Part shown: piece after piece, positions 1 through 32,437 of the stretch
How positions within the stretch are numbered: position 1 is the stretch's first letter
How the letters are laid out: each line of letters opens with the position of its first letter
Source: Methanobrevibacter sp.
GTDB lineage: Archaea > Methanobacteriota > Methanobacteria > Methanobacteriales > Methanobacteriaceae
DNA length: 32,437 bases
Assembly: GCF_030539875.1 (NCBI RefSeq)
Contig: NZ_JAUNXI010000022.1
Location: 1 to 32,437 of the forward strand
Direction: 5' to 3'
Translations under genes and position numbers: made by a program
The notes under the pieces: generated by a model
Database searches by the model: none
The model's input: only the letters and a program-made list of their open reading frames with translations
Told to the model about the DNA's origin: nothing

Positions 1-129
1 ATTGGGATGAGAATAATGCGATTTACTAAAAATCACTTAAGTTCTTGAAAGTGCCAAATTATTTTTAAATGCAATATTTAAATAGGATTAAAATTAAATA
101 ATAACTTATATAAAAATTGGATTTAAGTT

Positions 130-151
130 TTAACTAACTAGTATTAGTTAA
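130..151. promoter_or_regulatory. Inverted repeat at the predicted start of UPF0058 transcription
   Basis: Arms TTAACTAA (130-137) and TTAGTTAA (144-151) are perfect complements around a 6-base centre. A TATA-like CTTATATAAA lies at 105-114, so transcription would be expected to begin around 135-140, inside the palindrome. That position suits a repressor operator, but the arms are pure A/T-rich sequence and could be chance. Confidence 0.3.
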
Positions 152-168
152 TAACGGGTGGGATAATA

Positions 169-456
169 TTGTATAAAGACGAAATGATTCAATTACATCA
201 ATTTTTTGTTTATGTTTTAAAATACTTAGCTGAAGATGACCAAATTACAAATGATTGCAGTGAATATATTTCTCTCAAAATAAGCCCTCATCATATTCAT
301 AAGACAAAAGCAGAACATAAACATGCCATTTTTGTTCTATGTAAAATTATTGCTCAGTTAATGGCTGATAAGGATAATACATCCATTCCGGATAATGTGC
401 GCAATTCTCTTTCAGATTTAGTAGAAAGATCTGAAGCGGAACTTGGTGCAAAATAA
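169..456 (+). CDS. UPF0058 family protein
   Basis: A 95-residue soluble protein starting MYKDEMIQLHQFFVYVLKYL, which resembles the UPF0058 family of euryarchaea; its function is unknown. It is rich in His and Lys in the middle (SPHHIHKTKAEHKHA, about residues 40-55), and no membrane segment is seen. The start is TTG at 169, chosen because GGGTGGGAT lies just upstream and the family N-terminus begins there. It stands alone with its own TATA box near 105-114; a T-rich run after the stop (about 458-482) looks like an archaeal terminator. The family call is from memory of its N-terminal pattern. Confidence 0.8.
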   Translation: MYKDEMIQLHQFFVYVLKYLAEDDQITNDCSEYISLKISPHHIHKTKAEHKHAIFVLCKIIAQLMADKDNTSIPDNVRNSLSDLVERSEAELGAK

Positions 457-482
457 TTTTTTTATTTATCCATTTTTTTTTA
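457..482 (+). terminator. T-rich archaeal terminator
   Basis: Directly after the UPF0058 stop come two runs of T on the plus strand (about 459-465 and 473-481). Oligo-T tracts without a stem are the usual intrinsic termination signal in archaea. The next gene, comA, has its own TATA-like sequence further downstream near 501-511. Confidence 0.4.
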
Positions 483-580
483 AATCAAAATCTTAATATA
501 ATAATTATATACAATTAATTATTATAATTGTAAATTAAAAAAATAACTATTGTTATGTAGTTTATTTTTAAGAATTAAAC

Positions 581-1363
581 TTGAGTGATATTTTGAAATC
601 TTTTGAATTTTTATCTGTAAATAGGAAAGAAAAACCAAGAACTTCTGGTTTAACTATGGTTCTAGACAAAGGATTAGGTCTTGAAACTGCAACTAGTCTT
701 ATGGATATATCTGGCGAGCATGTGGATTATGTTAAATTCGGATGGGGAACATCAATTGTTCATGAGCAGGATATAATTAAATCAAAAGTTGAAATGTATA
801 AGGCTCATGATGTAATTCCATATACTGGAGGAACATTATTCGAACTTGCATACACAAAAGGAAAGCTTGAAGAATTCTTCGCCGAAGCCCATTATTTGGG
901 ATTTCCATGTATTGAAATATCTGACGGAACAGTTTTCATTCCTCATGAAGATAAGTTGGACTGTATCAGAAAAGCAAAGGAAGCAGGTTTTGAAGTGGTA
1001 TCTGAAGTTGGAAAGAAAGACCCTGTATTAGATGATGAATTAACTATTGATGAACGTATAAAATATATGAAAGATGAACTTGAAGCAGGTTCATCACTGG
1101 TCATTGTCGAGTCTCGTGAAGGCGGAAAGAATATTGGAATATTCGATAAAGACGGTGATGCAAAAGAAGATGAGATTGATGTTATTTTAAACAGCATCGA
1201 TGGTGATAAAATCCTTTGGGAAGCTCCAAATAAGAATCAGCAGGTATTTTTCATTTTAAAACTTGGAAATACAGTTAACTTGGGAAATATTTCCAGTGAT
1301 GAAATCACATCTCTTGAAACTTTAAGAAGAGGTTTGAGAGGAGACACTTTTGGAAAAATATAG
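581..1363 (+). CDS. comA: Phosphosulfolactate synthase ComA
   Basis: ComA catalyses the first committed step of coenzyme M biosynthesis, adding sulfite to phosphoenolpyruvate to give (2R)-phospho-3-sulfolactate. The 260-residue length matches the family, and the TIM-barrel sequence contains the typical stretch DISGEHVDYVKFGWGTS (about residues 42-58) and the end LRRGLRGDTFGKI. The start is TTG (MSDILKSFEF); the Shine-Dalgarno is weak, so the start is less sure than the gene. It is first in a co-directional run with the DUF39 protein and hdrCBA, with only 13 bases to the next gene, and comDE lie nearby on the other strand. Confidence 0.93.
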   Translation: MSDILKSFEFLSVNRKEKPRTSGLTMVLDKGLGLETATSLMDISGEHVDYVKFGWGTSIVHEQDIIKSKVEMYKAHDVIPYTGGTLFELAYTKGKLEEFFAEAHYLGFPCIEISDGTVFIPHEDKLDCIRKAKEAGFEVVSEVGKKDPVLDDELTIDERIKYMKDELEAGSSLVIVESREGGKNIGIFDKDGDAKEDEIDVILNSIDGDKILWEAPNKNQQVFFILKLGNTVNLGNISSDEITSLETLRRGLRGDTFGKI

Positions 1364-1376
1364 TGGAATGGTTTAA

Positions 1377-2630
1377 TTGAGTAAAAATAGGACAATTGAT
1401 GAAATAAACCAAAAAATTATCAATGATGATGCTAATATTTTCACCGCTGAAGAATTTAAAAAGCTCATAAAAAATGATGAAACACCAAGTTTTGATGAAG
1501 TGGATGTGGTTACCTGCGGAACCTGTGGTGTAATGAGCGGTACTGCTGCTATATTGAACTTTATAGCAACTGATCCAGGAATATTCATAAGGGCAAATGA
1601 AGTTTACTTAAACGGAGTTCCGGCATATGCAGGGCCTTGTCCGAACGAATGGCTGGGGTCTGTTGATGTGATTCTTCACGGAACAGCACATTCAATTTAC
1701 GATGAAAGTTATGGTGGAGGATTCCTGCTAAAAGACATTCTTGAAGGAAAAGAGATTGATGTGAGAATTGAAAGTGCGGAAGGCAAGACTATTGAAAATT
1801 CAATATCCTTAAAAGATATTACAAGAGCACAGATAATTGGTGCCCGTATGGCATTTAAAAATTACACTGCATTTACAAACCCTCACAACAAGGCAGTTTC
1901 ATCGATTTTTTCTGCAGTTGCTCTTGAAGGAAACTTAAGAGGATTAACATTTTCCGGATGCGGAGATTTAAATCCTCTTCAAAACGACATTTCCCAAAAC
2001 GTTATAAAGGAAGGTACAAGGGTTCTTTTAAATGGGGCTCAGGGGTATGTGCTTGGAAACGGAACAAGGTCTTCTCCTGAAAAACCGAACCTGATGCTGT
2101 CAGCGGATTTGACTCAAATGGATTCATATTATATTGGTGGTTTTAAAACAGGCCAGGGCGGAGAAGTTTATGATACTGTGGCGGTTCCAATACCTGTATT
2201 GAATGAGGAGATTTATAACAATTTGCTTATAACTGATGATGAAGTCGATATTCCGGTATCGGATATTAAAGGACGTCATCTGCCTCTTGATGAGACAAAT
2301 TACAAAAAACTATGGGCGGACTATAGCTTAAGGCCTCAGTATGACAGGAGCAAATGTCTTGAATGTGATTCATGTATTGTAGAGGAAATATGTCCAACAA
2401 ATGCATTTGCAGGTGAAAGACTGAATCTCGCTTACTGTTTCGGATGCGGAATGTGTGCCAATTATTGTCCCAACGAAGCATTTGACATGAATACAGGAAG
2501 TGTTGATTTGACAATCAATAATAAAGATGTCAATATTCCAATAATCTGCAGACAGTCTGATAGATTAAGGGCCAATAAATTATCATTGAAATTAAAGAAA
2601 ATGATTCAAAATCAGGAGTTTAAATTATAA
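1377..2630 (+). CDS. DUF39/COG1900 protein with C-terminal diferredoxin (methanogenesis marker 16 type)
   Basis: A 417-residue protein: an N-terminal DUF39 (COG1900) domain (about 1-320) followed by two 4Fe-4S ferredoxin motifs (CLECDSC...C near 327-340 and CFGCGMCANYC near 355-370). Conserved-looking cysteines in the DUF39 part include C47 and C50 (TCGTCG), C88 (AGPCPNEW) and C195 (SGCGDLNPL). The sister group of DUF39 proteins makes homocysteine by inserting sulfide into aspartate semialdehyde; the DUF39 plus ferredoxin form is known as a methanogenesis marker. Its place between comA and hdrCBA suggests a similar aldehyde-to-thiol reaction on sulfoacetaldehyde to form coenzyme M; this is inference. 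TTG start, 13 bases after comA. Confidence 0.8.
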   Translation: MSKNRTIDEINQKIINDDANIFTAEEFKKLIKNDETPSFDEVDVVTCGTCGVMSGTAAILNFIATDPGIFIRANEVYLNGVPAYAGPCPNEWLGSVDVILHGTAHSIYDESYGGGFLLKDILEGKEIDVRIESAEGKTIENSISLKDITRAQIIGARMAFKNYTAFTNPHNKAVSSIFSAVALEGNLRGLTFSGCGDLNPLQNDISQNVIKEGTRVLLNGAQGYVLGNGTRSSPEKPNLMLSADLTQMDSYYIGGFKTGQGGEVYDTVAVPIPVLNEEIYNNLLITDDEVDIPVSDIKGRHLPLDETNYKKLWADYSLRPQYDRSKCLECDSCIVEEICPTNAFAGERLNLAYCFGCGMCANYCPNEAFDMNTGSVDLTINNKDVNIPIICRQSDRLRANKLSLKLKKMIQNQEFKL

Positions 2631-2639
2631 GGTGTTTAC

Positions 2640-3224
2640 ATGCAGAAAATTACTGACTCACCCATTGATTTTGCCGAACACATCATTGAAGATGTTAAAA
2701 ATTCAAAGGAGGAAGGTGTTTTAAAATGTGTTCAATGCGGGATGTGCACTTCTACCTGTCCTGCAGCTCAACATTCAGATTATAATCCTCGCGATATTAT
2801 TGAAAGAGTTTTGGATGGTGATATTTCAATTTTAGAAGATGATTCTATCTGGAACTGTTTTTATTGTTATACATGCCATAGCGTATGTCCTGTTGGAAAC
2901 AGCGTATGTGAAGTAAACCAGATATTAAAGCAGTTTGCTATTGAAAATGAAATGGGCTACGATAAGCTTTATGAGTATATGGGTTTTGCCGATTCATATT
3001 TTACAGCGGCAATCGGTGCAATTCCCGAAATATTTTTTAAGGATATTAAACGTGATGTTCCTGGATGGTGGGAGTTCAGATTACATTTGGATGAAATAAG
3101 AGATGAACTGGATTTGGACCCTCCATTAATGCCCTCAAAGGAAGTTATTGATGAAGTAAGTAAAATTTTAACAATAACAGGATTTAAAGATAAAATAGAA
3201 AAAATAAGAGCAACACAAGGTTGA
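2640..3224 (+). CDS. hdrC: Heterodisulfide reductase subunit C-like (HdrC)
   Basis: A 194-residue iron-sulfur protein with two CxxCxxCxxxC clusters: CVQCGMCTSTC (about residues 30-40) and CFYCYTCHSVC (about 73-83), the layout of HdrC, which passes electrons between the HdrA flavin and the HdrB active site. The ATG at 2640 follows AAGGTG at good spacing. It overlaps the upstream end of hdrB and sits in the order C-B-A. In Methanobacteriales the main hdrA is usually apart from hdrBC, so this clustered set is probably a second, specialised Hdr rather than the CoM-S-S-CoB enzyme; that point is inference. Confidence 0.88.
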   Translation: MQKITDSPIDFAEHIIEDVKNSKEEGVLKCVQCGMCTSTCPAAQHSDYNPRDIIERVLDGDISILEDDSIWNCFYCYTCHSVCPVGNSVCEVNQILKQFAIENEMGYDKLYEYMGFADSYFTAAIGAIPEIFFKDIKRDVPGWWEFRLHLDEIRDELDLDPPLMPSKEVIDEVSKILTITGFKDKIEKIRATQG

Positions 3225-3229
3225 GAAAA

Positions 3230-4171
3230 ATGAAAAAGATTCCTGATAGTGATATTCTTTTATTTAGAAGTTGCCTTGTCAGTGTAGAGTATCCCGGTGT
3301 TGAAGCATCAACAAAGTTTGTATTTGATAAGCTTGGAATAGATTATGGGATTTCTGAAAAACAGACCTGCTGTACCGGACTTGGACATTATTCTGATGTA
3401 TTTAATCAAATTGATACAACTGCAATTGGAGTGCGTAATTTTAAAATAGCCAAGGAACTGAACCGTAAAAACCTGGTTATGATTTGCGCAACATGCTATG
3501 CAATCAATAAAAAATCAGTGAAATTACTTAATAATAAGGATGAGCTGAGAAATCACATTAACCAACTGTTTGAAGACAACGGATTATCTCACCTTAAATA
3601 TGAAAAAGATGATTTAAAACCTACCGAAAACATTTTCCATGTTGTTGATATTTTATATGGTAAAAAAGACCAGATAAGAGACCATATCAAATATGATTTA
3701 AGCGATTATACAATAGCAACCCACCATGGTTGCCATTATTGCAAAGTGCATTATGAAGACACTATCGGCGGCGTTAGAGACCCAAATATTCTTGATGAGC
3801 TGGTTGAAGCCTGCGGATGCAAAACAATAGGATGGTATGATTACAAGCGGGCAACATGTGGAACCGGTTTTAGACAAAGATACTCAAATCCTGAATTGTC
3901 ATTTACAGCAACAGCTGATAAGATGAATGCAATTGAAGATGAAGATGTGGATATTTTAGTTCACTTATGTCCGAATTGCCATATTCAGTTTGACAGATAT
4001 CAGCATTTAATAAGCAAAAGGGAAGGCAGAAATTTCAAGGCTATACATCTAAACATAGCACAGTTTATTGCCCTTGCCATGGGCGGCGACTTTGATAAAG
4101 TTATTGGTGTAAAAGCTCATACAGTACCAATCGATTCTGTAATCAAACAATTGAAGGAGGTCGACAAATGA
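3230..4171 (+). CDS. hdrB: Heterodisulfide reductase subunit B-like (HdrB), second cluster motif altered
   Basis: A 313-residue protein with two CCG-type domains. The first motif is complete: C15, then C47-C48, then C86 and C89. The second reads C168, then T209-C210, then C247 and C250, so the first Cys of the usual Cys pair is Thr (ATCGTGF instead of a CCGxG form). In HdrB these motifs hold two noncubane 4Fe-4S clusters where disulfide reduction occurs. I chose ATG 3230 over TTG 3221 because AAGGTTGAG then has normal spacing. The stop overlaps the hdrA start as ATGA. The substituted Cys supports a diverged substrate or chemistry. Confidence 0.85.
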   Translation: MKKIPDSDILLFRSCLVSVEYPGVEASTKFVFDKLGIDYGISEKQTCCTGLGHYSDVFNQIDTTAIGVRNFKIAKELNRKNLVMICATCYAINKKSVKLLNNKDELRNHINQLFEDNGLSHLKYEKDDLKPTENIFHVVDILYGKKDQIRDHIKYDLSDYTIATHHGCHYCKVHYEDTIGGVRDPNILDELVEACGCKTIGWYDYKRATCGTGFRQRYSNPELSFTATADKMNAIEDEDVDILVHLCPNCHIQFDRYQHLISKREGRNFKAIHLNIAQFIALAMGGDFDKVIGVKAHTVPIDSVIKQLKEVDK

Positions 4172-6474
4172 AGGACGATTTAAAAGTTGGCGTGTTTTTA
4201 TGTGAATGTGGTGGAAATATTTCAGATACTATTGATTTGGAAAAAGTAAAAGAATCACTTGATGTTGAATTCATCGGGCAGTTTGTAAATTTATGTTCCC
4301 TTAATGGACGTAAATTAATCCGTGATGCAATTTTTGACCATGGTCTTGACCGTATTGTAATTGCGGCATGTTCACCGATAAGTCATGAAAAAACATTTCA
4401 GGATTACATCAAACCTTTGAATCCCTATTTAATGGACATGGCAAATATCAGAGAGCAGTGCTCATGGGTACACTCAGATAAAGACAGAGCAACCCATAAG
4501 GCCATTACTTTAATCAACGCTTCAATCGAAAAGATAAAACAGTCCGATGCAGTTGATCCTATCTATTGTCAGACTCCAAAGGAAGTTGCAGTTATTGGTG
4601 GTGGAATAGCCGGAATGAATGCTGCACTGTCCCTTGCAAAACAGGGAACTAAAGTTACTTTAATTGAACAGTCCCCTTCAATTGGAGGGCAGATGGCCAA
4701 AATAGGTAAGGTGTTCTCACCTGTCAAAATAGCTGAAGAGTGCGGAATGTGTCTTTTAAATCCGATTTTAAATGAACTTGTTTGGAATGAAAATATTGAG
4801 GTTTTAACCAACACCAAAGTCATTGAAGCTGAAAGGCGCGGAGGAACCTATAATTTAATTTTAGAAAAGTCTCCAAGATATGTTGATGTGGAAAAATGTA
4901 TTGGATGCGGCAAATGTGCTGAAGTCTGTGAAATTGAAGTTCCGGATGACTGGAATGATAATCTCTCAATGAGAAAAGCTATCTACAGGCCATTTGGCCA
5001 GTCCTATCCTGAAGCTTATGTAATTGATATGGATAACTGCTCCAAATGCGGGGATTGTTTTAGACAGTGTAATATGAAAGCCATCAGGCTTAAAAGCAAA
5101 TCTGAAAGAATTCCTCTTCAGGTCGGTTCAATAATTGTAGCAACCGGCCATCAACTGTTCGATATGGATAAAAGACCGGAGTATGGATACAATCGTTATG
5201 ATGATGTAATAACACAGTCGGAACTGGGCCGTATTACTGGTGTTAATGGGCCGACTAAAGGAAAGCTTTTAAAAGCTAACGGTGAGGTTCCAAAACGTGT
5301 TGTAATGATTCAGTGTGTCGGCTCAAGAGACGAAAAGCCTGACGGTCACAGGTACTGTTCGAAAATATGCTGTACAGTAGCTTTAAAAAACGCCAATATC
5401 ATTAAACATAAATACCCTGATACTGATGTTTTAATTTGTTATACTGATATCAGAACTCCTGGAATGTTTGAAAAGTATTATAAGCACACTCAGGAAAATG
5501 AAGTTCGTTTCCTCAGAGGCCGTCCTGGTGAAGTGGTTAAAAAAGGAGACAATTTTATTGTAAGAACTGAAGATACAATCAAAGGTGAATTTGTTGAAAT
5601 TGAGGCTGATATGGTTGTGCTTTCAACAGCAATGGAACCGTCACAGGGCACTAAGGAAATTGCAGAGATTTTAAATGTAGGCACTACTGAAGACGGATTT
5701 ATCAAAGAATCCCATCCAAAAATCAAGCCTGTTGCAACTGACGTTCAGGGAATATTTGTATGCGGCACTGCACATGATCCAAAAGACATTACAGATTCGA
5801 TCATGCAGGGAATAGCTGCCGCTTCTAAAGTCAGCGAATACAATTATGGCGGAGTGGAAATTGAGCCGTTTATTGCAGAAATTGACCGTGAAAAATGTAT
5901 ACTTTGCGGTGAATGTGTAAAGAGATGCAATTATAAATCTATGAATATACAGGATGATGAGGTCTACATTAACCCGATGAGCTGTAACGGTTGCGGTAAA
6001 TGTCTTATTGGATGTAATCAGAGAGCCATTACAATCAACGGTAATATTGATGAGAAAATCACATCAACCATTAAAGGAGTTTTGTCTAAAAAACGTGAAG
6101 GCCAGCGTATGATACTGGTATTTTTGGACAATATCGGTTATACTGCTGCTGATAATATTGGTGTAAACAGATTGTCTTATCCTGATTCAATTCATATCAT
6201 TAAAGTAATTTCCGTAAACCGTGTGCGTCCAAGACATATTCAGTATGCACTTGAAAATGGTGCTGACGGATTATTCATCGGAGAGTTTCCTGGAGACTTG
6301 ATGTATGGTGAAGTGGAACGTAAAATTCAGAATGTTAAGGACAGAATCGCCGAGTTAGGTGAAAATCCTGAAAGAATTACATTTTCAAAAGTTTACATTC
6401 CATACTACTCAGGACTTGCCCGCAAGTTTATAGAATTTGATAAAAAAATAGCAGAATTAGATGAAGCTAAATAG
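4168..6474 (+). CDS. hdrA: HdrA-like flavoprotein fused to a cysteine-free MvhD-like domain
   Basis: A 768-residue HdrA: N-terminal CECGGNI (about 12-18), FAD-binding VIGGGIAGMNAA (from about 142), the HdrA Cys motif EECGMCLLN (about 190), two ferredoxin motifs near 248-300, IQCVGSRD and YCSKICC (about 381-402), the second FAD part GIFVCGTAHDP, and two more ferredoxin motifs near 575-620. From about 640 to the end is an MvhD/FrhD-like domain (GYTAADNIGVNRLSYP, VNRVRP, GADGLFIGEFPGDLMYG), as in fused HdrA2 proteins. In that domain every expected cluster cysteine is replaced, so it should bind no 2Fe-2S. A perfect AAGGAGGT precedes the ATG, which overlaps the hdrB stop. Confidence 0.9.
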   Translation: MKDDLKVGVFLCECGGNISDTIDLEKVKESLDVEFIGQFVNLCSLNGRKLIRDAIFDHGLDRIVIAACSPISHEKTFQDYIKPLNPYLMDMANIREQCSWVHSDKDRATHKAITLINASIEKIKQSDAVDPIYCQTPKEVAVIGGGIAGMNAALSLAKQGTKVTLIEQSPSIGGQMAKIGKVFSPVKIAEECGMCLLNPILNELVWNENIEVLTNTKVIEAERRGGTYNLILEKSPRYVDVEKCIGCGKCAEVCEIEVPDDWNDNLSMRKAIYRPFGQSYPEAYVIDMDNCSKCGDCFRQCNMKAIRLKSKSERIPLQVGSIIVATGHQLFDMDKRPEYGYNRYDDVITQSELGRITGVNGPTKGKLLKANGEVPKRVVMIQCVGSRDEKPDGHRYCSKICCTVALKNANIIKHKYPDTDVLICYTDIRTPGMFEKYYKHTQENEVRFLRGRPGEVVKKGDNFIVRTEDTIKGEFVEIEADMVVLSTAMEPSQGTKEIAEILNVGTTEDGFIKESHPKIKPVATDVQGIFVCGTAHDPKDITDSIMQGIAAASKVSEYNYGGVEIEPFIAEIDREKCILCGECVKRCNYKSMNIQDDEVYINPMSCNGCGKCLIGCNQRAITINGNIDEKITSTIKGVLSKKREGQRMILVFLDNIGYTAADNIGVNRLSYPDSIHIIKVISVNRVRPRHIQYALENGADGLFIGEFPGDLMYGEVERKIQNVKDRIAELGENPERITFSKVYIPYYSGLARKFIEFDKKIAELDEAK

Positions 6475-6481
6475 ATAGCTT

Positions 6482-6742
6482 CTATAATTTTTTTATGATT
6501 TCCTTTCCCAAATCTGTGCATTTGTAGAGCCTTCCTTTCCTTACTTCCTCATTTACACAGATTACTAAATCTTTTTCTTTTAAATCGTGAAGTGCTGATG
6601 ATACCTGGCTGGTTTTTACATTAAGTTCTTTTGCTATTTCGGAAGGCATTTTTAAATCATCACTAATTATCTTTAAGGTATTGGTTCTGTAGGGGGATAT
6701 TTTAACATAACCTAGGAGCTCATAAATTTCTATATTTTCCAT
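6482..6742 (-). CDS. Small winged-helix transcriptional regulator
   Basis: An 86-residue winged-helix protein with helix-turn-helix MPSEIAKELNVKTSQVSSAL (about 32-51) and a basic wing around VRKGRLYKCTDLG. It aligns without gaps over about 75 residues to the regulator at 21943-22275, including a shared Cys before the wing (ICVNEE versus ECINEE). It lies tail to tail with hdrA and downstream of comDE, and probably controls one of these units or itself. No Shine-Dalgarno is seen before the ATG, while TATATAAA lies roughly 35-45 bases upstream, so the transcript may have a very short leader. The ligand is unknown. Confidence 0.82.
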   Translation of the reverse strand: MENIEIYELLGYVKISPYRTNTLKIISDDLKMPSEIAKELNVKTSQVSSALHDLKEKDLVICVNEEVRKGRLYKCTDLGKEIIKKL

Positions 6743-6834
6743 GCTTTTATTTGTCTATTTTAACTATTTAATCTTTATATATCAATTATATTCTTTTAGA
6801 TTTAGTTAATAATAATTTATACATATTTTTGTCT

Positions 6835-7371
6835 TTAAATGGAATTCATAAACCTGTTTTTAATCTCAATCGGAGTTAAGTCGATTATCGCTGCATTTGA
6901 GTTTCCGCTGTCTGTTGTGTATACTATAAAACTTGCATCATCACTTCTGATGAACTCTTTTAGATTAATATCTTTGAAGTTATGGCTGTTTTTAAATCCA
7001 ACGCCTCTTGCAACATCAACCAGATCAAGTTTTTGTGCGTAGGTGTCCTGATTGCCAGTTGAGCCGTAAGCTCCGTTGTCAATTACAATCCATGTTAGAT
7101 TTTTGGGATTGTTTGCAAATACTGTTACCATTGATCCCATGTTCATTAAAAGGGCACCGTCTCCGTCAATCACAACAATGTCTTCGTTAGGTTTTGCTAA
7201 TGCAAGGCCAAGACCGATAGATGATGCAAGACCCATTGACCCGATCATGTAAAAGTTTTTTTGTCTGTCTTTAATATCATACAGTTCCCTTGATGGAAAT
7301 CCGATGTTGCATATGACCAGTTCATCGTCAATATATTTCATTATCTCTTCAATAGCTTCTCTTCTTGCCAT
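6835..7371 (-). CDS. comE: Sulfopyruvate decarboxylase beta subunit ComE
   Basis: ComE is the thiamine-diphosphate-binding subunit of sulfopyruvate decarboxylase, which converts sulfopyruvate to sulfoacetaldehyde, the last known intermediate before coenzyme M. The TPP motif is clear: DGDGALLMNMGSM (about residues 66-78) ending near WIVIDNGAYG. The 178-residue length fits a separate beta subunit. I start it at ATG 7371 (MARREAIEEI) because GGTGAT lies just upstream; a longer reading to 7404 would overlap comD. It starts 4 bases after the comD stop, so the two are one operon. Confidence 0.93.
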   Translation of the reverse strand: MARREAIEEIMKYIDDELVICNIGFPSRELYDIKDRQKNFYMIGSMGLASSIGLGLALAKPNEDIVVIDGDGALLMNMGSMVTVFANNPKNLTWIVIDNGAYGSTGNQDTYAQKLDLVDVARGVGFKNSHNFKDINLKEFIRSDDASFIVYTTDSGNSNAAIIDLTPIEIKNRFMNSI

Positions 7372-7375
7372 GTTA

Positions 7376-7867
7376 TCACCAATATTTAATTTCCAATAAT
7401 ACACTAACAGGTTTTCCTTCCTCTTTTGACAAATCCCATGCTTCCTTTACATCTTCATATGCTCCTTCGGGGTGTGCAGGCTTGAAGAACTTGTAGTCCA
7501 TGGCTTTTAAAAGCAGCGGTGTTGACTCGCCCATGGGAACTTGCCCGCAGATATTTTCCCCTTCGGTTCCTCTATGGCTCATTATCATAAGCAGAGGGAA
7601 TTCATATAGTTCAGTTAGGGATTTCAGTCCATTGATTGAATTTCCAAGTCCTGAATTTTGCATTAAAATAGCCGGTTTCATGCCTCCAAGGTAAGCTCCG
7701 GCACATATTCCTATTCCTTCTTCCTCACGGGTAACTGGAACGTGTGTAATTTCGCCATCTTCATCAATCATGTTTAATAATTTTGATAGGTTAACGCATG
7801 GAACGCTTACGATAAAGTCAATTCCAGCATCTTTAAGTCCGTTAAATATAGCTTCGTTACTATCCAT
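7376..7867 (-). CDS. comD: Sulfopyruvate decarboxylase alpha subunit ComD
   Basis: A 163-residue protein matching the pyrimidine-binding half of TPP-dependent decarboxylases: GIDFIVSVPCVNLSKLL at the N-terminus, TREEEGIGICAGAYLGG (about 46-62, with the Glu expected to contact the cofactor) and NSGLGNSINGLKSLTELY. It pairs with ComE to decarboxylate sulfopyruvate in coenzyme M synthesis. AGTGAT precedes the ATG. It is transcribed away from cofH; a TATA-like TTTTTATAATAAA on the minus strand (about 7900-7915) is its likely promoter. Confidence 0.93.
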   Translation of the reverse strand: MDSNEAIFNGLKDAGIDFIVSVPCVNLSKLLNMIDEDGEITHVPVTREEEGIGICAGAYLGGMKPAILMQNSGLGNSINGLKSLTELYEFPLLMIMSHRGTEGENICGQVPMGESTPLLLKAMDYKFFKPAHPEGAYEDVKEAWDLSKEEGKPVSVLLEIKYW

Positions 7868-7975
7868 CGTATCACTTCTTGTATTATAGGATTAATTTTG
7901 TAAAATTTATTATAAAAAGCTATTTGATTACTTGATAATTCTATTTATATCATTTTTTCAGTCTAATTAACTCAT

Positions 7976-7985
7976 ATTTAAATAG
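7976..7985 (+). promoter_or_regulatory. TATA box for cofH
   Basis: ATTTAAATAG about 36-46 bases before the cofH ATG is a good archaeal TATA box. The predicted leader is only around 10-15 bases and has no Shine-Dalgarno, so cofH is probably translated from an almost leaderless mRNA. Confidence 0.5.
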
Positions 7986-8021
7986 CAACCTTTTTATTAA
8001 ACTTAACACTAAAATAAATTT

Positions 8022-9140
8022 ATGTTTGATAAATTACCAATTTCTTCTAAAACAGATAAGATTTTAACTAAATCTCTTGATGAACCAATCAGTGTTGAGG
8101 AAGCAAATTACCTGATGAACACTAACGGCACTGATTTTTATCCGCTGCTTGCAACAGCAAATCATTTAAGGCGCGAAATCGTTGGGGATAATGTAACATT
8201 CATTAATAACTGTAATATCAATTTTACAAATATATGTACTGTAAGGTGCGGTTTTTGTGCATTTGGAAGGGATGCAGATGATCCTGACGCATATATCCTT
8301 GATGATGAGGCGATACTTAGGAAAGCTCAGGGAGCTGTTGAAAAGGGAGCTCATGAGTTCTGTCTGATGGGAGGGGTGCTTCCCGATGCAGATATTGAAT
8401 ACTACGAGCATCTGATTCACATATTAAAAGACGAATATCCTAAGGTTATGGTTCACGGATTTTCACCAACCATGATTAGCGATGCCTGCATGGTGTCCGG
8501 AATAGATATTGCTGAAGGATGTGAGAGACTGCGTGATGCAGGTCTTGACACACTGCCAGGCACTGCTGCTGAAATCTTAACCGACCGCTCAAGAGAAATT
8601 ATTTGTCCTGAAAAAGTAAGTGTTGCAGAATGGATAGACATTGTTAAAACAGCTCATGAAGTGGGCATTCCTGGTTCTGCAACAATCATGTATGGTCATG
8701 TCGAAACTATAGAAGAAAGGGTAGAACACATCGACATCATTAGAAAAATACAGGAAGAAACACATGGATTTACAGAATTTATCCCAATGACATTTATGCA
8801 TGAGTATTCGCCAATCTTTTTAGAGGGACAATCAAACTTTGGAGCTACCGGAACACAGGATTTAAAATTATATGCCGTTTCAAGATTGATGCTTAGAGAT
8901 TTAATCCCGAATATCCAGGTATCATGGGTAAAGATGGGTTATAGATTTGCTCAGGTATCCTTAACTGCCGGTGCTAATGACCTTGGAGGAACATTGGGTG
9001 GCGATGAATTGTCAGAAGCCTCAGGTGCACCTGATGGGGTTGAAGCATCAATTGATTCTCTAAGCAGACTTGTTACAGATTTAAACAGAAATCCGATTGA
9101 GAGGAATTCCAAGTACACTGAGTTTTATCCTATTCAGTAA
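8022..9140 (+). CDS. cofH: CofH, F420 (FO) synthase radical SAM subunit
   Basis: CofH is the radical SAM enzyme that joins a tyrosine-derived hydroxyphenyl group to 5-amino-6-ribitylaminouracil, the first half of FO (F420 deazaflavin) synthesis; CofG completes the ring. The radical SAM motif is CTVRCGFCAF (about residues 71-80), with the family stretches INFTNIC before it and GLDTLPGTAAEIL near 175. The 372-residue length fits CofH alone. No cofG is in the window. It is followed after 12 bases by a kinase gene on the same strand. F420 is used by FprA further along. Confidence 0.92.
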   Translation: MFDKLPISSKTDKILTKSLDEPISVEEANYLMNTNGTDFYPLLATANHLRREIVGDNVTFINNCNINFTNICTVRCGFCAFGRDADDPDAYILDDEAILRKAQGAVEKGAHEFCLMGGVLPDADIEYYEHLIHILKDEYPKVMVHGFSPTMISDACMVSGIDIAEGCERLRDAGLDTLPGTAAEILTDRSREIICPEKVSVAEWIDIVKTAHEVGIPGSATIMYGHVETIEERVEHIDIIRKIQEETHGFTEFIPMTFMHEYSPIFLEGQSNFGATGTQDLKLYAVSRLMLRDLIPNIQVSWVKMGYRFAQVSLTAGANDLGGTLGGDELSEASGAPDGVEASIDSLSRLVTDLNRNPIERNSKYTEFYPIQ

Positions 9141-9152
9141 TCTGGTGCTTAA

Positions 9153-9737
9153 ATGAATAAATTTATTGTCATTGACGGGTTGGACGGATCAGGTAAGGAT
9201 ACGCAGGTTAGGCTACTGGCTGAAATGTATGAAAAACAGGGCCGTGATGTGGTTGTCAGGTCCCATCCCTGCAGTGATAACCGATTTGGCCGAAAATCGA
9301 AAAAGGCACTATTAAAAAGAGGCAAGTTCAACCATTTTCTTGCAACAGTTTATTATGGCCTTGATGCGGTCAGGTCAGTTGTAAAATATAGTCATAGCGA
9401 TGATGTTGACGTGCTGATTTTTTCAAGATACATTTTGGCTGTAATGTATCTTCCGGATGCAATAAATACAATAATATATAAAATCGTGGCATTCGTTCTT
9501 CCAACATCCGACTGCATGTTCTTTTTAGATATCACTCCTGAAGAATCTCTCAGAAGAATTAATAGCCGCAGCGAAGATATTGAAATGTTTGAAAATATTG
9601 AATCCCTTAAAAAAAACCGTTTAAGGTCACAGAAATTCACTTACAATTGGACTGTTGTGCCGGCTGACGGGTCAGCTGAAGAAATCTCTGAGAAAATAAA
9701 GGAAAAATGTCTTGAAAGCGATAAAGCGTTAAATTAA
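9153..9737 (+). CDS. Thymidylate-kinase-like P-loop nucleotide kinase
   Basis: A 194-residue P-loop kinase. Walker A is GLDGSGKDTQ (residues 9-18), typical of dTMP kinases though with Asp after the Lys where Thr or Ser is common. The segment LIFSRYILAVMYLP (about 89-102) matches the phosphate-binding Arg region, and FFLDITPEESLRRINSR (about 129-145) matches the lid. It probably phosphorylates dTMP or a related nucleotide; the atypical Walker A and missing DRY-type motif leave another nucleotide substrate possible. It follows cofH closely and converges with the minus-strand gene ending at 9738. Confidence 0.75.
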   Translation: MNKFIVIDGLDGSGKDTQVRLLAEMYEKQGRDVVVRSHPCSDNRFGRKSKKALLKRGKFNHFLATVYYGLDAVRSVVKYSHSDDVDVLIFSRYILAVMYLPDAINTIIYKIVAFVLPTSDCMFFLDITPEESLRRINSRSEDIEMFENIESLKKNRLRSQKFTYNWTVVPADGSAEEISEKIKEKCLESDKALN

Positions 9738-9995
9738 TCATATTACTTCTTTTATTCCGTCGTTAGTGATAATCATTAATGAATTAAGGTTTTCCAATAC
9801 AAGTGAAGCTATGGGATGTGTTTGAATATCTTTATGCATAAATATTACTTCTTTTTCAATAATGTCAATCCAATTAACATGATATACTACAACGCCATTA
9901 ACAATCAATCCCAAAAACTCGGGAATAAATCTGTTTTCGTTTATTTCTTCAAAATACTTATTTTTTCTAAGTATATCTCTTAAAACTTCATCCAT
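9738..9995 (-). CDS. Uncharacterised 85-residue protein downstream of priS
   Basis: I do not recognise this family. From ATG 9995 it encodes 85 residues (MDEVLRDILRKNKYF...NDGIKEVI), mixed alpha/beta by appearance, with hydrophobic strands FLGLIVNGVVVYHV and SLMIITNDGIKEVI and no cysteines or membrane span. The start is chosen because AGGTGT lies 5 bases upstream; a longer reading to 10052 would run deep into priS. It overlaps the priS stop region, so it is translationally coupled to the primase small subunit. Confidence 0.65.
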   Translation of the reverse strand: MDEVLRDILRKNKYFEEINENRFIPEFLGLIVNGVVVYHVNWIDIIEKEVIFMHKDIQTHPIASLVLENLNSLMIITNDGIKEVI

Positions 9996-9996
9996 A

Positions 9997-10974
9997 TTAT
10001 ACACCTTTTCTCTCATATACAAATTTAGGAACCGCCTTGTCAAAGGGGTCAAAATTTTCCCTGTCCTTAACTTCCATACATTTCATACTTACCTTTGAAT
10101 GGAGTGAGGAGGGAAGCCTTAAAATTCTTTTCAAATCAATTGATACTTTTGCATCAATAGTTGATAAATTGACGCGTGCCATGGCCTCAACAAGATTCTT
10201 GTATCTTCTGGGGCCGATATCCCTTTTGAAATAGCCCCAGTCATCATTTTCAAGGTGATGTCTTGAAGCTATTATGTCCTTCATCAGTTTAGGATTAATT
10301 CCGTCAATTTTTTCATTTCCAACTAAATGCAGAATATTATATTTTACCTTTTGTGTAAAAATCTTTGAATAACCGATCGGGATCGTGAAATGCTCAAAGT
10401 TAAAGCTCTGATTTGAAACTTCGGAATTCATAAACTGGGATTTTGGAACTTCGGCACCTGCAACATATTTTAAAACTTCAGATCTAAGTTCGCTGTTTGC
10501 AAGCATCATTTCCTCATCTAAAATCCTGATGTGGTATCCTCTTCCTGAATAAATCAGATGTATGTTTTTAAGACCCAAATCTGACTGTAGCGTGTCAATT
10601 AAGGAGTTGACAATTTCTAAAGCTTCACCAAGACAAGTTTCACAAACTCCGTTACATTGGCAGCTTCTAATCGGAATGTCTTTTGCATCAACATCAAAGA
10701 TATACTCGGCTTTCAGCCAGTCTCCTCTTCGTTTCGGATTATTGTAGAATGCCACTGATATGTAAGCTGCAAAGGGAGCTTTGTATTTTAAGAATTTTCC
10801 TAAAGACTCACTTCCTCTAAATACCTTGTATCTGTCATTGGGTCCTCTTCCGTTATGGTCAAAACCGAATTCCCTTTTTTTTAAATCAGCAGATATGAAG
10901 TCTGGCAAGTCTTTAACAGACCATTCTTCACGATAATATTGTCTTCTCTCTTTAAGTGTAGCCTTAGAGAACAT
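9997..10974 (-). CDS. priS: DNA primase small (catalytic) subunit PriS
   Basis: PriS makes the RNA primers for archaeal replication with PriL. Over 325 residues it shows the archaeo-eukaryotic primase motifs: EYIFDVDAKD (about 90-99, the catalytic Asp pair), a Cys-rich zinc knuckle CQCNGVCETC (about 104-113), and SGRGYHIRI (about 145-153, the nucleotide-binding Ser-x-His motif). It starts divergently from the gene at 11079; priL lies about 600 bases further upstream on the same strand, with the 11079-11594 gene between them on the plus strand. Confidence 0.94.
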   Translation of the reverse strand: MFSKATLKERRQYYREEWSVKDLPDFISADLKKREFGFDHNGRGPNDRYKVFRGSESLGKFLKYKAPFAAYISVAFYNNPKRRGDWLKAEYIFDVDAKDIPIRSCQCNGVCETCLGEALEIVNSLIDTLQSDLGLKNIHLIYSGRGYHIRILDEEMMLANSELRSEVLKYVAGAEVPKSQFMNSEVSNQSFNFEHFTIPIGYSKIFTQKVKYNILHLVGNEKIDGINPKLMKDIIASRHHLENDDWGYFKRDIGPRRYKNLVEAMARVNLSTIDAKVSIDLKRILRLPSSLHSKVSMKCMEVKDRENFDPFDKAVPKFVYERKGV

Positions 10975-11078
10975 GATTATAAATTACTTTCTTAAAGTAT
11001 TTATTTATTGGGTAAGTGTGCATTTGCATAGTAATTTTTTCACACACTTTTATTAATTATAATGATTAAACTATTTTC

Positions 11079-11594
11079 ATGGAAGATATAGTTGAAGTAA
11101 TCGGAGTCGAGCAATTAAAAGTTATCTTATCAGCTTTAACACCTGAAGAAATCGTAAAACCCGCTTATGAAAACTGGCAGTGCGGAATTAAAACAGGTCA
11201 TACCAGGTTAAATTTAGAAAACGGTAAAGTCTATGGAGTCGGAATAGATTTAAACGACCTTTCATTTATAGATAATGTTTATATTGATTTGTTCACTATC
11301 GAATCTCATGAAGACCCTGTTGATGAAGAAGATTTCTTTTCAAATGAAGAATATGAGGATTTTTTAGAATTCAGCAGCAGCGATCCAAGCGAATATATTC
11401 CGGACATCATATCTGAATTCTGCCGGTTAAAGGGCATTGATGAAGATGAGCGCAAAATCGGACTGTTGGCATATCAATTTGAAAAAACAGAACGAGATAA
11501 CTACAACATGTGGGAATCTGCCATTTTGAATAAATATTATGATGCGATTTATGAAAATCACAATCCATTTATGTTTTCACAAAACAGCTTATGA
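11079..11594 (+). CDS. Uncharacterised acidic protein between the primase subunits
   Basis: A 171-residue protein of unknown family, strongly acidic (for example DPVDEEDFFSNEEYEDFLEF, about 79-98) and with no membrane segment. Hydrophobic strands at the start (IVEVIGVEQLKVILSAL) and GKVYGVGIDLND suggest a folded N-terminal domain. There is no Shine-Dalgarno, but TTTTATTAATTATAA ends about 17 bases before the ATG, which suggests a leaderless transcript. Its 3' end overlaps the priL 3' end by 6 bases, tail to tail. Confidence 0.7.
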   Translation: MEDIVEVIGVEQLKVILSALTPEEIVKPAYENWQCGIKTGHTRLNLENGKVYGVGIDLNDLSFIDNVYIDLFTIESHEDPVDEEDFFSNEEYEDFLEFSSSDPSEYIPDIISEFCRLKGIDEDERKIGLLAYQFEKTERDNYNMWESAILNKYYDAIYENHNPFMFSQNSL

Positions 11595-12923
11595 TTCGTC
11601 TTTAGGAGCATTGTCAAGCTGGTATTTTCTACGTCCGTAACATGACAGAGGGTTGTTTATTCCCTTACAGGACTTGTCCGGATGGCAGAGGTTAGGCAGA
11701 TGTATTTTTATTTTCTCACAGCTCATTGGAGTATACCATTTTGTTTCCCCCTCATGATTGATGTCTAATCTTTCATGCATTCCAAAACCAAGCTTTGATA
11801 TGATGTTAATTTTTTCCTGTGGCTGGTCGTCAAATAGAGGCGGGCTGCATTTGTCTGCTGCATCAAAAATCAGAGGCAAAATCTCGTTTTCCGTAATTTT
11901 TAAATCAGGATCCATATCTGAAACTTTAACGCTTTCATCTGATGCAAAAATTCTTGGATATAGTCTTGCATATGATGCAAATGATGTTAATAAAAGCACA
12001 ATTGCATCGTTACGTCCTCCTGAAGACACTCCTTTAACTGTTTCCTGGATGCATGGAGGAAATGCATCGGGATTTAATTTTCCTCCTTTGACGCTGCCGT
12101 AGATTCCGCCGCTTCCTGCATAATACTGGTTGTATTTGCTTATTTCATCTGGAATGAATTTCTTTAATTCTTCACTGATTTTTAAAATAGCCGGATGTAT
12201 TTCAACTCTTGCAGACATTTCCTTAATTCTTTTGATGTATTCTTCGGTTTTCTGCATGATTAACCTTGAGAGAATCTGCTCTTTAACTTTATCTCCAATT
12301 AGAATATTGTACATTCTCTCGGGGTTTCTGTCATGAAATTCTCCTGAAAACCTTTCTATAAAATCATCCTGCTGAAGTATTATATCTCCATCATCTATTA
12401 ACAAATCGGTTAATTTAAGCTTTTTTGAAGCTATTATCTCTTTAAGTGATTTCCAGCTTATGGCGCCGTCAATTTTAACTTCATTTAAGACTTCATCTAT
12501 AATCTCGGCTCTTGTCATTGGAGGTATTTTGGAGAGACGCTCAATAATGAGTGTTCCCTGTGATTCAACAAATAACCTTGTTTCAGGCGATCCGACATTA
12601 AATTGAATGGCTATTGCCTGGCATAGGATGTGGAATGTAACTACATCCTGAGTGTATAAATCGCTGTTTGTTAGAAATTCGAATTCGGATTGTGTGAAGT
12701 TTCTGTTGTTTTTCTTCTCAATTGCCCATTGGACACGTTTAAATGCCAGGTCATAGTATGATTTCGGGATAAAAGATTCATCTGAAATCTTCTGATTTGG
12801 AGTATGGGTACAGATATCTATTAAAGTTTCATCTTCACTGAATATCTGATTTAAATCACCGTAACTGCGAATGATGGTCCGTCCTTCGTTGGATAATGGG
12901 TTAATATAAGAAACTTCAGTCAT
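11589..12923 (-). CDS. priL: DNA primase large subunit PriL
   Basis: PriL is the regulatory partner of PriS. The 444-residue protein has the helical N-terminal half and a C-terminal 4Fe-4S domain with cysteines in PPCIQETVKG (about 291), DKCSPPLFDD (about 363), MSCEKIKIHLPNLCHPDKSCKG (about 402-421) and LSCYGRRKYQ, the arrangement typical of archaeal PriL. A promoter in the 12924-13270 gap is expected, since metG is divergent. Confidence 0.9.
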   Translation of the reverse strand: MTEVSYINPLSNEGRTIIRSYGDLNQIFSEDETLIDICTHTPNQKISDESFIPKSYYDLAFKRVQWAIEKKNNRNFTQSEFEFLTNSDLYTQDVVTFHILCQAIAIQFNVGSPETRLFVESQGTLIIERLSKIPPMTRAEIIDEVLNEVKIDGAISWKSLKEIIASKKLKLTDLLIDDGDIILQQDDFIERFSGEFHDRNPERMYNILIGDKVKEQILSRLIMQKTEEYIKRIKEMSARVEIHPAILKISEELKKFIPDEISKYNQYYAGSGGIYGSVKGGKLNPDAFPPCIQETVKGVSSGGRNDAIVLLLTSFASYARLYPRIFASDESVKVSDMDPDLKITENEILPLIFDAADKCSPPLFDDQPQEKINIISKLGFGMHERLDINHEGETKWYTPMSCEKIKIHLPNLCHPDKSCKGINNPLSCYGRRKYQLDNAPKDES

Positions 12924-13270
12924 GTTTCTTAGTTTTTTATTTTATATTTTAAATAGCTAACTCATTTTTAAAACCAATAATTACTTTGTTTTGCATTTTA
13001 AATGGGATTCGGTTTTGTGAGTTTTAAAATACCTTTGGCAATGAATATCATATCCGGATACCTCCTTCATTGATAAGTTTATGCCTCTGCTGGCAGCTTA
13101 AAGTTTCAATAATCTGTTTTTTTCATTTGATGAAGTCAGGGTAATCCAATCGGATTATCATTAAAATCAAAATCATGAATTTTCACTAAAAAATTAATAT
13201 AAAAAGCTAATTTTATTATAGATGAATTACATATTATCAAATGTTTAATTTAAATAAGGGGATTAGATAA
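12924..13270. other. Intergenic gap with nested inverted repeats
   Basis: This 347-base gap separates divergent priL and metG. A TATA-like AATTAATATAAAAA (about 13191-13204) suits metG. In between, CAATGAA (13039-13045) and TTCATTG (13066-13072) are perfect arms enclosing the 10-base palindrome TATCCGGATA (13051-13060); a second small palindrome TAATCC/GGATTA lies at 13142-13157. The part from about 13000 to 13160 is less AT-rich than its flanks. I see no ORF or tRNA there; it could hold an operator or a small RNA. Confidence 0.4.
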
Positions 13271-15259
13271 ATGTCAAAAATTTTTATTTCATGTGCACTT
13301 CCTTATGCAAACGGCCCATGTCATTTAGGCCATATCCGTTCTACTTATTTGCCGGCGGATATTTATGCAAGATACAATCGTATGATTGGAAATGACGTGC
13401 TGATGGTTTGCGCCACCGACGAGCATGGTACGCCGATTGCCGTTAAAGCAGATAAGGAAAATAAAAAACCGATTGAAATTTCAAAAAGATACCATGATAT
13501 GATTGTTCGTGATGTAGAGTCAATGAACATTTCACTTGATAATTTTACAAGAACCACAGATGAGAAACATTACAGGATAGCTCAAGACTTCTTTAAGGAG
13601 CTCTATGAAAATGGACTGATTTACAGACAGGATTTGCAGCAGCTGTACTGTCCTAATTGTAATAAATTCCTTCCTGACAGGTATGTTGAAGGATTATGTC
13701 CTGTCTGCGGTGCTGAAGCCCGTGGTGATCACTGTGAGAAATGCGGAAGGGCTCTTGACCCAACAGAACTTGATGAACCTCACTGCATTACCTGCGGCAC
13801 AGCTCCTGAAATTAAGGATACCTATCAGTATGCATTTAAGCTCTCTGAATTCGAGGATGACTTAAAGCAATACATTGACAATAACGAGTGCCTTCCGGCA
13901 AATGTTAAAAACTATGCATCCAACTGGCTAAAAGAAGGATTGAATGACTGGATTTTAACAAGAGATATGGATTGGGGTATTCCTGTACCTCTTGATGAGG
14001 CTGAAGGTAAAGTATTGTACGTCTGGATTGAAGCATTCTTGGGTTATATCTCTTCAGCATCACAATGGTCAGACCAGTCTGGCAGGAAATGGGAGGAGTA
14101 TTGGAATGACTATGTCGTTCACTTCATAGGTAAAGACATCATTTATCACCACTCAATATTCTGGCCTGGTCTGTTAAAGGCATATGGCTGCAAACTGCCT
14201 GATATGATTTATGCAGGTGAATTTTTGTCTCTTGAAGGGGAAAAAATGTCAACAAGTAAAAATTGGGTTATCTGGATTGCTGATTTTGTAAAGGATTATA
14301 GTCCTGATTTGCTCAGATATTTCCTGACAATCAACGCTCCTTTAAATAAGGATTCAGATTTTTCATGGGATGATTTCCAAAAAAGAAACAATGATGAGCT
14401 GGCTGATGTAATCGGAAACTTTTTACACAGAACATTTACATTCACCCGCAAATACTTTGACAATAAAATCCCTGAATATGCAAATCCGTCAGCTGAAGAT
14501 GAGGAGTTTAGAAAAGCCATAGAAGAGATGCCTGCTAAAGCAGGGGAATGCATCTCCAATTTTGAATTTAGGGAAGGTCTCCTTGAAATATTCAGAGTGG
14601 CTAAAAAAGGAAACAAGTATTTCAACGACCAGGAACCGTGGAAGGCTGTAAAAGAGGATATGCAAAAAGCGGCTAACTGCCTATATCTATCCAACCAGTT
14701 GGCTAAAGCGCTGGCATACACCTTAAAACCATATTTGCCGACCAAAGCGGATATGATAGCTAAAATATTGAACATTGATGAATTGTCCCAGTGGAAGGAC
14801 GCATCTGTTTTCCTGCCTGCAGGATATGAAATCAACAAAGCAAAACCTTTATTTAAAAAAATCGAAGACGCAGAAATCGAACTTCAAAAAGAGAAACTGC
14901 AAAAAAACTTAACTAAAAAAGAAGATGAAAATATGAGTGATTTAATTAGTATAGATCAATTTGATGAAGTTGTAATTAAAATTGGACAGGTAAAAGAAGC
15001 TGAGAAAATAGAAAAATCTGACAAGCTATTAAAGCTTCAGGTCGACATAGGCGAAGATAAACCTAGGCAAATCGTTGCAGGACTTGCAAAATTCTACTCA
15101 CCTGAAGAATTGGTTGGGAGAAAAGTCTGTGTTGTTGCAAACCTTCAACCGGCAAAATTGTTTGGAACATTATCAGAAGGTATGGTTCTTGCAACAGGCA
15201 AATCCGGCGCATTATTGTCTCCGGATGAAAACGGAAAAGTAGGCGAAAGAATTCAATAA
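13271..15259 (+). CDS. metG: Methionyl-tRNA synthetase
   Basis: Charges tRNA-Met. The class I signatures are present: HIGH as HLGH (about residues 18-21) and KMSKS as KMSTS (about 328-332). Four CxxC pairs of the archaeal zinc insertion lie between about 127 and 177 (CPNC, CPVC, CEKC, CITC). The C-terminal 110 residues (from about 555) are an EMAP/Trbp-type OB-fold tRNA-binding domain, fused here rather than encoded separately. The 662-residue length is normal for the archaeal form. It is followed 10 bases later by a DUF530-like gene. Confidence 0.96.
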   Translation: MSKIFISCALPYANGPCHLGHIRSTYLPADIYARYNRMIGNDVLMVCATDEHGTPIAVKADKENKKPIEISKRYHDMIVRDVESMNISLDNFTRTTDEKHYRIAQDFFKELYENGLIYRQDLQQLYCPNCNKFLPDRYVEGLCPVCGAEARGDHCEKCGRALDPTELDEPHCITCGTAPEIKDTYQYAFKLSEFEDDLKQYIDNNECLPANVKNYASNWLKEGLNDWILTRDMDWGIPVPLDEAEGKVLYVWIEAFLGYISSASQWSDQSGRKWEEYWNDYVVHFIGKDIIYHHSIFWPGLLKAYGCKLPDMIYAGEFLSLEGEKMSTSKNWVIWIADFVKDYSPDLLRYFLTINAPLNKDSDFSWDDFQKRNNDELADVIGNFLHRTFTFTRKYFDNKIPEYANPSAEDEEFRKAIEEMPAKAGECISNFEFREGLLEIFRVAKKGNKYFNDQEPWKAVKEDMQKAANCLYLSNQLAKALAYTLKPYLPTKADMIAKILNIDELSQWKDASVFLPAGYEINKAKPLFKKIEDAEIELQKEKLQKNLTKKEDENMSDLISIDQFDEVVIKIGQVKEAEKIEKSDKLLKLQVDIGEDKPRQIVAGLAKFYSPEELVGRKVCVVANLQPAKLFGTLSEGMVLATGKSGALLSPDENGKVGERIQ

Positions 15260-15269
15260 TTAGATTAAA

Positions 15270-16847
15270 ATGCCAGAATCTGTCCTAGTAAATAAAGCCG
15301 AGACCTTTTTAAAAGAAATATCAAATGATTCAATTAGTCTTGAGAATATTGAAGATTTTGATAATTTCAAAAATCTCTATTTTAAGCTAGATGACAGACT
15401 GGACACCTTACAAAGCCTTAAAGATGATATGGATGCACAGGGATACACCACTCCTTTCACATCCTTAAGCAAATACGGCACAAAATCCGTTGGCGATGTG
15501 GATATGGGGGAGATTGCTGAAAGCAGCCGCCATAATAAGATATTTAGAATGAAGGCAAACGCCAAGAAAAATATTCTTGACAGGGTAAAATCAGCTATTG
15601 ACTCACATAAAATCGCAATCGGAAATCTCGAACAGTTCGGATACGTTAAATGCAATTCATGCTATAAGAAGTATTCCATGAGCGAATATAAACAGATGGA
15701 TGCAAGATGCAGCTGCTCAAGCACAGGATTTACATTTAAAATAAAAAAAGAGGCAACACATAGAATAGAAATAATTCCGTACCTGCCCCTGTCCGGAAAC
15801 TATATGGTTCTCAGAAGCGAACTTGGAGCCAGCGGCAGAGACTCCTTAAAGCAGGTTTTAAACATTCTAAAACAGGAACGCAGAGGAGTAGTTAAAACAA
15901 TAGCTCTCGTCATCCGGTTCAGAGATAAAAACAACCGTCTGATTAGAAAAAACATCACATTGGATTCCGAATATATAAATGACTATGAGGATGAAGTCAG
16001 AAGGATTTATGGAAAGGATGTAAGGATAGAGGCTTTGAGGTTTCACAGAACAAAACCGGCAATCATCGACGATAAGCACGCCCGAACAGCACTGGCCATC
16101 GCTTATGTAAGATACGGCAATGAGATAATAGAAAACATTAAGGATGAAATTTTAAAGAGAAGGCTGACAGATTTCAAGCGTATCAACAGATACGACGAAA
16201 TCCTGGACAAATATAAAAATGAGATTCCCGACTTCATAGACCCTTACGATACTGAAGCTATTGACAGATGGAGAAACAATCAGATTAACGAGAATTTCAG
16301 GCGCCTTGGTTTTTATGACCGATTCGGAAATATAAAAAGGTCTCTTAGCCGCGATTTGAAGGTACGGGAAAATATCTTTAAAAACATATTGAAAAACATT
16401 GCCTCTACCCTGATTTTATGGGACATCTTCAGATATTATCTTACAACATCCAACAATTCACGTAAAATCGACATCGGCCCATTTCCATATATCCGGGTGG
16501 AACTGGACAGGGAACAGAGAAAAGTATTCCAGACAACACATGCAAAAGTAATAGAAACCCTAAACGAATTTACCTCTATTAAGATAATTCCTGTTTATGA
16601 AATGGACCTTCTGTTATACGAGAAATTCAAATTTGAAAAACTCATCAAAAACTCCAATATCAAGTTTAACAGTGTTGCTCTTGGAGCAGCTTTAATAAAT
16701 GAAAATTCAGATATTGATTTGGAAATCATCAGCAACGCGTTTAACATTAACGAATCAAGAGTTAAAAAGGAATTAAAAAACATCGACAATATCAGAAATC
16801 CGAAAAGCGACAAATCTAAGAAATTCCTGGATTTAATTAAGAAATAG
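15270..16847 (+). CDS. DUF530-like uncharacterised archaeal protein
   Basis: A 525-residue protein that I tentatively place in DUF530, a methanogen family of unknown function known next to metG. Visible features are a helical N-terminal third, a zinc-ribbon-like CNSCYKKYSMSEYKQMDARCSC (Cys pairs about 129-132 and 148-150), and a basic C-terminal half with a helical end (NAFNINESRVKKELKNID) resembling a winged helix. Charged and basic regions suggest nucleic acid binding; that is inference. It lies 10 bases after metG and 7 before the tandem-HTH gene, so the three are likely one transcript. Confidence 0.7.
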   Translation: MPESVLVNKAETFLKEISNDSISLENIEDFDNFKNLYFKLDDRLDTLQSLKDDMDAQGYTTPFTSLSKYGTKSVGDVDMGEIAESSRHNKIFRMKANAKKNILDRVKSAIDSHKIAIGNLEQFGYVKCNSCYKKYSMSEYKQMDARCSCSSTGFTFKIKKEATHRIEIIPYLPLSGNYMVLRSELGASGRDSLKQVLNILKQERRGVVKTIALVIRFRDKNNRLIRKNITLDSEYINDYEDEVRRIYGKDVRIEALRFHRTKPAIIDDKHARTALAIAYVRYGNEIIENIKDEILKRRLTDFKRINRYDEILDKYKNEIPDFIDPYDTEAIDRWRNNQINENFRRLGFYDRFGNIKRSLSRDLKVRENIFKNILKNIASTLILWDIFRYYLTTSNNSRKIDIGPFPYIRVELDREQRKVFQTTHAKVIETLNEFTSIKIIPVYEMDLLLYEKFKFEKLIKNSNIKFNSVALGAALINENSDIDLEIISNAFNINESRVKKELKNIDNIRNPKSDKSKKFLDLIKK

Positions 16848-16854
16848 TGATTAT

Positions 16855-17319
16855 ATGGATGAGGAAACAACGACAATTCATATTACAAAGGCCCTGAGTT
16901 CTGCAATTATTGTGGAATTAATAGAAAAGTACCCTAACTTGTCTTTAATCACCTGCTCTCCAAGCATATACAACAGGACTTCACCTGTCTATATCGATGC
17001 TTTGGAGCAGTTGGACATTGAAGTTAAAAAGCAGTATAACTGGGGTGCCAAAAGCCAGAGCAATGGAGCTGAATTTGAGGTTTTAAAGCTTTCAAATGAA
17101 GGATTAAAACCAAAGGAAATTGCCCATAAACTGGACATGAAACTAAGCAGGGTTTACTATCTTTTAAAAAAAAGCAGCGCGGAGTTTGACAACAGAAAGA
17201 GAAAACATGACCATGATGAAGTTGTAAAACTTAAAAAAGAGGGACTCACTGCCGGTGAAATTTCCCGAAAACTTGATATTCCCCTTAGAAGTGTCTATTA
17301 TATTTTAAATAAAAAATAA
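16855..17319 (+). CDS. Tandem helix-turn-helix protein
   Basis: A 154-residue protein with an N-terminal alpha/beta part (about 1-60) and two similar HTH units: GLKPKEIAHKLDMKLSRVYYLL (about 83-104) and GLTAGEISRKLDIPLRSVYYIL (about 130-151). The two repeats share the pattern G-L-x-x-x-E-I-x-x-K-L-D-x-x-x-x-x-V-Y-Y-x-L, so they come from an internal duplication. It may bind DNA as a regulator; the N-terminal part is unrecognised. GTGAT precedes the ATG. Confidence 0.72.
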   Translation: MDEETTTIHITKALSSAIIVELIEKYPNLSLITCSPSIYNRTSPVYIDALEQLDIEVKKQYNWGAKSQSNGAEFEVLKLSNEGLKPKEIAHKLDMKLSRVYYLLKKSSAEFDNRKRKHDHDEVVKLKKEGLTAGEISRKLDIPLRSVYYILNKK

Positions 17320-17334
17320 CTACTTTTTTTAATA

Positions 17335-18369
17335 ATGAGTTTTAAATATCTTATTATGATGATTTTACCGCAAATTCCTTTATATGGGATAGCCATAATC
17401 TGTGGTCTACTATCTTTTTTTGTAACCAGATTGTCTATGCCGAGGATTATACAAAAACTTGAAAATGCTGATATTGTTGGAAAGGACATTCACAAATCAT
17501 GGAAGCCGGTCGTTGCTGAGATGGGAGGATTTGGAATTCTTTTCGGATTTATTATGGGAATGTTTTCAGGAATATACATGCACGATATTCTTGCGTTTAA
17601 ACTTGTAATTGTTCTTGTTGTAATACTGCTTGTCGGATTAATCGGAATAGCTGATGATCTGCTTGCGCTGTCTTCAAAGGAAAAATTCTCTTTGCTGTTT
17701 TTAGCAGGCCTTCCGTTAATGTGGGCGGCACCTCCAAATGTGGGATTGCTATACCTGATTACAATTCCGATTGCACTTTCAATCGGGTCTAACCTGACAA
17801 ACATGCTTGCAGGATTAAACGGAATAGAATCAGGACTTGGAATTATTTCAATGGCCTCACTTACATTGGCATGTATCATTCTTGGAAAATACGATGTAAC
17901 AATCATTTCAATGAGTATGCTTGGGGCATTAATCGCATTTCTCTACTTCAACAGATATCCGGCAAAGATATTTCCTGGTGACACCGGCACACTAATCATT
18001 GGTGCTGCAATCGTTTGTATCGCATTTATCGGACGTGTAAAATTAATTGCATTTGTCATATTGATGCCGAACATTATTGATGCGGCTTTAAAGTTCTATT
18101 CAGCAGGTTTTATGAACCGTCAGCAGCAAAGACCAACCCAATTAAATGAGGACGGCAAATTGGTAAGGCCTGATGCAGGTTTTAAATCATTAATCAGATT
18201 GATTTTAAGAAAACCGATTGCAGAAAAGGATGCCGTGAGAATAATCTGGGCCATCGGTTTAATCTTCGGCGTAATAGGTATTGCAATAGCATTAACAATG
18301 CCTGGAATCATTGAAAACAAAACTCTTGTAAACTTTTTACAGATTAAGGAAATGTTCTATTATATATAG
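17335..18369 (+). CDS. MraY/Alg7-like polyprenyl-phosphate sugar-phosphate transferase
   Basis: A 344-residue integral membrane enzyme with about ten hydrophobic segments. It carries the family motifs GIADDLLALSSKEK (about 100-113, the Mg-binding Asp pair), NMLAGLNGIESGLG (about 156-169) and FPGDTGTLIIGAA (about 212-224). Such enzymes move a UDP-sugar phosphate to a polyprenyl phosphate, here probably UDP-GlcNAc for N-glycosylation or for pseudomurein precursors; sequence alone does not decide which. It is followed within 10 bases by the pyrimidine reductase gene. Confidence 0.88.
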   Translation: MSFKYLIMMILPQIPLYGIAIICGLLSFFVTRLSMPRIIQKLENADIVGKDIHKSWKPVVAEMGGFGILFGFIMGMFSGIYMHDILAFKLVIVLVVILLVGLIGIADDLLALSSKEKFSLLFLAGLPLMWAAPPNVGLLYLITIPIALSIGSNLTNMLAGLNGIESGLGIISMASLTLACIILGKYDVTIISMSMLGALIAFLYFNRYPAKIFPGDTGTLIIGAAIVCIAFIGRVKLIAFVILMPNIIDAALKFYSAGFMNRQQQRPTQLNEDGKLVRPDAGFKSLIRLILRKPIAEKDAVRIIWAIGLIFGVIGIAIALTMPGIIENKTLVNFLQIKEMFYYI

Positions 18370-18377
18370 GTGATTTG

Positions 18378-19046
18378 ATGAGGCCTTATGTAATACTGAA
18401 TGCAGCTATGACCTTAGACGGTAAAATCGCAACCCAAACCGGAAGTTCAAACATTTCAGGCCAAAAGGATTTAAAGAGGGTTCATGAACTTAGGAAGGAA
18501 TGTGACGCAATCATGGTTGGAATCGGAACGGTTATTGCAGATGACCCGAGACTGACTGTTCACAAAATCGATGCTGGGCCTGAGGACAATCCCGTACGTA
18601 TTGTAGTTGACAGTAAAGGAAGAACTCCTGCTGATGCCCGAATCACAAACGGGGATGCAAAAACAATCCTCGCCTGTGCAAGAGAGTATAAGGATGAGAT
18701 TGAATCATCACAAAAGTATGAAACATTTAAAAGGAAAGGAGTCAGATTTTTCTATTCAGGTTCCACCAGAGTTGATCTGGTCTCATTTATGAGCTATCTT
18801 CACGAGGAGGGGATTGAAAAATTAATGCTTGAAGGAGGATCAACCCTAAACTTTTCCATGATAAAGGCAGGCCTTATTGATGAGATAAGAATATGCGTTG
18901 CACCTATGGTGGTGGGCGGAGCCAATGCCAAAACATTCTTTGACGGTGAAGGTTTTGAGCAGATGGACGATGCGGTAAAACTGGAACTTACAGATTCATA
19001 CGCTCTGGATAAAGACCTTATTTTAACCTATAGGGTATTAAAATAA
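18378..19046 (+). CDS. 2,5-diamino-6-ribosylaminopyrimidinone 5'-phosphate reductase
   Basis: A RibD C-terminal/RIB7-type reductase of 222 residues that reduces the ribosyl side chain to ribityl in archaeal riboflavin synthesis, supplying precursors for flavins and for F420. Motifs are NAAMTLDGKIAT (about 8-19), GIGTVIADDPRLTVH (about 48-62) and LMLEGGSTLNFSMI (about 154-167). The NAD(P)H-binding Gly pair EGG is intact. I start it at ATG 18378 because AGGTGAT then has proper spacing; a TTG at 18375 is too close. Its 3' end overlaps the remnant reading frame on the minus strand. Confidence 0.9.
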   Translation: MRPYVILNAAMTLDGKIATQTGSSNISGQKDLKRVHELRKECDAIMVGIGTVIADDPRLTVHKIDAGPEDNPVRIVVDSKGRTPADARITNGDAKTILACAREYKDEIESSQKYETFKRKGVRFFYSGSTRVDLVSFMSYLHEEGIEKLMLEGGSTLNFSMIKAGLIDEIRICVAPMVVGGANAKTFFDGEGFEQMDDAVKLELTDSYALDKDLILTYRVLK

Positions 19047-19437
19047 TTCCCTGCAGACGCAGTACCTGCAAAGCGAATTTTCATCATCAGCGTATTCTGC
19101 CTTGATTTTGCATAGTATGCATTGTGAAAAATACACCAAATCATCTTTATTTTCGCAATGGATTAATGGGCTTTTCAGCTATTAGCGCCAGGTAGGGTGA
19201 AATGTTTTTAATAAATTCTCTGTTTTCTGCCTCATACCTGTCAAAATAAAAGTCAACATCTTTAATGAAGCTTTCAGTCAGTTTATCATCAATTTCAAAA
19301 TCTTTTTTTAATTTCCCAGAGAATATCTCATCATATGTCTTTAGGTTATATCTTGCAAGCCTGTCTGTATCGTTTATATCTTTATTTAAGTGATTTAAAT
19401 CTTTTCGGATGATTTTTAAAAGACATGGAGCTTTCAT
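19038..19437 (-). pseudogene. Small gene with apparent frameshift splitting off a zinc-ribbon tail
   Basis: The open frame from ATG 19437 gives 96 residues ([20 protein letters not shown]...) and stops at 19147. In the +1 frame the sequence goes on as PLIHCENKDDLVYFSQ then CILCKIKAEYADDENS then LCRYCVCRELF and stops at 19038, a zinc-ribbon-like tail with CxxC and CxxC. The switch point is around GAAAAGCCC (about 19160-19175), where one extra base would explain it. The start overlaps the PHP gene stop as ATGA, so it is coupled. Function is unknown; it is either a recent frameshift, a sequencing error in a homopolymer, or just a 96-residue protein. Confidence 0.55.
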
Positions 19438-20099
19438 AAAATTCCTTTGCTTTTCAGCAGCTGGCGGGGATTGTCAACAATGGCTTTCATTGCTTCGCTG
19501 TGGGTCAAACCTGCACCCAGTGCAATCTCATATGATTTTTCAAAGGTAATGATGTCTCCCGGCGCGTGGGTATCTGTATCGACGATTAAATTGTTTCCAA
19601 CTTCCCTTGCAGTGTTTGCCACATGCCCGTTTCCAAGGCAGTGGCCTTTACGGGCGGAAATCTCGAGATAGACATTATTTTCAAGTGCAAGTTCTGCTTC
19701 CTTTCTGCTAATCAGGCCGGGATGTGCCAGTATGTCAACATGTTCGGATTTGACTGCGGCAAGGTTGGTTCCTGGAGTTACAGGCTCATTTAATGTTTCC
19801 CCGTGAACGACGATTATTTGAGCTCCCAGCTCTTTTGCCCTTTTGGCAATGCCGTCAATGGACTCGACAGGGGCATGTGTAACCTCTGCGCCTAAAACAA
19901 CGGTGATGTCCCAGTTGGCATTAATATCGTCAATTGCGTCCTGAATTGCCGGAATGGACTCGACATTTGACCAGTCAACATGGTCCGTAATGGCTATTAC
20001 TTCATGGTTCAGTTTAAGCGCTCTTCTTGCAAGTTCGGAAGGCAATAGTTCCCCGTCACTAAACAGGCTGTGCATATGCAAATCGATTCTCTTATTCAA
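19434..20099 (-). CDS. PHP-domain metal-dependent phosphoesterase
   Basis: A 221-residue PHP protein with the metal-site motifs [18 protein letters not shown] (about 5-22), ITDHVDW (about 37-43), GAEVTH (about 70-75), HGET (about 99-102), ILAHPGL (about 123-129) and DTDTHAPGD (about 173-181). The family hydrolyses phosphate esters, as in histidinol phosphatase or nucleotide phosphoesterases; the exact substrate is not evident. It starts at TTG 20099 with GAGGTTAT upstream on the minus strand. It is divergent from fprA and coupled to the small gene downstream. Confidence 0.88.
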
Positions 20100-20130
20100 A
20101 ATATAACCTCTGATTATTTAAATATAATAT

Positions 20131-20141
20131 ATTTTATATAA
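20131..20141 (+). promoter_or_regulatory. TATA box for fprA
   Basis: TTTTATATAAT sits about 50-60 bases before the fprA ATG in a very AT-rich divergent promoter region shared with the PHP gene. Several overlapping TATA-like strings exist here, so the exact box is uncertain. Confidence 0.4.
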
Positions 20142-20192
20142 TACATTGAATATAAAGTTATTATATAGTTAAAATTTTTTTGAGGTATGAGA

Positions 20193-21416
20193 ATGAAAGC
20201 AAAAGCATTTAAAATAGCCGACGGCGTATACTGGGTTGGAGTACTTCATTGGAACAGCAGAACTTTTCACGGATACGGAATTCCTGGTTCTACCTACAAT
20301 GCATACCTGGTATTCGGCGAAGAAAAAACTGTATTAATTGACAATGTTTATACAGGTCTTTTTGACCAGTTTGATGCAAGAGTAAAAGATGCCTTTAAAC
20401 AGGAAGGAAAGGAATTTAAAATTGATGTGTTTGTTCAAAACCACTCTGAAATGGATCACTCAACATACTTGAGGGAAACTATCGACAAATATAATCCCGA
20501 TGCTGAAATATATGCATCACAAAACTGCATTAATTTCCTGGAAGCCCAATACCATAATTTCTCAGACTTGGAAATTACTCCCGTTGGAACTGGTGATGAA
20601 ATAGATATTGGCGGCAGAACCCTGAAATTCATATCAGCACCGATGCTTCACTGGCCTGACAGCATGTTCACCTTCCTTGCCGAAGACGGAATACTGTTTT
20701 CAAATGACGCATTCGGCCAACACGTGTGCCACTCCAAAAGATTGGATACAGACTACAATGTAGATGAAATTCTAAGGCAGGCTCAAAAATACTATGCAAA
20801 TCTTGTAACTTTAGGCTCCCCAATGCTTAGAATGAAACTGCAGGAACTGATTGATGCAGACCTGGTAAGCCAAATCAAAATGATTGCACCATGCCACGGT
20901 CAAATCTGGACTAATCCTGCACCTATCTTGGAAAAATACTCAGAGTGGGGTTCCGGAGTATGCAATGACAAAATCACTGTAATTTATGATACAATGCACC
21001 ATTCAACTGAAAAACTGGCTTTCCAAATCGCTGAGGGAATTATGAGCGAAGGAGTTGAAGTCAGAATGTATTACATGCAGGAAGACGGACCTGATGATGT
21101 GATTACCGACATTCTGGATTCAAAAGCCATTGCACTTGGTGTGCCTACAATGATGAACAAGCCATTCCCTAGAATAGGAAACATGATGTACTGGCTTGAC
21201 TGCGTTAACTTCAAAGGAACAGGCAGTGAAAAAAACGCACTCGTATTTTCATCTAAAGGATGGGGCGGAGGAGCAGTGGCCAAACTTGAAAAAGAGCTTG
21301 AAGCTGCCGGATTTAATGTTACTGACACACTGGACGTATTATTCGTACCGGACGAAGATGTACTTGAAGAGGCATTTGAGAAAGGTGCAGCACTTGCACG
21401 TTCAATTAAAGAATAA
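20193..21416 (+). CDS. fprA: F420H2 oxidase FprA (flavodiiron protein)
   Basis: Reduces O2 to water with F420H2, an oxygen-defence enzyme of methanogens. The metallo-beta-lactamase part holds the diiron ligands in NHSEMDHS (about 82-89), with later ligands in HWPDSM, FSNDAFGQH and APCHGQIW. The C-terminal flavodoxin part starts near 255 (ITVIYDTMHHSTEKLA) and includes GVPTMMNKPFPRI and SSKGWGGGA. I start at ATG 20193 because GAGGT is 7 bases upstream; the ATG at 20187 is too near. It heads an operon with a flavodoxin and a winged-helix regulator. Confidence 0.93.
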   Translation: MKAKAFKIADGVYWVGVLHWNSRTFHGYGIPGSTYNAYLVFGEEKTVLIDNVYTGLFDQFDARVKDAFKQEGKEFKIDVFVQNHSEMDHSTYLRETIDKYNPDAEIYASQNCINFLEAQYHNFSDLEITPVGTGDEIDIGGRTLKFISAPMLHWPDSMFTFLAEDGILFSNDAFGQHVCHSKRLDTDYNVDEILRQAQKYYANLVTLGSPMLRMKLQELIDADLVSQIKMIAPCHGQIWTNPAPILEKYSEWGSGVCNDKITVIYDTMHHSTEKLAFQIAEGIMSEGVEVRMYYMQEDGPDDVITDILDSKAIALGVPTMMNKPFPRIGNMMYWLDCVNFKGTGSEKNALVFSSKGWGGGAVAKLEKELEAAGFNVTDTLDVLFVPDEDVLEEAFEKGAALARSIKE

Positions 21417-21439
21417 TATTACTTTACACGGGTTTTAAC

Positions 21440-21946
21440 ATGTCTAAACTAATAATATACTTTTCAAGAAGTGGTGAAAATTACTTTTCAGGCGAAATTA
21501 AACATGCCGAAAAAGGAAACACAGAAGTAATTGCCGAGTATATCCGGGAATTTACCGGAGCTAGGATGTTTAAAGTCGAGGCGAAAAATGAATATCCTGA
21601 AGATTATGCCGAATGCGGAAAAATCGCTAAAGCAGAAAAAGAATCAGACGCACGGCCTGAACTTAAAGAGGCATTAAGGGATATTTCACAGTATGATGAG
21701 ATATTCATCGGATATCCGAACTGGTGCGGAACACTTCCGATGCCGATGTGGACTCAGTTAGAACAGCTCGATTTCACCGGAAAGGTTGTAAAGCCATTTG
21801 TAACTCATGAAGGAAGCGGATTTGGCACAAGTGAAGATGACCTTGAAAAATTATGCTCAGGAGCTGTTTTTAAAAAAGGCATGGCCGTTCTTGGAAAACA
21901 TATTCATGATGCAAAAGATTTCGTAAAAATCTGGACTGAAGAGTGA
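21440..21946 (+). CDS. Flavodoxin family protein
   Basis: A 168-residue flavodoxin-like protein: FMN phosphate-binding loop IYFSRSGENYF (about 5-15), EIFIGYPNWCGTLPMPMWTQLEQ (about 88-110) and PFVTHEGSGFGTSEDDL (about 119-135) are typical of the flavodoxin_4 type. It probably carries electrons or acts as a quinone- or nitro-reductase-like flavoprotein; its redox partner is unknown. It is 23 bases after fprA, and its stop overlaps the next gene's GTG start. Confidence 0.86.
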   Translation: MSKLIIYFSRSGENYFSGEIKHAEKGNTEVIAEYIREFTGARMFKVEAKNEYPEDYAECGKIAKAEKESDARPELKEALRDISQYDEIFIGYPNWCGTLPMPMWTQLEQLDFTGKVVKPFVTHEGSGFGTSEDDLEKLCSGAVFKKGMAVLGKHIHDAKDFVKIWTEE

Positions 21947-22275
21947 TTTTGCCACAGAACCTAAAATATTATATGCTATTTGTTAGTAAAATATTATTAG
22001 GTCGTGGTATTATTAATGATGAAACATTAAAAAAGTATGCTTATGTCAACATATCATCATATAGGCTAAAAGCAGTAAAATCACTAAAGGATGATGTGAA
22101 AATACCCGCTGAAATTGCTCGGGATACTGGAATCAGGAAAAACCATATATCCAATGTTTTGAGGGATTTAAAGGAATCCGGAATTATAGAATGCATCAAT
22201 GAAGAGGCAAAACGCGGAAGACTTTACCGTTTAACTGAAACCGGTGAAGAAATTGTCGAATTTATGGAAAAGTAA
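21943..22275 (+). CDS. Winged-helix transcriptional regulator of the fprA operon
   Basis: Up to 110 residues with helix-turn-helix IPAEIARDTGIRKNHISNVL (about 52-71) and a basic wing EAKRGRLYRLTETG. It is a gapless paralog of the regulator at 6482-6742, with a shared Cys before the wing (ECINEE). The GTG at 21943 overlaps the flavodoxin stop, which suggests coupling; an ATG at 21973 is an alternative that would drop 10 residues. Its place in the oxygen-defence operon suggests redox-linked control; that is inference. Confidence 0.8.
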   Translation: MILPQNLKYYMLFVSKILLGRGIINDETLKKYAYVNISSYRLKAVKSLKDDVKIPAEIARDTGIRKNHISNVLRDLKESGIIECINEEAKRGRLYRLTETGEEIVEFMEK

Positions 22276-22855
22276 ATTTAATGATTTCTAAATTTTCATT
22301 TCAGTCTTATTTTTCTTTTTGTTAGTTGGGGTCATGTTTTTTTAAGCTTGTTTAAATGATTATGCGCAGTGCTGATTATAAGTGGAGTTAATGGATTGTG
22401 TGGCTTGAAAGCTCTGCAATTTCAGTATCTATATTATAATTAGCTATTCTAAGACAAGCAGATGGGGATTATATAATTATTTTTTACCAATCTAATGGAA
22501 AAATTTCCACGAAGTTTTAGCGTACATATCATTAATGATTATCAATTCTTATTTTTATAACTTATTATTACTTATTTTAAATAATATTAAGTATAATTTT
22601 AAGTGTAAAAGATTAATGTAAATAAAACCCTTAAAATTAAAATCAAAGAGTTATGAAAAATCTTTTTCACGAAGAAAAAAATTCAAGTGTACAAATAAAA
22701 TGCATAAAATATGTCAAAACTAAAAATAACGGGTTTTAAAGTATTAATTGATTAAAATAAGCAGATAAATTGATGTTGTCTTAAATTTTGGTATGGTTTC
22801 TACAAGGTTCAACTAATATTAAAATTTTTAAAAATCTTTAAAAAGTTACATAACA

Positions 22856-22887
22856 AAGTATTTTTTCTTAAACTACAAAAAATACTT
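22856..22887. other. Perfect 11-base-pair hairpin in the gap
   Basis: Arms AAGTATTTTTT (22856-22866) and AAAAAATACTT (22877-22887) are exact complements around a 10-base loop. It may be a terminator or the stem of a small RNA; the arms are mostly A/T, so stability is modest. It is about 270 bases before cas6. Confidence 0.4.
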
Positions 22888-23092
22888 ACATTTTCTCAAA
22901 AAAACATTACAAAAAATTAGAGCGAACAAAAACCATAAGAAAAATATAATTGAAATATGCTATTAAAATCAAAAAAATGAAAATTTAAAATATTGATAGG
23001 CATATTTGGATCAAATAATTCATAGAATTACTTATTGGATAAAAAAATCAACAAGCAAATTGGCAGTCATCAGACTCATAAATTAAAAAAGA

Positions 23093-23100
23093 TTTAAATA
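23093..23100 (+). promoter_or_regulatory. TATA box of the cas operon
   Basis: TTTAAATA about 60 bases before the cas6 ATG is the best TATA box upstream of the operon. Transcription from about 23125 would give a 35-base leader containing GGTGAAGGTGA (about 23134-23145), the likely ribosome binding region. Confidence 0.45.
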
Positions 23101-23158
23101 GTTTTATTAACAATATATTAACAATTACAATTATGGTGAAGGTGAAATTATTAGATTA

Positions 23159-23857
23159 ATGATTAAATTTGAACCAAAAGAGAGGATTAAATATTCGGAT
23201 ATTGATAAATATACTATTCAAGGTTTTATCTATTCGATTTTAGAAAATGATTCATTTTTTTATGATTATCATGATAATGTAGGGTTTAAATTTTTTAATT
23301 TTTCAAATATTTTTCCAGTTTCCGATTTTGAAAAAAATACCTTGAAAAAGTTAATAATATCATCGCCTAATGATAAATTGATTAAATCATTGTATAAACA
23401 ATTAAAAAATAAAACTTTTTTTCGATTGAAAAATTATAAGATGGAGTTATTAAAAATTGAATTGTTAACTAACAAAAATTGTTCAAAGTTTATCTCATCA
23501 ACACCTATCGTTTTATTTGAAGATAATAAAAATAATCAATATTATTCTTTTAAAAAAAATCCTGATTTTAATTTCTTTTTTGAAAGACTTAAAGATAATG
23601 CTATTAAAAAATATAATGCTTTTTATGGTTATGATTTTAATTTAGATTCGGAGTTATTTACAAACTTTGAATTTGGAAGGGAAGTTTCAATAAGATTAAC
23701 AAAGAATAATAATAAATTTATAGTTATTGGCAGTTTATGGAAAAATTTAGAATTTAATTTAACAACTCAAAATAAAGATTTTTATAATTTTTTATTTGAA
23801 AATGGGCTTGGTGAGAAAAATAGTTTAGGTTTTGGTTTTTTAAACTGTAGGAAGTGA
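23159..23857 (+). CDS. cas6: CRISPR endoribonuclease Cas6
   Basis: Cuts the repeat RNA to release crRNAs with an 8-base 5' handle. The 232-residue RAMP protein has a candidate catalytic His at H38 (YDYHDNVGFKF) in the usual N-terminal place and the C-terminal glycine-rich loop GLGEKNSLGFGFLN (about 216-229) typical of Cas6. It heads the type I-B operon and its stop is 5 bases before the apparent original cas8b start. Sequence is very rich in Lys, Asn and Phe, reflecting the low GC of the locus. Confidence 0.9.
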   Translation: MIKFEPKERIKYSDIDKYTIQGFIYSILENDSFFYDYHDNVGFKFFNFSNIFPVSDFEKNTLKKLIISSPNDKLIKSLYKQLKNKTFFRLKNYKMELLKIELLTNKNCSKFISSTPIVLFEDNKNNQYYSFKKNPDFNFFFERLKDNAIKKYNAFYGYDFNLDSELFTNFEFGREVSIRLTKNNNKFIVIGSLWKNLEFNLTTQNKDFYNFLFENGLGEKNSLGFGFLNCRK

Positions 23858-23862
23858 TAATT

Positions 23863-23933
23863 TTGCTTGATGCTTTATATAACTTGGGTAAATTATACAT
23901 TGAAAAGAAGGTTTAGATGAGATTGATGTACTT
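23863..23933 (+). other. Out-of-frame original N-terminus of cas8b
   Basis: A TTG at 23863 has an excellent GGAAGTGAT upstream and lies 5 bases after cas6. It reads LDALYNLGKLYIEKK and then hits a stop at 23914. In the neighbouring frame, from about 23907, the sequence reads EGLDEIDVLL directly into the main cas8b frame. One missing base around GAAAAGAAGG (23902-23911) would rejoin them as LGKLYIEK-EGLDEIDVLLDNKKIG, a natural Csh1-like N-terminus. Confidence 0.65.
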
Positions 23934-25649
23934 TTGGATAATAAAAAAATTGGTGCTGTAGTTTTAGTTGAATTTATTGAAGAATATGATGGAAACATTA
24001 TTTATAATAAAGTTTACCAAGAAGATTATGATTCAAAAAATAAAGTTAAATATCTTTATAAAAAAGGGTCATCTAGAGGAACTAATATTACTCCCTCTTG
24101 TTTATTAGGTAAGACATTAGAGACTACATTTAATATAAAATTTCTTAAATGGTTTGAAAATAATAAGGATAATGAATTTATATCAAAGTTAAATAATGAA
24201 ATTTTGGATAACAAAGAGAAGATTTTCAATGATTTAAGTATGGTTGTTGATAGTATTAATGTTAAGGGGAATACTCTTATTTCAATTGTTATCAATAATG
24301 GAAAAATTAATTATTTAAATGATTATGTTTACTTTAGAGATATTCTAATTAATGATTCATTAAAAAAATATTATGGTAATAAAAAGCAAATAAAAGGTGA
24401 AGGTGTTTGTTCTTTATGTGGTGAAAATAAAGAAGTATATGGATTAGTTTCTAGTTCCATAGGATTTGCATTTTCTACACCTGAAAAAAAGGGTAATGTT
24501 CCAGGATATGATATTAAAAATCAATGGAAATTATTACCAATTTGTGATGATTGTGCGATATATTTAAATGCTGGTAAAAATTTTGTTGAAGAATATTTAA
24601 ATTTCTCTGAATTTGGTTTAAACTATTTTGTTATTCCTAATTTCTTATTTGATTTGAAAAATAACTTTGATATTTTTTATAATAAACTAAAATTATTTAA
24701 AAATGATGATAAATTAGATTCAGCAGATTTGATTCATATTGAAAATAAATTGTTTAGAATTGTTAAAAGAATTGATGACATTGCTGAGTTTAAATTTCTA
24801 TTTTATCAATCGTCGAATAATGCTTTTGATATTTTAGCATTTGTTGAAAGTGTTATTCCTTCTTGGCTAAGTACTCTTTATGATGCTCAATTAAAAATAT
24901 ATGAGTATGATTTCTTCAAGGAAAAAAATCTTAAATTAATTTTTAATGAAAAACATGAAGGTAATTTCATAGAATTAATAAATAAAAATGAGAAAAAGTA
25001 TCCTTGTGCTACAAATAATTGGTATAAACGATTTTTAAGAGACTTTATAAATGATTTTTCTAGAAAACTCTACATTGATTCTGTTGTTAATGTTATTAGT
25101 AATAGGAAATTAGATTATAATTTTTTAATGTCAGTATTTATGGATAAAATAAGATTAAATTGGCGTAACGATGAAAAAAAGGCAATTAAAATTTCTGTTT
25201 TGAAATCATTAATGTTATTGTTATTATTTAATAATTTAAATTTAATTAAAGGAGGAAAAATTATGGATTCAAATAATGAGGAATTTAATATAGAATTAAT
25301 TTTAGACTCACCTTCTAAAAAAGCTACTTTTTTATTAGGTGTATTAACTAGAAAATTAATGAATATACAATATAATGAATTACATTCAACTCCATTTTAT
25401 AATAAACTGTGGGGACTGTCTTTAGATCAAAAAAAGATTCATAAATTATACCCCATGGTTATTAATAAACTACAGGAGTATAATGCAGGATATATGAGGA
25501 ATTTGGAAGAAGAAATTTCAAAGAATTTAGCAAAATCAGAAAATAATTGGGGATTAAATAGAGATGAAACAAGTTATTATTTTGTTTTAGGTTTTACTTT
25601 ACCTAATTATGATAAAAATGAAGAAAAAGGAGATGATTTAAGTGAATAG
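23934..25649 (+). CDS. cas8b: Type I-B Cascade large subunit Cas8b (Csh1)
   Basis: The large subunit of the type I-B interference complex, expected to read the PAM. The intact frame from TTG 23934 has 571 residues, with a zinc-binding pair CSLCGE (about 158-163) and CDDC (about 202-205) as in the Csh1 family, and a helical C-terminus. No Shine-Dalgarno serves TTG 23934, and about 24 N-terminal codons upstream are split off by an apparent one-base deletion (see 23863-23933). The last 128 codons also have their own start and encode Cas11. Overlaps the cas7 start by 8 bases. Confidence 0.85.
   Translation: MDNKKIGAVVLVEFIEEYDGNIIYNKVYQEDYDSKNKVKYLYKKGSSRGTNITPSCLLGKTLETTFNIKFLKWFENNKDNEFISKLNNEILDNKEKIFNDLSMVVDSINVKGNTLISIVINNGKINYLNDYVYFRDILINDSLKKYYGNKKQIKGEGVCSLCGENKEVYGLVSSSIGFAFSTPEKKGNVPGYDIKNQWKLLPICDDCAIYLNAGKNFVEEYLNFSEFGLNYFVIPNFLFDLKNNFDIFYNKLKLFKNDDKLDSADLIHIENKLFRIVKRIDDIAEFKFLFYQSSNNAFDILAFVESVIPSWLSTLYDAQLKIYEYDFFKEKNLKLIFNEKHEGNFIELINKNEKKYPCATNNWYKRFLRDFINDFSRKLYIDSVVNVISNRKLDYNFLMSVFMDKIRLNWRNDEKKAIKISVLKSLMLLLLFNNLNLIKGGKIMDSNNEEFNIELILDSPSKKATFLLGVLTRKLMNIQYNELHSTPFYNKLWGLSLDQKKIHKLYPMVINKLQEYNAGYMRNLEEEISKNLAKSENNWGLNRDETSYYFVLGFTLPNYDKNEEKGDDLSE
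25263..25649 (+). CDS. cas11: Internal cas11b small subunit within cas8b
   Basis: A perfect AAAGGAGG (25248-25255) stands 7 bases before an in-frame ATG at 25263, deep in cas8b. This is the strongest ribosome binding site of the operon and has no reason to be there unless it is used. It would yield a 128-residue helical protein (MDSNNEEFNIELILDSPSKK...). Type I-B, I-C and I-D systems are known to make their small subunit Cas11 in this way by internal initiation in cas8 or cas10d. No separate cas11 gene is present. Confidence 0.75.
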   Translation: MDSNNEEFNIELILDSPSKKATFLLGVLTRKLMNIQYNELHSTPFYNKLWGLSLDQKKIHKLYPMVINKLQEYNAGYMRNLEEEISKNLAKSENNWGLNRDETSYYFVLGFTLPNYDKNEEKGDDLSE

Positions 25650-26607
25650 GTCCGAAATTTTATTTTTATATGACATTGTAGATGCAAATCCTAATGGTGA
25701 TCCATTAGATGGTAATAAACCAAGATTGGACGAAGAAACAGAAATTAACATTGTGACTGATGTTAGATTTAAAAGAACAATACGTGATTATTTACATGAC
25801 TTTAAAAATCAAGGAATATTTATTAAAGAGATTCAAGATAAAAATGGCAATATTCAAGATGCAAAACAAAGAGCAAATGATTATTCATCAACTGAAGGAA
25901 AATATGATTCATTAGATGAAGCAAAAAATGACCTAAAAAATTGTATATTGAATCAGTGTATTGATGTTAGACTTTTTGGTGCAACAATACCTATTGATGT
26001 AAAAGTAGGTAAAACAAATAAAAGCAGTTCTGTAACTTTAACTGGGCCGGTTCAATTTAGAATGGGAAGATCTCTAAATAAAGTTGAAATTCAACACATT
26101 AAAGGTACTGGTGCTTTCGCATCTGGAAAAGGTAAAGATCAAAAAACTTTTAGAGAAGAATATATTTTACCATATTCTTTAATTGGTTTTTATGGTATTG
26201 TTAATGAAAATGCAGCTAAAGAAACCAAATTAAAAGAAGAAGATATTTATCTATTATTAGATGGGATTTGGAATGGAACTAAAAATTTAATTTCACGTTC
26301 TAAATTTGGTCAATCTCCTAGATGTTTAATTCAAATTGAATATAATGAAAATAACTTCTTTATTGGTGATTTGAATAATAAAATTTCTATTTCTCATGAT
26401 TTTGAAGATGACAAAAAATTAAGAAAAATTTCAGAGCTTGATGTTGATTTATCTGCGTTAATTAGTGCTATTGAAGAAAATAGAGATAAAATTAATAAAA
26501 TTAATTATAAATTTGACTCAGATATCGAATTTAAAGATTATTCTATGGCTGAACTAATAACTAAGTTTAAAGATTTTGGAATCGAAACATCTGAAATTAA
26601 TTTATGA
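25642..26607 (+). CDS. cas7: Cas7 (Csh2) type I-B backbone subunit
   Basis: The crRNA-binding backbone protein of Cascade, present in several copies per complex. The 321-residue RAMP protein starts SEILFLYDIVDANPNGDPLDGNKPRLDEET, the hallmark Csh2 N-terminus, and contains GPVQFRMGRSLNKVE (about 134-148) and SRSKFGQSPRCLIQIEY (about 219-235). The start is GTG 25642 with GGAGATGA 5 bases upstream. It overlaps cas8b by 8 bases. Confidence 0.93.
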   Translation: MNRSEILFLYDIVDANPNGDPLDGNKPRLDEETEINIVTDVRFKRTIRDYLHDFKNQGIFIKEIQDKNGNIQDAKQRANDYSSTEGKYDSLDEAKNDLKNCILNQCIDVRLFGATIPIDVKVGKTNKSSSVTLTGPVQFRMGRSLNKVEIQHIKGTGAFASGKGKDQKTFREEYILPYSLIGFYGIVNENAAKETKLKEEDIYLLLDGIWNGTKNLISRSKFGQSPRCLIQIEYNENNFFIGDLNNKISISHDFEDDKKLRKISELDVDLSALISAIEENRDKINKINYKFDSDIEFKDYSMAELITKFKDFGIETSEINL

Positions 26608-26617
26608 GGTTTAATAA

Positions 26618-27328
26618 ATGAATAAAAAACTATTAGCTTTTGATATATGGGGAGATTATGGCTATTTTAGAAGAGGTTACACTTCTACTTCTACAATTAC
26701 TTTTCCTTTCCCTTCAAGAACTACAATTTCTGGTTTAATTTCAGGAATATTGGGACTAGAAAAAGGTAGTTATCATGAGATTTTTAATGAAGATAATAGT
26801 AAAATAGGCTTGAGAATATTAAATCCAATTAAAAAAATTAATATTAATCTTAATTATATCAATACAAAAGGAGGTTTTTTATTATCTGATATTAATTCTA
26901 ATCCAAGAGTTCAAGTTCAAGCAGAGTTTTTAAAAGATGTAAAATATAGAATTTATGTTTCTTTAAATAATGATAGTTTAATGGAAGAATTATATTGTAA
27001 TTTAAGCGAACATAAATCAGTTTTCACTCCATGTTTAGGAATTTCTGAGTGTATTGCTGATTTTAAATTAGCTTATGATGATTTATTTGATTTGAATATG
27101 TCTAATGGGAATGATGTTAACATTGATTCAGTCATATTAAAGAATAAATTTGATTTAATTATTGAACCTGGAAAGAAATATGGGATAGTTAAAAGCCCGG
27201 GATTTATGAATTCAGATAGAATTGTTTCTAAATTCCTGGAATATTATTATGAAGAAAATGCTAATTCAATTAAAGTAAAAAATGGTGATTTTTATTTAAT
27301 TGGAGATGAAAAAATTGCATTATACTGA
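26618..27328 (+). CDS. cas5: Cas5 type I-B subunit
   Basis: Cas5 caps the crRNA 5' handle in Cascade. The 236-residue protein has the Cas5 start LLAFDIWGDYGYFRRGYTSTSTITFPFPSRTTISGLISGILG, in which the conserved Phe-Arg and the Pro-Ser-Arg-Thr stretch is typical of the type I-B/Hmari form. GAGGT precedes the ATG. Its last codons overlap the start of cas3. Confidence 0.9.
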   Translation: MNKKLLAFDIWGDYGYFRRGYTSTSTITFPFPSRTTISGLISGILGLEKGSYHEIFNEDNSKIGLRILNPIKKININLNYINTKGGFLLSDINSNPRVQVQAEFLKDVKYRIYVSLNNDSLMEELYCNLSEHKSVFTPCLGISECIADFKLAYDDLFDLNMSNGNDVNIDSVILKNKFDLIIEPGKKYGIVKSPGFMNSDRIVSKFLEYYYEENANSIKVKNGDFYLIGDEKIALY

Positions 27329-29681
27329 ATTAAAATCTCATCCAAATAAATTTTTAGAAGACCATTTGAAAAATGTTGCAGATTTTTCAAGATCTTCTTT
27401 TTATTCATTAACGTTTGATAATAACGTATTATTTGGTGATATTTCTTATATTATTGGTTTGTCTCATGATTTTGCTAAATCAACTTCTTTTTTTCAAGAT
27501 TATATTTTAACGGGTAAAAGTAATGAAAATAAATCTCATGGGTTTTTATCCGCAATATTTACATATTTTGCAGTATCCAAATATTTAAAAGAAAATAATG
27601 TTAGGTTTGATAAAAATTTATCTATAATTTCTTATATTGTTGTATTACATCATCACGGAAATATAAGAAATATTCCTACCTTAGATGATTATCATGATAT
27701 TAAATTTAATTCAAAAGTAATAAATAATCAAATTAATGATTTGGTTGATTTAAGTTATGATTTAAATTTATTTTATAATGAGTTTAATATTAATATTAAC
27801 GAATTTTTTGATAATATTGATAAAATTTCTGAAAGAATTTCTGATGATTTATTTGACTTTGAATATGATGCGACTTTTGATAATTATTTTTTAATTTTAC
27901 AATTTTATTCTGTTTTGTTGGATGCAGATAAAATGGATGCATCGGGAAGCAATTTTATAAAACGTGAATCTATTCCTAGTAATATTGTTGATGATTATAA
28001 AATAAATCATTCTTTTAATTTAGAGGGTATTAATAAAATACGTGAGGAAGCTTATTTGGAAGTTAATAAAAATATAATGAATTTGGATTTATCAAATAAA
28101 ATTTATTCAATTAATTTACCTACAGGGATTGGAAAAACATTAACAGGTCTTTCAAGTGTATTAAAATTGAGAAATAGAATCCAAGATGAAATGGGAATTA
28201 ATGCAAGAATTATTTATTCCTTACCTTTTTTATCCATTATTGATCAAAATGAAAATGTAATTAAATCTATTTTCAATGAAAATAATTTAAATGGAAATAA
28301 CTATTTTTTAAAACATAATTATCTTGCTGATATGAGCTATATTAAAGATGAGGATATGGAATATGAAATTTCAGATTCAAAAATTTTAATTGAGGGTTGG
28401 AATTCAGAATTTATTATAACAACATTTATTCAATTATTTTATAGTTTAATAGGTAATAAAAATAGTTTTTTAAGAAAGTTTCACAATATTGCTAATTCAA
28501 TTATCATTTTAGATGAGATTCAATCAATACCATATAAATTCTGGGGCATTATAAATCTAATACTTAAAAAATTAGCTCATGAATACAATTGTTGGATAAT
28601 ATTAATGACTGCAACACAGCCATTTATTTTCAATGAAACCGAGATTCTTTCATTAGTTGAAAACATAGACTATTATTTTAATAAATTTGATAGAATTGAG
28701 TATAATTTCATGTTAGAAAATATTTCACTTTTTGATTTTGCAGATGAATTAATTAACTTAATTGATAAAGAGAAAAATAAAGATATGATGGTTGTTTTAA
28801 ATACAATTGATTCTTCAGTTGAATTATATAAAATTATTAAAGAACATTTAAATGAAAATAATGAAGGATGTTATTTGGATAATGATGGTATTTTCCATGC
28901 TGGAAATGATATTAATCTAATTTATTTATCAACTAATATTATTCCAATCACCCGTTTAAATAAGATTAAAGCTATTAAAAATTCAGAAAAACAAAATATA
29001 ATTATTTCCACACAGTTAATTGAAGCCGGTGTGGATATTGATGTTGATATCGTTTATCGTGATTTTGCTCCTTTAGATTCTATCATTCAAACTGCGGGTA
29101 GATGTAATCGCAGTGGTAAGAAAGATAAAGGTTTGGTTAATGTAATTTCTTTGATAAATGAAAAAGGAAAACAATATTCTGGTTTTGTTTATCAAAAATT
29201 ATTACTCAATACCACTCAAGAAGTATTAAAAGGTTTAAATCAGTGTAGTGAAAAAGAATTTAATTTAAAAACTTCAAATAAATACTTTGAATTAATTTCC
29301 CAACGTAGTTTTGACGATGATAGACTTAAAAATATTTTGAATAATCTTAAATTTAATGATATTCCGTCTAATTTTAAATTAATTGAAACTAATCAAAATA
29401 AAATGGATGTTTTTGTTTGTGTTAATGAAGAAGCTGTAAATATATTTAATCAATATAAATTTATTCTTGAAAATTATTCAGGTTTTAAACGTAAAGAAAG
29501 ATTTTTAAAAATTAAAAGTAATTTTTATCAATATGTAATTTCTGTTGATGAGAAAAAATTTGGTTCAACAAATTTGTATAATGATGAAATCGGCGTGATA
29601 TATCCAAGTGATTTAAATAGAAAATATGAGTCTGATTTAGGATTTATTTCTTTAGAAAATGAAGAACCTATGATTTGGTAA
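27315..29681 (+). CDS. cas3: Cas3 HD nuclease-helicase
   Basis: The target-degrading enzyme of type I systems. An N-terminal HD nuclease domain holds GLSHDFAKSTSFFQDY (about 48-63) and VVLHHHGN (about 108-115); the superfamily 2 helicase follows with Walker A PTGIGKTLTG (near 269), DEIQ as the DExx box (near 400), MTATQP (about 429-434) and the motif VI region QTAGRCNRSGK. I set the start at TTG 27315 because GGAGATGA lies 5 bases upstream; TTG 27300 and ATG 27306 are also in frame. It overlaps the cas5 end by 14 bases. All core motifs look intact. Confidence 0.9.
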   Translation: MHYTELKSHPNKFLEDHLKNVADFSRSSFYSLTFDNNVLFGDISYIIGLSHDFAKSTSFFQDYILTGKSNENKSHGFLSAIFTYFAVSKYLKENNVRFDKNLSIISYIVVLHHHGNIRNIPTLDDYHDIKFNSKVINNQINDLVDLSYDLNLFYNEFNININEFFDNIDKISERISDDLFDFEYDATFDNYFLILQFYSVLLDADKMDASGSNFIKRESIPSNIVDDYKINHSFNLEGINKIREEAYLEVNKNIMNLDLSNKIYSINLPTGIGKTLTGLSSVLKLRNRIQDEMGINARIIYSLPFLSIIDQNENVIKSIFNENNLNGNNYFLKHNYLADMSYIKDEDMEYEISDSKILIEGWNSEFIITTFIQLFYSLIGNKNSFLRKFHNIANSIIILDEIQSIPYKFWGIINLILKKLAHEYNCWIILMTATQPFIFNETEILSLVENIDYYFNKFDRIEYNFMLENISLFDFADELINLIDKEKNKDMMVVLNTIDSSVELYKIIKEHLNENNEGCYLDNDGIFHAGNDINLIYLSTNIIPITRLNKIKAIKNSEKQNIIISTQLIEAGVDIDVDIVYRDFAPLDSIIQTAGRCNRSGKKDKGLVNVISLINEKGKQYSGFVYQKLLLNTTQEVLKGLNQCSEKEFNLKTSNKYFELISQRSFDDDRLKNILNNLKFNDIPSNFKLIETNQNKMDVFVCVNEEAVNIFNQYKFILENYSGFKRKERFLKIKSNFYQYVISVDEKKFGSTNLYNDEIGVIYPSDLNRKYESDLGFISLENEEPMIW

Positions 29682-29686
29682 TAATT

Positions 29687-30184
29687 ATGAAAAAAGAAGA
29701 TATAACTGGAGTTATGGTTCAATATTATGTGTTATGCAAGCGTGAATTATGGTTTTATATTAAACAGATTAATATGAATTATAACAATGATGATATTTCA
29801 ATTGGGAAGTTTCTTCATGAAACTTCTTATAAAAGAGAAAAAAAAGAAATTCGGCTTGACAACATGGTTTTTGATTTTATTAAACGGGGAGAAGAGTTAG
29901 TTATTTTTGAAATTAAAAAATCAAGTAAATTAACAATTGGTGCAAAATATCAATTATATTTTTATTTATATAATTTAAAATTAATACAAACCAATATAAA
30001 AGGTATTTTAGTATATCCTAAGGAAAGAAAAAAAGAAGAAATTTTTTTAACTAATGAAATTATTGATGAAATGGAAGAAATAATTAAAGGAATTTTGGAA
30101 GTGTCTAATTTGAATAGACCTCCTATTGCTAAAAATCAACCCTATTGCAAAAGATGTTCATTTTATGAATTATGTATGGTGTGA
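29687..30184 (+). CDS. cas4: Cas4 exonuclease
   Basis: Helps select and trim prespacers with Cas1-Cas2. The 165-residue protein has the four cluster cysteines C17 and, at the end, C154, C157 and C163 (YCKRCSFYELC), and a RecB-like core with FEIKKSSKLTIGAKYQLYFYLY (about 70-91, the Glu-x-Lys and Gln motifs). ATG 29687 follows the cas3 stop by 5 bases; a TTG at 29675 is a less likely start. Confidence 0.92.
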   Translation: MKKEDITGVMVQYYVLCKRELWFYIKQINMNYNNDDISIGKFLHETSYKREKKEIRLDNMVFDFIKRGEELVIFEIKKSSKLTIGAKYQLYFYLYNLKLIQTNIKGILVYPKERKKEEIFLTNEIIDEMEEIIKGILEVSNLNRPPIAKNQPYCKRCSFYELCMV

Positions 30185-30189
30185 GTGCT

Positions 30190-31161
30190 ATGAAAAATCC
30201 GTTATATATTACATCTCATGGTATTTTATCAAGAAAGGATAATACATTGTATTTTATAAATGAAACTGATAAAAAACAGATTCCGATTCATGCAATAAGC
30301 GAAATTAATTGTTTTGGAAAAGTTTCACTTAAATCTGGAGCTTCAACATTTTTAATGAAAGAAGGTATTGTTGTTAATTTTTTTAATAAATATGGTTTTT
30401 ATGAAGGATCATTATATCCAAAAATTAAATTAAATTCTGGTTTGGTTGTTGTTCGACAATCTGAACATTATTTAGATGTTAAAAAAAGACAATATATTGC
30501 AAAAGAATTTGTTGAAGGTATTAAACATAATATACTTAAAACAATGAAATATTATTCTAAAAAAGGTAAAAATCTTGATGAATATATTGAAAATATTGAA
30601 AAAGAAAATATTGATGGCGATATTGCACAAATGATGAGTTGCGAAGGTCGCATTTGGAATAATTTTTATCAAAGTTTTAATGTGATTTTAAGAAAATTTC
30701 CATTTAATAAACGCGAAATTAGACCACCTATAGATGAAATAAACTCTTTGTTGTCATTTGGTAATTCATTATTATATACGACTGTCTTATCTGAATTATA
30801 TCAAACTTATCTTCATCCATCTGTTAGTTTTTTACATGAGCCCTCAGAGAGAAGATTTTCTTTATCATTGGATTTCGCTGACATTTTTAAACCGATAATT
30901 GTTGATAGAACTATTTTTAAATTAGTCAATAATAATATGCTTAGTAAAAAACATTTTACATATGATGTTGGTTGTTTGTTAAATGATAAAGGAAAACAAA
31001 TTTTTATATCTGAATATCAAAAGAAGTTAGAAACAACAATAATGCATCAAACATTAAATAAAAAAGTTTCTTATAAGTATCTAATTAGGTTAGAAGGTTA
31101 TAAATTAATAAAACATTTTTTGAAGGATAAACAATATGAAAGTTTTAAAATGTGGTGGTAA
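30190..31161 (+). CDS. cas1: Cas1 integrase
   Basis: The spacer integrase. The 323-residue protein shows candidate catalytic residues E152 (SCEGRIWNNFY), H216 (SFLHEPSERRF) and an acidic residue in LSLDFADIFKP (D228 or D231). LYITSHGILSRKDNTLYF at the start is the beta-stranded N-terminal domain of the type I-B form. I start it at ATG 30190 because GGTGTGAGTG precedes it; an ATG at 30172 lies inside cas4. The stop overlaps the cas2 ATG. Confidence 0.94.
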   Translation: MKNPLYITSHGILSRKDNTLYFINETDKKQIPIHAISEINCFGKVSLKSGASTFLMKEGIVVNFFNKYGFYEGSLYPKIKLNSGLVVVRQSEHYLDVKKRQYIAKEFVEGIKHNILKTMKYYSKKGKNLDEYIENIEKENIDGDIAQMMSCEGRIWNNFYQSFNVILRKFPFNKREIRPPIDEINSLLSFGNSLLYTTVLSELYQTYLHPSVSFLHEPSERRFSLSLDFADIFKPIIVDRTIFKLVNNNMLSKKHFTYDVGCLLNDKGKQIFISEYQKKLETTIMHQTLNKKVSYKYLIRLEGYKLIKHFLKDKQYESFKMWW

Positions 31162-31421
31162 TGTATCTTGTAATTGTATATGATATTAATGTGGATCGAG
31201 TAAATAAAGTTCATAAATTTTTAAAAGCATATCTACATTGGCAACAAAATTCTGTTTTTGAGGGAAAAGTAACTAAATCTCAATATAATGAGATTATAGA
31301 TAAATTAGATAATTTAATTGATGAAGATGAAGATTCAATAATTATTTATAAATTTCCTTACAAATATCTTGATAAAAAAGTTTTAGGGATTGAAAAAAAT
31401 CCCATTTTATTTATTTTGTAA
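31161..31421 (+). CDS. cas2: Cas2
   Basis: The structural partner of Cas1 in spacer integration. The 86-residue ferredoxin-fold protein begins MYLVIVYDINVDRVNKVHKFL, with the typical Tyr-Asp pair, and has HWQQNSVFEGKVT (about 29-41) and the end strand IEKNPILFIL. ATG 31161 overlaps the cas1 stop; GTG codons at 31152 and 31155 are less likely starts. It is the last gene before the leader. Confidence 0.93.
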   Translation: MYLVIVYDINVDRVNKVHKFLKAYLHWQQNSVFEGKVTKSQYNEIIDKLDNLIDEDEDSIIIYKFPYKYLDKKVLGIEKNPILFIL

Positions 31422-31530
31422 TTAATGTCCACCTTTATAAATAGATAGTATTAATAATGGTGGACAATAAAATTATCTTATTAGAGAATTCTTAGTATTT
31501 CTTTTATTAGTTCTAAGGATTTTTCGACGC
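31422..31530 (+). promoter_or_regulatory. CRISPR leader with TATA box inside an inverted repeat
   Basis: About 109 bases between cas2 and the first repeat, on the side where new spacers are added given the repeat orientation. TTTATAAATAG (31434-31444) is a good TATA box for the pre-crRNA. It lies between the perfect 8-base arms TGTCCACC (31426-31433) and GGTGGACA (31459-31466), 33 bases apart, about three helical turns. The arms are the only GC-rich part of the leader. Confidence 0.7.
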
Positions 31531-32437
31531 ACTTTAAAATAGACTTAATAGTATGGAAATTGATTATGACACTACAATATTTTTGATTAATGAAATACTT
31601 TAAAATAGACTTAATAGTATGGAAATTCTTCTCGCAAAAATGGAAAAAATAAACAATGCTGCTTTAAAATAGACTTAATAGTATGGAAATATATATTTCA
31701 ACAACCTCAAAAAAGACCTACTTTTAAACTTTAAAATAGACTTAATAGTATGGAAATCGGAATTTGACCGCCCTGCATAGTGGAGCAGGCAGGCTTTAAA
31801 ATAGACTTAATAGTATGGAAATTGTCTTTTGGCATATCATCATTTGATATTATATTTACTTTAAAATAGACTTAATAGTATGGAAATTTGCCCCAAAGCC
31901 CCCTCAAACGGGCGCTACGTAAACTTTAAAATAGACTTAATAGTATGGAAATATTACATACAAATAAGCGAATCAAATTATGATTACTTACTTTAAAATA
32001 GACTTAATAGTATGGAAATTGAGTAAAGAAAACCGAACACTTGCTGACGAGATAACTTTAAAATAGACTTAATAGTATGGAAATGCCATTCAAGTATGGA
32101 TATTAATTCTTTTTCGGAAGCTTTAAAATAGACTTAATAGTATGGAAATCGTGTTAAAGCAAGATTACAATACATGGGTAAAAGACTTTAAAATAGACTT
32201 AATAGTATGGAAATGACTTTCAGCATTGTTTATTTTTTCCATTTTTGCGACTTTAAAATAGACTTAATAGTATGGAAATTAAGTTTGTATTTTTTCATAT
32301 TTAATATTCAAAAAAATCTTTAAAATAGACTTAATAGTATGGAAATATAAAAAAGTAGTTACAACCGTTCATGGAAATATGACTTTAAAATAGACTTAAT
32401 AGTATGGAAATAGAACTCAGTTAATATTATTAATTGT
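31531..32437 (+). CRISPR. Type I-B CRISPR array, 14 repeats visible, runs off the window
   Basis: Fourteen copies of a 29-base invariant repeat (starts CTTTAAAATAG, ends TTAATAGTATGGAAAT) start at 31531, 31597, 31661, 31728, 31793, 31858, 31923, 31990, 32055, 32120, 32185, 32250, 32317 and 32382 when the variable preceding base is counted. No copy is degenerate, so no array end is visible. The thirteen full spacers are 34-37 bases and the fourteenth is cut by the window edge. The repeat 3' end gives the crRNA handle ATGGAAAT, so the array reads on the plus strand. Spacers 2 and 11 overlap in reverse complement. Confidence 0.99.

Follow-up and report, generated by a model that had tools for sequence, protein, structure and literature searches.

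How does a CRISPR array come to hold one stretch of foreign DNA twice, in opposite orientations? The question is posed by two spacers of an array at the end of the window, a stretch of 32,437 nucleotides that makes up the whole of contig C22 of a 1.82-Mb methanogen genome.

The array and its complementary spacers

The window ends inside the CRISPR array (31532–32437, plus strand), of which it contains 14 repeats according to a repeat search of the organism's own genome. The contig end cuts the array inside spacer 14, and the array goes on in contig C31 of the same genome: read in reverse, C31 starts with the final 15 bases of C22, and joining the two rebuilds a 36-nt spacer 14 and yields an array of 29 spacers in total. 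The last repeat of the joined array is degenerate and is followed by other sequence. Spacers 1 to 14 on C22 are also named A1–A14 below, and the 15 spacers on C31 are B1–B15. The repeat is the 29-mer CTTTAAAATAGACTTAATAGTATGGAAAT, and a pattern search of the genome revealed that all 29 of the 29 full repeats are identical. Since the base preceding the repeat varies (A, G or T), it was assigned to the spacer and not to the repeat.

Spacer 2 (35 nt, 31627–31661, plus strand) and spacer 11 (36 nt, 32215–32250, plus strand) were each parsed between identical 29-nt repeats. A search for inverted repeats disclosed that the 30 leader-distal nucleotides of spacer 2 (31632–31661, plus strand) are 100% complementary to the 30 leader-distal nucleotides of spacer 11 (32221–32250, minus strand), the two halves of this inverted pair being separated by 559 nt. 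Each spacer also has a private leader-side end, with 5 nt more in spacer 2 and 6 nt more in spacer 11, and merged they give 41 bp of one target. The first-pass annotation had assigned both spacers to one target on opposite strands and had joined them to the same length of 41 bases, in agreement with these data. It had put the overlap at 28 bases, or 30 when the repeat base after each spacer was included; the overlap itself stands, while its proper length is 30 nt because the variable base belongs to the spacer.

An overlap of this length is far above chance. The longest exact end-to-end overlap between spacers of different arrays was 9 nt (202,707 pairs, a 25% sample), and the remaining spacer pairs of this array have at most 10 nt in common when the overlap of the two contig ends within spacer 14 is set aside. 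Judged by sequence, the pair is the same stretch of one invader stored twice, once for each DNA strand.

The leader lies between cas2 and the first repeat (31422–31531, plus strand). This placement at the cas2 end follows from a stretch conserved in three related arrays and from the degenerate repeat at the opposite end, and it makes spacer 2 the newer of the pair and spacer 11 the older, as had been proposed. The leader contains an 8-bp inverted repeat, TGTCCACC (31426–31433) and GGTGGACA (31459–31466), flanking a TATA-like TTTATAAATA (span 31426–31466), and its parts GTCC/CACC and GGTGGAC are largely retained in the three related leaders. Possible roles of the inverted repeat are a regulator site or an anchor in the leader for inserting new spacers.

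Upstream of the leader lies a complete type I-B operon, cas6-cas8b-cas7-cas5b-cas3-cas4-cas1-cas2 (23159–31421, plus strand), in which all genes are open and all eight of the eight Cas proteins match NCBIfam models at or above the curated cut-offs. In a search of genome contigs, the nearest named relative by Cas1 was an uncultured Methanobrevibacter sp. (89%), and the host is of Methanobrevibacter type. A second cas1 gene (342 aa) is located on another contig of the same genome (C29, 13135–13962; L271), near the contig end, and no array of the same repeat lies beside it.

PAM orientation, predicted target and recurrent invaders

The PAM of the repeat family was read from matches of 425 of its spacers against 1.6 Mb of collected DNA from viruses and proviruses of methanogens. 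Twenty distinct spacers matched at 80% identity or more, a level that returned 35 rows with the real sequences versus 2 in a reversed-sequence control. The 5' flank was TTA or TTG in 10 of these 20 spacers (background 5.5%, P = 2.6e-8), with T at position -3 in 15/20, T at -2 in 15/20 and A at -1 in 11/20; the 3' flank, taken as a control, showed TTA or TTG in 1/20. Half of the matches that gave the PAM carry neither trinucleotide, and as the matches are mostly diverged, their flanks may have drifted. Independent support comes from a related array (L280), where spacer 50 includes the 14 nt with which spacer 39 begins, with TTA directly before the shared seed. These observations give 5'-TTA/TTG on the leader side as the PAM of this Methanobrevibacter-type I-B repeat family. 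TTA is also listed as a type I-B PAM in Methanosarcina in a table of PMC8482600, likewise a methanogen system, although that host belongs to a different family and TTG is found among the matches here as well.

A PAM that maps to the leader-side end of the spacers means that the PAMs of spacers 2 and 11 face outward, in line with the first-pass annotation; in the predicted arrangement, 41 bp separate the two PAMs, which point in opposite directions. The target would thus read TTA-GACTTTCAGCATTGTTTATTTTTTCCATTTTTGCGAGAAGA-TAA. Whereas the PAM of the system was observed in the matches above, the two PAMs of this particular target are predicted, since the target sequence was not found.

The joined target had been proposed as a query for virus and plasmid collections, and no target was recovered from them. 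An exact 28-mer search of IMG/VR found no target, INPHARED likewise yielded none, and PLSDB gave weak partial matches only. The 30-mer with 3 mismatches allowed found no target in 139 genomes of the family, the window's own among them, nor in 24 whole virus records. One codon-degenerate pattern had no match, and a second returned 43 stretches, the best with 29/41 positions, which we judged to be chance. Exact halves of the target gave nothing in a first search and one match of 23/41 in a second, which was rejected, and the resemblance of spacer 2 to a stretch of L128 (25/35) was dismissed as low-complexity chance. The 41 bp with TTA at both ends are open in frame YLLAKMEKINNAESL, for which no related peptide was found; a peptide search with all open frames of the spacer pair scored no higher than shuffles.

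Other spacers disclosed an invader that the array has met repeatedly. Six of the 29 (A7, A10, B3, B4, B9 and B11) have matches in IMG/VR to a single family of viruses that encode MCM and are about 50–58 kb in size, with B11 at 34/36 and A10 at 33/36. A7 (31953–31990) and A10 (32150–32185) lie within the window, and B3, B4, B9 and B11 are located on C31 (L025). B9 falls on the Walker A motif of the same MCM gene that B11 matches, so two spacers lie within that gene. Whatever the source of the pair's own target, these six matches indicate that the array returns to one kind of invader. In a separate observation, large terminases sharing about 92–93% identity with the one on viral contig L071 occur in proviruses across many of the genomes in this genus (L089, L091, L095, L101, L103, L110, L112, L115, L121 and L123), which suggests that the L071-like proviruses form one widespread group.

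How the pair most likely arose

We consider it highly probable that the two spacers result from PAM-anchored captures on two separate occasions, each from a different strand of one invader site, with spacer 11 taken first. The type I-B system would have acquired spacer 11 from one strand and would later have returned to this 41-bp site to take spacer 2 from the opposite strand. A PAM of its own (5'-TTA or TTG), just beyond the 41 bp, would have anchored each capture. If both PAMs face outward and each capture extends about 36 nt inward, the two spacers would coincide in their distal 30 nt and keep their seed ends private, as seen in both spacers. The resulting two crRNAs would read both strands of one site from opposite ends. 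In favour of two captures, the operon is intact and includes cas4-cas1-cas2. Interference or priming guided by spacer 11 may have helped to bring in spacer 2.

The frequency of such overlaps requires no special mechanism. Among 22 array pieces with 18,073 within-array spacer pairs, we counted two exact overlaps of at least 15 nt: spacers 2 and 11 here (30 nt) and spacers 13 and 15 of L280 (25 nt). Random TTA-anchored protospacer pairs drawn on three virus records overlap by at least 15 nt with a probability of about 0.0007–0.0009, and plain resampling yields two overlaps when a common target is assumed for about 15% of pairs. The pair is therefore most likely a product of ordinary resampling of a familiar invader, with no new mechanism.

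A more specific course, contained within the two-capture explanation, is primed acquisition after escape, in which mutation of the invader altered the PAM or the initial 6 nt that spacer 11 reads, after which the primed system took spacer 2 from the other strand of that site. Spacer 2 is the newer and omits exactly the PAM and the first 6 nt of spacer 11, which speaks for this course. Priming by spacer 11 is plausible given the type I-B system of Haloarcula hispanica, where, as described in PMC4117759, new spacers may come from either strand of an invader that is already targeted. Priming was observed in that system, whereas the present array offers only its possible product, with no mismatch between spacers 2 and 11 and no known target variant. 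The first-pass annotation had named primed re-acquisition as one of two options; the array order and the position of the spacers agree with it, but uniform resampling with no priming accounts for the number of overlaps. We regard escape followed by priming as possible but tentative.

It is rather unlikely that both spacers go back to a single PAM, one of them through a prespacer whose capture missed the PAM by a few bases and which was then integrated in reverse. Flipping is documented in the type I-F system of Pectobacterium, where it affects <0.5% of spacers and is commoner after slipping (PMC5059440), and oppositely oriented spacer pairs are the topic of Shmakov 2014, on E. coli type I-E, as cited in PMC8406132. 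Such spacers are likewise complementary and oppositely oriented; here, in contrast, both ends are displaced by 5–6 nt with the PAM sides outward. A flipped prespacer should retain both of its ends in reverse, yet neither end coincides: they differ by 5 and 6 nt, both outward, so that the window of spacer 2 lies 5–6 nt off that of spacer 11. Most slips described so far do not exceed 3 nt (PMC5059440), and two PAM-anchored captures require no error at all. The flipped prespacer that had been offered as a second option is disfavoured on these grounds.

Two further accounts carry little weight. Inverted copies of the site in the invader, with spacers 2 and 11 taken from different places, would need an additional repeat of at least 30 bp where a single site is simpler, and we hold this to be very improbable. 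Misassembly of the array into a reversed copy, which had been raised as a way to refute the pairing, could be invoked because the array is split over two contigs, but the repeats on either side of both spacers are normally oriented, each spacer has its own unique 5–6 nt on the leader side, and the contig break inside spacer 14 is near neither of them, leaving this scarcely credible.

Overlap orientation and its meaning for the array

Both exact overlaps of at least 15 nt were opposite-strand and PAM-outward. Random overlaps split into about 49% same-strand, 26% PAM-outward and 25% PAM-inward, and finding both cases PAM-outward against about 26% expected has a chance of about 0.07, a figure that rests on two cases. 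The longest same-strand overlap was the 14 nt of spacers 39 and 50 of L280. Spacers 16 and 27 of L274 overlap with mismatches, again opposite-strand and PAM-outward; they may be a third, diverged pair and were left out of the overlap count.

One idea framed after the data were seen, and statistically weak, is that self-avoidance filters overlapping spacers within an array, in that only PAM-outward overlaps on opposite strands keep the seeds private. A same-strand or PAM-inward overlap would give the partner spacer both a PAM and a seed, and the array would be targeted by its own crRNA. We give this idea a low probability. Targeting of the array through the present pair was rejected, as the mismatches of crRNA 11 with spacer 2 fall at positions 1–6, with ATT in the place of the PAM, and those of crRNA 2 with spacer 11 at positions 2–5, with TTT in that place.

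A 30-bp RNA stem between spacers 2 and 11 is present in both the minimum-energy and the centroid folds; a functional role of the stem was rejected, the whole transcript folding hardly better than shuffles (z = -0.9). Elsewhere, whole runs of spacers are block-duplicated within arrays (L060, spacers 27–38 and 39–50; L077, spacers 42–43 and 44–45), and at L277 (G010:C11:3267-4545) two arrays of the same repeat run in opposite directions about 100 bp apart.

Read as two captures, the pair would record two encounters, separated in time, of one lineage with a single invader site. It allows 41 bp of an unsequenced element to be written down with predicted flanks. The survey provides a PAM (TTA/TTG) for the repeat family and a virus family that the array keeps matching. 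If the PAM-outward rule proves true in large spacer collections, it would mean that arrays are shaped by the avoidance of self-targeting.
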